Assembly: GCA_017431345.1 (NCBI GenBank)
Contig: JAFRLH010000083.1
Location: forward strand, 1 to 64,000
From: Lachnospiraceae bacterium
GTDB lineage: Bacteria > Bacillota > Clostridia > Lachnospirales > Lachnospiraceae
Reading direction: 5' to 3'
DNA: 64,000 nt
Positions 1 to 64,000 of this stretch are shown here, piece by piece; position 1 is the first letter of the stretch, and each line of letters opens with the position of its first letter. The position numbers and the translations under genes were made by a program. A model generated the notes under the pieces. The model did no database searches. It was not told where the DNA came from and saw only the letters and a program-made list of their open reading frames with translations.

Positions 1-2
1 AT

Positions 3-701
3 CTAAAGTATCGTTTTTGCGTGCACCCTGAAGATGTCCTCGTCTTCTTTTCTGACCTGCAGGATAAAAGGGAACAGATCATACTTTGTGCACATATGAT
101 AGTCTGCCTCCGGAAAGACCTGCTGGTTCTCCGGCCTGAAGAACTTCCTTCCGGATTCCGTGTTCCGGAGCGCTTTCAGTTCCCGTTCCATATCAAACGG
201 CTGTCCTTCCAGCATGCTTTTGATATACCTTGCGCAAAGAAGATCTTCCGGGGCGGATTCCTTTCCGCCAAGTCCCATAGCCACCAGGCTGACATGCGCC
301 GGCGCCTTTGCTCTGATATAGGCAGCTGCCGCTGCTGCATTCACGAGACTCGCCGTGATCAGTTCTTCTGCACCGGCTGCATTGACGATTCCCTGCGTAC
401 CGGCACTTGTTGTATGAATAACAAGCCTGCCCTTCAGATCGGCGTTTTCTGTCTGCGAAGGCGAGTTGCCGTAATCAAAGCCCGGAAGCTTTACGCCTTT
501 TCTTTCTCCGATGAGCACCGCATCCGGATGTTCCGCCTTCAGTCGTCTGGCAGTCTCCTCTTTTCCCACTGCCAGTATTTCCGCTGCTCCCCGCGAGAAC
601 AGATAAGGCTCCAGGGAAAAAGCCCTGAAAACATCGATGATGACGGTCAGCCCGCGTGCCTTCCGGGCGCCTGTTACCAGTTCAAAAATTTCAATATTCA
701 T
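3..701 (-). CDS. comB: ComB-like 2-phosphosulfolactate phosphatase family protein
   Basis: A 232-residue complete protein of the ComB fold, which in methanogens removes phosphate from 2-phosphosulfolactate during coenzyme M synthesis. Visible family motifs are VIIDVFRAFS near residue 20, GERKGVKLPGFDYGNSP near residue 65 (GFD.GNSP is diagnostic) and a Ser/Thr-rich TTSAGTQGI near residue 97, followed by VAMG. The start codon overlaps the end of aroC by 4 bp (ATGA), so translation is coupled to aroC. No other coenzyme M gene is in view, so the real substrate in this fermentative bacterium is uncertain; sulfolactate or another phospho-acid is possible. Family is confident, substrate is not. Confidence 0.82.
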   Translation of the reverse strand: MNIEIFELVTGARKARGLTVIIDVFRAFSLEPYLFSRGAAEILAVGKEETARRLKAEHPDAVLIGERKGVKLPGFDYGNSPSQTENADLKGRLVIHTTSAGTQGIVNAAGAEELITASLVNAAAAAAYIRAKAPAHVSLVAMGLGGKESAPEDLLCARYIKSMLEGQPFDMERELKALRNTESGRKFFRPENQQVFPEADYHMCTKYDLFPFILQVRKEDEDIFRVHAKTIL

Positions 702-1747
702 TTTCTGTTTCCGTAAAAGCTTATGACATTCTCCGCCCGTGCGCCCATGTTCTCGAGCATCATGTCAAGAATTGTGATTGCTGCCATAGCTTCCATGACC
801 ACCATACCGCGGTACACGATCACGGGATCATGTCTGCCCTTGACTGACAGCGTAACGTTTTCATGCTCTCTGTTTATGCTGCTCTGTTCCTTTGTGATCG
901 AAGGCGTCGGTTTGAATGCAGCACGGATGATGATATCGCTGCCGTCTGTGATGCCGCCCAGGATCCCGCCGGAATGATTTGTCCTTTTGCAGACATTCCC
1001 GCTCTCGTCCGCCCGAAAGCTGTCATTGTTCTCTGAGCCGCATCTGTCTGCTGCTGCAAAACCGTCTCCGATCTCTACGCCTTTTACAGCGCCGATACTC
1101 ATGACTGCCGCTGCAAGTCTTGCGTCGGCTTTGTCAAACACCGGATCACCGAGACCGGCAGGAACACCGCTTATCACACATTCGGCAATACCGCCGAGGG
1201 AATCACCTTCTCTGACGGCTTTCTCAAGAAGATCCTTTACTTCTTCCTCTTTTTCCGCAGGAACACCGCCGATCCTTAACGGTCTGACTTTGAATGTGAC
1301 ACCGAGTTCGCCAAGCAGCTTCTCTGCGACTGCCCCTGCAGCTGTTCTGCAGACAGTTTCTCTGCCGGAAGCTCTTCCGCCGCCGCGGTAATCCCTGATA
1401 CCGTATTTTTCATCACAGGTATAATCCGCATGGCCTGGCCGGTATACATCCCTGATCTGTGAATAATCTGCAGAACGGTGATCCCGGTTCTCAATCATCA
1501 GAGAGATCGGTGTGCCTGTTGTTTTCCCCTCGAAAACACCGGACAAAATCTGCACACGGTCTTCTTCAGCACGTGCGGTCGAATATTCTCCCTTTCCTGG
1601 CTTTCTTCTGTCCAGCATGGCCTGGATGTCATTTTCTTCCAGCGCAAGACCTGCCGGACAGCCGTCTATGACCACACCGACCGCCGGACCGTGGCTTTCC
1701 CCCCACGTCGTTATTCTGAATATTTTCCCGAATGAAGAACCTGCCAT
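698..1747 (-). CDS. aroC: chorismate synthase
   Basis: Converts 5-enolpyruvylshikimate 3-phosphate to chorismate with reduced FMN, the last common step of aromatic amino acid synthesis in the cytoplasm. The 349-residue length is normal. Signatures seen: TTWGESHG at residues 13-20 (conserved active-site His), RRKPGKGEYSTAR near 47-59, and the GGRASGRETVCRTAAGA segment near 123-137. The start has GGAGG five bases upstream. It lies between rho and the ComB-like gene on the same strand, 28 bp after rho, overlapping the next gene by 4 bp. No other shikimate genes are adjacent. Confidence 0.96.
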   Translation of the reverse strand: MAGSSFGKIFRITTWGESHGPAVGVVIDGCPAGLALEENDIQAMLDRRKPGKGEYSTARAEEDRVQILSGVFEGKTTGTPISLMIENRDHRSADYSQIRDVYRPGHADYTCDEKYGIRDYRGGGRASGRETVCRTAAGAVAEKLLGELGVTFKVRPLRIGGVPAEKEEEVKDLLEKAVREGDSLGGIAECVISGVPAGLGDPVFDKADARLAAAVMSIGAVKGVEIGDGFAAADRCGSENNDSFRADESGNVCKRTNHSGGILGGITDGSDIIIRAAFKPTPSITKEQSSINREHENVTLSVKGRHDPVIVYRGMVVMEAMAAITILDMMLENMGARAENVISFYGNRK

Positions 1748-1775
1748 TTCAGCCTCCGTGCCTGCAGTTTCGGAA

Positions 1776-3782
1776 CTACAGCCTGATCGTTTTTACCATT
1801 CTTACAAAATCAGCATTGTTTCTGGTGCGCGTAAAGAGCCGAAGGACTTCTTCCACGGCTTCTTCCTGCTTCATCCCATGCATACCTCTGTGGATCGTCG
1901 CGACAGCTTCCTGTTCCTCTTTTGTCAGGAGCAGATCATCTCTTCTGGTACCGGATTTGATAATATCGATCGCCGGGAAGATCCTTCGTTCCGACAGCTT
2001 TCTGTCAAGCACAAGCTCCATGTTGCCGGTGCCCTTAAACTCTTCGAAAACAACATCGTCCATCCTGCTGCCGGTATCCACAAGCGCAGTCGCCATGATC
2101 GTCAGGCTGCCGCCCTCCCGCATGTTCCTGGCTGCACCGAAGAATTTTTTCGGCATATGCAGTGCTGCCGGATCAAGGCCGCCGGAAAGCGTTCTGCCGC
2201 TGGGCGCTACCGTCAGATTGTATGCCCTCGCCAGACGCGTGATGGAATCCAGCAGGATCATGACATCCCTGCCGTGCTCCACGAGACGCTGCGCGCGTCC
2301 GAGGACCATTTCAGCAACCCGTTTATGATGTTCCGGTTCCTCATCAAACGTCGAATAGATTACTTCAACATTGTCTCCCGGAATGCTTTCCTTGATATCC
2401 GTCACTTCCTCGGGACGCTCATCGATGAGCAGAATAATGATATGCACATCGGGATGATTTGTCTGGGTCGCAAGTGCGATCTCCTTGAGGAGCGTCGTTT
2501 TTCCGGCCTTGGGCGGCGAAACGATCATGCCGCGCTGGCCTTTGCCGACAGGCGAAAGCAGATCCACGATCCTCATGGCGACCGATCCGCCCGGGCGTTC
2601 CAGATGCAGACGTTCATTCGGGAAGATGGGCGTAAGATCCTCGAAATTTTCGCGCTTGGCTGCTTTTTCCGGTTCCTCGTCATTAATGGCCTGCACATAC
2701 AGCAGTGCGGCGTATTTTTCCGTGCCGGTCTTGACGCGGATATTTCCCGCGATAAAATCTCCGGTCTTCATGTTGAATCTGCGGATCTGAGAAGGGGATA
2801 CATAGATATCCTCTTCGCCCGGCAGATAATTGTCACTGCGGATAAAGCCGTAGCCTTCCGGCATGACTTCGAGAATACCGTAGGCTTCCTGCCCGGAATC
2901 CAGTCTCTTCAGGTTCTGATTGCTCTTCCGGGCACGGTTCTGATCCTGGTCTTCCCGCTGTGATGTCCGGTTATCCTGCTGCTCGCCCTGTTCTTCCGCA
3001 GGGCCGGAATTCCCGGCAATGCTCCCGGAAATATCAACCGCAATCGGCACAGCTGTCTCAGGTGCATTGTCCGGCTCACGCATTCCAATGATGGAAGCGC
3101 GTTCGTTTTCCCTGCTGCCACTCAGTTCTTCTTTTTTTGCGGCTGTGTTTTCATATCCTGCAGTCTGACCCTCTTCCGTTTCGGTATAACCGAATCTGCG
3201 GATCCTTCGCTCATTCCTGCCGGATTCCTGTCTGCGGTCCCGGCTGCCCTGGTTCTGGCGCCTGTCAGGCTGCTGTCTTCGGTCTCTGCCTCGCTGACTG
3301 CGGTCAGAAGACTGCTGTCTGCCAGCCTCTTTTTTGACAGCTTCTCCCGGTTTCTTTCCTGCTGTTTCCGACTCAGATGCGGCAGACTCTTCCGGTTTCT
3401 TCACGGTCACTCCTGCTTCAGGCACAGCAGGCTCCTCCGGTTTCTTCACGGTCACTTCCGCTTCAGGCACAGCAGGCGTTTTCTTTTTCTTCTCTGCAGA
3501 AGCTTTCCTGTTCTTTGCCTCTGCTGCCCCGGTTTTTGGTCTTTTGCTGACGCCGGAGTTCTTTTCCGGTTTCCCAACTGCCGGTTCCGGTTTCTTTTCC
3601 GCTTCACGCATTGTTTCCGGGGCCGCAGCATCTCCAGCTTCATTGATCTTCGCTCCCGGCAGATGGCGGCTTACCGTCTCCGCCAGTTCCGCTTTTCTTA
3701 ACGAGCTGATCCCTTTAAGTCCCAGTTCCTTCGCCAGCGCGCGAAGTTCTGCCAACGATAACTCATTCAGCTTTTCCTGCAT
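1776..3782 (-). CDS. rho: transcription termination factor Rho with long disordered insert
   Basis: RNA-dependent hexameric helicase-ATPase that ends transcription. Domains: Rho N-terminal helix bundle at about 1-43 (LAELRALAKELGLKGISSLR), a low-complexity Lys/Glu/Arg/Gln-rich insert of about 250 residues (45-295), a cold-shock-like RNA-binding domain (GILEVMPEGYGFIRS, from 302), and the ATPase core with Walker A SPPKAGKTT at 422-430 and LLDSITRLARAYN. The 668-residue length against about 420 for E. coli Rho is due entirely to the insert. Inside it a 15-residue unit (VPEA-VTVKKPEE) occurs twice. The start has GAGAGG upstream. Long basic or disordered inserts are known in Rho of several bacterial phyla, where they alter RNA binding or condensation. 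Confidence 0.96.
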   Translation of the reverse strand: MQEKLNELSLAELRALAKELGLKGISSLRKAELAETVSRHLPGAKINEAGDAAAPETMREAEKKPEPAVGKPEKNSGVSKRPKTGAAEAKNRKASAEKKKKTPAVPEAEVTVKKPEEPAVPEAGVTVKKPEESAASESETAGKKPGEAVKKEAGRQQSSDRSQRGRDRRQQPDRRQNQGSRDRRQESGRNERRIRRFGYTETEEGQTAGYENTAAKKEELSGSRENERASIIGMREPDNAPETAVPIAVDISGSIAGNSGPAEEQGEQQDNRTSQREDQDQNRARKSNQNLKRLDSGQEAYGILEVMPEGYGFIRSDNYLPGEEDIYVSPSQIRRFNMKTGDFIAGNIRVKTGTEKYAALLYVQAINDEEPEKAAKRENFEDLTPIFPNERLHLERPGGSVAMRIVDLLSPVGKGQRGMIVSPPKAGKTTLLKEIALATQTNHPDVHIIILLIDERPEEVTDIKESIPGDNVEVIYSTFDEEPEHHKRVAEMVLGRAQRLVEHGRDVMILLDSITRLARAYNLTVAPSGRTLSGGLDPAALHMPKKFFGAARNMREGGSLTIMATALVDTGSRMDDVVFEEFKGTGNMELVLDRKLSERRIFPAIDIIKSGTRRDDLLLTKEEQEAVATIHRGMHGMKQEEAVEEVLRLFTRTRNNADFVRMVKTIRL

Positions 3783-4198
3783 AATTTCCTCTCGAATCCT
3801 AATCTGATAATACAGGATCAGAAAACAATAAAATAAAAAACTGCATGGTTCTTCCTGATCCTGATAAACTTGAGATATAGCTTGTAATCCGTAAGAAGAA
3901 TACTCTTACTCTGACACTGTCCTGCCAAACGCCGGATCTGTGTAATAGAACTGTTTACAGATGCGATCTCTGATATGTTTGACTAGAGTATAGCTTACAA
4001 TCTGCGCTGCTGTAAAGTGTTTTTTAACTTCCAGAATTACAAACAGGGCACTCCTCCCTCCTCTGCTTTTAACAATTATGATCCTGTTGTCCTTTTCTGA
4101 CATTTTCCCGCTAAACTATGATATAATTTATGTATTAAATGATTGGATGCAGGAACGCTCTGCTGCCTGCTCTCAAAATTAAAGACCGGAGGTGTGTG
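3783..4198. other. intergenic region between rho and gloA
   Basis: 416 bp, AT-rich, separating divergent rho and the glyoxalase gene. It must hold the rho promoter and leader (minus) and the glyoxalase promoter (plus, TATAAT at 4122-4127). A 65-codon frame on the minus strand (3906-4103) has a poor ribosome site and no recognisable family, so I do not call it. The repeated GATCCTGAT/CAGGATC words at about 3806-3812 and 3856-3865 form a possible stem in the rho leader; no T-run follows. Confidence 0.5.
4104..4127 (+). promoter_or_regulatory. probable sigma-A promoter of the glyoxalase gene
   Basis: TATAAT at about 4122-4127 is a perfect -10 hexamer lying about 70 bp before the glyoxalase start. 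The -35 is weak: TGACAT/GACATT lies about 17-18 bp upstream. Confidence 0.5.
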
Positions 4199-4567
4199 AT
4201 GCAGTTTCGTATGGTTCATGAGAATTTTAATGTAAAGGATCTTGCTGTATCCATGGCGTTTTATGAAAAGGCGCTTGGCCTGAAGGAGGTCCGCCGGAAG
4301 ACTGCCGAAGACGGTTCCTTCATCCTGGTATATGTCTCCAATCCGGAATCGGATTTCGAGCTGGAACTTACCTGGCTGAAGGATCATCCCGAGCCGTATG
4401 ATCTGGGTGAAGGAGAATTCCACCTGGCCTTTCAGACGGATGACATGGAAGCCGCGCATAAGCTGCATGAAGAAATGGGATGCATCTGCTTTGAAAATCC
4501 AAAGATGGGAATCTACTTTATTGAGGATCCGGACGGGTACTGGCTGGAGATCGTACCGGTGAGGTAA
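4199..4567 (+). CDS. gloA: glyoxalase I / lactoylglutathione lyase family (VOC)
   Basis: A 122-residue vicinal-oxygen-chelate protein, probably isomerising the hemithioacetal of methylglyoxal and a thiol. The start is taken at the ATG preceded by GGAGGTGTGTG; an upstream in-frame ATG at 4139 has no ribosome site. The four expected metal ligands are in place: His in RMVHENF, Glu in ELELTW, His in EFHLAF and Glu in YWLEIVPV. The FIEDPDGYWLEI ending is typical of GloA. Low-GC anaerobes often lack glutathione, so the thiol cofactor is unknown. It is a single gene flanked by a hairpin-forming repeat. Confidence 0.9.
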   Translation: MQFRMVHENFNVKDLAVSMAFYEKALGLKEVRRKTAEDGSFILVYVSNPESDFELELTWLKDHPEPYDLGEGEFHLAFQTDDMEAAHKLHEEMGCICFENPKMGIYFIEDPDGYWLEIVPVR

Positions 4568-4583
4568 GAGTCTGTCAAAAGAG

Positions 4584-4633
4584 AACGGGGTATCAAAGTC
4601 TCGTTATAAAAACACGACTTCGATACCCCGTTT
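4584..4633. repeat. hairpin repeat with GGGGTATCG core
   Basis: Long imperfect inverted repeat: AACGGGGTATC at 4584-4594 pairs with GATACCCCGTTT near 4622-4633, and AAGTC/GACTT and CGT/ACG extend the stem inward. It may end glyoxalase transcription, but no T-run follows. AAACGGGGTATCG (minus strand here) recurs exactly at 47062-47074. Confidence 0.6.
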
Positions 4634-4838
4634 AAAGCGGTTATCCGTATTCAGCTTTGCAGGCTGTCTATGAATCATGGCTGCTTTCAGCACTTCTTAA
4701 TACCGAAATCCGAAAAAGGTTCTCCTCCTGTTCCTGCCTTGCAACACTCTGTCACTTATGGCAAGGGATGCCTGCTTGCGGTCTAAATCAGTTTTTACTG
4801 CTTTTCGGTATCGTTTTCAGCATATAACAAAGATGCAA

Positions 4839-5195
4839 TCAATTCCTTTTTCCGGGTATTATAATTCCAATCAATGAAATCAGAGCACAGATCAGACACC
4901 ACGCAGACCATATCATAAGATCCGCAAATACCCCCTGGCTTGCAAATCCAAGCAATGCCGCCAGCCCAAAGATGACAAACGTTGCAATATGCCCCTTTTT
5001 CCCGGCATTCCTGGCAGCTATTGATACAATACCGCCTGCAAGCATCAAAACCGCAACTATGATGCCTCCTCCTGCGCTGAGATCAGTCGTATTCTCATCA
5101 ATAGCATTTACAAATCCTGCCGCACAGGACTGAAAAGTCACTACTACAAAGAAGACGATTGACAAAATCCCTGATACAAGTTTCCATACTTTCAT
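4839..5195 (-). CDS. small four-helix membrane protein
   Basis: A 118-residue protein of unknown function. Four hydrophobic stretches are visible: about 5-27, 44-62, 69-87 and 92-113. The ending is short and basic (PGKRN). An Asp/Asn/Thr-rich loop (NAIDENTTDLSAG) follows helix 1, and a CAAG near residue 24 is a weak lipobox-like site. It resembles DUF4064-type four-helix proteins, but I cannot confirm this. The start has GAGGAGG about eight bases upstream. It is followed by 271 bp without a gene and preceded by the secreted LRR gene on the same strand. Confidence 0.7.
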   Translation of the reverse strand: MKVWKLVSGILSIVFFVVVTFQSCAAGFVNAIDENTTDLSAGGGIIVAVLMLAGGIVSIAARNAGKKGHIATFVIFGLAALLGFASQGVFADLMIWSAWCLICALISLIGIIIPGKRN

Positions 5196-5276
5196 GAATG
5201 ATTCCTCCTCTTTTTATATATTAATGTTACAAGCCTGATTATGCTTCCCGGATACTGACTGCCAATAACAGACGCC

Positions 5277-6281
5277 TTACATATATGCCTTTGAATACTT
5301 CGGTTTTTTCAGACCGGCTTTCTTAAACAGTTTTTTATACTTTTTCACACCGGGGACTTCAAGCCGGATTCCTTTCTTTGTCCCTTTGAAAGCATTCTTC
5401 CCTATGCTCTTTATACTTGCAGATTTCAGGACTCTTACCGAACCAAGCCTGCTGCATCCCTTGAATGCATTCTTCGATATGACTACTTTTTTACCTCTTA
5501 TTACAACACCCATAAGATATGACTCTGTTCCCAGCTTTTTGCAGTTTTGGAAGGCTCCGGCACCGATTTTCTTAACTTCTTCCGGAATGGAGATGCTCTT
5601 TATACTGCTCCCCTTAAAAGCATATGCTCCGATCGATGATACCGTAAATTCCGTATTATAAGAATCAAGCACTTCCATGTTATCTATAGTCGTGAAATAT
5701 TCTTTCTCGCTTATATAAAAATCTGTTTTTCTTTTGCTTGCGATCTTGGAAAGTTCAATACTGAAGTTGCTTGTTATCTTATAGATATTGCTGTCGGAGT
5801 CCTTTATCTTCCTGCCTTTGGGATTGTATTTTTCAACTTTAAAACTATATTTTGTATTACTTGTATTCCAGAATTTCAGATAATAAGAACCTGTATAAGC
5901 TGCTCTGAACAGTTTGGAAGTTTTATTGTAATTACCATTGCTTACCGTATTTCTGTCTTCCGTATTGCTGTCTTTGCAAAGGCTTACGATCATTGTTCCC
6001 CAACCGTAATCATCAAGGTCTTTCATCTCATAGACAGAGATTTTATAAAAGTTACCTTCCTTTACAGCGATTTTGTAATAGTCTTCATCATCTCCGGAAT
6101 CACTGTCCTCTACTTGACCGGTATATTCCGTCCCCAATTTGATGCTCTGCGCTTTGACAGCTGTATTATTCGGTTCCACTTCCTTCACTGCCGCATAAAC
6201 AGTATCTGTTGACAGGAGTCCCAAAAATAATCCCGCCATAATCAGTCCTGCCCGTAAAACTATCATTCTTTTACTTCTCAT
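5277..6281 (-). CDS. secreted PPC-domain and BspA-type leucine-rich repeat protein
   Basis: A 334-residue exported protein. A signal peptide covers about residues 1-30 (Arg/Lys start, hydrophobic core, VYA-AVK cleavage). Residues about 34-130 look like a bacterial pre-peptidase C-terminal (PPC) beta-sandwich: EVEPNNTAVKAQSIKLG then DEDYYKIAV and YYLKFWN. The C-terminal third has LRR_5/BspA repeats: IGAYAFKGSSIKSISIPE, IGAGAFQNC, ISKNAFKGCSRL, IGKNAFKG. It ends in a Lys-rich tail. Such proteins bind host or matrix surfaces or self-assemble; no catalytic motif is present. The gene is clearly richer in A+T than its neighbours, hinting at separate origin. Confidence 0.8.
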   Translation of the reverse strand: MRSKRMIVLRAGLIMAGLFLGLLSTDTVYAAVKEVEPNNTAVKAQSIKLGTEYTGQVEDSDSGDDEDYYKIAVKEGNFYKISVYEMKDLDDYGWGTMIVSLCKDSNTEDRNTVSNGNYNKTSKLFRAAYTGSYYLKFWNTSNTKYSFKVEKYNPKGRKIKDSDSNIYKITSNFSIELSKIASKRKTDFYISEKEYFTTIDNMEVLDSYNTEFTVSSIGAYAFKGSSIKSISIPEEVKKIGAGAFQNCKKLGTESYLMGVVIRGKKVVISKNAFKGCSRLGSVRVLKSASIKSIGKNAFKGTKKGIRLEVPGVKKYKKLFKKAGLKKPKYSKAYM

Positions 6282-6357
6282 AATTGCTTCATCTCCTCTG
6301 ATCGGCTATTGCGCTTATTAATGATGTAATTAATAGTATCATTTTGACAAATAAAAA

Positions 6358-6380
6358 TCGTCCGCTGTACAGCGGACAAT
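6358..6380 (-). terminator. intrinsic terminator after the kinase/methyltransferase pair
   Basis: Perfect 18-bp palindrome GTCCGCTGTACAGCGGAC at 6360-6377, followed on the minus strand by GATTTTTATTTG. It ends the minus-strand kinase-methyltransferase unit. Confidence 0.75.
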
Positions 6381-6399
6381 TATCAGTCATTTATATAAT

Positions 6400-7230
6400 C
6401 TATTTTCTTCCCAGCTGCCAGAACGCCACCGCGCTCGCAGCAGCCACATTCAGCGAATCAACGCCATGATGCATGGGGATCTTTACCGTGTAATCACAGG
6501 CTGCGATCGTCTCCGGTTTCAGGCCTTCGCTTTCGGTCCCCAGCACGACCGCCAGTTTTTCCTGCTTCATCAAACAGGCATCATCGATGGATACAGAATC
6601 ATCTTTGAGTGCCATGGCAGCCGTGCAGAATCCGTTCTCCCTGAGCAGCTTCAGTCCGCTGCCGGGCCATTCTCCGGTCTTCAGGACCGTCCACGGGATC
6701 TGAAAGACCGTACCCATGCTTACTCTTGCCGCACGTCTGTACAGCGGATCGCTGCTGTCATGCGTCAGGAGCACAGCATCCATGCCAAGCGCTGCCGCTG
6801 AACGGAAAATCGCTCCGACATTGGTCGGGTTGACAATATCCTCTAGCACAGCGATCCTGCGCGCTTCCCGGATCACCATCTCCGCATCCGGCAGCGGTCT
6901 GCGCCGCATCACACACAGCATGCCTCTGGTAAGAGACAGTTTCTCTGCCGAAAAACCCGCATTGCTCTTAAAGATTTCCTGTCCGGCAATGTAGACCGGG
7001 ATATCCGAAAGCCGTGCAAGCAGCGCGTCGGCTCTGCCGTCGGCATACCGCTCTTCCATCAGTACTTTTTCCGGAATATAGCCGGCATTCAGCGCGCGTT
7101 CGATCACATTCGGACTCTCCGCTATGAATATCCCCGGCTCCGGTTCATAGTAATGAAACAGCTGCGGTTCTCCGTATTTCCAGAACACTTCCAGTTCTGC
7201 AATTGTGTTAATATCTGCCTTTATGATCAT
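6400..7230 (-). CDS. SpoU/TrmH-family RNA 2'-O-methyltransferase
   Basis: A 276-residue SPOUT-class methyltransferase, expected to methylate a ribose 2'-OH of rRNA or tRNA using S-adenosylmethionine. All three class motifs are visible: motif 1 NPTNVGAIFRSAAALG, motif 2 AVVLGTESEGL, and motif 3 IPMHHGVDSLNVAAASAVA, which forms the trefoil knot. The N-terminal 100 residues form an RNA substrate-binding (L30e-like) domain. The start has GGAAGTGA upstream. It follows the kinase gene by 33 bp on the same strand, so the two may share a transcript. The target nucleotide cannot be told from sequence. Confidence 0.9.
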   Translation of the reverse strand: MIIKADINTIAELEVFWKYGEPQLFHYYEPEPGIFIAESPNVIERALNAGYIPEKVLMEERYADGRADALLARLSDIPVYIAGQEIFKSNAGFSAEKLSLTRGMLCVMRRRPLPDAEMVIREARRIAVLEDIVNPTNVGAIFRSAAALGMDAVLLTHDSSDPLYRRAARVSMGTVFQIPWTVLKTGEWPGSGLKLLRENGFCTAAMALKDDSVSIDDACLMKQEKLAVVLGTESEGLKPETIAACDYTVKIPMHHGVDSLNVAAASAVAFWQLGRK

Positions 7231-7263
7231 TGTTCACTTCCATACGGTTTTTCTGCAGTGGTG

Positions 7264-8469
7264 TCATCTGATGAGTGCAAGCACGATCGCGAACAGAACG
7301 ACCACCAGAAACGCGAGCGCAGCTCCCCAGAGCAGGACAGCCAGCGTCCCGATGATTCCGCCGTGCCGGCACCCCGGGAAACATCCCCGGATATTTCTGT
7401 AATTGCCCAGCCAGAATACCACGAACACACATGTGCAGAACCACATGATCCCGCTGTAGCTCTGGTAGAATGTATCTCCGGGGGCTCCGTCCTCCGTCCA
7501 TTCGACAGTTATGCTCATCCAGGCGATGAACAGATATCCCAGAGCAGCCGTGATCATATGCAGAATGTTTCTGCTCCTGAATCCTACCGGCAGGAAGGAT
7601 CCTGTCACATCCGGAGAAAGATCACTGTCTGTATCTGCCTTCCGGTCTTCATTGCTGACATAAGCTTCCGGCATATTTCTGCTGAACGCTTCTGTATAAT
7701 TATCAAACCGTTTCCGGAAGGCTGTCTGTCTGCCAGATCCGGACTCCTCATCAGGGACAGCAGTTTCCTTTACATTCTCAAGGACTCTGGCAAGTTCGTC
7801 CACATTTCTGAACCGGTCTTCCGGTTCAAGCCTGATGCACTTTTCGATGACTGTACGGATCGGTCTCCCCGGTTTCCTGACAGAGGGCAGTTCCCCGGTA
7901 AGCATCACATTCATCGTGACGCCGAGGCCGTAAATATCTGTCCTTACGTCGGACTGCCCGAAGCCATACTGTTCCGGCGCTGCGAACTCCGGCGTTCCCA
8001 TCAGCCTGGTGTCGCGGTTGCTGTCCGGCTTGAGTTCCCTCACAGCATTGAAATCCAATAACCAGACTTCTTTGTTCTGCCCGATCAGGATGTTCGACGG
8101 TTTGATATCACGGTGGATCATCGGCGGGACCTGTGAATGGAGCTGTGACAGCAGCGTGCAGACTGCGAGCATGATCTGTCTGGTATCTTCAAACGGGAAC
8201 GGACCGGCTTTTTCCAGCATCTCATCCACCGTCATACCGTGAATATATTCCTCAATAATAACGAGCGAATCATTTTCTTCGGAAATACTGACGATATGCG
8301 GCAGTCCCGGAAGATCCAGTGCCATCAGGCGTCTGTATACTTCAATATCATAATTTCGGACACATTTCCTGACATACAAATGGCCGTCCTGCCGGTTCCG
8401 CACCAGCCAGACGTCCTTGCCTTCCTTCAGCCTGGATAAGCTCTCATATTTATCCGGTTCCAATGACAT
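7264..8469 (-). CDS. membrane-anchored bacterial Ser/Thr protein kinase
   Basis: A 401-residue Hanks-type kinase with a C-terminal membrane anchor. The N-lobe lacks a clear Gly-rich loop (LKEGKDVWLV); Lys35 in LYVRKCV is the probable ATP lysine. The catalytic loop HRDIKPSN is at 119-126. The metal motif is DFN (139-141) instead of DFG, and the activation segment ends APEQYG (164-169), followed by DIYGLGVTM. After a polar linker (about 235-300), three hydrophobic segments lie near 304-326, 343-362 and 373-401. There are no PASTA repeats. It is divergent from an HTH gene across a repeat-bearing spacer, a pairing that suggests a dedicated regulator. Catalytic competence is likely but the DFN change is notable. 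Confidence 0.88.
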   Translation of the reverse strand: MSLEPDKYESLSRLKEGKDVWLVRNRQDGHLYVRKCVRNYDIEVYRRLMALDLPGLPHIVSISEENDSLVIIEEYIHGMTVDEMLEKAGPFPFEDTRQIMLAVCTLLSQLHSQVPPMIHRDIKPSNILIGQNKEVWLLDFNAVRELKPDSNRDTRLMGTPEFAAPEQYGFGQSDVRTDIYGLGVTMNVMLTGELPSVRKPGRPIRTVIEKCIRLEPEDRFRNVDELARVLENVKETAVPDEESGSGRQTAFRKRFDNYTEAFSRNMPEAYVSNEDRKADTDSDLSPDVTGSFLPVGFRSRNILHMITAALGYLFIAWMSITVEWTEDGAPGDTFYQSYSGIMWFCTCVFVVFWLGNYRNIRGCFPGCRHGGIIGTLAVLLWGAALAFLVVVLFAIVLALIR

Positions 8470-8493
8470 AATCGCTTGTCTGCCCCTCTGTTT

Positions 8494-8550
8494 ACGTATG
8501 CAGTTTCAGATTTCTTCACTTGCATACGCAGTTTCCCTGCTCTTCACTTA
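8494..8550. repeat. 28-bp direct repeat between kinase and HTH genes
   Basis: Two copies with 28-bp period: GCAGTTTC at 8500-8507 and 8528-8535, and TCTTCACTT at 8513-8521 and 8541-8549. Each is preceded by a GTATGC/ATACGC core, and a third GCGTACG core lies near 8597. They look like operator sites for a dimeric DNA-binding protein. Confidence 0.55.
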
Positions 8551-8705
8551 GTCAGCGGCTGTCTTTTTACGGACGCATTCTCTTATTTCTTTGTTTGCGT
8601 ACGTTTTGCTGCTCCATACAGAGAACTTCTCTGTAATTAATACCAGAATTATGATAATATTACATCGTATTAAACACATTCGCAAGCCGGTGAAAGGAGC
8701 GCATC

Positions 8706-9143
8706 ATGTATAAAGATTCCACTACAGATCTTAACCACCGCCTTCTGGACGCTTCCGGAACAGCCTCCGCTGCCATCTCCGGGGAGGACGTCATGCGGTC
8801 CGGTCGTGAGCTCATTGATTTATGGCTGCATGATCATAAAGAAACGACCCCGGCGGACGTTGTGCGCTCCTGCCAGGGCTATCTTTCCAGATCATATATT
8901 TATGATATTCTGAGCGGAACAAAGACTGCTCCTTCCCGGGACGTGATCATCATGATCTGTCTGGCACTGAAAACGGATGTCAAGTCCGCGGATCGGATCC
9001 TGAAGGCATTCGGGCACAGGGATCTGTATCCCCGGGACCCCAGGGATCTGGAGGTGATCTCTTGCATGACCGGGGGGATCAATGAGATATCTGAGGTGAA
9101 TGACAGGCTTTCTGCAAAAGAGAACAGGCTGCTCGGCGAATGA
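8706..9143 (+). CDS. helix-turn-helix (lambda-repressor-like) protein
   Basis: A 145-residue protein with a central Cro/CI-like HTH. The stretch ELIDLWLHDHKETTPADVVR-SCQGYLSRSYIYDILSGTKTAPSRDVIIMICLAL (about 37-90) has the typical helix pattern and a YxYDILSG recognition segment; the rest is polar. The start has AAAGGAGC upstream. It is divergent from the membrane kinase. Similar short HTH proteins sit next to Hanks-type kinases in clostridial genomes (general knowledge, not checked), so it may be the kinase's partner or substrate as well as a repressor of the shared spacer. There is no ligand-binding domain. Confidence 0.68.
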   Translation: MYKDSTTDLNHRLLDASGTASAAISGEDVMRSGRELIDLWLHDHKETTPADVVRSCQGYLSRSYIYDILSGTKTAPSRDVIIMICLALKTDVKSADRILKAFGHRDLYPRDPRDLEVISCMTGGINEISEVNDRLSAKENRLLGE

Positions 9144-9155
9144 CCGGGCAGCCTG
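9125..9155. terminator. hairpin at convergent gene ends
   Basis: CAGGCTGC at 9125-9132 pairs with GCAGCCTG at 9148-9155, overlapping the HTH stop codon and facing the end of the ROK gene. No long T-run follows, so its efficiency is uncertain. Confidence 0.45.
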
Positions 9156-9184
9156 AAACTTATCACAAATCATTCCGTTCCCGT

Positions 9185-10144
9185 TCAAAGTCCCTTGATC
9201 AGCGCCAGATCTCCGTAAAGGATCGAGTCATCCCCGAGTTCGGCGATCCTGATGTCCACTGTCGAACGTATGGCGGGCATGCAGTAACGGTCCACCTCTT
9301 TAAGCACCTTTTCCAGGAAAATCCCGCCCACGGCCTCGATCACTCCGCCGCCGTAGAGCACCAGGTCCGGAGAAAAGGTGTTGATCATGTTGCCGGTGGC
9401 AATGGCCAGATAATGGCAGGCACGATCCACCGCCTCGACAGCAACGGCATCGTTCGCGGCAAGAGCCTTTTTCAGCTTCTTGGAGCGGAATACACCATCC
9501 TGCACAGCCTCCGCCATCATGGTCTTGCGGCCGCGGGAAACCTGCTGACGAATATAGGCTGTCATGCCCTGTTTGCTGGAGAAAGCCTCCAGGCAGCCGC
9601 GCTGACCGCAGTTGCAGAGCGGACCTTCCGGATCTAGGATCATATGACCGTATTCCGCGCCCTTGAACTGATGGCCGGTATAGAGCGCGCCGCCCAGGAT
9701 CAGGCCGCCGCCCATGCCGGTACCCACGAAAAAGCCGACGACATTACGGTATCCTCTCGCGGCGCCGAACTTGTACTCGCCCAGCACGCCGAGATTCACG
9801 TCATTGCCCACATAGAAGGGGACGCCGAATTTCCGGCTCATGGCTCCGGCCAGGTCATAATTGCGCCAGGGGAGGTTGGGTGTGAAAAGCACTATGCCCG
9901 TGTCCTGGTCAATGACGCCGGGAGCACAGGAAGCGATGGCATTAAGACTGCCCCGGTCGATGCCGGATGCGGTGATCATCTCCTCGACAACGTCAATAAT
10001 GACCTTCTCCACATCGGCGGATCCTTCGCCGCTGCTCTTTGAGCGTTTTTTCAGGCGGTAGATGATCTCATCTTTCTCGTTGAAGACCGCGCCGAGTACC
10101 TTGGTTCCTCCCACGTCGAGGCAGATATTAAAGCTTTCACTCAT
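9185..10144 (-). CDS. ROK-family sugar kinase (glucokinase-like)
   Basis: A 319-residue ROK kinase that phosphorylates glucose or a related hexose. The phosphate-binding DVGGTK is at residues 10-15, the catalytic Asp lies in GNDVNLG, followed by GTGMGGGLI. The structural zinc site is intact: GHM followed by CNCGQRGCLEAF. The start has AGGAGG eight bases upstream. It is the last gene of a minus-strand row of three polyphosphate enzymes, 14 bp after ppk1. ROK proteins include both ATP- and polyphosphate-dependent glucokinases. The Cys-rich zinc motif is that of ordinary ROK kinases, which argues for ATP, while the neighbourhood argues for a polyP link. Donor and exact sugar are unproven. Confidence 0.88.
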   Translation of the reverse strand: MSESFNICLDVGGTKVLGAVFNEKDEIIYRLKKRSKSSGEGSADVEKVIIDVVEEMITASGIDRGSLNAIASCAPGVIDQDTGIVLFTPNLPWRNYDLAGAMSRKFGVPFYVGNDVNLGVLGEYKFGAARGYRNVVGFFVGTGMGGGLILGGALYTGHQFKGAEYGHMILDPEGPLCNCGQRGCLEAFSSKQGMTAYIRQQVSRGRKTMMAEAVQDGVFRSKKLKKALAANDAVAVEAVDRACHYLAIATGNMINTFSPDLVLYGGGVIEAVGGIFLEKVLKEVDRYCMPAIRSTVDIRIAELGDDSILYGDLALIKGL

Positions 10145-10158
10145 ACCGGAGTCCTCCT

Positions 10159-12330
10159 TTAATCAATGTTGAAAACACGTTTTATCCAACTGCGGAAGCC
10201 GGATTCGGGCGGGCCCGATGAGACGGCGGCTTCCCTGCTCCCGACTTTTTCAATCTCAGGAACCGGTTCATTCAGTGAGACCCGGAAGGTACTGAAATAA
10301 TGATAGAGCGCCTCCTGCGAGGACGTGCCGGCGCCTCCCTCGTCCCGTACATAGCTGCCATCCGGGAGCATGCGGCGGGACTTCTCCCGATCCTCCCTCA
10401 GCGCATTGATGATGCGGTTGAGCTGTTCGCGTGTGTCGGGTGTGACCGCTTCAATGAAGGCTTCCACCCGCCGTTCCAGATTGCGGTTGAGCAGGTCGCC
10501 GGAACCAAGGAAGATCCTCTGCTCCCCGCCTTCGCCAAAACTGTAGATGCGTGAATGTTCCAGCCAGCGGCCCACTACGCTCTGCACTGTGATATTCTCG
10601 GTCTTGCCGGGCACACCGGGGCGCAGGGAGCAGATTCCGCGAATGAAAAGTTCTACCTTTACCCCTGCCTGAGAGCATTCGATCAGCTTTTCCATTATCT
10701 CCAGGTTATTCATGGCGTTCACTTTGATGGCGACGCGGCCCGCCTCCCCTTTGGCGATCTCCCGGTCCAGCAGCTCCATTACACGGCTCTTGAAGCTGTA
10801 CGGTGCGATCCAGAGGCTCTTTGCTGCGGGCGGAATCTCTCCATCAAGCAGTGCCGCAAAAGCCGTTTCGGCGTCCTGGCCTGCCTCCTCCCGCGCAGTT
10901 ATAAGGGAGAGATCGGTATATTGTTCGCCGGTAACCTCGTTGTAGTTGCCGGTGCCTACCTGGGTGATGCGGACTATGTTTCCGCCGTGTTGGCGGGTGA
11001 TGACGCAGAGTTTGCTGTGCACTTTGTAATCGGGCAAGCCATAGATCACACGGCAGCCCGCGTCTTCAAGCATCTCGGAATAGTCGATGTTGTTCTGTTC
11101 GTCAAACCGGGCACGCAGCTCCAGCAGGCAGAGCACGTCCTTGCCCCTGTCGGCGGCGTAAGCCAGCGCAGCCGCGACCTTGCTGCTGCCGGACATACGG
11201 TAGAGCGTGATCTTGATGGAAAGCACCTCCGGATCGTCCGCCGCCTCATAGATAAGGTCGACGAACGGCATCATACTCTGGAAGGGGAAGCTCAGCAAAA
11301 GGTCGTGCCGGTCGATATAGGAGAAGAACTCTCCTTTTTTCAGCCCGATATCTCTTGCAGGGCGGCGTTCCTCATAACGGAAACGAGCAGGTCCGCCGAT
11401 GCAGGAGCGGAAGGACAGATCGAAAGGCACGCTTTGCGTAAAGACTCGGTTCTCCGGCACACGCAGCTTTTTCATCAGAACGGCGCGGGCCTGATCGGTC
11501 AGCTTTCCGTAAAGACGCACCCGTACGGGCATCTCCCGCTGGCGCTTGGTGAGCATGGTGGAGACATTGTCCCGCAGATCCTCGTCCGTATGTTTGGCTG
11601 CGTTGGACAGGAACACATCTGCGTTCCGCGTGACCTCCATGACGGCAGACTGCAGGATCGTCACCTTTTTCAGCAGCAGCGGCAGGAAATGCCGCACCAG
11701 CTGGGCGGTCAGCACGATCTTCTGGCAGCCGTCGATCTCAAAGCTCAGATAACCGGGAACACGGTGCAGCGGGATGATGCAGAGCTTCTGCTCCGTGCCA
11801 TAGTCCAGGAAAGCAATGATATTCGACTCCCCGCTCCACAAAAAGGGCAGGGCTTTATCATAGTCAATGATCCTGGGATCGAGCATTTTGCGGATATCGC
11901 GGAAGAGTTTTTTGCTCATCAGCTCGTCCACCTTGCTGATCTTCTTAAAGTCCAGCACATCCACCTTATTGGCGCGCAGCTCTTCATGGATGGTCTTCCA
12001 GATGCTCTCCATAAGGGTCTGCTGCTCGCGCGTGATGCGCAGCACTTCATTGATCTGTGCCTCCGGCAGCAGACCGGAGAGCGGATCCTTCTTGTTCGGC
12101 GTCAGCATGGCGCGATGGGTCAGGATGCCGATGCGCACGCGGTAGAATTCCTCCAGATTGGACTGGTAGATCATCAGGAATTTCAGCCGTTCCAGAAGGG
12201 GCACCGCCGGATCGGCTGCCTCCTGCAGCACACGCAGATTGAATGCCAGCCAGCTCAGCTCACGGTTGATGTATATGCTCTCAGGCATGTCCTGACTGAG
12301 GCTTTTACTTTTCTTTTCTTTGCCTGCCAT
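10159..12330 (-). CDS. ppk1: polyphosphate kinase 1
   Basis: Makes inorganic polyphosphate reversibly from ATP. The 723 residues cover the full PPK1 architecture: N domain (YINRELSWLAFNLRVL from 20), head domain, and two phospholipase-D-like C domains. The autophosphorylated His is His438 in YKVHSKLCVITR, and the second essential His is His592 in LEHSRIYSFG, close to E. coli numbering (435 and 592). NLEEFYRVRIG near 58-68 is also typical. The start has AGGAAAGAG upstream. It lies between the two-domain phosphotransferase (16 bp upstream) and the ROK kinase. The C-terminus has an extra polar tail of about 60 residues. Confidence 0.96.
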   Translation of the reverse strand: MAGKEKKSKSLSQDMPESIYINRELSWLAFNLRVLQEAADPAVPLLERLKFLMIYQSNLEEFYRVRIGILTHRAMLTPNKKDPLSGLLPEAQINEVLRITREQQTLMESIWKTIHEELRANKVDVLDFKKISKVDELMSKKLFRDIRKMLDPRIIDYDKALPFLWSGESNIIAFLDYGTEQKLCIIPLHRVPGYLSFEIDGCQKIVLTAQLVRHFLPLLLKKVTILQSAVMEVTRNADVFLSNAAKHTDEDLRDNVSTMLTKRQREMPVRVRLYGKLTDQARAVLMKKLRVPENRVFTQSVPFDLSFRSCIGGPARFRYEERRPARDIGLKKGEFFSYIDRHDLLLSFPFQSMMPFVDLIYEAADDPEVLSIKITLYRMSGSSKVAAALAYAADRGKDVLCLLELRARFDEQNNIDYSEMLEDAGCRVIYGLPDYKVHSKLCVITRQHGGNIVRITQVGTGNYNEVTGEQYTDLSLITAREEAGQDAETAFAALLDGEIPPAAKSLWIAPYSFKSRVMELLDREIAKGEAGRVAIKVNAMNNLEIMEKLIECSQAGVKVELFIRGICSLRPGVPGKTENITVQSVVGRWLEHSRIYSFGEGGEQRIFLGSGDLLNRNLERRVEAFIEAVTPDTREQLNRIINALREDREKSRRMLPDGSYVRDEGGAGTSSQEALYHYFSTFRVSLNEPVPEIEKVGSREAAVSSGPPESGFRSWIKRVFNID

Positions 12331-12346
12331 AACGGTCTCTTTCCTG

Positions 12347-13822
12347 TTACAGTCTGGAATCGATGGCTTTCTCGAGCGCGTCGATCACGATCTTCAGGGT
12401 CTTAATGCGGGCAAACTTTTTGTCATTGGATTCAATAATGAACCAGGGGGCATTCTCCGTGCTGGTCTTCTGCAGCATCTCGTTGACGGCCTCCTCGTAG
12501 AGCGGCCATTTCTCACGGTTGCGCCAGTCCTCTTCGGTCAGTTTCCACTGCTTTTCGGGTGTGTTCTGCCGGTCATTGAAGCGCGCGAGCTGGGTATCCT
12601 GGTCGATATGGATCCAGAACTTCAGCACCACGGCGCCCCAGTCGGTAAGATGGCGCTCAAACTCGTTGATCTCGTTATAGGCGCGCTTCCAGTCATCCTC
12701 CGAGCAGAACCCCTCCAGACGTTCCACCATGACGCGTCCATACCAGGTGCGGTCGAAAATACAGATATGGCCTGTACGCGGCAGCCGCGTCCAGAAGCGC
12801 CAGAGGTACTGTCTCGCCAGCTCATGCGGCTCGGGCGAGGCGATCGGTTTCACATCAAAGCCGCGCGGATCCAGCGGTCGGGCGATCCGACGGATGTTTC
12901 CGCCTTTGCCGGCAGCATCCCATCCTTCATAGCAGAGGATGACCGGAATCTTCTTGCGATAGATGATATTGTGCAGCTGACCCAGGCGTTTCTGCAGCTC
13001 TTTAAGCTGTTCGCGGTATTCCTCGTCGGTCAGCGCCGGTGACAGATCCACCTCAGCAAGCTTCGGCATCTTCAGCAGCGGGAAATCCTTTTCAAAAGGC
13101 TTGCCCACAAAACGGCCCTTCTCCAGCGCCTTGTCGATCATGCCGGTCAGGAGGCTCAGCGCCTCGCAGGCCGCAGCAGTCTTCTTGCTGCCGTCCATCA
13201 CATGCCAGGGGATCCGTTTCCCGGTCTTTTCCATGAAAGATTCGTAGGTCTCGCGGAAAAGCCCATACTCCCGATGCTGCCACAGATCCTCGGCTGAGAC
13301 GCGCCACTCCGTTTCGAAATTCTCTCTTAATCTGCGGATGCGCTTTTTCTGCTCCCCCTGCTCGATATCGATGAAAAGCTTGAGGATCAGATAGCCGCCG
13401 TCACGCAGCTGACGTTCAAATTCGTTGACCGTACGGACACGTTTCTTATATTCCTCTTTGCTGATTTCCCGCCGCATCAGCTTTCGTACGCAGTCCTCCA
13501 TCCATCCGGTATCATAGATCATGATCTTGCCTTTTTCGGGGACAGCCCAGGCATAGGGGTAGAGGAAAGGATAACGTGACCGGGCTTCCGGGTCGATCCT
13601 GTGCGTTGTCACGTTGTAAAAGCGCGGATCAAGTTCACTGATGATCTCTTTGATCAGGGTCCCTTTGCCGGCGGCAGCCCAGCCTTCCACCAGCACGATG
13701 ACCGGCAGGCCTGCAGCGCGGATCTCCTGCTGCTGCGCCATCAGTTTCCCGCGCAGCGCCTTCAGTTCGGCTTTCCGACGGGATTTTTCTCCCTGTCTGG
13801 TCTCTTTCTCTTCCTTTGACAT
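12347..13822 (-). CDS. pap: polyphosphate:AMP phosphotransferase (two-domain PPK2)
   Basis: A 491-residue class II PPK2 protein with two tandem P-loop domains, which transfers phosphate from polyphosphate to AMP giving ADP. Walker A sites are GWAAAGKGT in the first domain and GWDAAGKGG in the second; the second domain also has the lid/Walker B style FDRTWYGRVMVERLEGF. In known enzymes only the C-terminal domain is catalytic, although here both loops look intact. The start is taken at the ATG with GGGAGG six bases upstream, six codons inside the longest frame. It is sandwiched between ppk1 and the single-domain PPK2, 41 bp after the latter. Confidence 0.93.
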   Translation of the reverse strand: MSKEEKETRQGEKSRRKAELKALRGKLMAQQQEIRAAGLPVIVLVEGWAAAGKGTLIKEIISELDPRFYNVTTHRIDPEARSRYPFLYPYAWAVPEKGKIMIYDTGWMEDCVRKLMRREISKEEYKKRVRTVNEFERQLRDGGYLILKLFIDIEQGEQKKRIRRLRENFETEWRVSAEDLWQHREYGLFRETYESFMEKTGKRIPWHVMDGSKKTAAACEALSLLTGMIDKALEKGRFVGKPFEKDFPLLKMPKLAEVDLSPALTDEEYREQLKELQKRLGQLHNIIYRKKIPVILCYEGWDAAGKGGNIRRIARPLDPRGFDVKPIASPEPHELARQYLWRFWTRLPRTGHICIFDRTWYGRVMVERLEGFCSEDDWKRAYNEINEFERHLTDWGAVVLKFWIHIDQDTQLARFNDRQNTPEKQWKLTEEDWRNREKWPLYEEAVNEMLQKTSTENAPWFIIESNDKKFARIKTLKIVIDALEKAIDSRL

Positions 13823-13863
13823 ACGAATCCTCCCATGCATGAATGTTTTAAAGAACTGCTTTT

Positions 13864-14946
13864 TTAATCCGCTTCCGCAGCGGCATAATCATCCATTTCT
13901 GCTTCAACTGCTTCGGCAGCCTCCGCTTCCACGACTTCGGCAGTCTCCGCTTCCGCGGCGGCATATTCCGCCTCAGCCTTTTTCAGCGCTTTTTTCTTTT
14001 TTTTGTCTTTCTTTTTCTTGTCTTTCTTCTTATCTTTCTTCTTGTCTTTTTTCTTCTTTTCCGGCTTCGGAGAATAGTCTTCCGGAAGCTCCTTCAGCAG
14101 CTCTTCCCTGTACTTTGCAAAAGTGGCCAGTCTTTCCTCTGTCACTTCAGGGTACTGCGGATCCATATCCTTCAGTGTCGCAAGGATGATCTCAGAAACG
14201 ACATAGCGCATATACCACTTGTGATCGGCCGGAACGACATACCACGGGCAATGCTCTGTCGAGGTCGCATTGATCGCGCTCTCAAACGCTTCCTGATAAG
14301 CATCCCAATAGGCGCGCTCTTCATAATCTCCGCCGCTGAATTTCCAGTTCTTCTCCGGTTCCTCGATGCGGGACAGGAATCGTTTGGCCTGCTCATCCTT
14401 TGATACATTCAGGAAGATCTTCACGGTGCGGATATTGTTTCTGTACAGATATTCTTCAAAATGCACAATGTCCTTATACCGGTGCTCGATGACTTTGTCC
14501 AGATCGATCCTGCGGGCGTTAGCCTGGGAGCGGTACAGTTCCTTCACCTTGCCGATGAGGACATCTTCATACTGGGAGCGGTTGAATATCGCGATTTCCC
14601 CTTTAGCCGGTACCTGAAGAGCAATCCGCCGAAGGAAATCATGGGCCAGCTCGTCGGAGGTGGGCGCCTTGAAAGCGGCTTCATGTACGCCGTGCGGGGA
14701 AAGACATGTCAGGACCGCGCGGATCGTCCCGTCTTTTCCGGCTGCATCCATTGCCTGAAAAAGGAAGATGACGCCTTCTTTCTTTTCGGCATACAGCTTC
14801 GCCTGCAATTCGTCGATCAGTTCATTGTTCTCTGCCATTTTCGATTCCGCATCCTCGCGGTCGCTGCAGAGGCTGGTCTCGTCCGTAGAACATTTGGAGA
14901 TCTTAAAAGGCTGGGAACCATCATAACAGTATTTTTTGAATGACAT
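13864..14946 (-). CDS. ppk2: PPK2 polyphosphate:nucleotide phosphotransferase with poly-Lys tail
   Basis: A 360-residue protein. Residues 1-290 are a single PPK2 domain with Walker A FQAMDAAGKDGT (63-74), FNRSQYEDVL (121-130) and HRYKDIVHFEEYL. Its length and CLSPHGV-FKAPTSDELAHDFL pattern fit class I or III enzymes, which phosphorylate ADP or AMP from polyphosphate. Residues 297-323 are 21 Lys in 27 positions broken by Asp (KKKKDKKKDKKKDKKKK), followed by an Ala/Glu/Val-rich acidic end (324-360). The tail is unusual and could bind polyphosphate or carry lysine polyphosphorylation. It is the first gene of the minus-strand polyP block, and is preceded by a 448-bp spacer that should contain the promoter. 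Confidence 0.9.
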   Translation of the reverse strand: MSFKKYCYDGSQPFKISKCSTDETSLCSDREDAESKMAENNELIDELQAKLYAEKKEGVIFLFQAMDAAGKDGTIRAVLTCLSPHGVHEAAFKAPTSDELAHDFLRRIALQVPAKGEIAIFNRSQYEDVLIGKVKELYRSQANARRIDLDKVIEHRYKDIVHFEEYLYRNNIRTVKIFLNVSKDEQAKRFLSRIEEPEKNWKFSGGDYEERAYWDAYQEAFESAINATSTEHCPWYVVPADHKWYMRYVVSEIILATLKDMDPQYPEVTEERLATFAKYREELLKELPEDYSPKPEKKKKDKKKDKKKDKKKKDKKKKKALKKAEAEYAAAEAETAEVVEAEAAEAVEAEMDDYAAAEAD

Positions 14947-15236
14947 CTTTCTTACCTCGCAATTTCACATATCTATGGAATATGGTGAATATTTACTGTG
15001 TACCATCTGATTATGTGCGATATGATCCCATATGTCAAGTAAGAGAAATCACTTAAAGCCCTGTAAACCAACACAATACAAATTGATCAAAACACAGAAA
15101 GAAAAAGAACTTTTGACAAAGTGCAGAACCCACGAGTCTATGTGCATTCTGCGTTTTTTGCAGACAAAAAGAGCCGGCCGCATTACGCAGCCAGCTCTGT
15201 TGCATGCTCAGGCCGCAAGGCCTTAAATCTATCTCA
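14947..15236. other. spacer upstream of ppk2 and downstream of purL
   Basis: About 290 bp before the L9-like stretch. It holds the purL-side terminator hairpin (15169-15199) and AT-rich DNA that should contain the minus-strand promoter of the polyphosphate block. No gene with a credible start was found. Confidence 0.5.
15168..15200 (-). terminator. intrinsic terminator downstream of purL
   Basis: On the minus strand AGAGCTGGC and GCCGGCTCT form a stem around a short loop, followed by TTTTTGTC. It ends purL transcription beyond the L9-like remnant. Confidence 0.7.
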
Positions 15237-15394
15237 TTACTTTACTAATGCCTTCATTTTGGCGGCAGCATGGACGGCAGCATTCACCTGAAAATCATGC
15301 GTGCCGGTTGTCCTGATTTCTCCATTCAGCACAATTTTCTTTTCAGGCTGCGGGTTATACGCAATCAAATGCTGCCTTACCAGTTCTTCGCGGC
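15237..15394 (-). pseudogene. possible remnant of ribosomal protein L9 C-terminal domain
   Basis: Directly after the purL stop, a second frame on the same strand stays open to a TAA at 15237-15239. Its last 32 residues (KIVLNGEIRTTGTHDFQV then AAVHAAAKMKALVK) line up without gaps with the bL9 C-terminal pattern (I-x-L-x-x-x-I-K/R-T-x-G-x-x-x-V/F-x-V ending A-K-L-K-V-x-V). No in-frame ATG with a ribosome site exists, and the frame runs into the purL coding region. I infer a decayed 3' piece of an rplI copy; chance resemblance is not excluded. Confidence 0.35.
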
Positions 15395-18300
15395 TTATTT
15401 GCTGAAGTATTCCACGCCGCTCTCGAACAGCAGCATCGTCTGGTTTCCATAGATGTTCTTCTGCAGTCCGGGCGTATATCTCTCATTGTGCAGCATCTTT
15501 CCGAGGCATCTTCCGTCCGCGCTGGTGATACCTTCCACCGCCATCATCGAGCCGTTCGGGTTCCAGGCTTCATCCATGCTCACATTGCCTTCAGGATCAC
15601 AGTACTGCGTTGCCACCTGCCCGTTCTCGAACAGCTTCTTCAGCCACTCTTCGCTTGCGACAAAACGTCCTTCCCCGTGGGAAGCCGGATTTGTATACAC
15701 GCCGCCAAGCTCCGCTTTTCTGAGCCAGGGGCTCTTGTTGCTGACGACTTTGACATAATCCATGCGCGAAATGTGTCTGCCGATCGTGTTGAAGGTAAGC
15801 GTCGGCGAATCGCCCTGCTGAGGCACGATCTTTCCTTCCGGCACAAGGCCAAGCTTGATCAGCGCCTGGAAGCCGTTGCAGATGCCGAGTGCCAGTCCGT
15901 CTCTTTCATTCAGAAGCTTCTCAACTTCTTCCTTAATCTTTTCGTTCCGGAAAGCTGTCGCGAAGAACTTCGCGGAGCCGTCCGGCTCATCACCTGCAGA
16001 GAATCCGCCGGGGAAGAAGATCATCTGTGCCTGTGAGATCGCCTTGCTGAACGCCTCTACGGAATCCCTGATATCCTCTGCTGTCAGATTCTTCATGACA
16101 AGGACATTTGCTTTTGCTCCTGCATCCGTAAGGGCTCTTGCGGAATCCATCTCGCAGTTCGTTCCCGGAAATGCGGGGATGAATACGGTCGGTACAGCCA
16201 GCTTATGCTCACAGATATAGATCTCCTTTGCATCAAAAAGCTTGCTCTCCACAGGATCCTTCTGGTCTCCAACATGGGAAGGGAACACCTTCTCCAGCGG
16301 AGCGCTCCAGAGCGCAATGGCTTCCTCCATATCGATCGCGGCATCCCTGTAGCACAAGCAGGCGTCTTCTGTCACTTCACCGATCACAGTACCGGGTGTG
16401 CCAAGTTCTCTCACCTTATCTGCCGGCACTTCCGCCAGGATATTGCCCCAGCCGGGTCCGAAGAATTTCTCTTCCGGGAAGTCTGCATCGATCTTCACGC
16501 CGAGCTTGTTTCCGAACGCCATCTTCGCGGCTGCTTCGGACACGCCCATTCTCTCCAGTGCATAAGCGGAAATGATATTTCCGTTCTTTATGTCCTCAAA
16601 GATCTTTCTGTACAGGTCTTTCGCGGCTTCAAAATCAGGCAGATCCTTCTCATCATGAGGGACGGCAAAGAGGACCAGTTTGCTGCCGGCTGCTTTCAGT
16701 TCGGTGGAAATGATGGTCTTCTCCGAAGCTACATCCACCGCGAACGATACCAGCGTAGGCGGAACATCGATCTCATTGAACGATCCGGACATGGAATCCT
16801 TTCCGCCGATCGACCCGATCTCAAGAGCACTCTGTGCCTTATAGGCACCGAGCAGAGCTGAGAAAGGCTCGCCCCAGCGTTTGGGATCCTTGCCGAGCTT
16901 CCGGAAGAACTCCTGGAATGTGAAATGCAGCTTATCCATCTCACCGCCGGCAGCCACGATCTTCGCAACGGATGTCAGCACTGCGTACTGGGCACCGTGA
17001 TAAGGGCTCCAGCTTGACAGATACGGATCAAAGCCGTAGCTCATCATTGTGACCGCGTCGCATTTTCCTTCGGGAACGGGAACTCTCGCGACCATCGTCT
17101 GGATCTCGGAGAGCTGGTGTTTTCCGCCGTAAGGCATGAGCACCGTATTCGCACCGACTGTGGAGTCGAACATTTCTACAAGGCCTTTCTGGGAGGCGAC
17201 ATTCAGATCCGACAGCACGTTCTTCCATGCTGCCGCAGTATCTTCCGCCTTATAATCCTTCCTGAAGAGAGATCCGGAAAGGGAGGGGGATGTTACCGCA
17301 AGCTTTGTTTCCTGATGGGCGCCGTTCGTATTCAGGAAATCCCTGCTGATGTCCACAATGATCTTGTCTCTCCAGTGCATGACAAGACGTTTTTCCTCGG
17401 TCACCTCAGCAACGACAGTCGCTTCCAGGTTCTCCTCATGGATATAGCCCATGATCTCATTCAGGTCCTCGGGATCGATGACGACCGCCATACGCTCCTG
17501 GGATTCGGAGATCGCAAGCTCCGTGCCGTCCAGTCCGGCGTATTTCTTGGGGACCATATTCAGATCGATGAACAGACCGTCCGCAAGTTCGCCGATCGCA
17601 ACGGAAACACCGCCGGCGCCGAAGTCATTGCACTTTCGGATCAGCTTTGTGACTTCCGGACGGCGGAACAGTCTCTGGATCTTTCTTTCTGTGGGCGCAT
17701 TACCCTTCTGGACTTCAGCACCGCAGGTGTGGATCGACTCGGTATTATGGGATTTGGAGGAACCGGTCGCGCCGCCGATGCCGTCTCGTCCGGTACGTCC
17801 GCCGATCAGCAGGATGATATCACCCGGATCGGACGTCTCACGCATAACGTTGCTGCGCTTTGCTGCGCCCATGACCGCACCGAGTTCCATTCTCTTTGCG
17901 ACGTAGTCAGGATGATAGATCTCTTTGACATAACCTGTCGCAAGTCCGATCTGGTTTCCGTAGGAACTGTATCCTCTTGCCGCTTCGGTGCAGAGCTTTC
18001 TCTGCGGAAGCTTTCCTTCAAGTGTCTCTGATACAGGCTTTGTGGGATCTCCTGCACCGGTAATGCGCATTGCCTGATAGACATACGTTCTTCCCGAAAG
18101 CGGATCCCTGATGGCGCCGCCAAGGCAGGTCGCAGCTCCGCCGAAAGGCTCGATCTCTGTCGGGTGATTGTGCGTTTCGTTCTTGAAGTTGATCAGCCAT
18201 TCTTCGGTCTGTCCGTTCACTTCCAGCGGGACAACGATCGAGCAGGCGTTGATCTCATCTGTCTCTTCCTGATCTGTCAGCTTGCCGTCGGCTTTCAGCT

Positions 18301-19150
18301 TCTTCATGGCGATCAGTGCCAGATCCATCAGGCAGACGAATTTGTCCTTGCGGTCGCCGTAGACAGCCTTCCTGTCGGAAAGGTACTCGCCGTAAGTCTT
18401 CTCCATCTCTTCCTTCATATCGCCATCGAAGAATTCGATATCGGTAAGTTCGGTCTGGAAAGTGGTATGGCGGCAATGATCCGACCAGTAGGTGTCAAGC
18501 ACACGTACCTCGGTAACGGTAGGATCGCGGTGCTCTTCCTCCCGGAAATGATCCCGGATGAACAGGAAATCCGCAAATGTCATTGCCAGATTCAGGGAAT
18601 CATAGAGCACTTCCAGATCTGTCTCCGGCATCTCTGTAAAGCCTTCAAATACCGCAACATCATCCGGCTCGGGGAAAGACTGCACAAGGGTCTCGGGAAT
18701 CGTTTCATCCGTGAAACGGGAATCGACAGGATTAACGGTCAGCGACTTGATCGCTTCCAGTTCTTCCTCCGTAATATCGCCCTCGATCACATAAGTGGTG
18801 GCGGAATGAATGAGCGGCTCCTCTGCATCATTGAGCAGCTTGATGCACTGCTCGGCGGAGTCTGCTCTCTGATCATACTGTCCGGGCAGGTATTCCACAG
18901 AAAAGACATGGGAACCCGCGACTTTCAGGAAACTGTCTTCATAGAGAACGTCTACGGGCGGCTCGGAGAATACCAGGCCTTTTGCTGCTTCAAATGTCTC
19001 ATCGCTTACATTTTCAACGTCATATCTGATGAGCACACGGACGCTTTCCACACTCGTAATGCCGAGGAATCCGGTGATCTCAGACTTCAGTCCTGCCGCC
19101 GCGACTGCATAGTCCGGCTTTTTTTCCACATATAATCTTCTTACGCCCAT
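15395..19150 (-). CDS. purL: phosphoribosylformylglycinamidine synthase, single-chain
   Basis: Converts FGAR, glutamine and ATP to FGAM in purine synthesis. The 1251-residue protein joins an N-terminal PurS-like region, two PurM-like synthase halves (SDHCRHTTF with NETHNHPT, and GGRTGRDGIGGATGSS) and a C-terminal class I glutamine amidotransferase (PAFPGTNCEMD, FFPGGFSAGDEP, nucleophile Cys in GICNGFQAL, His/Glu in NPASHGEGRF). This fused form of about 1250 residues is the clostridial and bacteroidal type. The start has AGGAGG five bases upstream. No other purine genes are adjacent, and the sigma-like gene lies 64 bp upstream on the same strand. Confidence 0.96.
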   Translation of the reverse strand: MGVRRLYVEKKPDYAVAAAGLKSEITGFLGITSVESVRVLIRYDVENVSDETFEAAKGLVFSEPPVDVLYEDSFLKVAGSHVFSVEYLPGQYDQRADSAEQCIKLLNDAEEPLIHSATTYVIEGDITEEELEAIKSLTVNPVDSRFTDETIPETLVQSFPEPDDVAVFEGFTEMPETDLEVLYDSLNLAMTFADFLFIRDHFREEEHRDPTVTEVRVLDTYWSDHCRHTTFQTELTDIEFFDGDMKEEMEKTYGEYLSDRKAVYGDRKDKFVCLMDLALIAMKKLKADGKLTDQEETDEINACSIVVPLEVNGQTEEWLINFKNETHNHPTEIEPFGGAATCLGGAIRDPLSGRTYVYQAMRITGAGDPTKPVSETLEGKLPQRKLCTEAARGYSSYGNQIGLATGYVKEIYHPDYVAKRMELGAVMGAAKRSNVMRETSDPGDIILLIGGRTGRDGIGGATGSSKSHNTESIHTCGAEVQKGNAPTERKIQRLFRRPEVTKLIRKCNDFGAGGVSVAIGELADGLFIDLNMVPKKYAGLDGTELAISESQERMAVVIDPEDLNEIMGYIHEENLEATVVAEVTEEKRLVMHWRDKIIVDISRDFLNTNGAHQETKLAVTSPSLSGSLFRKDYKAEDTAAAWKNVLSDLNVASQKGLVEMFDSTVGANTVLMPYGGKHQLSEIQTMVARVPVPEGKCDAVTMMSYGFDPYLSSWSPYHGAQYAVLTSVAKIVAAGGEMDKLHFTFQEFFRKLGKDPKRWGEPFSALLGAYKAQSALEIGSIGGKDSMSGSFNEIDVPPTLVSFAVDVASEKTIISTELKAAGSKLVLFAVPHDEKDLPDFEAAKDLYRKIFEDIKNGNIISAYALERMGVSEAAAKMAFGNKLGVKIDADFPEEKFFGPGWGNILAEVPADKVRELGTPGTVIGEVTEDACLCYRDAAIDMEEAIALWSAPLEKVFPSHVGDQKDPVESKLFDAKEIYICEHKLAVPTVFIPAFPGTNCEMDSARALTDAGAKANVLVMKNLTAEDIRDSVEAFSKAISQAQMIFFPGGFSAGDEPDGSAKFFATAFRNEKIKEEVEKLLNERDGLALGICNGFQALIKLGLVPEGKIVPQQGDSPTLTFNTIGRHISRMDYVKVVSNKSPWLRKAELGGVYTNPASHGEGRFVASEEWLKKLFENGQVATQYCDPEGNVSMDEAWNPNGSMMAVEGITSADGRCLGKMLHNERYTPGLQKNIYGNQTMLLFESGVEYFSK

Positions 19151-19214
19151 ATGGACCTCCTGGGTATTTTATTGACTTTGATGGTATTTTCTATAGGGGA
19201 GGTTTTCTTCCGCC

Positions 19215-20015
19215 TTAATTGCTCTTTCCTTCCGCTTCTTCCCGCTCTGCGTCGCGGTTCGCGAATTCCGCAGCAGACAGGGAGATCCGGATCAGTTCCT
19301 TCACATTTTCCTCCGGCAGACCCACACGGTCTGATAGTTCAAACAGGGAAGCTTCTCTTCCGAGCTCATCCTCCAGTTCCATGGTGGCCAGCAGCAGCTT
19401 GTTCGCTTCCTCTGCGATGCGGTCAGCCGCTTTGTTGTGTCCGCTCTGGGCCGTGATCTCGCGTTTCATCACCTTTTCCACGCGGCCGGCGATATATTCC
19501 GGGAAGCCTCCCGCAAGCAGCATGCTGCCGGACAGGATCTCATCCACGGCCGTCACAAGCTCCACATTGCCTTCCTGGACCAGGTCCCCGATCAGGACGC
19601 CGTTCCCGGCATGCTTCGTCGCGAGCTCCAGGACCAGATGAAGATGGCCTTCGATCAGCCTGTGCGCGACGGAATCATCACCGTTCATCAGGCGTTCCGT
19701 CAGCATGAGCGTCTCGTCGTCACTGCAGCGCCTGACAGCTTTCAGATCCCTGAGATACATCTTGAAGCTTTCCTTTTCGGAACCGGTGAGTTTCGGTTCC
19801 GATAACGATACGCTCCGTGTGTCCCTAGGCTTGTAATCTTCTATGATGATGTGTTCTTCCTGCGCGTACTGATAAATGAGCCGGATCTGGTCTCTTGTCA
19901 GATCACGGTCCGGGAAGCAGGCGAGAATGTCGCTGATGGTGACGCGCAGTCCCTGCGATTCGGCTTTCTGCTGCAGTCTGCGCAGTCCGGCCTTAAAGGC
20001 TTCTTTGTTTTCCAT
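19215..20015 (-). CDS. sigma-70-like protein lacking region 4
   Basis: A 266-residue protein with sigma-factor homology only in its front and middle. Residues about 20-58 resemble region 1.1 (VTISDILACFPDRDLTRDQI, RLIYQYAQEEHIII). Residues 80-130 match regions 1.2-2.1 (KMYLRDLKAVRRCSDDETLM, RLIEGHLHLVLELA). GDLVQEGNVELVTAVD matches the core-binding region 2.2. The aromatic DNA-melting motif that should follow is replaced by an unrelated segment, a region 3-like helix pair is present (LFELSDRVGLPEENVKELI), and region 4 is missing. The start has GGAG upstream. It could bind RNA polymerase core without recognising -35 elements, or be a degenerate sigma. Function unknown. Confidence 0.7.
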   Translation of the reverse strand: MENKEAFKAGLRRLQQKAESQGLRVTISDILACFPDRDLTRDQIRLIYQYAQEEHIIIEDYKPRDTRSVSLSEPKLTGSEKESFKMYLRDLKAVRRCSDDETLMLTERLMNGDDSVAHRLIEGHLHLVLELATKHAGNGVLIGDLVQEGNVELVTAVDEILSGSMLLAGGFPEYIAGRVEKVMKREITAQSGHNKAADRIAEEANKLLLATMELEDELGREASLFELSDRVGLPEENVKELIRISLSAAEFANRDAEREEAEGKSN

Positions 20016-20155
20016 GTGATAACTCCGATATTGTATCTGCTGCTGCAGTAGAACCGCAGTCTTTACGGTGTGGATCCTTCGGCGCGCTCCGCTTGCTCAG
20101 GATGACAGACTCTTCAGGGTCCTTCAAACGAGGGCTGCGCCGGGCCGGAATCTCC
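20016..20155. repeat. dispersed GGATCC...CTCAGGATGACAG repeat, copy 1
   Basis: 20045-20109 contains GCAGTAGAACCGCAGTCTT, GTGGATCCTTCG and CTCAGGATGACAG. A close second copy lies at 56198-56259. The CCTTCG...CTCAGGATGACA word is of a kind scattered between genes in many bacteria. No gene lies in this spacer. Confidence 0.65.
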
Positions 20156-21304
20156 CTATAGCAGAAATTCTGCCAGCACCGCATTGCTGACATCGATGCC
20201 CGCATCCGTCAGCGCCAGCCTGCCGTCTTCAAAAGTAAGCATTCGCTGGCGTACAAGTCTCTTAATTACCTTACCGTACTTTGCCTCCAGATCCTCTCTG
20301 AATGCTTCTTTGAATTCTTTCGCTGTCACCCCGCGGCTGCGCCGCAGTCCCAGGAACATGAATTCCTCCATGGCTTCCTTTTTCGTCTGCGGTTCGTTCT
20401 CCCTCATTCTCGCGGAGAGCTTCGGAACCGCGCGTATGTATTCATTCAGATCAGCCGGATTCGCAAATCTGCGGCCGTTCATATAAGAGGACGCATTCAG
20501 CCCGAGTCCCAGATAATCTCCCATGCTCCAGTATATCATATTGTGACGGCTGTATCTGTCCGGTTTCGCGAAATTGGAGATCTCATAGCGTTCATATCCT
20601 GCTGCTTTCAGATATTCACAGGCATCGTGATACATCTTCCTGTCATCTTCTTCCGACGGCAGCAGCGCAGCACCTTCCGGCGTTCCGTACTTTTTCGCGA
20701 ACGGCGTTCCCTCTTCGATCGACAGCGCATAGGCGGAAATATGATCCGGTCCAAGCGCGCTCAGATTCCTGATCGTGTTCATCCACATCTCCGGCGTCTG
20801 TCCCGGCAGCGAATACATCAGATCCACGCTGATATTATCGAAGCCGGCTGCCCTGGCAGCTCTGTATCCGGCAAGAAAATCGTCATACGTATGGATACGT
20901 CCGAGCGTTTGGAGCAGATCGTCATTATCCGACTGCAGGCCGATGGAAAGGCGGTTGATCCCGATCTGCTTCCAGGCTTTCAGGTTCTCACGGGTAATGG
21001 TCCCGGGATTCACTTCAATAGTGATCTCCGCGTCTTCGGCGACCAGGAAATGATCCCTGATCAGCAGCAGGATCCGCATCAGCTGAATGGGATCCGCGAT
21101 GGAAGGCGTTCCCCCTCCGAAATAGATCGTCCTGATCAGACAGGTGTTTCCGAGACTCTGGTATTCCCCCAGTTCCTGAAGCAGGGACCGGAAGTAGGCG
21201 TTCTGCACATTTTCCGAAGCCCGGAAGGAAACAAAATCGCAGTATGCGCACTTACGGACACAGAACGGGATATGTATATATAAGCCGAGGTCTTTCTTCT
21301 TCAT
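20156..21304 (-). CDS. hemW: HemW-like radical SAM heme chaperone
   Basis: A 382-residue radical SAM protein long annotated as oxygen-independent coproporphyrinogen oxidase-like. LGLYIHIPFC starts the protein, and the cluster cysteines are Cys15, Cys19 and Cys22 (CVRKCAYC), the HemW spacing. GGGTPS and EVNPGT follow, and the C-terminal HemN_C domain is present (FMFLGLRRSRGVTAKEF). HemW lacks the extra N-terminal sequence of true HemN, as here. It probably traffics heme or has a related role. The start has AGGAT upstream. It is 45 bp downstream of lepA on the same strand, a common lepA-hemW order in Firmicutes. Confidence 0.9.
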   Translation of the reverse strand: MKKKDLGLYIHIPFCVRKCAYCDFVSFRASENVQNAYFRSLLQELGEYQSLGNTCLIRTIYFGGGTPSIADPIQLMRILLLIRDHFLVAEDAEITIEVNPGTITRENLKAWKQIGINRLSIGLQSDNDDLLQTLGRIHTYDDFLAGYRAARAAGFDNISVDLMYSLPGQTPEMWMNTIRNLSALGPDHISAYALSIEEGTPFAKKYGTPEGAALLPSEEDDRKMYHDACEYLKAAGYERYEISNFAKPDRYSRHNMIYWSMGDYLGLGLNASSYMNGRRFANPADLNEYIRAVPKLSARMRENEPQTKKEAMEEFMFLGLRRSRGVTAKEFKEAFREDLEAKYGKVIKRLVRQRMLTFEDGRLALTDAGIDVSNAVLAEFLL

Positions 21305-21349
21305 TTAGCCGTATCCTTCTCATGCTGTAAGCATTCTGTCCACATCCAG

Positions 21350-23164
21350 TCACTCGCTGTCCAGTTTCAGAACGCTCATGAATGCTTTCTGCGGGATCTC
21401 TACCGTTCCCACCTGACGCATTCTCTTCTTTCCTTCTTTCTGCTTTTCCAGCAGTTTTCTCTTTCTGGTGATATCGCCGCCGTAGCATTTTGCAAGAACA
21501 TCCTTGCGCATGGCTTTTACAGTCTCTCTGGCAATGATCCTGTTGCCGACAGCTGCCTGGATCGGGATCTCGAAGAGCTGCCTCGGGATCTCCTCCTTGA
21601 GCTTCTCGCACATTTTTCTTGCACGTTCGTATGCCGTTCCCTCGAAAACGATGAAGGACAGCGCATCCACTTCTTCCCTGTTTACCAGGATATCCAGCTT
21701 CACGAGCGGCGATCTCATGTATCCCGCCATCTCATAGTCGAAGGATGCATAGCCTCTCGACCGCGATTTCAAGGCATCAAAGAAATCATAAATGATCTCG
21801 TTCAGCGGGAGCTTGTATTTAAGGAGCGCCCTGGTGTCTTCCATGTACTCCATGCCCTGGTAAATACCGCGGCGTTCCTGACACAGATCCATGATCGGAC
21901 CGATAAATTCCGTCGTCACCATGATCTGGGCGTCCACGACCGGCTCTTCCATGTATTCGATCGACGTCGGATCGGGCATATTGGTCGGATTGGTCAGCTC
22001 GATCACCTGCCCGTCCGTTTTATGGATCTTGTAAACGACGCTCGGCGCCGTAGTGATCAGATCCAGATTGTATTCTCTTTCCAGTCTTTCCTGGATGATC
22101 TCCAGATGCAGCAGTCCCAGGAATCCGCAGCGGAAGCCGAAGCCCAGCGCGACCGATGTTTCCGGTTCGTAGGATAAGGAAGCATCATTCAGCTGCAGTT
22201 TTTCAAGCGCATCGCGAAGATCCGGATATTTAGCGCCGTCAGCGGGATAAAGCCCGCAGTAGACCATCGGAAGCACCTTCTTGTATCCGGGAAGCGCTTC
22301 CGTGCAGGGTCTTGCAGTTTCAGTTACAGTATCGCCGACACGGGTATCCTGCACCGTCTTGATGCTCGCGGTAAGATAACCGACCATTCCCGCAGACAGC
22401 TCTTCGCAGGGGTTGAACCGTCCTGCGCCGAACGTACCGACTTCGACAACGTCAAACGCCGCACCGGTCGCCATCATCTTAATATTCATGCCGCGCCTGA
22501 CTTTTCCGTCCATCAGGCGCATGAAAACAATGACGCCCCTGTAGGAATCATAGATCGAGTCAAAGATCAGCGCTTTTAACGGCGCGTCCGGATCGCCCTC
22601 CGGCGCGGGGATCTTCTCAACGATCGCCTCCAGCACCGCCTCGATATTGATGCCGTTCTTCGCAGAGATCTGGGGCGCATCTTCCGCCTCGATCCCGATC
22701 ACGTCCTCAATTTCATCGATCACGCGTTTCGGATCCGCGCTCGGAAGATCGATCTTGTTGATGACCGGAAACACTTCCAGATCATGATCCAGCGCCAGAT
22801 AGACATTCGCCAGCGTCTGCGCCTCGATGCCCTGTGCGGCGTCAACGACCAGCACGGCACCGTCACAGGCGGCCAGTGATCTCGACACTTCGTAATTAAA
22901 ATCCACATGACCGGGGGTATCGATCAGGTTGAAGACATATTCCTGCCCGTCCTTCGCCTTGTAGATCGTACGGACAGCCTGTGATTTGATGGTAATGCCC
23001 CGCTCACGCTCCAGGTCCATATTATCCAGGACCTGCTCCTGCATCTCACGCTGGGTAAGAAGACCGGTCATCTCGATAATTCTGTCGGCAAGCGTGGATT
23101 TGCCGTGATCAATGTGGGCTATAATGCAAAAATTTCTGATGTTTTCCTGCTTAAATTCCGCCAT
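21350..23164 (-). CDS. lepA: elongation factor 4 (LepA)
   Basis: Ribosome-associated translational GTPase of 604 residues. G1 [13 protein letters not shown] (16-28), G3 DTPGHVDF, and G4 NKIDLP are visible. The C-terminal LepA-specific domain begins near residue 480 and includes [26 protein letters not shown], split by the conserved GGDITRK signature. Length is the family norm. The start has GGGAG upstream. It lies between ilvA (12 bp) and hemW (45 bp) on the same strand, probably one transcript. Confidence 0.97.
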
Positions 23165-23176
23165 TCGGTTCTCCCG

Positions 23177-24415
23177 TTACCATGATCCCATGGATTTTCC
23201 TTTTCTCTCGATCAGCTTCGGACGGAAGCCGTTCTCTTCAAGCATTTTCACGATCTCCTGCTTGTGCTCTGTGCCGAACGCTTCCATGGTGATCTGCAGT
23301 TCGACCAGATCGTTCCTGTTGATACTGAAGAACTGGTTGTGCTCAAGGCTGATGACATTCGCCTGTTTTTCCGCGATCAGCGTGGCGACCTTCACCAGCT
23401 GTCCGGGCTTATCCGGCAGCAGCACCGACACCGTGAACACTCTGTCCCTGGCGATCAGACCGTGCTGCACGACGGATGCCATGGTGATCACATCCATGTT
23501 CCCGCCGCTGATCACGCAGACGATCTTCTTTCCTTTGCAGTCCAGGTGCTTGAGGGCGGCAATGGAAAGCAGACCGGAATTCTCCGCCACCAGTTTATGA
23601 TTCTCCATCAGATCCAGGAATGTCACGATCAGCTCTTCATCCTCGATCGTAATGATATCGTCGACATTTTTCTGTACATACGGGAACAGCTTGTCTCCCG
23701 GCGTCTTTACCGCTGTGCCGTCTGCTATGGTCTTGGCAGAGGGAAGCGTAACGATATGGCCGGCTGCAAGCGATTCTTTCATGCAGGCAGCGTTGGCCGG
23801 CTCCACACCGATCACCTTGATATTCGGATTCAGCATTTTCGCCATCGCGGAAATACCTGTCAGAAGTCCACCGCCGCCCACCGGGACAAGGATCATATCG
23901 ACCGTCGGAAGATCCTGGATGATCTCCATCGCGATCGTACCCTGGCCGGTAGCCACAGTCAGATCATTGAAGGGATGGATAAAGGTCATTCCCTTCTCTT
24001 CCGCAAGCTTCATCGCGTAAGCGCAGGAATCATCATAGACATCGCCGTAAAGCACGACATCCGCGCCATAACTTTTGGTGCGGTTCACTTTCATCAGCGG
24101 CGTCGATGTCGGCATGACGACGGTTGCGGGCACACCGAATGCCTTCGCAGCATATGCCACGCCTTGAGCATGATTGCCGGCGGAGGCCGTAACAAGGCCG
24201 CGTTCACGTTCTTCTTTGCTCAGCGTGCTGATCTTATAATAAGCGCCGCGGATCTTGTAGGCGCCTGTTTTCTGCATATTCTCAGGCTTCAGATAAATTT
24301 TGTTTCCCGTCTGATTGCTGAAGAACTCCGAGTACTGCAGCTTGGTACGGTGGATGACTTTCTGTACGATCTCGGTGGCTTCTTCAAATTTATCAAGGGT
24401 AAGTTCAGTATCCAT
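23177..24415 (-). CDS. ilvA: threonine ammonia-lyase with C-terminal ACT domain
   Basis: PLP enzyme converting threonine to 2-oxobutanoate, feeding isoleucine synthesis or catabolism. The PLP lysine is in KTGAYKIRGAYY near residue 50, SAGNHAQGVAYAA is the substrate loop, and VPVGGGGLLTG binds PLP phosphate. Residues about 330-405 form a single ACT-like domain (VSVLLPDKPGQLVKVATLI), the allosteric module of the shorter 400-residue class. The start has GGAGTTGA upstream. It follows ftsY by 11 bp on the same strand. The ilvB/ilvN pair lies 8 kb away. Confidence 0.94.
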   Translation of the reverse strand: MDTELTLDKFEEATEIVQKVIHRTKLQYSEFFSNQTGNKIYLKPENMQKTGAYKIRGAYYKISTLSKEERERGLVTASAGNHAQGVAYAAKAFGVPATVVMPTSTPLMKVNRTKSYGADVVLYGDVYDDSCAYAMKLAEEKGMTFIHPFNDLTVATGQGTIAMEIIQDLPTVDMILVPVGGGGLLTGISAMAKMLNPNIKVIGVEPANAACMKESLAAGHIVTLPSAKTIADGTAVKTPGDKLFPYVQKNVDDIITIEDEELIVTFLDLMENHKLVAENSGLLSIAALKHLDCKGKKIVCVISGGNMDVITMASVVQHGLIARDRVFTVSVLLPDKPGQLVKVATLIAEKQANVISLEHNQFFSINRNDLVELQITMEAFGTEHKQEIVKMLEENGFRPKLIERKGKSMGSW

Positions 24416-24426
24416 TATTTCAACTC

Positions 24427-25350
24427 CTACTCCGCAAAGATCGCTTCCACAAAACTGTCCGCGTCGAATTTCTGCAGATCCTCGATATGCTCTCCCACGC
24501 CGATATACTTCACCGGAATGCCCAGCTCTGCCTGGATCGCCACAGCGATCCCGCCTCTCGCAGTCCCGTCCATCTTTGTCAGGATGATTCCCGAGACATC
24601 TGCCGCTTCCATGAACACTTTTGCCTGCGCCAGCGCATTCTGCCCGGTGGTCCCGTCCAGAACGATCAGCGTCTCCCTGTAAGCCTCCGGATACTCCCTG
24701 TCGATGATCCGGTTGATCTTCTTGAGTTCTTCCATCAGGTTCTTCTTATTATGCAGTCTTCCGGCCGTATCACAGATCAGGATATCCGCCTTTCTTGCCT
24801 TTGCAGCTGCGATCGCATCAAAAACGACCGACGCCGGATCGGCACCTTCCTGCTGCGCGATGATATCCACGCCCGCTCTGTGCGCCCATTCCGTCAGCTG
24901 CTCGATCGCGCCGGCCCGGAATGTATCCGCCGCTGCCAGCACGACCCTTTTCCGGTCCGCCTTGAACTGTGCCGCCAGCTTACCGATCGACGTCGTCTTT
25001 CCGACGCCGTTCACGCCGACCACCAGCAGAACGGATGTTTTATTTTCATATTCATAAGCATTTTCGCCGAGATCCATCCGTTCCTTAATGGTATCCATCA
25101 GAAGCTGTCTGCATGCAGCCGGTTCGTGGATATGCTTTTCCGCCACCTGTTCCTTCAGCGAGTCAATAATATCCTCTGTGGCATGGATCCCGATATCGCT
25201 CATTATGAGGATCTCTTCCAGCTCCTCATAAAAATCGTCATCGATAATGCTCAGACCGAAAACGGATGCAAATCCGCCTGCCAGCTGTTTTCTTGTTTTG
25301 GTAAGTCCCGAAAGGAGCCTCGCAAAAAGGCCCTGTTTTTTTTCTTCCAT
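24427..25350 (-). CDS. ftsY: signal recognition particle receptor FtsY
   Basis: Membrane-associated SRP receptor GTPase of 307 residues with N-domain helices (1-85) and the NG GTPase: G1 GVNGVGKTTSIGKLA near 113, DTFRAGAIEQL, DTAGRL, TKMDGTARGG, and PVKYIGVGEHIEDLQKFD at the end. The acidic A domain found in E. coli FtsY is absent, which is normal in Firmicutes. The start has GAGG upstream. It leads the ftsY-ilvA-lepA-hemW row on the minus strand; no ffh or ylxM is adjacent. Confidence 0.96.
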   Translation of the reverse strand: MEEKKQGLFARLLSGLTKTRKQLAGGFASVFGLSIIDDDFYEELEEILIMSDIGIHATEDIIDSLKEQVAEKHIHEPAACRQLLMDTIKERMDLGENAYEYENKTSVLLVVGVNGVGKTTSIGKLAAQFKADRKRVVLAAADTFRAGAIEQLTEWAHRAGVDIIAQQEGADPASVVFDAIAAAKARKADILICDTAGRLHNKKNLMEELKKINRIIDREYPEAYRETLIVLDGTTGQNALAQAKVFMEAADVSGIILTKMDGTARGGIAVAIQAELGIPVKYIGVGEHIEDLQKFDADSFVEAIFAE

Positions 25351-25439
25351 ATTTTAAACCTCAGACATTGGACTGACAGAATCTCCTACTCTGTCAATCT
25401 AATATCTTACCATGCCGGACGGTCTTTGTAAAACGAAAA

Positions 25440-25468
25440 ATCCGGCAGGACGGTATACCTGCCGGAAA
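25440..25468 (-). terminator. intrinsic terminator of the large secreted protein gene
   Basis: TCCGGCAGG pairs with CCTGCCGGA around an 8-base loop, followed on the minus strand by TTTTTCGTTTT. It lies 34 bp after the stop of the secreted protein. Confidence 0.85.
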
Positions 25469-25501
25469 GAGACCTTTCTTATAATCTGCACTCTCCAGTG
25501 C

Positions 25502-28297
25502 TTATTTCACTGCCTTCACAATAAATTTTGCGAAGGTGCCGCTCTGGGAATAAACATAGATCACCGCGCTGCCCGACTTCTTTGCTTTCACTTTTCCCTT
25601 TTTGCTGACACTTGCCACTTCCGGATCCGAAGATTCATAAGCAAGCTTTCTGTGTACGCTTACCTTCTTCCCCCTCTGACGGACAGCGGAAGCTTTGATC
25701 TTGAACTTCCTGCCGATCTTCAGCGTAAGCGTCTTCTTTACGTTCTTCAGTTTGACTGCCTTGAAGTTTCCCTTCTTTCCGCCGGCCGTTGCCACATGAA
25801 TCGTCTTTGACTGGGCAATCACCTTGCTGTCAGCGGATACGGCGATCACATAGAATTTGTAGTATTTATTCTTCTTCAGCTTCTTCGCTTTATAGGAAGT
25901 ACCGGTGAATTCCCCGATCTTCTTATATTTTTTCCCGCAGGGCGCGCCGTACAGGCGGTACTGCACCGCGCCTTCCACGGATGTCCATTTCAGTTTGATC
26001 TGCTTCTTTGAAGCTTTCTTATACCGGAGCTGCAGCAGCTGGAAGGAAGAGCTCTCTTCCGGCGCTTCTTCCTTTGTGTTCGCCAGAATATCTGCCTCCA
26101 CCTTTTCAACCTTCTCAGCCTTCTTACTCTCCTTAACCTTCTTATCCTTCTCAACACTGGCAGGCTTCGTCTGCGCGGCGTTCTTCGTCTCGATATGGCT
26201 CGGATCATTCTTGCAGATGCGCTGATACTTGTTTCCTTTCTTCACCCAGGGGCCGAAATTATGGCCGGTCGCTTCTCCGGGTGTCACTGTCAGCGTACGG
26301 TACAGCGTTCTGGTCTCGACCTTCCTGGTGTCAGACGCCTTTACCTCCGTATCCTGCCAGGCTGACCAGTCTGACCAGTCTCCGACTGCCGCTTTCTTAT
26401 AAGTCGTATAGCTGCACCGGCTGATCGGGATGCGTTCATTCAGCCACCAGAATGTATCTTTGCAGACATCATACCGATCAGACTTTCTGGCATTGGCGGA
26501 AGTAGTCAGTGCGATATCAGCCGTGGAATAGAATGCATGGAAGGTCTTATGTGTTCCCGACTTATAGCTTTCAATAGTACGGTTATAGGTCTTTTCCAGT
26601 TTCGCGCCCATGCACCAATGGAAGTAAAGGTATCCCTGTTTTGAAATGTTTACCGTCACTTTTTCCGTTGGCGTCTCTGTTGCCAGCCTGGGCGTTTTGT
26701 TATATTTTGTATAAAGCGAATTGTTCTTGTCAAACCCTTTCCAGTCACCTGCCGCAAAATCAATCGTACCGGATCCGGTCTTCTGCCAGTCCATTCCACG
26801 GTCCGCATACCTGTACTGCGTCCTGCTTTCCACGGTTATATTTGCGCCGCCGGACGGCTTTTTCGTACTCCAGTCACTGTACTGCTCCCAGTCTCCGGTT
26901 CCTGTATAACTTTTTCCGCAGGAACATTTGAAGACCATGACCGCATCCTCTGTACAGGTCGCTTTTTTCCTGCTGACAAGCTTGTAATCATGTACATGGA
27001 TCTTCGGGATCTTTTCTGTTTTCTTCTCCCCGCAGACAGTACAGGTATAAATCTTTTCTCCCTCTGCTGCCGTGGTCGGCTGTTTTGTAATCGTTCCGGA
27101 ATCCCATTTATGGTTCGTGCACTGGACAGATTCAAATTTGAACAGCTGTGCATCATTGCCGTTGTTATACCAGGTCCCGATATTCGTGCCGTTCTCCGTC
27201 TTCGCATTGGCGACATCCATGTTGAAATAGGTCCTCTTTGAAGTGATCCGGTACCACCCGTTCCCGGCCGGAACGATATACCAGTTCTGCGAGGATGTGC
27301 CGTTCGGAGTATACAGCTGGACATTACCGGCGAAACTGCCGCCGGACAGATCCAGTATCAGACTGCCGTACTTTATCAGATAAGTACCATCCGACTGTTT
27401 TTCCAGCGTGAAGACCTGATCCGCCACGCCTTTGCTGTAAAGAGAAATATTTCCGCCCGCTTTGCTCTCATACGGTGTTACGGAAATGTATTTATTGGAA
27501 TTCAGTTTGCTGACAATACGGTATCTGCCGTTGCGAAGATCTGATGCCTTGAGAGCCGGAATCGTACGGGTAATGGTCTTGCCGCATTTGGAACATTTGT
27601 AGGTCCAGGTGCCGCTTGCGGAGGCGGTAGGAGCCTTGCTGATGCCTGTAATCTTATAATTATGATCACAGGATGAAGTGCTGAGGGCAGAAGGCGCATG
27701 CCAGACATAACCGTCTCTTCCGTTGGAAGACCCGTAAAGCTGCGACTTGATCTGGGATTTTGTTATGGTTCGTCCCCAGTGGATCCTGCATCTGTCGCTC
27801 TGGTTGTTTCCCCAATTGCATTCTCCGATCGTGACAGTACTGCCTTTTACGCCGATCACATAAAAGCTGTGGAAATAATAATAATCATACGTATTGTTAT
27901 AACCTGTACAGACTCTTACATGATCTCCTGCTTTCAGCGTATCCACATTCCGGTCTGTTTTCCAATTCATCGGATTCGTGCCGGTCGCCAGATTACCGCA
28001 CTTAAGTGCAAAGCCATAACATTGAATACAGCCAAGATATGAATTACAGCCGCAGCTTCCATTATACCCGCTTCGGTCACAGGCAGAGGCATCACTGATG
28101 GTATGGTGCTGACATGCTTTTGCAGTTGTTCCGTCGGGATTATTTGTTTTGCTTCCCTCGTGATTCCAGTATCTCCCTTCCGGGAACCTCTTTTTAAGGT
28201 CCTGCAGCGAATAATTCTTTGCCATAACGTTCCCGGCTCCGCCAAGAAGAAAGCCCAATGCGAATACGATTAAAATCGCCCGGATCAGTTTATTCAT
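25502..28297 (-). CDS. large secreted multidomain protein (putative Cys peptidase, ricin lectin, Fn3-like, Big_2)
   Basis: A 931-residue exported protein, start at the ATG with AGAGGGAGA upstream rather than the ATG nine codons earlier. Residues 1-27 are a signal peptide (VFALGFLLGGAGNVMA). About 30-190 is a putative CHAP/NlpC-like cysteine hydrolase: nucleophile candidate in GCIQCYGFAL, His in YYFHSFYVIG and ECNWGNN. About 235-380 resembles a ricin-type beta-trefoil (RNGRYRIVSKLNSNKYISV, SQNWYIVPAGNGWYRI). Cys pairs in zinc-ribbon-like units (CSKCGKT, CTVCGEKK, CSCGK) recur. A Fn3-like unit with KLKWTSVEGAVQYRLY and a C-terminal Big_2 fold (AYESSDPEVASVSKKGKVKA) follow. Probably a cell-wall or glycan-acting surface protein. 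Confidence 0.78.
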   Translation of the reverse strand: MNKLIRAILIVFALGFLLGGAGNVMAKNYSLQDLKKRFPEGRYWNHEGSKTNNPDGTTAKACQHHTISDASACDRSGYNGSCGCNSYLGCIQCYGFALKCGNLATGTNPMNWKTDRNVDTLKAGDHVRVCTGYNNTYDYYYFHSFYVIGVKGSTVTIGECNWGNNQSDRCRIHWGRTITKSQIKSQLYGSSNGRDGYVWHAPSALSTSSCDHNYKITGISKAPTASASGTWTYKCSKCGKTITRTIPALKASDLRNGRYRIVSKLNSNKYISVTPYESKAGGNISLYSKGVADQVFTLEKQSDGTYLIKYGSLILDLSGGSFAGNVQLYTPNGTSSQNWYIVPAGNGWYRITSKRTYFNMDVANAKTENGTNIGTWYNNGNDAQLFKFESVQCTNHKWDSGTITKQPTTAAEGEKIYTCTVCGEKKTEKIPKIHVHDYKLVSRKKATCTEDAVMVFKCSCGKSYTGTGDWEQYSDWSTKKPSGGANITVESRTQYRYADRGMDWQKTGSGTIDFAAGDWKGFDKNNSLYTKYNKTPRLATETPTEKVTVNISKQGYLYFHWCMGAKLEKTYNRTIESYKSGTHKTFHAFYSTADIALTTSANARKSDRYDVCKDTFWWLNERIPISRCSYTTYKKAAVGDWSDWSAWQDTEVKASDTRKVETRTLYRTLTVTPGEATGHNFGPWVKKGNKYQRICKNDPSHIETKNAAQTKPASVEKDKKVKESKKAEKVEKVEADILANTKEEAPEESSSFQLLQLRYKKASKKQIKLKWTSVEGAVQYRLYGAPCGKKYKKIGEFTGTSYKAKKLKKNKYYKFYVIAVSADSKVIAQSKTIHVATAGGKKGNFKAVKLKNVKKTLTLKIGRKFKIKASAVRQRGKKVSVHRKLAYESSDPEVASVSKKGKVKAKKSGSAVIYVYSQSGTFAKFIVKAVK

Positions 28298-28412
28298 GAC
28301 TCTTCTCCCTCTAAAATACTGCACATAGGACGCCGTATTTCCGGTGTCCCATTACTCTTCCGGCAGTCCGGATCATTCCATCCTGCAGTCTCTTGATTTA
28401 CAGCCGCTCTGT

Positions 28413-28889
28413 TTACTTTCCGATCTGCTCGGCAAAACAGCGGACTTCATATTTCAGCTTCGGATTATTTTTTGTTCTGAGTGACAGATGCGCGGTATGC
28501 GGCGCTTTCAGATACGCATCCAGACCATTGATCTTCTTTTTGTAATCCGTGCCGGCCATATGCGTGACGACGAAACAAACATCTTCCGGCAGCTCATCCC
28601 TGTATTTTTCAAGAATCGCTTTTCCGACGACGGCAGGTCCTTCTGCCCAGACAGGCATACAAACGATCACACGCTCATATTCAAATGGAAAATGCGTCCC
28701 TTTGATGTACACCTGCGGAAATGTTTTCTTTAAGGAATCAATACAGCTTACGAGATATCCCCCTATCCCGCTCCTGTCCTTTCCGTCGGTGTACTCCGCA
28801 AGATCTGCACCAAGATGCTGCGCCAGCAGTTCTGCCGCCATCCTGGTGGTGTTGGTCCTTGTATAATAAAGACAAAGTGTTTTCTTCAT
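28413..28889 (-). CDS. flavodoxin-like protein
   Basis: A 158-residue protein with an N-terminal flavodoxin phosphate loop region (LCLYYTRTNTTRMAAELL, residues 5-22), a conserved VIVCMPVWAEGPA segment near 74-86 and VCFVVTHMAG near 104. It probably binds FMN and transfers electrons to an unknown partner. The start has GAGGAG upstream. It is a single gene between the large secreted protein and topB. Flavodoxin-like oxidoreductases with this TRTNTT loop are frequent in anaerobes as small quinone or iron reductases. Confidence 0.8.
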   Translation of the reverse strand: MKKTLCLYYTRTNTTRMAAELLAQHLGADLAEYTDGKDRSGIGGYLVSCIDSLKKTFPQVYIKGTHFPFEYERVIVCMPVWAEGPAVVGKAILEKYRDELPEDVCFVVTHMAGTDYKKKINGLDAYLKAPHTAHLSLRTKNNPKLKYEVRCFAEQIGK

Positions 28890-28947
28890 TTTCCCGGTCT
28901 CCTCTTTTATTTATTACAATTATAAACGATTCATGCCAAAAATCAAT

Positions 28948-28980
28948 TTAAAAGAGCACAGCCATTCGCTGACTGCACTC
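28948..28980 (-). terminator. intrinsic terminator after topB
   Basis: Minus strand AAAGAGTGCAG pairs with CTGTGCTCTTT (two G-T pairs), followed by TTAAATTG and T-rich DNA. It lies about 60 bp beyond the topB stop. Confidence 0.6.
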
Positions 28981-29036
28981 TTTCTGCTGCCCGTCCATGT
29001 AACGATCCTTTTATCCCTGCAGCGGTTTCCTGCTGC

Positions 29037-31061
29037 TCATGCTTTGTAATACTGCGTCAGATAACTGTAGGAATCCCTGAGAAATGCTGTATTCCCCTTC
29101 CCTTTTACACCGTCCGTCCGCCGGATGATATAGGAATAGAGCTTCTCCTTGTATTCCTCTTCCGTAATGCTTCCCTCCGCCACGCCGGAAAGGCCCTTCT
29201 CCCAGCTTGCTGTCAGTTCCGGGTTCAGGAGAGACCGGATGGAATTGTTCACTGTGTCAAAGACCATCTCTCCCAGGAAGGTCGGCGTCAGCACCTGCGT
29301 CTTCTTGTTCAGTTTCAAATAGTCGATCGCTGCCAGCTTCTTCAGGATCTCGGCTCTGGTAGCGGACGTGCCGATCCCGCTGCCTTTGATCTGTGCACGC
29401 AGTTCTTCATCTTCGATCAGCGATCCTGCGTTTTCCATAGCCAGGATCATGGAGCCCGAAGTATACCGCTTCGGCGGAGAAGTCTCTCCTTCTTTGATCT
29501 CAAACCCGGAAGCAGCCGCTTTGCCTCCTTTTTTCAGGGAAGCCAGCCAGGCCAGCAGATCCGCATCCGCTTCGGTCTCATTTTCACCGTTCCCTTCACC
29601 CTGCTCCGCGCCTGCTGTTTTCTTCGGTATACCTGCGACTGTCAGATAGCCCGGATCTTTCAGGGCTTTGAAAGAAGCAAAGAAGCTCTCTCCCCGGCGG
29701 GTAAAGATCAGCTGCCATTTTTCATATTCTGCCGGCGGGTAAAAGATCGAAAGGAAACGTCTTACGATCCGGTCGTAGACCGCCCTTCCCAGGTCTCCGA
29801 CAGAACCAAGCGCGCCCAGCCCATAACCGGTGGGAATGATGGCGTAATGGTCCGTGATCTGTTTGTCGTTGGTATATCTGGTCTTCGCAATATTCTTATA
29901 GCTGCCCTGGTCCAGGATCGTCTGTGCGAAAGGTGCAGCATTCTGATAGGAAAGAAGGCCTTTGATATTCTTGCTGATCTCCTTCGCCACGGCAGAGGAA
30001 AGCACTCTCGCGTCCGTCCTGGGGTAGGTCACCAGCTTCTTTTCATAAAGATCCTGGACGACCTTCAGAGTCTGGTCCGGCGAGATCTTCAGCTGTCTGG
30101 AACAGACATTCTGCAGTTCGGCTAGATTGAAGAGAAGCGGCGGATTCTTTTTCTCCTTCTTCTTTTCCCTGCCGGCGATCTCCATTTCATAAGGAGGCAG
30201 TCCGCCCTCGGTCAGGAAAGAGATCAGTTTTTCCGCTTCTTCTTTTTCCTTAAAGCCGTTTTCCTTATAAAGTGCCGGGTGATTCTCGTATCTGCTGCCC
30301 GGAACAGCCCGGAATTCTGCGGAAATGGATTTCTGTTCATCCCCGCTGCCGGCGCCGTAAGGGATCTGCGCCAGTACACGATAGAACGGCGTCTTTACGA
30401 ACGCTCTGATCTCCCGCTCTCTCTTCACGCACATTCCGAGCACGCATGTCATCACGCGGCCGACGGAAATGACCGTGCGGTCTCTTTTCATCAGCCCGGA
30501 AATGGCGCTTCCGTATTTCAGCGTGAGCAGTCTGGAGAAATTGATCCCCATGAGATAATCTTCCTTCGCGCGCAGATAAGCAGAAGCAGCCAGGTTGTCA
30601 TACTCGGAAAGATCTTTTGCTTCCCGGACACCGCGTTTTATCTCCTCCTCGGTCTGGGAATCGATCCACACGCGCAGCCGTTTCTTGCCTTTTACGCCTG
30701 CCATCTGCTCGACAAGGCGGTAAATGTATTCTCCTTCCCGTCCCGAGTCGGTGCAGACATAGATCGTGTCGATATCTTTTCTGGTCAGCAGCTTCTTTAC
30801 GGTGGAAAACTGTTTTTTGACGGAAGCGATCACTTCATATTTGAATTCGTCCGGCAGGAACGGCAGCGTCTCCATCCGCCACCGCTTCATTTCCGGGTCA
30901 TAGGCCTCCGGATAGCTCATGGTGACCAGATGGCCGACGCACCAGGTGACGACAGCATTATCCCCTTCCAGATATCCGTCTCCGCGGCTCATATTCATGC
31001 CCAGGACTCTGGCGAATTCCTGCGCAACACTTGGTTTCTCAGCAATATAAAGAGATTTCAA
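29037..31061 (-). CDS. topB: DNA topoisomerase III
   Basis: Type IA topoisomerase of 674 residues that relaxes and decatenates DNA. The start is read as TTG at 31059-31061, preceded by AGGAGG five bases away, giving M-KSLYIAEKPSVAQEFARVLG, the usual TopB beginning; the upstream ATG frame would cross the asd terminator. TOPRIM residues are visible (SLYIAEKPS, VCTDSGREGEYIYR), and the active-site Tyr lies in LVTYPRTDARVL near residue 345. The SGIGTSATRAEILKKL motif is present. No C-terminal zinc domains follow the core. Flanked by asd and a flavodoxin. Confidence 0.92.
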   Translation of the reverse strand: MKSLYIAEKPSVAQEFARVLGMNMSRGDGYLEGDNAVVTWCVGHLVTMSYPEAYDPEMKRWRMETLPFLPDEFKYEVIASVKKQFSTVKKLLTRKDIDTIYVCTDSGREGEYIYRLVEQMAGVKGKKRLRVWIDSQTEEEIKRGVREAKDLSEYDNLAASAYLRAKEDYLMGINFSRLLTLKYGSAISGLMKRDRTVISVGRVMTCVLGMCVKREREIRAFVKTPFYRVLAQIPYGAGSGDEQKSISAEFRAVPGSRYENHPALYKENGFKEKEEAEKLISFLTEGGLPPYEMEIAGREKKKEKKNPPLLFNLAELQNVCSRQLKISPDQTLKVVQDLYEKKLVTYPRTDARVLSSAVAKEISKNIKGLLSYQNAAPFAQTILDQGSYKNIAKTRYTNDKQITDHYAIIPTGYGLGALGSVGDLGRAVYDRIVRRFLSIFYPPAEYEKWQLIFTRRGESFFASFKALKDPGYLTVAGIPKKTAGAEQGEGNGENETEADADLLAWLASLKKGGKAAASGFEIKEGETSPPKRYTSGSMILAMENAGSLIEDEELRAQIKGSGIGTSATRAEILKKLAAIDYLKLNKKTQVLTPTFLGEMVFDTVNNSIRSLLNPELTASWEKGLSGVAEGSITEEEYKEKLYSYIIRRTDGVKGKGNTAFLRDSYSYLTQYYKA

Positions 31062-31083
31062 TACATCCTCCTGTAATGCATAA

Positions 31084-31140
31084 AGGTAAAAACATCCTTT
31101 TCCCGGGTCTTGTGTTCTGGTCCTGCGGAAAAAGGATGTC
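31084..31140 (-). terminator. intrinsic terminator of asd
   Basis: Minus strand ACATCCTTTTTCC pairs with GGGAAAAGGATGT, followed by TTTTTACC. It sits between asd and topB and supports the downstream TTG start of topB. Confidence 0.8.
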
Positions 31141-31165
31141 ATTCTTCTGTATCGTATAAAGTAAA

Positions 31166-32251
31166 CTATTTCGCAGTGATCCTGCCGGTCGCGGTAAGCA
31201 GTTCAGCGGAAAGCACGGCGCCGCCGGCCGCACCGCGGAGCGTGTTGTGGGACAGTCCCACGAACTTCCAGTCATAGATCACGTCTTCTCTAAGCCGCCC
31301 TGCGTACACAGCCATACCGCCGTCCACTTCACGGTCCAGCCTGGGCTGCGGTCTGTCGGGTTCTTCGAAGTAGTGGATGAACTGCTTCGGCGCATGCGGC
31401 AGATCCAGCTCCTGCGGAAGCCCTCTGAAGTTCTTCCAGCGCTCAAGGATCTCTTCCTTCGAAGGCTTTTTCTTAAAGGAAACGAAGACCGATGCCGTAT
31501 GTCCGTTGGTGACCGGAACCCGCAGGCACTGGGAAGTAATGATCGGGGATGCAGCTTTTACGATCTGTCCGTTCTCGATGTGTCCCCAGATCCGCAGCGG
31601 CTCCTGTTCACTCTTTTCTTCCTCTCCGCCGATGTACGGAATGACATTGTCGATCATCTCGGGCCAATCCTTAAAGGTCTTGCCTGCGCCGGAGATTGCC
31701 TGATAAGTGGAGGCTACAACAACGGTCGGCTCAAACTCCATCAGCGCATGGATCATGGGGGTGTAGCTCTGGATCGAGCAGTTCGGTTTTACGACAATGA
31801 ATCCGCGCTTCGTGCCAAGGCGCTTCTGCTGGAAGGGGATAATGTCCAGATGCTGCGGGTTGAGTTCCGGCACGACCATCGGGACATCGGGCGTCCATCT
31901 GTGCGCAGAGTTATTGGAAACGACCGGTGTTTCGGTCTTTGCATAGGCTTCCTCGATCGCCCTGATCTCATCCTTTGACATGTCGACAGCGCTGAAAACA
32001 AAATCGCAGGTCGCAGCGACCGCATCCACATCGGAAACATTCATGACCACCATCTTCTTTGCCCATTCCGGCATCGGGATATCCAGTTTCCAGCGGTCTC
32101 CGACTGCTTCTTCATAGGTCTGTCCTGCACTTCTTGCGCTGGCCGCCAGGGTGACGACTTCATACCAGGGATGATTATCAAGAAGCGTAATGAATCTCTG
32201 TCCGACCATTCCGGTGGCTCCGAGTATACCAACTTTCAGTTTCTTATCCAT
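31166..32251 (-). CDS. asd: aspartate-semialdehyde dehydrogenase
   Basis: NADPH enzyme making aspartate semialdehyde for lysine, threonine, methionine and cell wall diaminopimelate. 361 residues from the ATG preceded by GGAGG; an in-frame ATG 11 codons earlier lacks a site. Rossmann motif LGATGMVGQRF is near residue 10, and the catalytic Cys is in KPNCSIQ near 148. The NCSIQ form, SNNSAHRWTPDVP and LSHNTLRGAAGGAVL match the archaeal/fungal-type ASADH branch rather than the E. coli type. Immediately downstream of a tRNA-Thr gene on the opposite strand. Confidence 0.94.
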   Translation of the reverse strand: MDKKLKVGILGATGMVGQRFITLLDNHPWYEVVTLAASARSAGQTYEEAVGDRWKLDIPMPEWAKKMVVMNVSDVDAVAATCDFVFSAVDMSKDEIRAIEEAYAKTETPVVSNNSAHRWTPDVPMVVPELNPQHLDIIPFQQKRLGTKRGFIVVKPNCSIQSYTPMIHALMEFEPTVVVASTYQAISGAGKTFKDWPEMIDNVIPYIGGEEEKSEQEPLRIWGHIENGQIVKAASPIITSQCLRVPVTNGHTASVFVSFKKKPSKEEILERWKNFRGLPQELDLPHAPKQFIHYFEEPDRPQPRLDREVDGGMAVYAGRLREDVIYDWKFVGLSHNTLRGAAGGAVLSAELLTATGRITAK

Positions 32252-32277
32252 AACTTCCTCCATTCCGACGGTTTTTC

Positions 32278-32309
32278 TTGACAAGCTTCCGTCGTCATGC
32301 TAATATAAT
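32278..32309 (+). promoter_or_regulatory. probable promoter of tRNA-Thr
   Basis: TTGACA at 32278-32283 is a perfect -35. TAATAT at 32301-32306 gives 17-bp spacing and TATAAT at 32304-32309 gives 20 bp. The tRNA begins 20 bp downstream. Confidence 0.65.
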
Positions 32310-32328
32310 AAAGCTGTTTTTGCAGTAA

Positions 32329-32401
<73 letters not shown>

Positions 32402-32423
32402 TTTTTTTTATTTTACTCTTATC

Positions 32424-32897
32424 CTATCCTTTCGCCACCGCGATCGTTCCCGTCCGCTGCAGCTCCAATATCCCGAAATTCCTCACCAGTTCAATGAACT
32501 CTTCCACTCTCTCGGGATCCGAATGCATCTCGATCACCATTGCCTTCGGTGACAGATGCATGATCTTCGCGCCCATCACATTACACAGTTCAATGAGCGA
32601 AGCACGGTTTCCCATCGTGTATCCGACCTTCACGAGCAGCATCTCGAGCATGATGCTCCTGCTCTCATCCAGCCTTCTCACTTTTATGACATCCAGCTTT
32701 TTGTTCAGATGCTTCTCGATCTGGTCGATCGTTCTGGCATCGCCTGTTGAGACGATCGTCATGCTGGATACATCCCGCTGCTCCGTCTCGCCCACGGCAA
32801 GAGAGTCAATGTTGTATCCCCGGCGGGCAAAAAGGCCGGAGATGCCGGACAGGACGCCGTCTCTGTTTTCCACAAGAACCGAAAAAATTCCTTTCAT
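32424..32897 (-). CDS. ilvN: acetolactate synthase small subunit
   Basis: Regulatory subunit of acetohydroxyacid synthase, 157 residues. The N-terminal ACT domain is clear (FSVLVENRDGVLSGISGLFA, then RGYNIDSLAVG), followed by the second ACT-like region (LVKVGYTMGNRASLIELCNV). Such subunits bind valine for feedback. The start has AGGAGG six bases upstream. It follows ilvB by 15 bp. Confidence 0.95.
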   Translation of the reverse strand: MKGIFSVLVENRDGVLSGISGLFARRGYNIDSLAVGETEQRDVSSMTIVSTGDARTIDQIEKHLNKKLDVIKVRRLDESRSIMLEMLLVKVGYTMGNRASLIELCNVMGAKIMHLSPKAMVIEMHSDPERVEEFIELVRNFGILELQRTGTIAVAKG

Positions 32898-32912
32898 GAG
32901 ATCCTCCTGTCT

Positions 32913-34535
32913 TTATACCGTCACATCTCCGCTGTCCACTTCGCAGACCAGCAGGGCCGATTGCTCACACGCCAGAAAGGCGTCCAGAATACCGTCTCTC
33001 TCCTCGTTGTTCTCCACATGGAAAAATTTCATATCATACGCTTCCGCGAATTTATCATATTTCGGATAATCGTAAAGCTTGACACCTGAGAAACGATCGT
33101 CATAGTTCTTATGCTGATATTCCTTCACAAGCCCGAGATATCTGTTCTTGACCACGATCACTTTCAGCGGGATCTTATTGACAGCCGCCGTAGCAAGCTC
33201 GTTCATGGACATCTGGAACGAACCGTCGCCGCAGACTGCCACGACCTGCTTCCCGGGCGCACACACCATCGCGCCGAGCGCTGCAGGGATCGAATAGCCC
33301 ATCGTGCCCATGCCGCCTGTTGTGAGGAACCGGCCGGCTTTCATCACATAATTGTCAGCAGACCACAGCTGGTTCTGTCCGACGTCCGCCACATAGATCG
33401 CATCTTCCTCCATTTTTTCCGACAGGCTCTGCACGAAGAGCATCGGATTTACGAAACGATCGGAAAAGTGCCTTGTGTCAACGGTATTCTTCTTGATATC
33501 CTCGAGTTTTTCCAGCCATGCTTTTGTATCGATATGGATATCGGATTCGAGCAGCGCCTGGAAAATATTCCGGACGTCGCCCACCAAAGGCAGTGTCGGT
33601 CCAAGGTTCTTTCCGATCTCAGCGGTATCGATATCGATATGGATGACCTTCACCTGCTGTTCCAGATTCTCCGGTTTGGGGACAGCCCTGTCCGCGATCC
33701 TGGCACCGACCACGATCAGGAGATCGCTGTTGGCGACTGCTCTGTTCGCATACGGTTTCCCGTTGTTGCCGAGCATCCCGAAATAAAGCGGGTGGGATTT
33801 CCTTAAGACCCCGATTCCCATCATGGTGGAGACCAGCGGGATATTGTTCTTCTCGCAGAAAGCCCTGACGACTTCTTCCCCTTCGCCGAGAATGACGCCG
33901 CCGCCGGCACAGATGAGCGGCTTCTTCGAATGGTTGATCGCGTCGATGACCTTCGCGAGCTGCTGGGCATTGCCTTTTGTATTGGGCTTATAGCCGCGCA
34001 TATTTACTTCGTCCGGATATTTGAAGGGCTTCTTCATCTCCATCCGCTGCACATCACAGGGAATGTCGATCAGCACCGGGCCTTTTCTTCCGGTGGATGC
34101 TACAAAGAACGCTTCCTTCATGATGCGGGGGATGTCATCCGGGCTTTTGACAAGATAGCTGTACTTGACAAAGGATTCGGTCGCGCCTCTCATGTCCGCT
34201 TCCTGGAAAACGTCTCTTCCCAGGAGATGGCTGTCTACCTGGCCGGTGATGGCGATCAGCGGGATCGAATCAGCATATGCCGTTGCAAGCGCTGTGATCA
34301 GGTTCGTCGCACCGGGACCGGAAGACGTAACGCATACCGCGGGCTTTCTGGAAATCCGGGAATAGCCGCTGGCGGCATGGCCGGCGTTCTGCTCCTGTCT
34401 CATAAGCACATGCTCAACAGCCGGCTCCTGATAAACGGCATCGTAAAACGGCGCGATCGCGACTCCGGGGATCCCGAAGATCTTTGTCACACCTTCCAGC
34501 TTTAAACATTCGACCATTGCCTGCGCACCGTTCAT
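32913..34535 (-). CDS. ilvB: acetolactate synthase large subunit
   Basis: ThDP enzyme condensing pyruvate with pyruvate or 2-oxobutanoate for branched-chain amino acids. 540 residues with three domains: the catalytic Glu in MRQEQNAGHAASGYSR near 47-62, central FAD-binding region (GLLRK.HPLYFGMLGNNG type), and the ThDP motif GDGSFQMSMNEL near 440. FTTGGMGTMGYSIPAALGA is also typical. The start has GGAGG upstream. It forms an operon with ilvN. A TATAAT sequence on the minus strand at 34569-34574 is the likely -10, with no strong -35. Confidence 0.96.
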   Translation of the reverse strand: MNGAQAMVECLKLEGVTKIFGIPGVAIAPFYDAVYQEPAVEHVLMRQEQNAGHAASGYSRISRKPAVCVTSSGPGATNLITALATAYADSIPLIAITGQVDSHLLGRDVFQEADMRGATESFVKYSYLVKSPDDIPRIMKEAFFVASTGRKGPVLIDIPCDVQRMEMKKPFKYPDEVNMRGYKPNTKGNAQQLAKVIDAINHSKKPLICAGGGVILGEGEEVVRAFCEKNNIPLVSTMMGIGVLRKSHPLYFGMLGNNGKPYANRAVANSDLLIVVGARIADRAVPKPENLEQQVKVIHIDIDTAEIGKNLGPTLPLVGDVRNIFQALLESDIHIDTKAWLEKLEDIKKNTVDTRHFSDRFVNPMLFVQSLSEKMEEDAIYVADVGQNQLWSADNYVMKAGRFLTTGGMGTMGYSIPAALGAMVCAPGKQVVAVCGDGSFQMSMNELATAAVNKIPLKVIVVKNRYLGLVKEYQHKNYDDRFSGVKLYDYPKYDKFAEAYDMKFFHVENNEERDGILDAFLACEQSALLVCEVDSGDVTV

Positions 34536-34635
34536 CTGCAGTTCCTCCGGTTCTGTTCTTAAAACATGATTATAACAGAGAAATCCTATTTTGCCACCCT
34601 CTGACTTTTGACAATGAGCATAACTTCATAACAAA

Positions 34636-34668
34636 AACAGGCGGCCTGAAGCCGCCTGTTCAACAGCG
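34636..34668 (-). terminator. intrinsic terminator between redox gene and ilvB
   Basis: AACAGGCGGC pairs with GCCGCCTGTT around a 5-base loop, and on the minus strand TTTTTG follows. It ends the redox gene and separates it from ilvBN. Confidence 0.8.
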
Positions 34669-34727
34669 ATTTTCCATTCCCGGGGATTCTGCTGTCCGGA
34701 ATGCCCCTTTCCTGTACTCTTCTGTCT

Positions 34728-35180
34728 TTATTGTATCATCTCATCCAGAATATCACAGGCGATCACCGCCAGCTTCGGACACGTCTTCATCAGAAGATTC
34801 TCCTTCATGATCGCCGGCATATCCTCCGGAATCTTGTATCCGAGGATCTCGCGGCAGAGCACGCTTCCATTCGTGATCTCATGTTCTTTAAACCGTCTCT
34901 CGAATTCCGCCTTGATCTCCATCATCTTCTGTTTTGCTTCTTCATCATACAGCTCGCAGTGTCCGTATTCCGCGCCCAGCGCCATCAGGGCTCCGGTAAC
35001 GCAGCCGCAGCGCTCGCCGTTCATCATTCCGCCGCCGAAAGCAGCCGCGATCTTCAGCGCCTGCTCCTCGTCCATATCAAGGAGCGCAGCCGCATGGGCA
35101 AAGACGACCTGGGAGCAGTCGATGCCGCCTTTATAGTACTGCGTCGCAAGTTCTTCCGTCATTCTTTCTTCCAGCGCCAT
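34728..35180 (-). CDS. C_GCAxxG_C_C-family redox protein
   Basis: A 150-residue protein of the C_GCAxxG_C_C family (putative redox-active or metal-binding). Conserved cysteines: Cys in GGIDCSQVVF, GERCGCVTGALMALG, and later Cys in SVLCREILG and MKTCPKL. Partner and reaction are unknown. The start has GGAGG upstream. It lies 15 bp downstream of the rubredoxin/GltS/rubrerythrin gene on the same strand, suggesting a shared redox role. Confidence 0.85.
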   Translation of the reverse strand: MALEERMTEELATQYYKGGIDCSQVVFAHAAALLDMDEEQALKIAAAFGGGMMNGERCGCVTGALMALGAEYGHCELYDEEAKQKMMEIKAEFERRFKEHEITNGSVLCREILGYKIPEDMPAIMKENLLMKTCPKLAVIACDILDEMIQ

Positions 35181-35195
35181 ATATACCTCCGGTAA

Positions 35196-35852
35196 TCAGT
35201 AGTTTTCGGCATTGATTTCAAAGAACGCCTGCGGATGCGCGCACACCGGGCAGATCTCCGGCGCTTCCGTGCCGACAACGATATGTCCGCAGTTCCTGCA
35301 CTCCCACACCTTTACTTCGCTCTTTTTGAACACTTCCTGCATCTCTACATTCTTCAGCAGTGCACGGTAACGTTCCTCGTGATGCTTTTCGATCGCTGCT
35401 ACGCCGCGGAATTTCTCGGCAAGTTCATGGAATCCTTCCTCATCGGCGGTCTTCGCGAATCCGGCGTACATATCCGTCCACTCGTAATTCTCGCCGTTTG
35501 CTGCTTCCACAAGGTTCTCCGCCGTGGTCCCGATGCCGTTCAGCTCTTTGAACCAGATCTTGGCGTGCTCTTTTTCATTGTCTGCCGTCTTCAGGAACAG
35601 CGCGGCGATCTGCTCAAAGCCTTCCTTTTTGGCTTTGGATGCGAAATAGGTGTATTTATTCCTGGCCTGCGACTCACCGGCGAATGCTTCCAGCAGATTC
35701 TTTTCGGTCTGCGTGCCGGCATAAGGATTCTTCTTTTCTTCTTCCACCTTTGTGAGCTTGTCTCCCTTCATCTTGCAGACAGGGCATACCGGTTCCTGTC
35801 CTTCGGGTACTTCAAATTCCGCGCCGCATACAAGACATTTGTATTTTGCCAT
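35196..35852 (-). CDS. nested rubrerythrin reading from an internal start
   Basis: Within the fusion gene and in the same frame, ATG at 35850-35852 is preceded by AGGAGG at 35861-35866 with eight bases between. From it a normal stand-alone rubrerythrin of 218 residues would be made: rubredoxin-like N-end ([13 protein letters not shown]), diiron Glu/His helices and C-terminal rubredoxin site. Rubrerythrins reduce hydrogen peroxide in anaerobes. The site sits in an A-run (A7G), where a slip or a sequencing indel would separate the two parts. Which form exists in the cell is unknown. Confidence 0.6.
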
Positions 35853-37307
35853 CTTTTTTTCCTCCTGTTTTTTATCTGTATCTTCTTCCTGAAGATCATT
35901 TTCATAAGGATCTTCTCCGGCATGGCAGATTCCCGTATAGAATGCGATATCACTGTCTGTTGTGATCAGATTCTTACAGGAAAGAGCATGGACATCATCC
36001 AGTCCGGAGACCGAAGCGAACATCTTCAGTTCCTCCGTGGATACGCGGAGATAATTCGCCACTCTGGCAGCTGCCGCTTTCCCGTCAAAACGCTTCCGGA
36101 GTTCCGGATCCTGCGTGGCAATACCGACAGGACATCTTCCGGTGCCGCAGATCCTGTACTGCTGGCAGGCAGCTGCGATCAGAGCTGCCGATGCGACCGC
36201 TACTGCGTCAGCGCCCATGGCAATTGCTTTTGCGAAATCCGATGACACGCGCAGCCCGCCTGTAATTACCAGTTCCACATCCGAACCGGCTGCATCGAGA
36301 CATTTTCTCGCGCGGGCCAGCGCATAGATGGTCGGCACCGACGTGGCATCCCGCAGCATCAGCGGGCTGGATCCTGTAGCACCGCCGCGTCCGTCGATCG
36401 TGATGAAATCCGGTCCGGCCTTCAGCGCGAACGCAATATCCCGCTCTATGTTTCCGGCGGCCAGCTTGATGCCGACCGGCCTTCCTTCCGAACGCTTCCG
36501 CAGGTCGTCTACCAGGGCTCTCAGATCCTCCGTATCTTCAATGCCGGGGAATCTTCCGGGGCTCTGGATATCCTGGCCCTTCGGTTTACCGCGCACTGCC
36601 GCGATCTCATCCGTCACCTTCTCCCCCGGCAGATGACCGCCCATACCGGGCTTGGTCCCCTGTCCGATCTTGATCTCAATTGCGTCAGAAGTCTTCAGAT
36701 TCTCGTCTGTCATGCTGTATCTGTTCGGAATGACTTCAAAGATATATTTGTACGCAGCCGCTTTTTCCTCCGGCAGAACGCCGCCTTCCCCGCTGCACAT
36801 GGCCGTCTTTGCGCCTGCAGCACCCTCCGACAAAGCGATCTTGGCTTCTCTGGAAAGCGCGCCGAAAGACATATGGGAAATATAGACCGGAGATTCCAGC
36901 ACCATCGGTTTTGCTGCATGTTTTCCGATGACAGTCCTCGTGCTGACAGGTGTGCCGTCCGGCAGCGGCATCGGATCGAGCTGTGCGCCGAGAAGGAGGA
37001 TATCTTCCCATTTCGGCAGCGGGAGCGTCGTTCCCATAGCCGCATGAATGCTCTCCCCTGTCACTGCCATCTCATGAATCTCGCTCATATATCTTGCTTT
37101 GGGATCGTGGCGGACATAAGCGGGATCATACGCAAGCTCTCCGGCGTTTAAAGCAGGCTGCGGCGCAGCTGCCTGCTCCGGTTCCTCAACAGGCACAAAG
37201 ACCGAAGCCGGCTGTTTGCAGACCGGACATTTATCCACCTCCGAAAACGGCTTTCCCTCTGCTTCTTCATCATAAATGAATCCGCAGACGCTGCATTCAT
37301 ATTTCAT
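35196..37307 (-). CDS. rubredoxin / glutamate synthase-like / rubrerythrin fusion
   Basis: A 703-residue protein of three parts. Residues 1-45 are a rubredoxin-type iron site ([12 protein letters not shown] and CPVCK). About 60-460 is a FMN-dependent glutamate synthase-like barrel ([41 protein letters not shown]). The last 218 residues are a rubrerythrin with its own N-terminal CxxC pair, a diiron four-helix bundle ([30 protein letters not shown]) and a C-terminal rubredoxin ([17 protein letters not shown]). The start is the second ATG, giving MKYECSVCG. The Met opening the rubrerythrin part is preceded by a strong ribosome site, so two products are likely. Confidence 0.85.
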
Positions 37308-37493
37308 AACGGGAATCATCTCCTTTCCTAGAGTATTCTATCAGAAAAATCGGAATACACTGATTCTTATACAAATTTTTTATTCTATTTTACGTCTTTT
37401 GTCAATATGCAAAGAAATACTAAACCATTCCGTCCCCTTTATTCCTCAAAGCACCGCTTCCGCAAACGGCCTGAAAAATGACGCAAACTGTAC

Positions 37494-37521
37494 TTGTCTT
37501 TTTTTTCACACATGGTACAAT
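37494..37521 (+). promoter_or_regulatory. promoter of the iron alcohol dehydrogenase gene
   Basis: TTGTCT (37494-37499), 16 bp, then TACAAT (37516-37521). The start site would lie about 60 bp upstream of the ATG. Confidence 0.7.
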
Positions 37522-37531
37522 GGTAGAGAAA

Positions 37532-37551
37532 ACAGCCGGTATTCCGGCTGT
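37532..37551 (+). promoter_or_regulatory. hairpin at the 5' end of the alcohol dehydrogenase leader
   Basis: ACAGCCGG-TATT-CCGGCTGT, a perfect 8-bp stem, lies directly downstream of the predicted transcript start. It could stabilise the mRNA or be an operator. No T-run follows. Confidence 0.5.
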
Positions 37552-37590
37552 TCAGTTACACAAAAAACTATTATAAGGAGGCTATTAATC

Positions 37591-38736
37591 ATGGCTGTCA
37601 ATCGTTTCGTCCTGAACGGCATTTCCTACCACGGACACGGTGCGATCAAGGAGATCCCCGGCATCATTGCTTCCCACGGATTTAAGAAAGCTTTCGTGGC
37701 ATCTGACCCTGACCTTGTAAAATTCGGCGTTACCGCAAAGATCACTGATCTTCTTGCTGAGAACGGCATTGCATATGAGCTTTACTCCGATATCAAGCCC
37801 AATCCCACCATTGAGAATGTGCAGCACGGCGTAGACGCATTCAGAGCATCCGGTGCTGATTTCATGATCACCATCGGCGGCGGTTCCTCCATGGACACCG
37901 GCAAGGGCATCGGCATCATTGTCAACAACCCTGAGTTCTACGATGTACGTTCTCTCGAAGGCGTAGCGCCTACAAAGAAGCGCACCGTTTTCACGATCGC
38001 AGTTCCCACCACAGGCGGCACCGGCGCAGAATCCACCATCAACTATGTTATCACCGATGTGGAAAAGAAGCGTAAATTCGTCTGCGTAGACCCTAACGAT
38101 ATCCCCGACATCGCTGTCGTAGATCCCGACATGATGTCTTCCATGCCCAAGGGCCTGACCGCTTCCACCGGTATGGACGCGCTGACCCATGCAATCGAAG
38201 GCTATACCACTGCAGCTGCCTGGGAGCTCTCCGACTGCCTGAACCTGGAAGCGATTAAGCTGATCGCAAAGAATCTCCGCGCTGCGGTCGCCAATGATCC
38301 CGACGGACGCGAAGGCATGGCGCTTGCACAGTATGTCACCGCTATGGCTTATTCCAATGTCGGCCTCGGCATTGCCCATTCCATGGCGCATACCCTCGGC
38401 GCTGTTTATGACACCCCTCACGGTGTTGCCTGCGCAATGATGCTCCCGATCGTTATGGACTTCAACAAGGAATGCACCGGTGAGAAGTACAAAGCCATCG
38501 CGGAAGCGTTCGGCGTAAATATCGAAGGAATGGATCAGGATACTTATCGTCAGGCAGCGATCGACGCTGTACAGCAGCTCTCCGTGGATGTAGGCATCCC
38601 TACCAAGCTGGAGAAGCTGAAAGAAGAGGATCTTCCTTTCCTGTGCGAGTCCGCTGCGGCTGATGCCTGTGCCCCCGGAAACCCGAAGCCTGCGACACTG
38701 GAGCAGTTCGAAGCCATGTTCCGCAAGCTGATGTAA
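37591..38736 (+). CDS. fucO: iron-containing alcohol dehydrogenase (FucO-like)
   Basis: A 381-residue group III NAD(P)H alcohol dehydrogenase, nearest by eye to lactaldehyde reductase/1,2-propanediol dehydrogenases. NAD-binding GGGSSMDTGKG is near residue 97. Iron ligands are Asp and His in STGMDALTHAIEGY, His in HSMAHTLG and His in YDTPHG. The start has AAGGAG about ten bases upstream. Strong promoter, leader hairpin, perfect terminator and clearly biased codons (CCC, ATC, GGC, GAC, AAG preferred) point to high expression, as for an end-step fermentation enzyme. The aldehyde substrate is not certain. Confidence 0.92.
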   Translation: MAVNRFVLNGISYHGHGAIKEIPGIIASHGFKKAFVASDPDLVKFGVTAKITDLLAENGIAYELYSDIKPNPTIENVQHGVDAFRASGADFMITIGGGSSMDTGKGIGIIVNNPEFYDVRSLEGVAPTKKRTVFTIAVPTTGGTGAESTINYVITDVEKKRKFVCVDPNDIPDIAVVDPDMMSSMPKGLTASTGMDALTHAIEGYTTAAAWELSDCLNLEAIKLIAKNLRAAVANDPDGREGMALAQYVTAMAYSNVGLGIAHSMAHTLGAVYDTPHGVACAMMLPIVMDFNKECTGEKYKAIAEAFGVNIEGMDQDTYRQAAIDAVQQLSVDVGIPTKLEKLKEEDLPFLCESAAADACAPGNPKPATLEQFEAMFRKLM

Positions 38737-38759
38737 TGAGATGCTGAATATCTGACATG

Positions 38760-38813
38760 ATAAAAAGAACCGGCAGGATGTCTATGGGGGACATCCTGCC
38801 GGTTCTTTTTGCG
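38760..38813. terminator. strong bidirectional terminator after the alcohol dehydrogenase
   Basis: AAAAAGAACCGGCAGGATGTC and its reverse complement around a short loop give a stem of about 20 bp with A-run before and T-run after, so it works for both strands. A second GGGGAAA...TTTCCCC hairpin follows at about 38814-38842. Confidence 0.9.
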
Positions 38814-38864
38814 GGGGAAAAGGGACCTGCCCCTGTTTCCCCACTGTTTATTGCAAAGCAGATC

Positions 38865-40667
38865 TCAACCTGCTACCACATCTCTTAATCTCGTAAAATA
38901 ATCATTTTTGACTTCGTCATAAACAGCATTATACTCCTCGTCCTTGCCGGAACGCAGCAGGGAGAAATAATTATGCTGATGATCCGCCAGCTCAGGACGG
39001 ATCCGCGTGACCGTTGCTTCCCCGATATTGGAACAGGTATCCGCTACCCGCTGGAAGTGAGAAAGCACGCTGGTGTAGGCAGCATCCGCCAGGACATTGC
39101 ACTCTCCGCTGCTCATACGTTTCAGATGATCTTCCTTCATCAGGCTGAGCATGTCCTGCACAACGTCGACCATCGGATCGATCCTGTATGCCGCCGTCAG
39201 ATTTCTCCGCCGGAATGCCAGATCCGTCTGATCGAGCATATCATGAAGCAGTTCCTCTGTAACATGGATGGAATTCAATGCCTTTCCGGAGAAAGCGGTT
39301 CCGGATGCGTTCATATCAATTGCTGTATCCGCTATATCATCCGCCAGATCGCCCAGATGTTCCAGCTCGGCAACGACTTTATAGTACTGATCCAGGATCC
39401 CGACATGATAAGGCTCCTTCAGATTGGAAAGAAGGTTGACCATATACCGGCTTGCCCGGTCGGTAAGCCGGTTGATATTCTGCTCTTCTTCCTTGATCGC
39501 CTGATAAGCCTTTTCGTCATAAGCCTCCAGAAGATCGATCGCAGAATCAATATTTTTTCTGGCTGCCGCAAGCATCGTCAGAAGCACATCATAGCAGCTC
39601 TTCAGCGCGAGGGCAGGTGTATCAAAGAATACGGGATTGAGCGCGTCCAGCGTATCGCGGTAAGGATCCTCCGTCTCCGGCTCATCCTTGATCAGTTTGC
39701 GGCTGATCTTTTCGTACTGACTTATGATCGGAAAACAGACGAACGCGCATGACAGATTAAAGATCGTGTTCGTATTGGCGATCATACCGGCATCTACAGT
39801 CCTGTTCCAGATCCAGTCCAGAAGACCCAGCCGGGAAATAATTGCCACCACCCCCAGCACAAGAACTGTCTCCGAAAGATTGAACAGGATATTGACCAGG
39901 CCTACCCTCCTGGCTTCCGGTTCTGCACCGATGGAACATACGATCGCCGTCGTCACACAGTCGCCAAGATAGATACCCACGATCACAGCATAAATCGCTT
40001 TGAATGTAAGGCTTCCCGATGCGGAAAACGCCTGCAGAATACCGACCGTGGCAGAAGAACTCTGAAGCACGAATGCTACGCCGGCGCCGGTAATATATCC
40101 CAGAACGGGGTTGCTTCCCAGTCCCTGGAACAGCGTCTCTATAATCCCGGACTGCGCGATTGCATGCACAGCTCCTGTCATATTGAGCAGGCCGGAGAAC
40201 AGAATTCCGAATCCGATCGCAATATTTCCCACAGATCTCGCTCTCGGCGCTTTTGCCGCCATGATCAGGATAATGCCTGCGATCAGCGCGATCGGCGCCA
40301 GCGAGGAAGGCTGGAACAGCCGCAGTACAGACCCGGATCCGGCGTCCAGATCCAGCAGTCTGATGATCTGTCCCGTTACGGTGGTACCGACATTGGCGCC
40401 AATAATGATGCCGAGCGACTGATGAAGCGTAAGGATCCCGGCTCCTACCAGACCGGATGTAATTACGATCGTCGCGGTCGATGACTGAATGACCGCAGTT
40501 ATAAGAAGTCCCAGAAGAAATGCCTTGAGCGGATTGTTCGTGACCTGCTCCATGGCAAGCTTGAGCGCACCGGAAGAACTCTCCTTCAGCGAGTCTCCCA
40601 TCAGCCGCATGCCGTAGAGGAACATGGCCAGTCCCCCGAACAGTGTTAATGCGTCAAAAAAATTCAT
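38865..40667 (-). CDS. Na+/phosphate symporter (NptA/YjbB-type) with PhoU-like tail
   Basis: A 600-residue transporter. The membrane half (about 1-310) has two PNaS repeats with the QSS motifs: VIQSSTATIVITSGLVGAG near 60-80 and VLQSSSATVGILQAFSASG near 200-220. The last 240 residues are helical, PhoU-like (YDVLLTMLAAARKNIDSAIDLLEAYDE and AELEHLGDLADDIADTAID, in shorter conserved pieces). It imports phosphate with sodium across the cell membrane. The start has AAAGGA upstream. Phosphate uptake fits with the polyphosphate block 25 kb away, but no regulation is visible. Confidence 0.9.
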   Translation of the reverse strand: MNFFDALTLFGGLAMFLYGMRLMGDSLKESSSGALKLAMEQVTNNPLKAFLLGLLITAVIQSSTATIVITSGLVGAGILTLHQSLGIIIGANVGTTVTGQIIRLLDLDAGSGSVLRLFQPSSLAPIALIAGIILIMAAKAPRARSVGNIAIGFGILFSGLLNMTGAVHAIAQSGIIETLFQGLGSNPVLGYITGAGVAFVLQSSSATVGILQAFSASGSLTFKAIYAVIVGIYLGDCVTTAIVCSIGAEPEARRVGLVNILFNLSETVLVLGVVAIISRLGLLDWIWNRTVDAGMIANTNTIFNLSCAFVCFPIISQYEKISRKLIKDEPETEDPYRDTLDALNPVFFDTPALALKSCYDVLLTMLAAARKNIDSAIDLLEAYDEKAYQAIKEEEQNINRLTDRASRYMVNLLSNLKEPYHVGILDQYYKVVAELEHLGDLADDIADTAIDMNASGTAFSGKALNSIHVTEELLHDMLDQTDLAFRRRNLTAAYRIDPMVDVVQDMLSLMKEDHLKRMSSGECNVLADAAYTSVLSHFQRVADTCSNIGEATVTRIRPELADHQHNYFSLLRSGKDEEYNAVYDEVKNDYFTRLRDVVAG

Positions 40668-40749
40668 CTTTCGTATTCCTTTCGCGGCATAGCTTAACTC
40701 ACTTTTCCTCTACAATCAATCTTTTTGTTTTACAAGTTTTTGCACATAT

Positions 40750-43700
40750 TTATTGTATTGATTTAGTGCTCCGGACCGGACGCATTCTGAATGTCAGAGA
40801 AAAACCATTTTCCGGGAAGATCCTGCAGGAATCCTGCGGCAGCGCCCCCCATGAATCGATCCCGCCGACGCCTTCGATAGCCGCAAGGATGCGCACATGG
40901 ACCGCCTGCTGCTGCGGCAGATCATAGGAATGATACGCATTTTCCAGTTCTTCTGCGCTGTACGGAAGCACACTTGCGTTAAGAGGACAATCGAGCATGC
41001 TAAAACAGACGCCCGAACCGTTTTGATCCGTCACCCGGATTTCACGGACACCCGTATGGTTTCCGCACTCCTGGGGTTTAAGATACTTTACCGGAAGCTC
41101 TGCCGCAGATGTGACAAAACGCTCCAGCTTTACACCGTGATTTCTGTCAGGATAGTTTTCCTCCGGACCATATCCGTACCAGGATACTTCAGAAAATTCC
41201 TTTCTCAGCTCCATGGATACGCCGAACGCCGGAATCTCGGCAAATCCGGATCCTGCAGGCAGTTCCGCGATGACGTCAATACTTCCGTCCCTGCGTACTT
41301 TGTAAGAAAGATTACCCTTAACGGCTTCCCCTACTGCTTTCGGCAGGGAAATCTCATACTTCACAGTCAGCAGTCCGTCTGTCTCCGTATATTCCGCGTG
41401 TGTCATATATTGTCCGTACTCCGCAGCTTTTGCCGAAGCCAGTCTGAACTGCTGTGCATTCCCCCTGTCATTATCCGTCAGGGCGCGCCAGAGCGCGATC
41501 CTGTGAGAATGCCGGAAGATCTCCTTGCCGTCATAACGGGCTGAAAGCTGAAAAGGCTGACCGAGCGGGAACCGGATCAGGAAGTCTTTTCCGCGGACAC
41601 CGACAATATCGCCGCCTTTTATGATCTCATAATCGTCCGCGCGTTCTCCGGATTCCCTCCCGGAATACTTCCCGCAGACAAATTCTCCGAATGCAATTTC
41701 ATGTCCTGCCGGCACCATCTCCGTGCCGCAGGCAGTCAATGCCCTGACACGGACCAGCATCTCTTTTCCGCTGCCGGCTTTCAAAAGCGCTTCCGCAAAA
41801 CCATGTTCTGCGCGAACGGTTTCTCCGGGCGCCGCGGAAGGAACAGAGATTTCCCGCTCCGCAGTCTTCCCGCCGTTTTCGTACAGTTCAGCAATAAAAC
41901 GGTACCCGGAAGTGTCGGTGAAAAAATTGCGGTTGCGGACCGTTACGAATTCTGTTTCTGCAGCAATGCTGACCGGCGCATACAAAGCCTTTGCCTCACA
42001 CACTTTAGGGGAAATGGTTCTGTCAGCATAAATGATCCCGTCCCCGCAGAAATTGCCCGCGTTCGGATAATCCCCAAAATCCCCGCCATAGGCGGTCCTG
42101 CATGCTCCGTCCTCATCAAGCAGCGCCGCCTGATCGATATAATCCCAGATGAAACCGCCGGCATACTGCGGATATTTTTCCAGATCCGTATAAGCCTTCA
42201 TTCCGCCCAATGAATTGCCCATCGCATGCATGTATTCACAAAGCAGGAACGGCTTATCCGGATCGTTCTTCAGATACTCCTCACAACCGTCGGGCGGCAG
42301 ATACATCCGGCTTTCGACATCACTGATATCATCATATTCCCGGCAGTGGCACACGCCCTCGTAATGGACCGGCCGGCTGTCCCGCGCATGGAAAAGCTGA
42401 TACATTTTCCGCATCACGTCTCCGGCGTAAGATTCATTTCCGAGAGACCACATAATGACAGACGGATGGTTCTTGTCCCGTTCCAGCATCGCGGTCACAC
42501 GGTCAAGCGCTGCCGCCGTCCACTCCTGTCTGCTGCCAGGCACATTATATTCCGGATCCTCTCCATGCGCCGTCGCCCAGCTGCCGTGGCTCTCGAGATT
42601 CGTTTCATCGATCAGATAAACGCCGTGTTTATCACAGAGTTCATACCAGAGGGAAACGTCCGGATAATGACAGGTACGGACAGCGTTGATATTGTTCTCC
42701 TTCATGAACCGGATATCCAAGAGCATCTCTTCCGCTGTCACGGTCCTGCCGCCGGTCAACGAGAATTCATGCCTGTTCACGCCGCGGAAAACGATGCGCC
42801 GGCCGTTTACAAGCAGCATGCTGTCCTTAACTTCCACTGTCCGGATGCCAAAGGATACCTTTGCCTTTTCAACCGTTTCCCCGCGGTCATTTTGCAGGAT
42901 CAGCTTCAGTTCGTATAAATGCGGTTCTTCCGCATTCCAGAGAAGCGGATCTTTTACGGTGATATCCAGTTTCTCCGGGAAACCGGCGCAGATCTCTTCT
43001 GCGGCAGTTTTTCCGTTTTCGTCAGTCACGATCCAGTGCAGACAGCCTGTATCCGTGCGCAGTCTGTACTTTATGGCGGCGCTGATCCGGGCTGATCCCG
43101 CATCTTCACGGATCTTTTCAGTCCAGACAAAGACATCCTCCACATGCATTTCCGGCAGCGCAAATAACGTCACATCCCGAAAGATCCCCGAATACCGGAA
43201 GAAATCCTGATCCTCCATCCAGCTGCCCGTGCAGTATTTCACCGCCTCCACCGCGATCCGGTTCTCTCCCTGATGCAGATATTCCGTGATATCGAATTCC
43301 GCCGGTGTAAAGGAGCCCTCATTGTATCCGGCAAATCTCCCATTGACCCACAGGAACATCGCCGAGCCGACGCCGTCAAAGCGGATTACGATCTGCTTCC
43401 CATTCCATTCCTCCGGGATATTTACCGTCCTGATATATCTTCCGACAGGATTGTTTTTTACCGGGATCTGCGGCGGGATCAGATTCTCTGCGCCATCCCA
43501 CTCGTAGGTGGAATTGGTATACCGGACCTGTCCGTACCCCTGCAGTTCCAGGCAGCCCGGGACTGTGATCTCTCCCATCTCCGAAAGATCTCTTTTTTCC
43601 TTATAGAATTCTGTGTCTCCGGATTCCGGTGTTTCCGCCCAGGCAAAATACCAGGAACCGTTCAGCAATACGCGGTCTGTCGTATCAGTGCTTCCCTCTC

Positions 43701-43800
43701 CGGATTTCCATTGATGGTCCGAATGAGCCGGCAGCCGGTTCACGGATACGGTTTCGGGGTCATAGATCCAGTTTCTGTCTGCATTTGTATATTTTTTCAT
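40750..43800 (-). CDS. lacZ: beta-galactosidase, glycoside hydrolase family 2
   Basis: A 1016-residue cytoplasmic LacZ-type enzyme hydrolysing terminal beta-galactosides. Domains in order: sugar-binding jelly roll (VPGCLELQGYG, RFDGVGSAMFLWVNG), immunoglobulin-like, TIM barrel with acid/base Glu in MWSLGNES and nucleophile Glu in LLCEYMHAMGNS, and the beta-gal small chain (ELRKEFSEVSWYGYGPEENYPDR). NRHEFS is also conserved. There is no signal peptide. Start GAGGTTCTTATG. Single gene; a LysR gene lies upstream but reads the same way with 314 bp between. No lactose transporter is in the window. Confidence 0.95.
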   Translation of the reverse strand: MKKYTNADRNWIYDPETVSVNRLPAHSDHQWKSGEGSTDTTDRVLLNGSWYFAWAETPESGDTEFYKEKRDLSEMGEITVPGCLELQGYGQVRYTNSTYEWDGAENLIPPQIPVKNNPVGRYIRTVNIPEEWNGKQIVIRFDGVGSAMFLWVNGRFAGYNEGSFTPAEFDITEYLHQGENRIAVEAVKYCTGSWMEDQDFFRYSGIFRDVTLFALPEMHVEDVFVWTEKIREDAGSARISAAIKYRLRTDTGCLHWIVTDENGKTAAEEICAGFPEKLDITVKDPLLWNAEEPHLYELKLILQNDRGETVEKAKVSFGIRTVEVKDSMLLVNGRRIVFRGVNRHEFSLTGGRTVTAEEMLLDIRFMKENNINAVRTCHYPDVSLWYELCDKHGVYLIDETNLESHGSWATAHGEDPEYNVPGSRQEWTAAALDRVTAMLERDKNHPSVIMWSLGNESYAGDVMRKMYQLFHARDSRPVHYEGVCHCREYDDISDVESRMYLPPDGCEEYLKNDPDKPFLLCEYMHAMGNSLGGMKAYTDLEKYPQYAGGFIWDYIDQAALLDEDGACRTAYGGDFGDYPNAGNFCGDGIIYADRTISPKVCEAKALYAPVSIAAETEFVTVRNRNFFTDTSGYRFIAELYENGGKTAEREISVPSAAPGETVRAEHGFAEALLKAGSGKEMLVRVRALTACGTEMVPAGHEIAFGEFVCGKYSGRESGERADDYEIIKGGDIVGVRGKDFLIRFPLGQPFQLSARYDGKEIFRHSHRIALWRALTDNDRGNAQQFRLASAKAAEYGQYMTHAEYTETDGLLTVKYEISLPKAVGEAVKGNLSYKVRRDGSIDVIAELPAGSGFAEIPAFGVSMELRKEFSEVSWYGYGPEENYPDRNHGVKLERFVTSAAELPVKYLKPQECGNHTGVREIRVTDQNGSGVCFSMLDCPLNASVLPYSAEELENAYHSYDLPQQQAVHVRILAAIEGVGGIDSWGALPQDSCRIFPENGFSLTFRMRPVRSTKSIQ

Positions 43801-44114
43801 AAGAACCTCGGCTGTTTTTTCCCGGCGGCCGGATTCCGGTACTGTTCAGAATAGCCCGGACAATCCTGCCGCTGTGTACGGCTTGCTTCAGCATCTTCCC
43901 TGCTGCGTACATGCGGACCGTCAGTGTCACAGGCAAGCGGCGCAGCAGATGTATTATTTCACAGGACTGCAGAAAAAGCAATTCCTGATTGAAAGCTGCC
44001 GGAATCTGTTCATTCATATCGCCTGACCCGGCAACAGAAAATCTTTTTCAGTGCAATGAAAATGCTTACTTGCAAGGGCATTTTCACAATCGTCGATGAA
44101 AGACCGCAGTTCTA
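43801..44114. other. lacZ upstream region
   Basis: 314 bp. A minus-strand promoter is likely: TTGCTT (43976-43981), 17 bp, AATAAT (43953-43958). TGAAAATGC/GCATTTTCA at about 44055-44088 forms a 9-bp stem after the LysR gene without a T-run. An 85-codon frame here has no ribosome site and is not called. Confidence 0.5.
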
Positions 44115-45041
44115 TCATACTTCCCGCGAATACGCCGCGTCCTCCAGCGGCGGGGCGTCCGGATGAATGCCGTATCTCTCTGCCAGCCATTCCCTGGCAT
44201 AACGGATAAACATTCTCGCCGCTTTCGGGCTCTCACTGATCTTTCTGGCGCCGATGCAGATCGTTCTGCGGACCGGTTCGTCAAATTCGACCGACACAAG
44301 ATCATACGGAATATCTTCCAGCAGAATGCTGGAATTGATGCAGTACCCCAGCCCTTTGCTCGCCATCGCCAGCGCACTGAGATCATTTTCCGAGGTAAAG
44401 CCGATTTTCGGCGTCTTCCCGTACTTTCTGAAGAGATCCATGACTTCTGTATCCCTGACCAGGTTGATATACGGATATCTGTCAAGATCTGCCACCGGAA
44501 AATGATCCATGGCTGCAGCCGGATGATCCGGTGCAAAAGATGCTTTCATCGGCTCATCCATGACAGGGATCATCTCCAGATCATCCGCGACCGGAAGGAT
44601 GTAGAACCCGCAGTCGACTTCCCGCCGCCTGGTCATCTCCTGTGCCAGTCCGGTCTCATCAACAGAGACCAGCTGCACACGGATATTCGGATAGTCCCTG
44701 TGGAACCGTTCCAGAATCCCCGGGATCCACCGCAGCGAGATACTGTAAAACACCAGCACCCTGATCTCTCCCGCGTCAAGATTCTTCAGATCATCCACCC
44801 GCTCCCGGAGGCGGTGTTCGGATGCCGCCAGATCCCGGATCCACGGAAGAAGATCCCGCCCTTCCGCCGTCAGTTCCACGCCGCCGTATTCCCGGATGAA
44901 CAGCGGCAGGCCAAGTTCCTGCTCCATGGAGCTGATAATATAGCTCACACCGGCCTGGGTATAACCCAATTCGTCCGCAGTCCTCCGGAAATTCAGTGTT
45001 TCGGCAGCTTTCAGGAAAACCTCTGTATTGATCCTGTCCAT
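44115..45041 (-). CDS. LysR-family transcriptional regulator
   Basis: A 308-residue LTTR. The N-terminal winged HTH is typical (VFLKAAETLNFRRTADELGYTQAGVSYIISSMEQELGLPLF, residues about 8-48, in the classical order), followed by the effector-binding domain with GEIRVLVFYSISLRWIPGIL and the two periplasmic-binding-like lobes. The start has GGAGG upstream. It is divergent from the YgjV-like gene, and a palindrome sits in the shared spacer, so autoregulation and control of that gene are likely. The effector is unknown. Confidence 0.93.
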   Translation of the reverse strand: MDRINTEVFLKAAETLNFRRTADELGYTQAGVSYIISSMEQELGLPLFIREYGGVELTAEGRDLLPWIRDLAASEHRLRERVDDLKNLDAGEIRVLVFYSISLRWIPGILERFHRDYPNIRVQLVSVDETGLAQEMTRRREVDCGFYILPVADDLEMIPVMDEPMKASFAPDHPAAAMDHFPVADLDRYPYINLVRDTEVMDLFRKYGKTPKIGFTSENDLSALAMASKGLGYCINSSILLEDIPYDLVSVEFDEPVRRTICIGARKISESPKAARMFIRYAREWLAERYGIHPDAPPLEDAAYSREV

Positions 45042-45055
45042 TAGCTCCTCCCAAA

Positions 45056-45072
45056 TTAAAGTATTACTTTAA
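45056..45072. promoter_or_regulatory. palindromic site next to the LysR start
   Basis: TTAAAGTATTACTTTAA is a perfect palindrome about its central base, 15 bp upstream of the LysR start and 22 bp before the -35 of the divergent gene. It contains the T-N11-A layout preferred by LysR proteins. Confidence 0.5.
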
Positions 45073-45093
45073 ATCTTCTATAAAAAATCTCGT

Positions 45094-45122
45094 TTTACTT
45101 TTTAACACAGCTCAAATATACT
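45094..45122 (+). promoter_or_regulatory. promoter of the YgjV-like gene
   Basis: TTTACT (45094-45099), 17 bp, TATACT (45117-45122). Confidence 0.7.
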
Positions 45123-45184
45123 ACGCTCTGTAATCGAAAACAAGCCGGCTGCTGAAAAGATTATGAAAAAGGAGGGCTTTCACC

Positions 45185-45697
45185 ATGTTCTTTATGATCG
45201 GAAATCTGTTATCTGTAATCTCGGTCGCTTTCCTGATCCTCTCCTGCTGTATCAACGACCGCAGGAAAGTGTATCAGATGCAGTTTGTGGAAACTGCGAC
45301 CTGCGCAGCGGCTACTGCTTTTTTCGGTGCCTGGTCCGGATTGACAACAAATGCGATTGCACTGTACCGCAATTATAAAAATATGAACGATGCCTTTTCC
45401 CGCCGGGATATGATCGTCACATCTATACTGACAGTCGCGGCAGGACTGCTCGTCAACGTCAACGGGCTGATCGGCCTGATCCCGATCATGGCAACGCTTG
45501 AGATCACCTATACGAACTATTATCTGAAAGATGTCCTGCAGATCAAAGCCGGTCTTCTTCTGAATATAACACTGTGGATGATCTATTTCTTTATGATCGG
45601 AAGCGTTCCTGCCGGTCTCGGACAGATGATCACCCTGCTGTTGGGGCTGCGCTCTCTGTTTCAGTACGGCCACGGCAGAAGGGCAGCCGCAGCCTGA
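45185..45697 (+). CDS. YgjV-like inner membrane protein
   Basis: A 170-residue membrane protein with about five hydrophobic stretches (2-20, 36-53, 76-96, 100-108 and 119-157). FFGAWSGLTTNAIALYRNYKN and ITSILTVAAGLLVNVNGLIG resemble the bacterial inner-membrane YgjV family, of unknown role. The start has AAGGAGGG upstream. It is divergent from the LysR gene and likely under its control. Start and family are moderately sure. Confidence 0.72.
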   Translation: MFFMIGNLLSVISVAFLILSCCINDRRKVYQMQFVETATCAAATAFFGAWSGLTTNAIALYRNYKNMNDAFSRRDMIVTSILTVAAGLLVNVNGLIGLIPIMATLEITYTNYYLKDVLQIKAGLLLNITLWMIYFFMIGSVPAGLGQMITLLLGLRSLFQYGHGRRAAAA

Positions 45698-45764
45698 GAT
45701 CCCTGCTCTCGCAGAAGGCGGGTGGATATTCTCTGCTGACAAGCAGAAAACTGCAAAAAGATCA

Positions 45765-45793
45765 TTGCCACTTCAGGATGAAATGATTATACT
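45765..45793 (+). promoter_or_regulatory. promoter of the HAD phosphatase gene
   Basis: TTGCCA (45765-45770), 17 bp, TATACT (45788-45793). Confidence 0.7.
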
Positions 45794-45833
45794 GTCATCG
45801 TGACTGACATTTCTGATCAGTTATGATGACAGT
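45791..45833 (+). promoter_or_regulatory. leader hairpin overlapping -10 and first ATG of the HAD gene
   Basis: ACTGTCATC (45791-45799) pairs exactly with GATGACAGT (45825-45833). The inner GTGACTGA/TCAGTTAT arms extend the stem with G-T pairs. It overlaps the -10 and the most upstream ATG (45823), so it may be an operator or a translational control. Confidence 0.5.
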
Positions 45834-45855
45834 AATGAAAGGTGACGGGTACCGG

Positions 45856-46554
45856 ATGCATGCTGACCCGGATACAGCAGAAATGAAATTCTATCCTTAT
45901 GCATTATTTGATATGGACGGCACGATGACGGATTCCATGCCGTACTGGGAAAACGTTGGGGCGGAATACATCCGTTCCAAAGGCATGGAGCCGAAGCCCG
46001 GCCTTTGGGAGACGCTCTCAACAAGGCCTTACCCGGAAGCTGCCTTGTTCGTGAAAGAAGATTACGGGATCATGGACGCGCCGGAAAATTTCGCCTCGGA
46101 GATCAACCGTCTGATGAAGCTTCATTACCAATACGACATCCCGCTGAAGCCGGGCGTCCGCGAGTATCTGAAGTACCTCCATGAGAACGGTATCAAACTG
46201 GGCGTCTGCTCTGCGACCGCTGTCCATCTGGTGGAAATGACGCTCTCCCGTCTGGATGTGCTGCAGTATTTTGACAGCATTACGAGCTGTGAAGAAGCAG
46301 GCGGTATGAGCAAGACCGAGCCGGACGTCTTCCTGCTTGCCATGAAACGGCTGGGCGCAGAACCGGAAGAGACCGTCATGTACGAAGACGCGCCGTTCGG
46401 CATAAAAACAGCGAAAAAGACCGGCATGATCGTATGCCGGGTGTTCGATCACTCCTATCAGGATGCTTTTGATGAAGCCAAAAAGTACTACGACTGCTTT
46501 GTGAAAGACTTTTCCGCCGTCAGTTTCTGCCCTCAGGAAAGGAGGCATGCATGA
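45856..46554 (+). CDS. HAD-family phosphatase / phosphoglucomutase-like
   Basis: About 232 residues. HAD motif I is FDMDGTMTDS with both catalytic Asp. Motif II is the Ser/Thr in LGVCSATAVH, motif III the Lys in MSKTEPDVF, and motif IV EDAPFGIKTAKKTG. The cap is the helical beta-phosphoglucomutase type, so it is probably a sugar-phosphate or nucleotide phosphatase, or a phosphoglucomutase. Start choice: the ATG at 45856 has AAAGGTG 11 bases upstream; the frame also opens at 45823, inside a hairpin. It overlaps the next small gene by 4 bp. Confidence 0.85.
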   Translation: MHADPDTAEMKFYPYALFDMDGTMTDSMPYWENVGAEYIRSKGMEPKPGLWETLSTRPYPEAALFVKEDYGIMDAPENFASEINRLMKLHYQYDIPLKPGVREYLKYLHENGIKLGVCSATAVHLVEMTLSRLDVLQYFDSITSCEEAGGMSKTEPDVFLLAMKRLGAEPEETVMYEDAPFGIKTAKKTGMIVCRVFDHSYQDAFDEAKKYYDCFVKDFSAVSFCPQERRHA

Positions 46555-46733
46555 ACAACGGACCTTCCGGAAGAAATATCGTCTATGCTGTAATCTATGC
46601 AGCCTGCGGGATCATCTGTCTTTTCCGGGGCATCTTCAATTTTCCGTCAGACCAGCCGGTCATCGGCGTCGTGCAGGTCGCACTGGCGTTCATCTTTTTG
46701 ATCGTCGCGGTATTGTATCTGCGCAGAAGATAG
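46551..46733 (+). CDS. small two-helix membrane protein
   Basis: A 60-residue protein with two hydrophobic segments (about 10-28 and 38-55) and an Arg-rich end (LYLRRR). Start ATGA overlaps the HAD stop, and AAAGGAGG lies six bases upstream, so it is translationally coupled. No family recognised. Confidence 0.65.
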   Translation: MNNGPSGRNIVYAVIYAACGIICLFRGIFNFPSDQPVIGVVQVALAFIFLIVAVLYLRRR

Positions 46734-46754
46734 CGGTGTTTGTGGTTCTTTTTC

Positions 46755-46795
46755 CGGGACAGGAGGCGGTTCTCCTGCCCTGTTTTTATTTTTGC
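46755..46795 (+). terminator. intrinsic terminator after the HAD/small protein pair
   Basis: GGGACAGGAG and CTCCTGCCC form a stem with one bulge around a GCGGTT loop, followed by TGTTTTTATTTTT. Confidence 0.75.
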
Positions 46796-47300
46796 GGTAC
46801 TTTATCTGAGACAGAAGCAGCTCAATCTGCTGATAAACCGGCCTGTGGGTTTTAGTATGAGTTTTGCACTAAACGATACCCTTCCTTGAAGCTATTTCAA
46901 TCATATGAAATGGTTTGATGGGTTTTTTATAAGAATCTGCGCAAGACAATACCCTGATTTAAGATTAACAGACATCAAGCAAGAATAAAAAAGGGTATCG
47001 TCAGACGACGAAGCCCTGTAATTCGGAAGCTGATGAATCTTTTTTATCTGCTCCTTCACAAAAACGGGGTATCGTCTTTTGTAACAGTCCTCTGATCACC
47101 CAGTTCCGATGAAGCCTGGATTTTTGAAGAAATAACAGACATGGGGTTCCAATGAAGTCTGGGTTTTTGAAGAAATAACAGACATGGAAACGGAAATGAT
47201 TGCGCAGCAGGGAATGCAGAACAGTCAAAAAAGAAGACATCTGTCTGCGTGAATTACTGTTTGTGAGGAATCTGCATCTTTCCTGAATGATCATCTGCCA
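46796..47300. repeat. repeat-filled spacer
   Basis: Roughly 500 bp without a credible gene. ACGATACCCTT (46873-46883) is the inverted partner of AAGGGTATCGT (46991-47001). AAACGGGGTATCG at 47062-47074 repeats the core found at 4622-4633. A 43-bp unit beginning TTCCGATGAAGCCTGGATTT is repeated in tandem at 47104-47146 and 47147-47187. A 97-codon frame on the minus strand is created by these repeats. Confidence 0.6.
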
Positions 47301-47301
47301 T

Positions 47302-47342
47302 AAAAAAGGCAGCCGTACTGAACAAGTACAGCTGCCTCTTTT
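47302..47342 (-). terminator. intrinsic terminator of the Gfo/Idh/MocA gene
   Basis: Minus strand AGGCAGCTGTACT pairs with AGTACGGCTGCCT (one mismatch), followed by TTTTTTATGG, starting just after the stop codon. Confidence 0.8.
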
Positions 47343-47348
47343 ATAACC

Positions 47349-48527
47349 TCAAAACACGAACTTCTTTCCTTCTTCCGCAGCCTGATATGCTGCATACATC
47401 ACTCTTGTGATATCATAGGCCAGATCAAATCCGGAAGCCGGCTCACGGTCATACGCCACACACTCCATGAAATCCTGCATCTCACCCATGTATCCACGGA
47501 TGATCTCGTCATTTACGAACGCTTTATTCCAGCCAAGCTTCTTCGGAAGCATCTCACTGATATAAACATCATCCAGCCCGTCCTCATCCAGGAAATACGT
47601 GTTCAGGATATCGGTCGGAGTGATATTGCAGTTCAGCGCCGCGTTGTTCGCAAACACTTCAATATAATTCTTCGTGCCGCCAAGGACGGTGTCACTGGCA
47701 ATGCAGAGCGCTTTGGTTCCGTCACTGAAGGTGATGCTGATCACTCCGTAATCTTCCACATCTTCCGGCCTTGCAGCAATATGCTGATGCTCTTCTTCCG
47801 TCAGGCAGAATGTGGCATTTCCGACATCACAGGTGATATCCTTCACGGTGATCTCTTCCCCTCTGGCTGCCGCTTCCTGTGCTTTCAGCCACAGCATGCC
47901 GCCGAGCGGATGCGTGCCGGTACGGGTAAGCGTACCGCCGCCGGTACGGTTCCATTTTCCTGCCACGGGACTGGAAGAACCCTTCAGGCTTTCCTCTCCT
48001 TTCATGAACAGGATCTTGCTCTTCTTTGCGCGAAGGATCTCCGCCGCCTTCTGTACAGGGGTCGCATAGACAAAATTTTCCGCGTACATGAACTTTTTGC
48101 CGGTCTCAGCTACGACCTTCTTCAGTTCATCCATTTCCGCCAGGCAGGTCTCATACATGACCGATTTCGGCACGGTGTTCCCAACATTTTCCTGTCCTTT
48201 TTCTCCGAAGAAACCGGTCAGTGGCTTTTCGCAGATGACATGCTTTCCGGCGCGCATCGCTTCGATCGCCACCGGAACATGCAGGAACGGCGGAAGCACG
48301 ATGTCGATCACGTCGATCTCCGGATCTTCAAGCAGCTTATGATAGTCCGTTTCGATCTGCTCGTAACCGTATCTGTTAAGGATCTTCTCCGCCAGCGCAG
48401 TCTGGACATCACAGATCGTCTTTAAGCGGACATTGATCCCTGTTACCTTTTCATATCCGTTTCCGTGCAGGGCTGCAGCGTAACCGGCTCCTATCGTTCC
48501 AACGACAACTGTTTTTTCGATCTTCAT
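47349..48527 (-). CDS. Gfo/Idh/MocA-family NAD(P) oxidoreductase
   Basis: A 392-residue dehydrogenase of sugars, polyols or their derivatives. The Rossmann start is VGTIGAGYAAALHGNGY with dinucleotide Gly loop (residues about 8-24). VICEKPLTG near 118-126 is the conserved Lys-Pro motif, and the C-terminal half is the alpha/beta domain (GGTLTRTGTHPLGGMLWLKA with the His of this family). The start has AAGGAGAGG upstream. Single gene; substrate cannot be assigned. Confidence 0.88.
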   Translation of the reverse strand: MKIEKTVVVGTIGAGYAAALHGNGYEKVTGINVRLKTICDVQTALAEKILNRYGYEQIETDYHKLLEDPEIDVIDIVLPPFLHVPVAIEAMRAGKHVICEKPLTGFFGEKGQENVGNTVPKSVMYETCLAEMDELKKVVAETGKKFMYAENFVYATPVQKAAEILRAKKSKILFMKGEESLKGSSSPVAGKWNRTGGGTLTRTGTHPLGGMLWLKAQEAAARGEEITVKDITCDVGNATFCLTEEEHQHIAARPEDVEDYGVISITFSDGTKALCIASDTVLGGTKNYIEVFANNAALNCNITPTDILNTYFLDEDGLDDVYISEMLPKKLGWNKAFVNDEIIRGYMGEMQDFMECVAYDREPASGFDLAYDITRVMYAAYQAAEEGKKFVF

Positions 48528-48554
48528 GGTCCTCTCCTTACATACATAAAAATA

Positions 48555-49889
48555 TCAGTCGTCTTCCCAGTATTTCTGTACGGGATGCGCTTTCTCAGCT
48601 TCTGTTACTTCCCCGGCATGATGCGCATTCGTATAAACATCGATATACTGCGCCTTCAGTTTGGAATACAGGATCCGCTGGCTGGAATACAGGCCGCTGT
48701 ATCCCGAGAACACGAAGCTCAAGCCGCATGCCATCGCAAAGTATAACAGCCCTGCACCGCCGAACAGTTCCCCGGCCAGAAAGATCGATGCGAGCGGACA
48801 GTTCACGGCACCGCAGAAAACAGATACGAGCCCCACTGCAGCTGCAAATCCCGCATCAATTCCAAGAAACGGTCCCACAACACATCCAAACACTGCCCCT
48901 GTAAAGAAGGATGGCACCACTTCACCGCCTTTGAAGCCGGATCCCAGTGTGATGGCAGTGAACAGGATCTTCATCAGGAAAGCGAACGGTCTTGCCGTGC
49001 CCTCTTCCACCGCCAGTTTGATGATATTCATGCCGGCGCCGTTATAATCCGTATTCCCGCACAGCAAGGTAAGAAGAATGATCGCGCCGGCGCCGATCAG
49101 CACCCGGATCCAGGCATTCTTTACATATTTGCTGAACAGATACCCCGCTTCATGAACAACTGCACAGAAAAGCACGGATACCAGTGCGCACAGGATGGAC
49201 AGCACAGTCACCTTTATCATCATGAGCACAGACAGCTCCGGCGCGCCGACCTCAAACCTTGTCGGGCTCACACCGATGAATACCGAAGTGCCGTAAGCAA
49301 TAAGAGCTGACATAATACACGGGACCAGCGCCGCATGATAGATCAGTCCCACACTGATCACTTCCAGTGCAAAGACCGTTGCGGCAAGAGGCGTTCCGAA
49401 CAGTGCTGCGAAGAAGGCTGCCATGCCCATCATAGTCGCCGTACGGAGATCCTTGTCATCGAGCTTCAGCCTTCTGGCTGTATGGAATCCAATCGTGCCG
49501 CCCATCTGCAGCGCAGCGCCCTCTCGTCCGGCTGAACCGCCGCAGAGATGCGTGAGGAAAGTTGAAACGAAAATCGAAGGCAGCAGCAGGAAGTGCAGTC
49601 CTTTTCCCTTCTGTACTTCCTCCAGGATCTTGTCGGTCCCTTCTCCTTCTACTTTCATCAGCTTATACAAAAGCACGATCACAAGTCCCGCGAGCGGCAG
49701 GCAGTATAGCATGTACGGATGAGCGGATCTGAATTCCGTAGCCATTTCTACGCCGATATCAAACGCTGCACCCATGATGCCGCAGAGAATACCGACGATC
49801 AGTGCAACGCCGGTCCATTTCGCCATAATTCTTATATATATTTTCCAGTGTGCCAGATACTTGAGCACACCATCCATATATCGTTTCAT
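48555..49889 (-). CDS. ClC-type anion channel/antiporter
   Basis: About 444 residues of the CLC family, moving chloride or another anion. The gating-Glu region is present as SAGREGAALQMG near 118-129. The first selectivity loop reads EGEGTDKILEEV instead of the classical GSGIP, and GSGFKGGEVVPSFF and the C-terminal PLASIFLAGELFGG loop fit the family. The start at 49889 lies right after the HypB stop (TGA-T-ATG), so the two are translationally coupled; the longest frame would begin 27 codons earlier inside hypB. No CBS domains. Confidence 0.85.
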   Translation of the reverse strand: MKRYMDGVLKYLAHWKIYIRIMAKWTGVALIVGILCGIMGAAFDIGVEMATEFRSAHPYMLYCLPLAGLVIVLLYKLMKVEGEGTDKILEEVQKGKGLHFLLLPSIFVSTFLTHLCGGSAGREGAALQMGGTIGFHTARRLKLDDKDLRTATMMGMAAFFAALFGTPLAATVFALEVISVGLIYHAALVPCIMSALIAYGTSVFIGVSPTRFEVGAPELSVLMMIKVTVLSILCALVSVLFCAVVHEAGYLFSKYVKNAWIRVLIGAGAIILLTLLCGNTDYNGAGMNIIKLAVEEGTARPFAFLMKILFTAITLGSGFKGGEVVPSFFTGAVFGCVVGPFLGIDAGFAAAVGLVSVFCGAVNCPLASIFLAGELFGGAGLLYFAMACGLSFVFSGYSGLYSSQRILYSKLKAQYIDVYTNAHHAGEVTEAEKAHPVQKYWEDD

Positions 49890-49890
49890 A

Positions 49891-50568
49891 TCATCTGCCG
49901 TTTCTGACCTTTTCCAGCTCTTTCCGGATCCAGCCGGCGACTTCCTCCATTCCGATACCGGTTTTTGCACTGATGGGAATGATCACTGCGTCCGGATTCA
50001 GTTCATGAATGTACTTCTCTGCCAATTCCGGATCAAAATCAAAGTAATCAACCGCATCCATCTTATTAAGAAGGATCAGATCGCTTACCTTGAACATCAG
50101 AGGGTATTTGAGCGGTTTGTCATGTCCTTCCGGCACACTGAGGATCATCACATTTTTGTGTGCTCCCGTATCGAATTCCGCAGGACACACCAGGTTGCCG
50201 ATGTTCTCAAGAAAAAGAATATCAAAGCCGGCAGTATCATATTCCATGAGTGCTCTGGATGTCATATCCGCATCGATATGACACAGCCCCCCGTTGTGGA
50301 TCTGAATGGATTCCACACCCGTTGCGTCCGCCACTTTCTGCGCATCCAGCGAGGACTCGATGTCCACGTCCATCTCCCCGATCCGATAATCTGCTTTCAA
50401 CATATTGATCAATTTGATCAGGGTCGTTGTCTTTCCGCTGCCGGGCGAGGACATGACATTCAGGAATAATGTACCCTGCGCCGTCATTTTCTGCCGGATG
50501 ATTTCCGCCGTTCTGTCGTTGGAAGCGAATATATCTTCATGGATCTCTATGACTTTTACGTTTCCCAT
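49891..50568 (-). CDS. hypB: HypB-like nickel GTPase, copy 1
   Basis: A 225-residue HypB GTPase, which delivers nickel during hydrogenase maturation. P-loop SSPGSGKTT is near residue 42, the metal-binding Cys-His pair is in GGLCHIDADM, followed by NIGNLVCPAEFDTG, NKMDA and a final ISAKTGIGM. There is no His-rich N-terminal stretch. It is preceded by GGGAGTGG. It lies one base after the second HypB and next to the ClC gene. No other hyp gene, hydrogenase or urease is in the window. Confidence 0.9.
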   Translation of the reverse strand: MGNVKVIEIHEDIFASNDRTAEIIRQKMTAQGTLFLNVMSSPGSGKTTTLIKLINMLKADYRIGEMDVDIESSLDAQKVADATGVESIQIHNGGLCHIDADMTSRALMEYDTAGFDILFLENIGNLVCPAEFDTGAHKNVMILSVPEGHDKPLKYPLMFKVSDLILLNKMDAVDYFDFDPELAEKYIHELNPDAVIIPISAKTGIGMEEVAGWIRKELEKVRNGR

Positions 50569-50569
50569 T

Positions 50570-51235
50570 TTATTTCCACTCCCTGACTTTTTCTATAAGA
50601 TACGATGCGAGATCCTCTATACCCTCTCCTGTCTTTGCTGAGATGTAAAAGATCTTTATATCCGGATTCAGCTTTCTGGCATCCCTTTCCAGACGTTCTT
50701 TGTCAAAATCAAATACCGGCAGGGCGTCGATCTTGTTCACAACAAGAAGGCTGCAGGTCTGATACATAAGCGGATATTTAGCCGGTTTGTCGTCTCCTTC
50801 CGGCACAGACAGGATCGTCATATTTACTGCTGCTCCTGTATCAAATTCAGCAGGACAGACAAGATTGCCGACATTCTCCAGGAAGATCAGGTCCGGATTT
50901 TCTATCTCAAATGACCGGATCCCCTGCCTGGTCATATCGGCATCCAGATGGCACATTCCCCCTGTATGGAGCTGAATGGACGGGATGCCTGCCTTCTGCA
51001 GCGTGACAGCATCTACGGCGGAATCAATATCTGCCTCCATCACGCCCCATTTCAATGTATCATTTAAATATTTGCTCAGTGCCAGCAGTGTCGTTGTCTT
51101 GCCCGAGCCCGGTCCGGACATCAGATTAACAAGACAGGTGCCGGCGCTTTTCAGTTCTTCTCTCAGGAGTGCAGCATCCTTATCATTATCTTCCAGGATG
51201 GATTCCTTCAGTTCAATGATCTTCACTTCATCCAT
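50570..51235 (-). CDS. hypB: HypB-like nickel GTPase, copy 2
   Basis: A 221-residue paralogue of the next gene, with SGPGSGKTT, GGMCHLDADM, ENVGNLVCPAEFDTG and NKIDA at the same places. The start is the ATG with AGGAGG seven bases upstream, eight codons inside the longest frame. The pair share the whole HypB core and differ mostly in the front and surface residues, so they arose by duplication or are ancient paralogues. They may insert nickel into different enzymes or form a heterodimer. Confidence 0.88.
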   Translation of the reverse strand: MDEVKIIELKESILEDNDKDAALLREELKSAGTCLVNLMSGPGSGKTTTLLALSKYLNDTLKWGVMEADIDSAVDAVTLQKAGIPSIQLHTGGMCHLDADMTRQGIRSFEIENPDLIFLENVGNLVCPAEFDTGAAVNMTILSVPEGDDKPAKYPLMYQTCSLLVVNKIDALPVFDFDKERLERDARKLNPDIKIFYISAKTGEGIEDLASYLIEKVREWK

Positions 51236-51337
51236 AATCAAACCTCCTGCTCCGCGCATGAACAGGATCTCCCCTTTGAAGTCCTGTCCGCCTGAACTAT
51301 TATCATGGGAAATCGGATCAAAGTCAAGGTTATATAA

Positions 51338-51375
51338 GAAAGACCCGCCGGATAATCCCGGCAGGTCTTTCTCTC
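51338..51375 (-). terminator. intrinsic terminator of ppdK
   Basis: Minus strand GAAAGACCTGCCGGG pairs with CCGGCGGGTCTTTC around ATTAT, followed by TTATAT. It separates ppdK from the HypB/ClC unit. Confidence 0.75.
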
Positions 51376-51421
51376 CGCGCTTACGCGGCGCGTTATGTTA
51401 TTCTTTTATACGGCTTTCTTC

Positions 51422-54049
51422 TCAGGCTTTTGCCTTGATCGCAGCCTGTGCAGCAGCAAGTCTTGCGATCGGTACACGGAACGGTGAGCAGGACACATAG
51501 TCCAGGCCGATCTCATGGCAGAATTCGACAGATGTCGGATCTCCGCCGTGCTCTCCGCAGATACCCAGATGCATATTGGGGTTGGCAGCCATGCCGTCGG
51601 CGATCGCCATCTTCATGAGCTTGCCTACGCCGGTCTGATCCAGCTTCGCGAAAGGATCGTTCTCCAGGATCTTGGCGTCATAGTATGCATTCAGGAACTT
51701 GCCGGCGTCATCACGGGAATAACCGTACGTCATCTGGGTCAGATCGTTGGTGCCGAAGCAGAAGAAGTCAGCTTCCTTCGCGATCTCATCAGCAGTCAGG
51801 CAGGCTCTCGGGATCTCGATCATGGTACCTACTTCGTACTTCAGATCGGAACCGGCAGCAGCGATCTCTGCATCAGCAGTCTCAACGACGAACTTCTTGA
51901 CATACTTGAGCTCCTTGACTTCGCCTACCAGCGGGATCATGATCTCGGGTACGACATTCCAGTCGGGATGCTTCTTCTGAACATTGATGGCAGCGCGGAT
52001 CACAGCGGCTGTCTGCATCTTCGCGATTTCGGGATAGGTGACGGCCAGACGGCAGCCTCTGTGTCCCATCATCGGGTTGAACTCATGCAGTGCAGCAGTC
52101 AGAGACTTGATGTACTCAACGCTCTTGCCCTGTGCATCAGCGAGCTTCTTGATATCTTCTTCCTCTGTGGGAACGAACTCATGGAGAGGCGGATCCAGGA
52201 AACGAATGGTAACGGGCGTTCCCTCAAGTGCCTCATAAAGCTCTTCGAAGTCTCCCTGCTGATAAGGCAGGATCTTCTCAAGCGCTTTTTCTCTTTCTTC
52301 AGCAGTCTCCGCGCAGATCATCTCACGGAATGCATCGATACGACCCTCGCCGAAGAACATATGCTCTGTACGGCAAAGTCCGATACCCTCGGCGCCAAGC
52401 TCACGGGCTTTCTTTGCATCTGTGGGTGTATCAGCGTTCGTACGTACTTTCAGGGTACGATACTCATCCGCCCATGCCATGATGCGGCCGAATTCTCCGG
52501 CAATCGAAGCGGGAACGGTAGGGATCACGCCGTCATAGATATTTCCTGTTGTTCCGTCAAGAGAGATGAAGTCTCCTTCATGATACTCTTTGCCGGCCAG
52601 AGTGAACTTCTTGTTCTCTTCGTCCATCGCGATGTCGCCGCATCCGGATACGCAGCACTCGCCCATGCCTCTGGCAACAACAGCTGCATGAGAGGTCATG
52701 CCGCCGCGGACGGTCAGGATACCCTGTGCGCTCTTCATACCAGTGATGTCTTCGGGTGAAGTCTCAAGACGGACAAGAACGACCTTCTCGCCGCGCTCTG
52801 CCCATTCTACGGCATCGTCCGCTGTGAAGACGATCTTACCGCAGGCAGCGCCGGGGGAAGCACCAAGGCCTTTGCCTACAGGGGTGGCAGCCTTCAGTGC
52901 CTTGGGATCGAACTGCGGATGAAGCAGTGTATCCAGGTTTCTGGGATCGATCATGGCTACCGCTTCCTCAGGGGTGCGCATTCCTTCGTCGACCAGATCA
53001 CAGGCGATCTTCAGGGCAGCCTGTGCGGTTCTCTTACCGTTACGGGTCTGCAGCATGAAGAGTTTTCCGTGCTCTACGGTGAACTCCATATCCTGCATAT
53101 CGCGGTACTGGTTCTCAAGGATCTTGCAGACTTCCGTGAACTGCTTGAAAGCTTCAGGGAATTTCTGCTCCATCTCGGTGATGTGCATAGGGGTACGTAC
53201 GCCGGCAACAACGTCTTCGCCCTGGGCGTTGGTAAGGAACTCACCGAAGAGGCCCTTGTCGCCTGTTGCGGGGTCACGGGTGAAGGCAACGCCTGTACCG
53301 CAGTCATCGCCCATGTTTCCGAATGCCATCGCCTGTACGTTTACAGCAGTACCCCAGGAATAAGGGATATCGTTGTCACGGCGATATACGTTCGCACGGG
53401 GGTTGTCCCAGCTGCGGAAAACAGCCTTGACAGCGCCCATCAGCTGTTCCTTCGCATCGGTCGGGAAATCTTCACCGATCTTTGACTTGTACTCAGCCTT
53501 GAACTGTCCGGCCAGCTCTTTCAGATCATCAGCGGTAAGCTCGACATCCTGCTTTACGCCGCGCTCTTCTTTCATCTTGTCGATGAGCTGCTCGAAATAT
53601 TTCTTTCCGACTTCCATAACAACGTCGGAATACATCTGGATGAATCTTCTGTAGCAGTCCCATGCCCAGCGGGGATTTCCGGACTGTTCTGCGATCGCTT
53701 CAACAACATCTTCATTCAGACCCAGATTCAGGATGGTATCCATCATACCGGGCATGGAAGCACGGGCTCCCGAACGCACGGATACCAGAAGGGGATTCGT
53801 TCTGTCTCCGAACTTCTTTCCGGTGATCTCTTCCATCTTGCCGATGTACTCATTGATCTGTGCCTGGATCTCCTCATTGATCTGACGTCCGTCCTCGTAA
53901 TACTGTGTGCAGGCTTCAGTAGTGATAGTAAAGCCCTGCGGCACCGGCAGACCGATGTTGGTCATCTCAGCCAGATTAGCTCCTTTACCACCAAGAAGTT
54001 CACGCATGCCAGCGTTGCCTTCCTTAAACAGATACACCCATTTTGCCAT
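51422..54049 (-). CDS. ppdK: pyruvate phosphate dikinase
   Basis: Interconverts PEP + AMP + PPi and pyruvate + ATP + Pi. The 875 residues follow the PPDK plan: N-terminal ATP-grasp (GGKGANLAEMTNIGLPVPQGFTITTEA in short pieces, RSGARASMPGMMDT), swivelling His domain with catalytic His in GGMTSHAAVVARGMG, and C-terminal PEP barrel (RFLDPPLHEF, MGHRGCRLA, GICGEHGGDP). The start has AGGAGG upstream and a TATAAT -10 at 54162-54167 (minus). An inverted repeat ACAAGAAAA/TTTTCTTGT (54182-54214) sits at the -35 position. Monocistronic. Typical of fermenters using PPi. Confidence 0.97.
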   Translation of the reverse strand: MAKWVYLFKEGNAGMRELLGGKGANLAEMTNIGLPVPQGFTITTEACTQYYEDGRQINEEIQAQINEYIGKMEEITGKKFGDRTNPLLVSVRSGARASMPGMMDTILNLGLNEDVVEAIAEQSGNPRWAWDCYRRFIQMYSDVVMEVGKKYFEQLIDKMKEERGVKQDVELTADDLKELAGQFKAEYKSKIGEDFPTDAKEQLMGAVKAVFRSWDNPRANVYRRDNDIPYSWGTAVNVQAMAFGNMGDDCGTGVAFTRDPATGDKGLFGEFLTNAQGEDVVAGVRTPMHITEMEQKFPEAFKQFTEVCKILENQYRDMQDMEFTVEHGKLFMLQTRNGKRTAQAALKIACDLVDEGMRTPEEAVAMIDPRNLDTLLHPQFDPKALKAATPVGKGLGASPGAACGKIVFTADDAVEWAERGEKVVLVRLETSPEDITGMKSAQGILTVRGGMTSHAAVVARGMGECCVSGCGDIAMDEENKKFTLAGKEYHEGDFISLDGTTGNIYDGVIPTVPASIAGEFGRIMAWADEYRTLKVRTNADTPTDAKKARELGAEGIGLCRTEHMFFGEGRIDAFREMICAETAEEREKALEKILPYQQGDFEELYEALEGTPVTIRFLDPPLHEFVPTEEEDIKKLADAQGKSVEYIKSLTAALHEFNPMMGHRGCRLAVTYPEIAKMQTAAVIRAAINVQKKHPDWNVVPEIMIPLVGEVKELKYVKKFVVETADAEIAAAGSDLKYEVGTMIEIPRACLTADEIAKEADFFCFGTNDLTQMTYGYSRDDAGKFLNAYYDAKILENDPFAKLDQTGVGKLMKMAIADGMAANPNMHLGICGEHGGDPTSVEFCHEIGLDYVSCSPFRVPIARLAAAQAAIKAKA

Positions 54050-54161
54050 ATACAGGCCCTCCTATAGTGTTATTCCTTCCGGACACGATCTGTTGTTGTA
54101 ATACAGATATCCGGATGTCAACATTTTTTAAGCTTTTCGCATTTCCCGAAAAACCTGTAAA

Positions 54162-54214
54162 ATTATACCATAAATGAAAAAACAAGAAAAGCATTTTTGT
54201 TATGTTTTTCTTGT
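54162..54214 (-). promoter_or_regulatory. ppdK promoter with inverted repeat
   Basis: TATAAT on the minus strand at 54162-54167 is the likely -10, about 110 bp before the start. ACAAGAAAA (54182-54190) and TTTTCTTGT (54206-54214) form an inverted repeat over the -35 position. Confidence 0.5.
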
Positions 54215-54326
54215 CAGTTTTTGAGATGATTGTGCCGAAACGATGAAACGGAGCAAGATGAAATAAGACAGGTTTCTCTTCCACAGGAATGTGAAACAGG
54301 ACCTGTCCCCGTTTTATATGTTTCCT

Positions 54327-54941
54327 TCAGCAGCGCTCTTCCGCTTCCTCGAGCGTCTCATAGCCGTACTCTCTCACCGTATACTTATCCTGCTCGATCA
54401 CGAGATTGACGCCGTCTTTCTCACACTCGCGGACAAACTCGTAATAACTCTTCAGCATCGCTTTGCTCCAGGTGAGCAGTTCGCCGCGCAGATAGGTCTC
54501 CGAGGAGGTCTCCCACTCAGTATCCTCTTCGGTGAAGAGATACCTGCCCCTTGCGGAAAGCTTCGGATATCTGTCCCTGTGCTCGATCATCCATTTTTTA
54601 TGGATGGAAATGATCTGCTCGGCCAGTTCTTCCACGTCAGGGGAGATGTAAGGAAGATACTGCTCGATCTCTTTATAGCGCGCCGGCGCCGTGCTCTTCA
54701 TCATCCTGGCATATTTTTCCATGACGAGATTCCGTCCGGCATTCTCCGCCATCATGAGTTCGATGTTGAACATGGCAACGAGTTCGATTGGCCAGGGCTT
54801 ATACTGACAGCTTCTCATGATATGGAAAGTAGGCCAGTCGTCCTGACAGGAGGCACGGCCTCCTTCGTTGTGGACGAGTTGGAACATGTCCCATTCGCGC
54901 TTGACGACTTCTTCGATGAGGGTAAGTTTTTCGTTGTCCAT
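54327..54941 (-). CDS. DUF4125 family protein
   Basis: About 204 residues, all-helical, matching my recollection of DUF4125: EWDMFQLVHNEGGRASCQDDWPTFHIMRSCQ near the front (in shorter conserved pieces), FNIELMMAENAGRNL and ARMMKSTAP. No catalytic triad is known to me. The frame opens 32 codons earlier, but that part is encoded by palindromic DNA (CCTTCCCCTGAAGGGGAAGG), so I start at the ATG after GGGAGAGG. It is next to the DUF4037 gene and a TPR gene on the same strand, a recurrent association. Confidence 0.75.
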   Translation of the reverse strand: MDNEKLTLIEEVVKREWDMFQLVHNEGGRASCQDDWPTFHIMRSCQYKPWPIELVAMFNIELMMAENAGRNLVMEKYARMMKSTAPARYKEIEQYLPYISPDVEELAEQIISIHKKWMIEHRDRYPKLSARGRYLFTEEDTEWETSSETYLRGELLTWSKAMLKSYYEFVRECEKDGVNLVIEQDKYTVREYGYETLEEAEERC

Positions 54942-55020
54942 GACCTCTCCCTGCCCCTGCGGGGGACTCTCTATAACCTCTTCCGGCGCTGGACGCGCCA
55001 CCTTCCCCTGAAGGGGAAGG
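54941..55020. repeat. palindromic repeat at the DUF4125 5' end
   Basis: CCTTCCCC-TGAA-GGGGAAGG at 55001-55020 and a second GC-rich hairpin (CTGCCCCTGCGGGGGA) toward 54950-54966. Such palindromes recur between genes in clostridial and other genomes; here it sits between two genes of one unit. Confidence 0.55.
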
Positions 55021-55023
55021 CTT

Positions 55024-55947
55024 TCAGTCTGCATCAAATATGCTCATGCGTCTTAATTCTTCCGACCGGATATTCTCCAGCAGCGCCCACGCATGCGGCT
55101 CCAGAAAACCGCTCCTGACTTCGGACATTCCCGTCATCGTCAGATACCGTATTACATAGGCACAGAATTCTTCGATCCTGTGTACATTTTCCGGATCGGC
55201 AGGAGACTTCACCATCTCCGCCATCGCCCTACTGTATTCATCCATTCCCGGAATTTCCTGAAAGCTTCTGTACATCCATTTATAATAAGGAGTATATTTT
55301 TTCGCGATCAGATGTGCCATGGAAATGGCAGCCTTTACATAATCAGACAGCGCAAGAAATGCCGCGGCATTGTCACTGCGCTTCAGGGCTCTTGGATAAT
55401 TATACTGCCCGGCCTGCGCCATGGTAAGCGCCCGGTTCGCCATCTTCTTGATCCTGACATCATTCGGATAGAACTTCAGGAATCCGTTCCTGATCCGGGT
55501 GAACTCTCCGGTATTGTCCTCGAACACCTTTCCGTTCACGGCATTCGCCAACAGATGCTCGGGAATGCGCAGCCAGTGACGGAGGCTCTCAGGGGGCTCC
55601 GCAGCGCCGGTAAACTTCCGGTAGAAATCCGAAGTCCGCATCACGCCGACACGGCCGCCGCCGTGCTTTTCCGCACGCCTTGCCGGGAATCCCAGGAACT
55701 CTCCGGGAAGGGAAGCATACCAGCTGGCAAGCTCCCTTCCGTATTTTTCGTAATCTTCATCAGACAGCCAGAGGCAGAAAGACGGCCCGAAATCGTGGTC
55801 TCTCGAGATCTCATCATCGTAGCCAAAGCACTCCGAACCTTCGCCCGCAAGCCCTGCGGCGAGGCGCGGAAACACCTCCGGGAACTTCTCAAGCAGTTCC
55901 GGTCTTGCCGCTTCATAGTATTTTTCCGAAAGTTCCAATCCCTTCAT
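55024..55947 (-). CDS. DUF4037 nucleotidyltransferase-fold protein
   Basis: A 307-residue protein of the DUF4037 type. The N-terminal region GSECFGYDDEISRDHDFG carries the G-S...D.D pattern of the nucleotidyltransferase (Pol-beta-like) superfamily, then DFGPSFCLWL. The C-terminal half is helical (SIAHLIAKKY, HRIEEFCAYVIRYL). A conserved double Asp/His could place it among active or inactive NTases. The start used is the ATG after AGGTGGCGCT. It lies between the TPR and DUF4125 genes, with 354 bp of repeat DNA upstream. Confidence 0.75.
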   Translation of the reverse strand: MKGLELSEKYYEAARPELLEKFPEVFPRLAAGLAGEGSECFGYDDEISRDHDFGPSFCLWLSDEDYEKYGRELASWYASLPGEFLGFPARRAEKHGGGRVGVMRTSDFYRKFTGAAEPPESLRHWLRIPEHLLANAVNGKVFEDNTGEFTRIRNGFLKFYPNDVRIKKMANRALTMAQAGQYNYPRALKRSDNAAAFLALSDYVKAAISMAHLIAKKYTPYYKWMYRSFQEIPGMDEYSRAMAEMVKSPADPENVHRIEEFCAYVIRYLTMTGMSEVRSGFLEPHAWALLENIRSEELRRMSIFDAD

Positions 55948-56000
55948 AGCGCCACCTGATTTCATTCATTAAGCAGTACCCATTTCCGGCTCACCAGTCA

Positions 56001-56170
56001 CGGCGCAGCAACTTTCCCTGCCGGAACTGTGTGTGAAGAGCGACAGCTCACGGCAAAACCGCCGACGGAGGACGAACGCGTCCTTTGTTCGGCCGAAGGA
56101 GTGCGAATGGCTTTGTCCGCGAGCGAAGCAATCTGAGGACCCTGTTCCGGCAGGAAAGACTGCTGTGCCG
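56001..56170. mobile_element. MITE-like element with imperfect terminal inverted repeats
   Basis: CGGCGCAGCAACTTTCCCTG (left) and the reverse complement of the right end (CGGCACAGCAGTCTTTCCTG) match over about 28 bp with two short gaps, ending in CCGGAAC/GTTCCGG. The 110-bp middle has no frame of note. No target-site duplication was recognised. No transposase is present. Confidence 0.5.
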
Positions 56171-56197
56171 GATCTTGGCGCATCCCGCTTATAACAT

Positions 56198-56259
56198 GCA
56201 GTAAAACCGCAGTCTTCAGGGCGTGGATCCTTCGTCGCTGCGCTCCTCAGGATGACAGT
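56198..56259. repeat. dispersed GGATCC...CTCAGGATGACAG repeat, copy 2
   Basis: Matches the copy at 20045-20109: GCAGTAAAACCGCAGTCTT, GTGGATCCTTCG, CTCAGGATGACAG. Both lie between genes. Confidence 0.65.
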
Positions 56260-56301
56260 CTGGAATTAAATTACGCTGCAGCGGACCCACAGGACATGGC
56301 A

Positions 56302-57159
56302 CTATGCATTCAGGTCTTTCAGCACCTGCTCCGCCAGTTCCATCTGTTCCTTAGCCTCCGCAAGTTTCCCTTGCCGCTCCAGCGCCAACGCCAGATTCTT
56401 CGTGATCGAGGCATATGCCCTGTTCTTGCCGAAATACCTGCTCACTTCTGCTCTCGCATCCCGGAACGACCTCTCCGCCTCCGCATACTTCTCTTCTGCG
56501 ATATACACCTGTCCCCATGCGGAAAGCAGCGAGGAATAATGCGGATCCTCGTTCTCTTCGGTCGCGAACAGCGCCGCCGCGTCATCCAGATGCTTCTTCG
56601 CAGTGGCAAGATCATCCGTCTGGCAGTACAGATTGGCCAGATTCACATGGTTGGTCGCCTGCTCGATCTCGGTACCGGCAAGCTTTTCAATGATCTTCAG
56701 GGCCTCTTCCGAATATTCCTTTGCTTTCCAGGCTGCGCCCTGCTCCAGGTACAGCAGGCTCAGATTGTTATACAGGCCGGCAATGCGGAAATCTCCGTCA
56801 TCAAGATATGCCTTGTAGATCTCCAGCGCTTCTTCGAAAAGCTTGATCGCTTCCGCGGGAAATCCGCCGACTCTGTACGCATTCGCCGCATTCTGCAGCG
56901 TACTGGCATAAGGAACTGTGCCGATCATGTTCTTCTCATCGAAGATGGCCTTTGTCCTGCCGAAGATGCGGACCGCATCCCTGATCTGGCCCAGTTCCCT
57001 GTACAGGCCCATCATCTCGTTGTTCAGAACGATCTGCGTCTGCCAATCGTCTTCTTCCTCGGCTTTTCTTACCGTTTCCGTAAGGAAAGTTTCCGTCTTT
57101 TCGCGGTCTCCCGCCGCGTAAAGAGCGTCAAGCTCTTTTAAGATCTTCTGAACATCCAT
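56302..57159 (-). CDS. tetratricopeptide repeat protein
   Basis: A 285-residue protein made almost wholly of TPR helix pairs (for example NNEMMGLYRELGQIRDA, NAANAYRVGGFPAEAIKLFEEAL, YNNLSLLYLEQGAAWKAKEYSEEAL), about six units, with no signal peptide or catalytic part. It should act as a protein-protein scaffold. The start has GGAGG upstream. It precedes the DUF4037 and DUF4125 genes on the same strand but with a repeat-rich spacer of 350 bp between, so one transcript is not assured. FprA lies 12 bp upstream. Confidence 0.85.
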   Translation of the reverse strand: MDVQKILKELDALYAAGDREKTETFLTETVRKAEEEDDWQTQIVLNNEMMGLYRELGQIRDAVRIFGRTKAIFDEKNMIGTVPYASTLQNAANAYRVGGFPAEAIKLFEEALEIYKAYLDDGDFRIAGLYNNLSLLYLEQGAAWKAKEYSEEALKIIEKLAGTEIEQATNHVNLANLYCQTDDLATAKKHLDDAAALFATEENEDPHYSSLLSAWGQVYIAEEKYAEAERSFRDARAEVSRYFGKNRAYASITKNLALALERQGKLAEAKEQMELAEQVLKDLNA

Positions 57160-57171
57160 GGTCTTCCTCCG

Positions 57172-58338
57172 TTATGCGTCTTTTACGACCTTTGCAAGTG
57201 CAGCAAGCGCTTCCTGATCCGCTTCCTTCACCGCTGACTTAATGGTCACCACCGGATCAAGAATGGTGATATTCTTCATGCCTTCCAGATATCCCTTCAT
57301 GGTCTTCGCAGCCGTAGGACCCCAGGAACCGTTCTCGACCAGCGCGACTTTCCTGTTCTGATATCCCTTCGCACGCAGATGCACGAGTAGATCTTCCATC
57401 GGAAGAAATACGCCGGCGTCATAACTGGAAGCCATCAGGATCATCCTGTCATAGCGGAACGCATCTTCGATGATCTCCGCCACGTCGCTTCTGGGCACTT
57501 CCATGAGCGATACTCTCTCCTCGCCCAGCGCTTCCAGCTGCTCCTTCATATATTCTGCTGCCTGCAGCGTATTTCCGTGGATGGAAGCAACGGCAATCAG
57601 AACGCCCTTATTCTCCGGCTCATATTTGCTCCATGTATCATAAAGGCCGATATAATAGCCGAGATTTTCCTTCAGCACCGGGCCGTGCAGCGGGCAGATC
57701 ACCTTAATATCCAGCTTTGCAGCCTTCTTCAGCAGTGCCTGTACCTGCATGCCGTACTTCCCGCAGATATTGAAATAATACCTTCTTGCTTCGCAGGCCC
57801 AGTCATCCGTTTCATTCTTGATTGCACCGAACTTTCCGAATCCGTCCGCTGCGAAAAGCACGCCTTCTGTCTGCTCGAAGCTCACCATGACCTCCGGCCA
57901 GTGCACCATCGGCGCCATGAAGAACTGCAGTGTGTGAGCGCCCAGGGAAAGCGTATCGCCTTCCTTTACGGTAAGCTTTTCCATGGTTCCCGCATCATAA
58001 TAATTCGGAAGCATGTTGAATGTTTTTGCATTTCCGACAAGCACTGCACCAGGGTATTTCTGCATGAACTGCGCAAGCGTTCCCGCATGATCCGGCTCCA
58101 TATGATGGATCACAAGATAATCAGGCTTCCTGTCACCGAGCGCAGCCGCCAGATTTGCAAGCCATTCCTCAGAACCGCGCTTATCACAGGTGTCCAGAAC
58201 AGCGATCTTCTCATCCAGAATGATATATGAATTGTAGGCCATTCCCTCCGGAACAACATACTGGCTCTCAAAAAGGTCAATGGTGTCATCATCCACGCCG
58301 ATATAACGGATCGCATCGGATATTTCTGTATAATTCAT
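57172..58338 (-). CDS. FprA-type flavodiiron protein
   Basis: A 388-residue A-type flavoprotein that reduces O2 to water or NO to N2O in anaerobes. The N-terminal metallo-beta-lactamase-like domain carries the diiron ligands HHMEPDHAGT near residues 79-88, and a later HW in PMVHWPEVM; the C-terminal flavodoxin binds FMN (ASIHGNTLQAAEYM near 255). ENGSWGPTAAK is typical. No rubredoxin tail. The start has CGGAAG upstream. It sits 12 bp before the TPR gene and is one of several O2-defence genes in the window (rubrerythrin, rubredoxin). Confidence 0.94.
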   Translation of the reverse strand: MNYTEISDAIRYIGVDDDTIDLFESQYVVPEGMAYNSYIILDEKIAVLDTCDKRGSEEWLANLAAALGDRKPDYLVIHHMEPDHAGTLAQFMQKYPGAVLVGNAKTFNMLPNYYDAGTMEKLTVKEGDTLSLGAHTLQFFMAPMVHWPEVMVSFEQTEGVLFAADGFGKFGAIKNETDDWACEARRYYFNICGKYGMQVQALLKKAAKLDIKVICPLHGPVLKENLGYYIGLYDTWSKYEPENKGVLIAVASIHGNTLQAAEYMKEQLEALGEERVSLMEVPRSDVAEIIEDAFRYDRMILMASSYDAGVFLPMEDLLVHLRAKGYQNRKVALVENGSWGPTAAKTMKGYLEGMKNITILDPVVTIKSAVKEADQEALAALAKVVKDA

Positions 58339-58538
58339 TTCGGTCTTCCGCCTTTCCGCCGTTTCATTTTTAGAACAGCTTTCATATTATAACATAATTC
58401 TATCCGCATTAAAAGCGATTTACGATTCTTCTTAAAAGACGGAAAAGCGGCAGACAATAATGACTTGTTAAATCTTCAAAATGAGCTATAATTACTAATT
58501 AACAATTGATCTGCACAGCATAAAGAGAGGCGAAATTC

Positions 58539-60407
58539 ATGAAAAGGATCCTTTCACTGATCATGGCTGCGGTACTTCTGCTGGGACCGGTTCTTCCGGC
58601 ATCTGCAGCCGCAAAGTACAAATTAAACAAAAGCAAAGCGTCGATAGAGATCGGCGAGACCATCGAACTGAAAATCACGGAGAACGGAGAAACGGTCTCC
58701 GGCGTAACCTGGAAAAGTTCTGCTCCGTCTGTGGCCGAAGTAGATAAAAACGGGATGGTCACCGGCATAGCAGCCGGCGAAGCATCCGTTACCGGTACAT
58801 TCAATGGCGTAAAGTATAAATGCGCCGTAACCGTAACCGCGCAAACCGACGGCACTGTCAAACGGTATACGGTCCTGATCCTTGACAACAGTACCAGAAT
58901 GAAAGGCACTGCTTTTAAGGAAGAAAAAGCGGCAGCGGAAACATTTTTACGCACAATCCTGAAAGCAGACGGAAAGAACTACGCTGCTGTCGTTGTCTGC
59001 GATAAAAAAGGAAAAGGACAGAAAGCCTGCAAATTCACTTCCAGCGGAAAGAAAATCGCGAAAGTCCTGAAAGCCCAGAAAAAATGCAATGGCAAAGCGA
59101 ATATCAATTCCGCGATTGCCCAGGCGTGGTATCTGCTCCGGAAAATCGATGACGGCAGCAAGGTGATCAAGAATGTCATCATCTGCGCCAACGGACTCAG
59201 CGAGAAAGGCAAGGAAAACAAAACCGGAAAATACAGCGCAAAGGACAGTAAGAAATACTACAAGCTTGCAAACAGGATCAACCATAGTGCCGGTGTTCTC
59301 AAAGACCTCCACTATTCCGTCTATTCCGTCGGTTATTATCAGAATACGTCCAAAAAGCATGCCGCTTTCGGAAAACGCGTCATGAAAAACATCGCTTCTT
59401 CGGGAAAGTATTACACTGTCTCGAAAGCATCCGGATTTGACAAAGTCTTCTCCAAAATCGCCGATTCCATCTCATCTGCTGCGATCAGCCGGAAAAAGCT
59501 TACACTGGAAGCCGGCAGTTCCAAGACCATTTATGTGACGCAGAACGGAAAGACCGCCAAGCCGGTCTGGGACAGCAGCGACACAGCCATTGCAAAAGTC
59601 AGCAGGAACGGAAAAGTAACCGCTGTTTCAGAAGGCACGTGTACGATTTCCGCAGTACTCGGCAATGAAACACTTCGCTGCAAGGTGACCGTACAGGCTG
59701 CCGCGAAAAAGAAAAACAAAACGATCACTGTTTCATCCGATCTTTTGAACATCTATGTCGGGAAGAGCAAGACGCTTACCGCAAAGGTGAACGGCAAAAA
59801 GAAAAAGGTAAAATGGTCAAGCAAAAATAAATCGATCGCCACCGTCGACAAGAACGGCAAGGTCACCGGCGTAAAGCAGGGCACCACCAAGATCTACGCG
59901 AAATCCGGCAGCAAAAAGACTGCCGTGACCGTAAAGGTGTCGGTCAAGCATCCGAACCTCTCTTTCTATATTCTGCATAATCCTGTTGTATCAAAGATGG
60001 GATATAAGAAGGTGAATGAATCCGGCGCGCATCTGAAAGTCAATAAAGGCGGCAAGGTGACCAAATGCGGTGTTTATCTTTACACCGCCGGCGGACGGGA
60101 CAACTTTATCATCGCATGCAAGGGAACGAAACTCAAATCAATCGACATAAACTGCTACCTGGGTTACAACGGCAGCATCGTGTACGATTCCTACAATACC
60201 TCCGGGCACAGATGGTACATGTCACGTTTTTCCATGAAGAAGGGCAAAAACGGTATCTGGAGTTTAGGCGGGAAGTTCAAGGCGATCAGTTTCAGTGTCG
60301 AAGATAAAAACGGCAGCAACCTTACCGCTTCCGAAGCAGGCGTTGACAGCAAGCACATCAAAGTATTCAGGAACCTGAACAAGATGAAGAAATGGCTGAA
60401 AAAGTAA
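58539..60407 (+). CDS. secreted vWA and Big_2 repeat surface protein
   Basis: A 622-residue exported protein. Signal peptide 1-25 (LIMAAVLLLGPVLPASAAA). Big_2 immunoglobulin-like units are at about 27-101 (WKSSAPSVAEVDKNGMVTG), 316-384 (WDSSDTAIAKVSRNGKVTA) and 398-468 (WSSKNKSIATVDKNGKVTG). A von Willebrand A-like domain lies between, at about 108-300, starting VLILDNSTRMKG. The MIDAS is imperfect (DNSTR instead of DxSxS). The last 150 residues are a separate beta-rich domain. Lys-rich, so cell-wall or polyanion binding is likely. The start has GAGAGGCG upstream. No anchor or sortase signal. Confidence 0.85.
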   Translation: MKRILSLIMAAVLLLGPVLPASAAAKYKLNKSKASIEIGETIELKITENGETVSGVTWKSSAPSVAEVDKNGMVTGIAAGEASVTGTFNGVKYKCAVTVTAQTDGTVKRYTVLILDNSTRMKGTAFKEEKAAAETFLRTILKADGKNYAAVVVCDKKGKGQKACKFTSSGKKIAKVLKAQKKCNGKANINSAIAQAWYLLRKIDDGSKVIKNVIICANGLSEKGKENKTGKYSAKDSKKYYKLANRINHSAGVLKDLHYSVYSVGYYQNTSKKHAAFGKRVMKNIASSGKYYTVSKASGFDKVFSKIADSISSAAISRKKLTLEAGSSKTIYVTQNGKTAKPVWDSSDTAIAKVSRNGKVTAVSEGTCTISAVLGNETLRCKVTVQAAAKKKNKTITVSSDLLNIYVGKSKTLTAKVNGKKKKVKWSSKNKSIATVDKNGKVTGVKQGTTKIYAKSGSKKTAVTVKVSVKHPNLSFYILHNPVVSKMGYKKVNESGAHLKVNKGGKVTKCGVYLYTAGGRDNFIIACKGTKLKSIDINCYLGYNGSIVYDSYNTSGHRWYMSRFSMKKGKNGIWSLGGKFKAISFSVEDKNGSNLTASEAGVDSKHIKVFRNLNKMKKWLKK

Positions 60408-60412
60408 AAAGA

Positions 60413-60452
60413 AATGAACAGGCCGGGGAGGATTCCCCGGCCTGTTCATTCT
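60413..60452. terminator. bidirectional intrinsic terminator
   Basis: TGAACAGGCCGGGGA pairs perfectly with TCCCCGGCCTGTTCA (60415-60448) around GGAT. It lies between the convergent surface protein and acpS genes. Confidence 0.85.
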
Positions 60453-60453
60453 T

Positions 60454-60843
60454 TCATCCTTCAGCAACTGCAAAAGCAGCGGCATAGTCTTTTTCATGTG
60501 TTATGGAAATGTGGATCCGGCTGATCCCGGCAGCATCGAGCGCAGGCCGGATATCTTCATTGATATTCACATACGGATGTCCGTCTTCCGCTTTTAAAGT
60601 CTCTATTTTCCGCAGATCTACCGGTATGCCGGAATAAGGAGACACCGCTTTAAAAACAGCCTCCTTAACGGCATAGCGTCCGGCATAATATTCCGCCAGC
60701 GGGCGAAGTCTTTCCGTTTTCGGAGCACCGTCTTTCTCCGCCTGCGTGTAGACCCGTCTGATAAAAGCGGACTTTTCCTCCTGCTCCAGCATCTTTATTA
60801 TCCGGTTGATGTCCACGATATCAACACCGATCCCAACGATCAT
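60454..60843 (-). CDS. acpS: holo-[acyl-carrier-protein] synthase
   Basis: Transfers 4'-phosphopantetheine from CoA to acyl carrier protein. 129 residues. Metal Asp in GVGVDIVDI-type start (GIGVDIVDINRI) and Glu in YAVKEAVFKA are present, with the short HITHEKDYAAAFAV ending containing the conserved His. The start with GGAGG six bases upstream is used; the frame opens seven codons earlier, overlapping the rlmH stop. Typical rlmH-acpS neighbourhood. Confidence 0.92.
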   Translation of the reverse strand: MIVGIGVDIVDINRIIKMLEQEEKSAFIRRVYTQAEKDGAPKTERLRPLAEYYAGRYAVKEAVFKAVSPYSGIPVDLRKIETLKAEDGHPYVNINEDIRPALDAAGISRIHISITHEKDYAAAFAVAEG

Positions 60844-60860
60844 TCCATTCCTCCGTTTTC

Positions 60861-61340
60861 TCATTTATGATACGGCTCGTTCTTCATGATCCTGAATGCC
60901 CTGTAGATCTGCTCCGCCAGGATCACTCTCATCAGCTGATGCGGAAAAGTCATATCCGAAAAAGAGAGCTTTACATCGGCGGCCCGCAGCACCTCCTCCG
61001 ACAGTCCCAGCGATCCTCCGATGATAAAGCTGATATGGCTGCATCCGCGGAGCATACTGTCAGAGATCCAGGAAGAAAAGCCGACCGAATCCATCTTTTT
61101 CCCGTTTATTGCAAGTGCCGTCTTCAGACTGTTTTCCGGCAGACGCTTCAGGATCCGCTCTCCTTCGATCCGCTTCACATTCTCTTCTTCCTTGGCAGAT
61201 GCATTTTCCGAAGTCTGCTCATCAGCCACTTCGATGATCTCGAATGAAACATATCTGCCCAGGCGCTTCGCATATTCTTCTATGGCAGCCCGCCAGTACT
61301 TTTCCTTCAGTTTTCCAACTGCAACGACTGTGATCTTCAT
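60861..61340 (-). CDS. rlmH: 23S rRNA pseudouridine-1915 N3-methyltransferase
   Basis: A SPOUT methyltransferase acting on the mature 70S ribosome. 159 residues, the family length. MKITVVAVGKLKEKYWRAAI start, ALAINGKKMDS middle, and the knot FIIGGSLGLSEEVL near 107, ending RVILAEQIYRAFRI. The start has AGGGGAAAG upstream. Close upstream of acpS on the minus strand. Confidence 0.95.
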   Translation of the reverse strand: MKITVVAVGKLKEKYWRAAIEEYAKRLGRYVSFEIIEVADEQTSENASAKEEENVKRIEGERILKRLPENSLKTALAINGKKMDSVGFSSWISDSMLRGCSHISFIIGGSLGLSEEVLRAADVKLSFSDMTFPHQLMRVILAEQIYRAFRIMKNEPYHK

Positions 61341-61433
61341 TTCTTTCCCCTGATCCGTGTCCGGACAAACCCGATAGACTAAGAATTAGTTCCTGTGGTA
61401 TAATATAATATCATCGGAAAGGAGGAGCCTCTT

Positions 61434-62186
61434 ATGACATACTGGGACGCCATCGGCCGCGCTATCGCTGCGCTGGAACCGCTGGATGAAGCGAACCGCA
61501 TCGCAGATTTTCTGAACCGCTCCGGCCTTTCCGCCACCATTTCGACCGATCCGGACAGCGATCTGTACGCTGTACTGGTCCCGAAAGACGAAGAATACGC
61601 TTCCGTAGGCTTCATGGAAACTTACCGGAAGCACAAGGCGGAAATGAAGAACGAGGAAAACGAATACCGCTCCCATGTTCTGTCTCCGTCCCCAGATATC
61701 GTTCCTTCGGAAGAAAAATTCCGCTATGAGACCAACTCTTCCGTCGCCTTTATGCTTGCCGGCGCCGTGATCTTCATCATGGCAGTCGTGCATTTCTTCT
61801 TTATCCTGCGGCGCGCTGTCCCCGGGGTCGTGTCAGACTGCATCCCCGAACTTCTCTTCGGCTCCGTCTTTCTCGTGTTCGGCATGTCCTCCCAGCAGAA
61901 AGTAAAAATGCTGCGCAGCGCCATTATGGAAGAAACAGCCTTCAACGACAGGATCGTGAACTGGTGTACGACCACTTATTCTGCCGAACATATCGACAAA
62001 GTCATTGAAGCCGCCGGACATGACGCAGATCTGCCGGAGACCGAGATGGCTTCTCTTCGCCGTACGCTGCTCAAAGACTATATCCTGCGCGAATATGATA
62101 TTACCGACAATGCCTATCTTGATTATCTGGTGGATCTGGTCTATAAAAAGCTCTACTTCCCGAACACCGTCTCCGCGGCGGTATAA
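61434..62186 (+). CDS. membrane protein of unknown function with DUF2007-like front
   Basis: A 250-residue protein. The first 60 residues (ANRIADFLNRSGLSATISTD) resemble the small signal-transducing-type fold of DUF2007, an uncertain match. Two transmembrane segments lie near 103-125 and 137-154, with a cytoplasmic helical C-terminus (LRRTLLKDYILREYDITD). The start has AAAGGAGG upstream, and a TATAAT occurs at about 61397. It is convergent with recG's partner gene. I do not recognise a specific family. Confidence 0.7.
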   Translation: MTYWDAIGRAIAALEPLDEANRIADFLNRSGLSATISTDPDSDLYAVLVPKDEEYASVGFMETYRKHKAEMKNEENEYRSHVLSPSPDIVPSEEKFRYETNSSVAFMLAGAVIFIMAVVHFFFILRRAVPGVVSDCIPELLFGSVFLVFGMSSQQKVKMLRSAIMEETAFNDRIVNWCTTTYSAEHIDKVIEAAGHDADLPETEMASLRRTLLKDYILREYDITDNAYLDYLVDLVYKKLYFPNTVSAAV

Positions 62187-62187
62187 G

Positions 62188-62433
62188 TCAGTACGGCAGC
62201 TTTTTCAGTTTCTCCATGATCTCATCATAATGCGCCGGCACGTGCGGGTAGGTACATCCCGTACAGTTCTTTATCCTGCCTTCTCCTTTTTCAATCCATG
62301 ACGGATGCCCCGGGCAATCCTTGATCCGGTAGAACGGACAGTAGCAGAACAGGCAGTTGATCTCGTCAATGCCCTTATGGCACGGATAGTATTCGCAGTC
62401 TCTGTTTTCAAAAAATCTGTACGATGCTTTCAT
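62188..62433 (-). CDS. cysteine-rich small domain protein
   Basis: An 81-residue protein matching the cysteine-rich small domain family (PF04071-like as I recall). Nine Cys occur in characteristic order: NRDCEYYPCHKG, NCLFCYCPFY, DCPGH, NCTGCTYPH, with HKG and PGH His. It likely binds a metal or cluster. Such proteins sit next to varied metabolic genes and their role is open. It follows recG by 3 bp and has a weak ribosome site, so translational coupling is likely. Confidence 0.82.
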   Translation of the reverse strand: MKASYRFFENRDCEYYPCHKGIDEINCLFCYCPFYRIKDCPGHPSWIEKGEGRIKNCTGCTYPHVPAHYDEIMEKLKKLPY

Positions 62434-62436
62434 GGA

Positions 62437-64000
62437 TCATAATCCCAGTTCTTTCTCTCCGGGTGAAGCCGCCCGGGCTTTTTCCAGCAGTCCTTCATAC
62501 CCGGCTGTCTTTCCTGCACTGACATCAGCCAGGATGCGGTCGGCCATATCCGCCGCCGCCTGCAGGATCGGCGCATCCGAATAGATGTCTCCCAGTTCAA
62601 AATGCAGATCCCCGCTCTGTCTCACGCCGAACAGATCTCCCGGGCCTCTCAGCTTCAGATCTTCGGAAGCAATTTTAAAGCCGTCATTGGTGGAATTCAG
62701 GACGGAAAGTCTCTTGTTTTCTTCTTCCTTCCCGGATCCGTCAATAAAAATACAGTAGGACTGCGCATCGCCTCTTCCCACACGTCCTCTCAGCTGATGC
62801 AGCTGCGCAAGGCCGAAACGCTCGGCATTTTCCACCATCATCACCGTCGCATTCGGCACATCCACACCTACTTCCACGACCGTTGTCGAGACCAGGACCT
62901 GTGTTTTTCCCGACTGAAAATCCTCCATTTGCTGATCCTTCTCCCTGCCGCGCATTTTCCCGTGCAGCATGGCTACGCTGATGTACGGCGGCAGTGCTTC
63001 CCGAAGCTTTTCTGTGTATGCGTTCACATTCACGATATCCGGATCGTCTCCTTCTTCCACCATCGGGCAGATCACATAGGCCTGATGGCCCAGATCGACC
63101 TGCTTTCGGATAAAATCATATGCCTTGGGCCTCCATCCGGGATCGACTACACAGTTCTTTATGGGCAGTCTTCTTGCCGGTACCTGATCCAGGACAGAAA
63201 TATCCAGATCCCCGTAAATGATAATTGCAAGCGTACGCGGGATCGGCGTCGCGCTCATGACGAGCGTATGCGGAAGCACTCCTTTCTGCGCCAGCGTGCT
63301 TCTCTGATTGACGCCGAAACGGTGCTGCTCGTCGGTTATTACGAGCGCGAGCGAATCATATTCCACCTTCTGGGTGATCAGCGCATGGGTGCCGATGATC
63401 ACATCGACTTCGTGCTGTCTGACCGCTGCAGTCATATTCCGTTTTTCCGCAGCCGTCATCGATCCGGTAAGCAGTCCGACACGGACCGGTATGCCGGCAG
63501 CCTCAAACGCCTTTTTTGTATTCTCATAATGCTGATGGGCAAGGACTTCCGTCGGCGCCATCAGAACACTCTGATACCCGTTCTCTGCTGCGAGGAGCAT
63601 GGCCAGCTGGGCCAGTACGGTCTTTCCCGAACCAACGTCTCCCTGCACCAGGCGGTTCATCCTGCTCTCTCCGGTCATATCCGAAATGATCTCCGACTCC
63701 ACACGCTTCTGTGCATCCGTAAGATCGTACTGCAGACTTTCTTTCAGCTGTTTCCGATAAGCATCTTTCGGGAACAGAAAACCGTTTTTCTCCTTTATGC
63801 CGCCGCCTCTTAAGGATCTGATCTGCAGAATGAACAGCAGGAACTCTTCAAACACCAGCCTTCTGCGGGCTGCCTTCAGCTTCTCCATGTCTTCCGGGAA
63901 ATGGATCTCGATGAGTGCATCCTTTATATCCGGATAATTCCCTTTATTTCGGATAGTCTCCGGCAGGATATCGGTCAGTGCGCACGCTGTCAGGGCATTC
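62437..64000 (-). CDS. recG: ATP-dependent DNA helicase RecG, 5' part cut by window end
   Basis: Junction-specific helicase that rescues stalled forks. The visible 521 residues cover the end of the wedge domain (IHFPEDMEKLKAARRRLVFE, a RecG hallmark) and both helicase lobes: Walker A GDVGSGKTVLAQ, DEQHRFG (DExH box), VMSATPIPRT and the QLRGRVGRGDAQS motif VI. The frame stays open to base 64000, so the N-terminal wedge lies outside. An internal ATG at 63888 should not be taken as the start. Confidence 0.95.
   Translation of the reverse strand, partial: NALTACALTDILPETIRNKGNYPDIKDALIEIHFPEDMEKLKAARRRLVFEEFLLFILQIRSLRGGGIKEKNGFLFPKDAYRKQLKESLQYDLTDAQKRVESEIISDMTGESRMNRLVQGDVGSGKTVLAQLAMLLAAENGYQSVLMAPTEVLAHQHYENTKKAFEAAGIPVRVGLLTGSMTAAEKRNMTAAVRQHEVDVIIGTHALITQKVEYDSLALVITDEQHRFGVNQRSTLAQKGVLPHTLVMSATPIPRTLAIIIYGDLDISVLDQVPARRLPIKNCVVDPGWRPKAYDFIRKQVDLGHQAYVICPMVEEGDDPDIVNVNAYTEKLREALPPYISVAMLHGKMRGREKDQQMEDFQSGKTQVLVSTTVVEVGVDVPNATVMMVENAERFGLAQLHQLRGRVGRGDAQSYCIFIDGSGKEEENKRLSVLNSTNDGFKIASEDLKLRGPGDLFGVRQSGDLHFELGDIYSDAPILQAAADMADRILADVSAGKTAGYEGLLEKARAASPGEKELGL

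Follow-up and report, generated by a model that had tools for sequence, protein, structure and literature searches.

Does this locus encode one redox protein or two? The question is posed by a gene on the minus strand of the window (the whole stretch of 64,000 nucleotides of Lachnospiraceae DNA that was analysed), in which a rubredoxin, a glutamate-synthase-type domain and a rubrerythrin are read as one polypeptide, while the stretch just ahead of the rubrerythrin holds what looks like a complete translation start. The features needed to follow the argument are given below, in the coordinates of the window.

35196..37319, minus strand: fusion gene, 707 codons, one uninterrupted open reading frame (ORF) and translation from ATG 37319, with an alternative start at ATG 37307
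37200..37304, minus strand: rubredoxin domain at the N-terminus, with four cysteines in a CxxC...CxxC pattern seen by direct reading
36003..36932, minus strand: FMN domain of glutamate synthase, Pfam match to PF01645 over residues 130-439 (E 2e-98)
35853..35915, minus strand: linker, including the putative ribosome-binding site; 13% identity, low pLDDT
35866-35861, minus strand: AGGAGG, candidate internal Shine-Dalgarno (SD) sequence, read directly and by script
35860-35854, minus strand: A7 run, read directly, which with the G at 35853 makes A_AAA_AAG
35852-35850, minus strand: internal in-frame ATG (frame 0, 218 residues to the stop), the proposed start of the nested rubrerythrin
35196..35852, minus strand: nested rubrerythrin gene, 218 residues, with rubredoxin-like, diiron and C-terminal rubredoxin-like domains
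34728..35180, minus strand: next gene downstream, C_GCAxxG_C_C redox protein of 150 residues (Pfam PF09719)
34635..34661, minus strand: terminator-like hairpin after the downstream gene, a 12-pair stem and then a T run

The fusion is arranged as rubredoxin, glutamate-synthase-type FMN domain, linker, rubredoxin-like domain and rubrerythrin; throughout, GltS denotes the glutamate synthase FMN domain and not the symporter of the same short name. Pfam analysis of the single ORF places Glu_synthase (PF01645) at residues 130-439, Rubrerythrin (PF02915) at 540-655 and a RUBY_RBDX rubredoxin-like domain at 672-701, and a second rubredoxin-like stretch separates the linker from the diiron domain. Among 30 aligned fusions, the window included, C4, C7, C26 and C29 of the N-terminal rubredoxin (alignment numbering) are invariant in 30/30, and the FMN domain carries a C-x5-C-x4-C motif, two of its cysteines being invariant and one conserved in at least 90%, which is probably a [3Fe-4S] cluster site. 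Residues E544, E577, H580, E639, H642, C669, C672, C685 and C688, which we take to be the rubrerythrin iron ligands, are likewise invariant in 30/30. The nested part has the classical rubrerythrin layout, PF02915 (E 5.9e-24) followed by PF21349 (E 2e-19), and scores 257 bits against the NCBIfam model RuberyRbr (NF045767; cut-off 200). A structure prediction of middling quality (mean pLDDT 68.9, pTM 0.53), used for the linker only, gives pLDDT below 50 at model residues 469-483, which is the linker just ahead of the internal Met (model residue 485). The host genome, a 3.27-Mb draft assembly of 94 contigs, was searched with the PF02915 profile, which apart from the fusion matched just one frame of 209 residues, with weaker rubrerythrin hits.

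Stand-alone rubrerythrins serve as the reference for where such a protein should begin. In 24 of them that share the same rubredoxin-like front, and whose rubrerythrin domain is 77-89% identical to that of the window, the last Met before that domain falls at the position of the internal Met, and the proteins run 214 to 235 residues from it. These genes differ from the fusion gene of the window in being free: 1 to 40 codons ahead of the matching Met there is a stop codon. Most have a clear SD.

Relatives were sought at the level of genus (11 genomes), family (397) and order (392) and in a species-representative collection (the best 80 of at least 589 relatives), which yielded 136 distinct Rd-GltS genes. 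Among the matches listed, 30 are fused to rubrerythrin, 5 have a separate rubrerythrin downstream, within 1.5 kb, another 5 have it upstream, and 96 have no rubrerythrin in the stretch examined (for one of these, L204, that stretch has 1 base downstream); 30/136 is not a prevalence, as the query is itself a fusion and the listings stop short of the weakest matches. The window contributes 1 of the 30 fusions, the genus 2, the family 14, the order 6 and the species-representative collection 7. Two related proteins are free of internal stops, one 98% identical, whose gene has the same A7 run (G010), and one 72% identical, whose gene lacks the run (G008). A later search of 391 genomes across the class added 15 Rd-GltS loci, of which 5 are fused and come from two families outside the order; the other 10 are unfused, with rubrerythrin elsewhere in the stretch in 3 of them.

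The fusions come in two layouts, 18 with a rubredoxin-like domain or its remnant before rubrerythrin and 12 without, which occupy mostly separate parts of the GltS-domain tree, although three members of the second group are placed within the first. In that tree, of 123 domains, made by a quick method before some of the loci were added and with many weak forks, fused and separate states are intermixed with at least 12 changes between them, and its starred branches force at least 4 and at least 3 changes for the two layouts. On this tree, many weak forks included, the fusion is read as having arisen more than once. A tree of 108 rubrerythrin domains also mixes fused and free copies, with stars on 8 of 105 inner branches; it is too weak to confirm or deny multiple origins and is compatible with one origin per layout.

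That the internal ATG begins a rubrerythrin had been proposed from the window by itself, and the observation behind the proposal was exact: AGGAGG, an 8-nt spacer and an in-frame ATG stand inside a continuous gene, as direct reading and script agree. The comparison now supports it well. A Met stands upstream of the rubrerythrin domain in 29/30 fusions, and an SD core of at least 5 nt at proper spacing precedes 27 of these 29 junction Mets (27/30 genes) as against 39/487 other internal ATGs of the same genes; with a core of at least 6 nt the figures are 23/29 and 10/487, and with at least 7 nt they are 21/29 and 2/487. In the recurrent pattern, a dissimilar linker finishes with AAGGAGG or something near it, an ATG follows after 6-9 bases, and rubrerythrin comes next. 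Of the three genes without a good site, one has lost the front of its rubrerythrin (L040), one has no Met (L060) and one has a weak SD (L065). The five later fusions, examined with the idea already in place, all have AAGGAG or AAGGAGG at their junctions, four with ATG and one with TTG (L276, read by eye), and a further fusion truncated by a contig end (L108) has AGGAGG and ATG. As a control, an SD core of at least 5 nt precedes 18/464 internal Mets in window ORFs of at least 250 residues. Free rubrerythrin genes reach at least 5 nt in 42/45, and by this measure the nested sites look no weaker than ordinary starts. Relatedness of the fusions weakens all of these counts; when they are clustered by GltS identity, 90% gives 18 clusters, the site being present throughout 15 of them, 85% gives 12, with 10 having it throughout, and 80% gives 3, with 1 having it throughout and the two mixed clusters containing all three misses.

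The linker itself is far less conserved than the flanking domains, with a median pairwise identity among the 30 fusions of 13%, against 74% for GltS and 84% for rubrerythrin. Where a Lys-Glu pair stands just ahead of the internal Met, it is spelled AAG GAG in 17/19 genes (taking the first such pair), where the codon usage of each gene predicts 4.2 and the same genes elsewhere use AAG GAG in 33/186 cases; in the two exceptions (L032, L182) a second Lys-Glu pair closer to the Met is AAG GAG. Because the linker is 13% identical and the SD is nonetheless kept, with this bias in synonymous codons, the DNA at the junction, and not only the protein, is by these comparisons conserved beyond protein constraint. 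The window has both an SD with a start codon inside a longer ORF and a site conserved in this manner, as is expected of an in-frame nested gene.

The best explanation, to which we assign a probability of about 0.85 on sequence evidence, is that a genuine redox fusion contains a conserved in-frame start for a nested gene, by which both the fusion and a free 218-residue rubrerythrin would be produced. Ribosomes starting at the first ATG would make the fusion of rubredoxin, FMN/Fe-S reductase domain and rubrerythrin, of about 78 kDa as estimated from its length, whereas those that bind the AGGAGG of the linker would start at ATG 35852 and make the free rubrerythrin from the same mRNA. A scan of a weak kind for an internal promoter for rubrerythrin found no sigma-70-like match on the minus strand from the junction to 37125. 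From this arrangement we infer, besides initiation at the internal ATG, a stoichiometry, a route of electron transfer and mixed oligomers: the front part would take electrons from NADH and reduce the rubrerythrin peroxidase, and free rubrerythrin would outnumber the fusion, giving oligomers that hold a few tethered reductases.

The rival that survives best, though we hold it improbable, is a functionless loss of a stop codon, by which two ordinary operon genes were fused by chance and the SD and ATG were left as a relic. It draws on the five relatives that keep separate genes, in which the downstream rubrerythrin has its own SD (L043, L062, L063, L079, L148), and on the intermixing of fused and separate states in the GltS tree described above. 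A relic should have decayed, yet the SD and the open frame both persist, which disfavours this reading: the SD remains where linker identity is down to 13%, its synonymous codons are biased, the site is present in 5/5 fusions from other families, and the frame stays open across 28 linkers of 15-36 codons that come in 11 different lengths. The two other frames of these linkers are open in 12/28 and 5/28. Linker composition predicts that about 9% would be open and in frame, against 30 fused among the 35 Rd-GltS genes that have a rubrerythrin no more than 1.5 kb downstream, a ratio that may be inflated, as a fused gene has an open frame by definition and a fusion query favours fusions.

Somewhat less probable again is that the SD-like motif serves as a translational pause between domains, allowing co-translational folding, and starts nothing. 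Elongating ribosomes have been suggested to pause at SD-like sequences (Li et al. 2012, as cited in PMC4066793), and the motif does sit on a domain boundary. A pause needs no start codon, however, and one follows 6-9 nt on in 27/30 fusions, and at a similar distance in the five later ones; where it is not ATG, the site is occupied by TTG (L276) or, in a gene that joins GltS to a rubredoxin, by GTG (L039). The position, moreover, matches the Met of the stand-alone genes, which also counts against a pause.

A programmed -1 frameshift at A_AAA_AAG, yielding a short Rd-GltS protein, had been advanced alongside the internal start in the original prediction; in that scheme of products the internal start is upheld by comparison, and the short GltS form is not, with the heptamer being rare and no hairpin present. 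The sequence was correctly read: the codons GAA AAA AAG give A_AAA_AAG in the zero frame, an SD lies upstream, and the slip expected to terminate within about 15 codons would add, as computed, 13 residues before a stop (a +1 slip at the A run would append 27). In 12/28 genes with an internal Met, some X_XXY_YYZ heptamer (Y = A or T) lies no more than 12 codons from it, of several kinds and in several places, but A_AAA_AAG itself stands near the junction in only 4/30 fusions (the window, L002, L031 and L180). Thus a zero-frame heptamer of the dnaX type is present, while its conservation and a downstream hairpin are not; the RNA folds no better than shuffles (z 0.25; one sequence of 106 nt, pseudoknots left aside). 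In dnaX, the SD stands about 10 nt upstream of the slippery heptamer, unlike the window, where AGGAGG abuts the A run. Finally, 106/136 Rd-GltS genes are already short through an ordinary stop, and we hold the frameshift a very unlikely source of a short form here and reject it. Least credible of all is the suggestion that a one-base sequencing or assembly error in the A run masks a stop codon: a homopolymer does adjoin the junction and the genome is a draft, but the same open junction is seen in 34 genes besides the window, once in G010 next to an identical A7 run, once in G008 with none and in 32 further genes, and we reject the error reading.

The C_GCAxxG_C_C redox protein gene begins 15 bases after the fusion stop, a spacing from which co-transcription of the two might be guessed. 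The hairpin that follows is weak on its own, with 3 terminator-like sites in the region against a shuffle mean of 3.1. On the other side, an iron alcohol dehydrogenase ORF is listed at 37276-38736 on the plus strand, in which ATG 37591 is the only internal Met with a 7-nt SD core in the long ORFs of the window; this ATG is probably the true start of the gene.

Rubrerythrin also ends other long ORFs, and similar starts recur in these. Among 33 distinct ORFs of this sort, L108 included, a Met stands at the domain start in 22, and the domain start has an SD core of at least 5 nt in 16/33 against 32/338 control Mets, and of at least 7 nt in 8/33 against 0/338; the loci were chosen for long rubrerythrin ORFs, and the counts show recurrence, not frequency. 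The site is found in 6/7 ORFs of [FeFe] hydrogenase type (680-716 residues; three Pfam-tested, the others assigned from their length and the sequence they have in common) and in 9/14 of ferredoxin type (four Pfam-tested, the rest assigned by exclusion). In three of the hydrogenase-rubrerythrin fusions, an internal AAAGGAG-ATG is present in L133 and L145 and absent in L109. A search of 291 genomes of the class for the hydrogenase fusion (E 1e-130) gave no match spanning rubrerythrin, and this fusion rests on seven loci.

Single cases extend the range of partners. At L089:403-1320 (plus strand), just upstream of an Rd-GltS gene, a PerR/Fur-type regulator and rubrerythrin share one frame, in which an internal ATG at residue 128 has AGGAGG 10 nt ahead of it; the locus was scored as a miss in the domain-start count, the landmark having been misplaced by the CxxC of PerR itself. 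A desulfoferrodoxin-rubrerythrin fusion (L243) has no such start. The genome that holds L243 also holds L039 (G122:C27), in which, as in its copy L159, Rd-GltS is fused to a small rubredoxin-like domain alone, without rubrerythrin; AAGGAG and an in-frame GTG precede that domain, perhaps marking a nested free mini-rubredoxin. In the fusion L278 (G968:C75), the rubredoxin-like domain and the diiron domain are each preceded by an SD-ATG pair, two in all; this gene could conceivably yield three products.

Fusions of flavin reductase, rubredoxin and rubrerythrin (one of the nine, L224, Pfam-tested) resemble the fusion gene of the window in having a reductase-type domain upstream of rubrerythrin; unlike in that gene, a start codon at the rubredoxin domain is lacking in 9/9, so a fusion of this sort is possible with no start there. 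In 5/9 of them, GGAGG and ATG stand just ahead of the diiron domain.

From this spread of partners a wider picture may be drawn, tentatively and at slightly less than even odds: rubrerythrin would be a travelling nested gene in Clostridia, repeatedly fused together with its start behind Rd-GltS, [FeFe] hydrogenase, ferredoxin and, once, PerR, with the tethered copies docking into oligomers that are mainly free protein. If true, different electron donors would be plugged into one peroxidase by translation, and Rd-GltS would be the missing rubrerythrin reductase.

The interest of the locus is that it bears on the open question of the rubrerythrin donor and that the arrangement recurs with several partners. 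The physiological electron donor of rubrerythrin is an open matter in at least one well-studied anaerobe, according to the account in PMC11980386, and a natural, conserved Rd-GltS-rubrerythrin fusion argues that the two are partners, with tethering a possible solution to a slow transfer step. The fusion gene is a ready construct on which this partnership can be tested. If the nested start is real, a metabolic enzyme joins the known nested in-frame genes, and gene callers that keep the longest frame would likely record one protein and miss the second. Among the matches listed in the rubrerythrin literature (titles and abstract openings of openly licensed papers), no description of a nested rubrerythrin start or of an Rd-GltS-rubrerythrin fusion was found.

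The nearest known system is the Rd-GltS protein CD0828 of Clostridioides difficile, described in PMC11980386, from which the following is taken. CD0828 has an N-terminal rubredoxin, a glutamate-synthase-type FMN domain and C-x5-C-x4-C, and all three are found in the window in the same layout. Both are tied to rubrerythrin, CD0828 by operon and phenotype: its gene is part of the rbr operon, NADH reduces it, and mutants lacking it behave like delta-rbr towards H2O2, air and 4% O2, with the exception of one strain under 4% O2. It differs from the fusion of the window in being a separate protein of 480 residues, with rubrerythrin another gene of the operon. Electron transfer from CD0828 to Rbr, which is a tetramer in C. 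difficile, was so slow in trans in vitro that the authors consider CD0828 probably not the physiological partner, and they state that the Rbr partners remain to be identified. The fusion argues that Rd-GltS and rubrerythrin act together, because a polypeptide joining both is kept over wide divergence.

Internal in-frame initiation is already known as a kind, and the rubrerythrin case is a variant of it. In the type II endolysins CTP1L, Lys170 and LysIME-EF1, as reported in PMC12203907, one gene gives the full-length protein and its C-terminal domain by an in-frame start, as proposed for the window, and full-length and short chains form mixed oligomers (2+2, 1+4); two products from one message would in the same way set an excess of free rubrerythrin over fusion. 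These are, however, phage lysis enzymes whose short form is a binding domain, whereas the short form proposed here would be a complete peroxidase. Bacterial N-terminal proteoforms that arise from in-frame internal starts, as in ClpB and IF2 (infB) (PMC11005335; Meydan 2019 as cited there), share internal in-frame initiation with the window but are, in that account, shorter isoforms of one protein. The internal start of the window looks instead like the original start of a gene that was absorbed by fusion, and with more than one partner.
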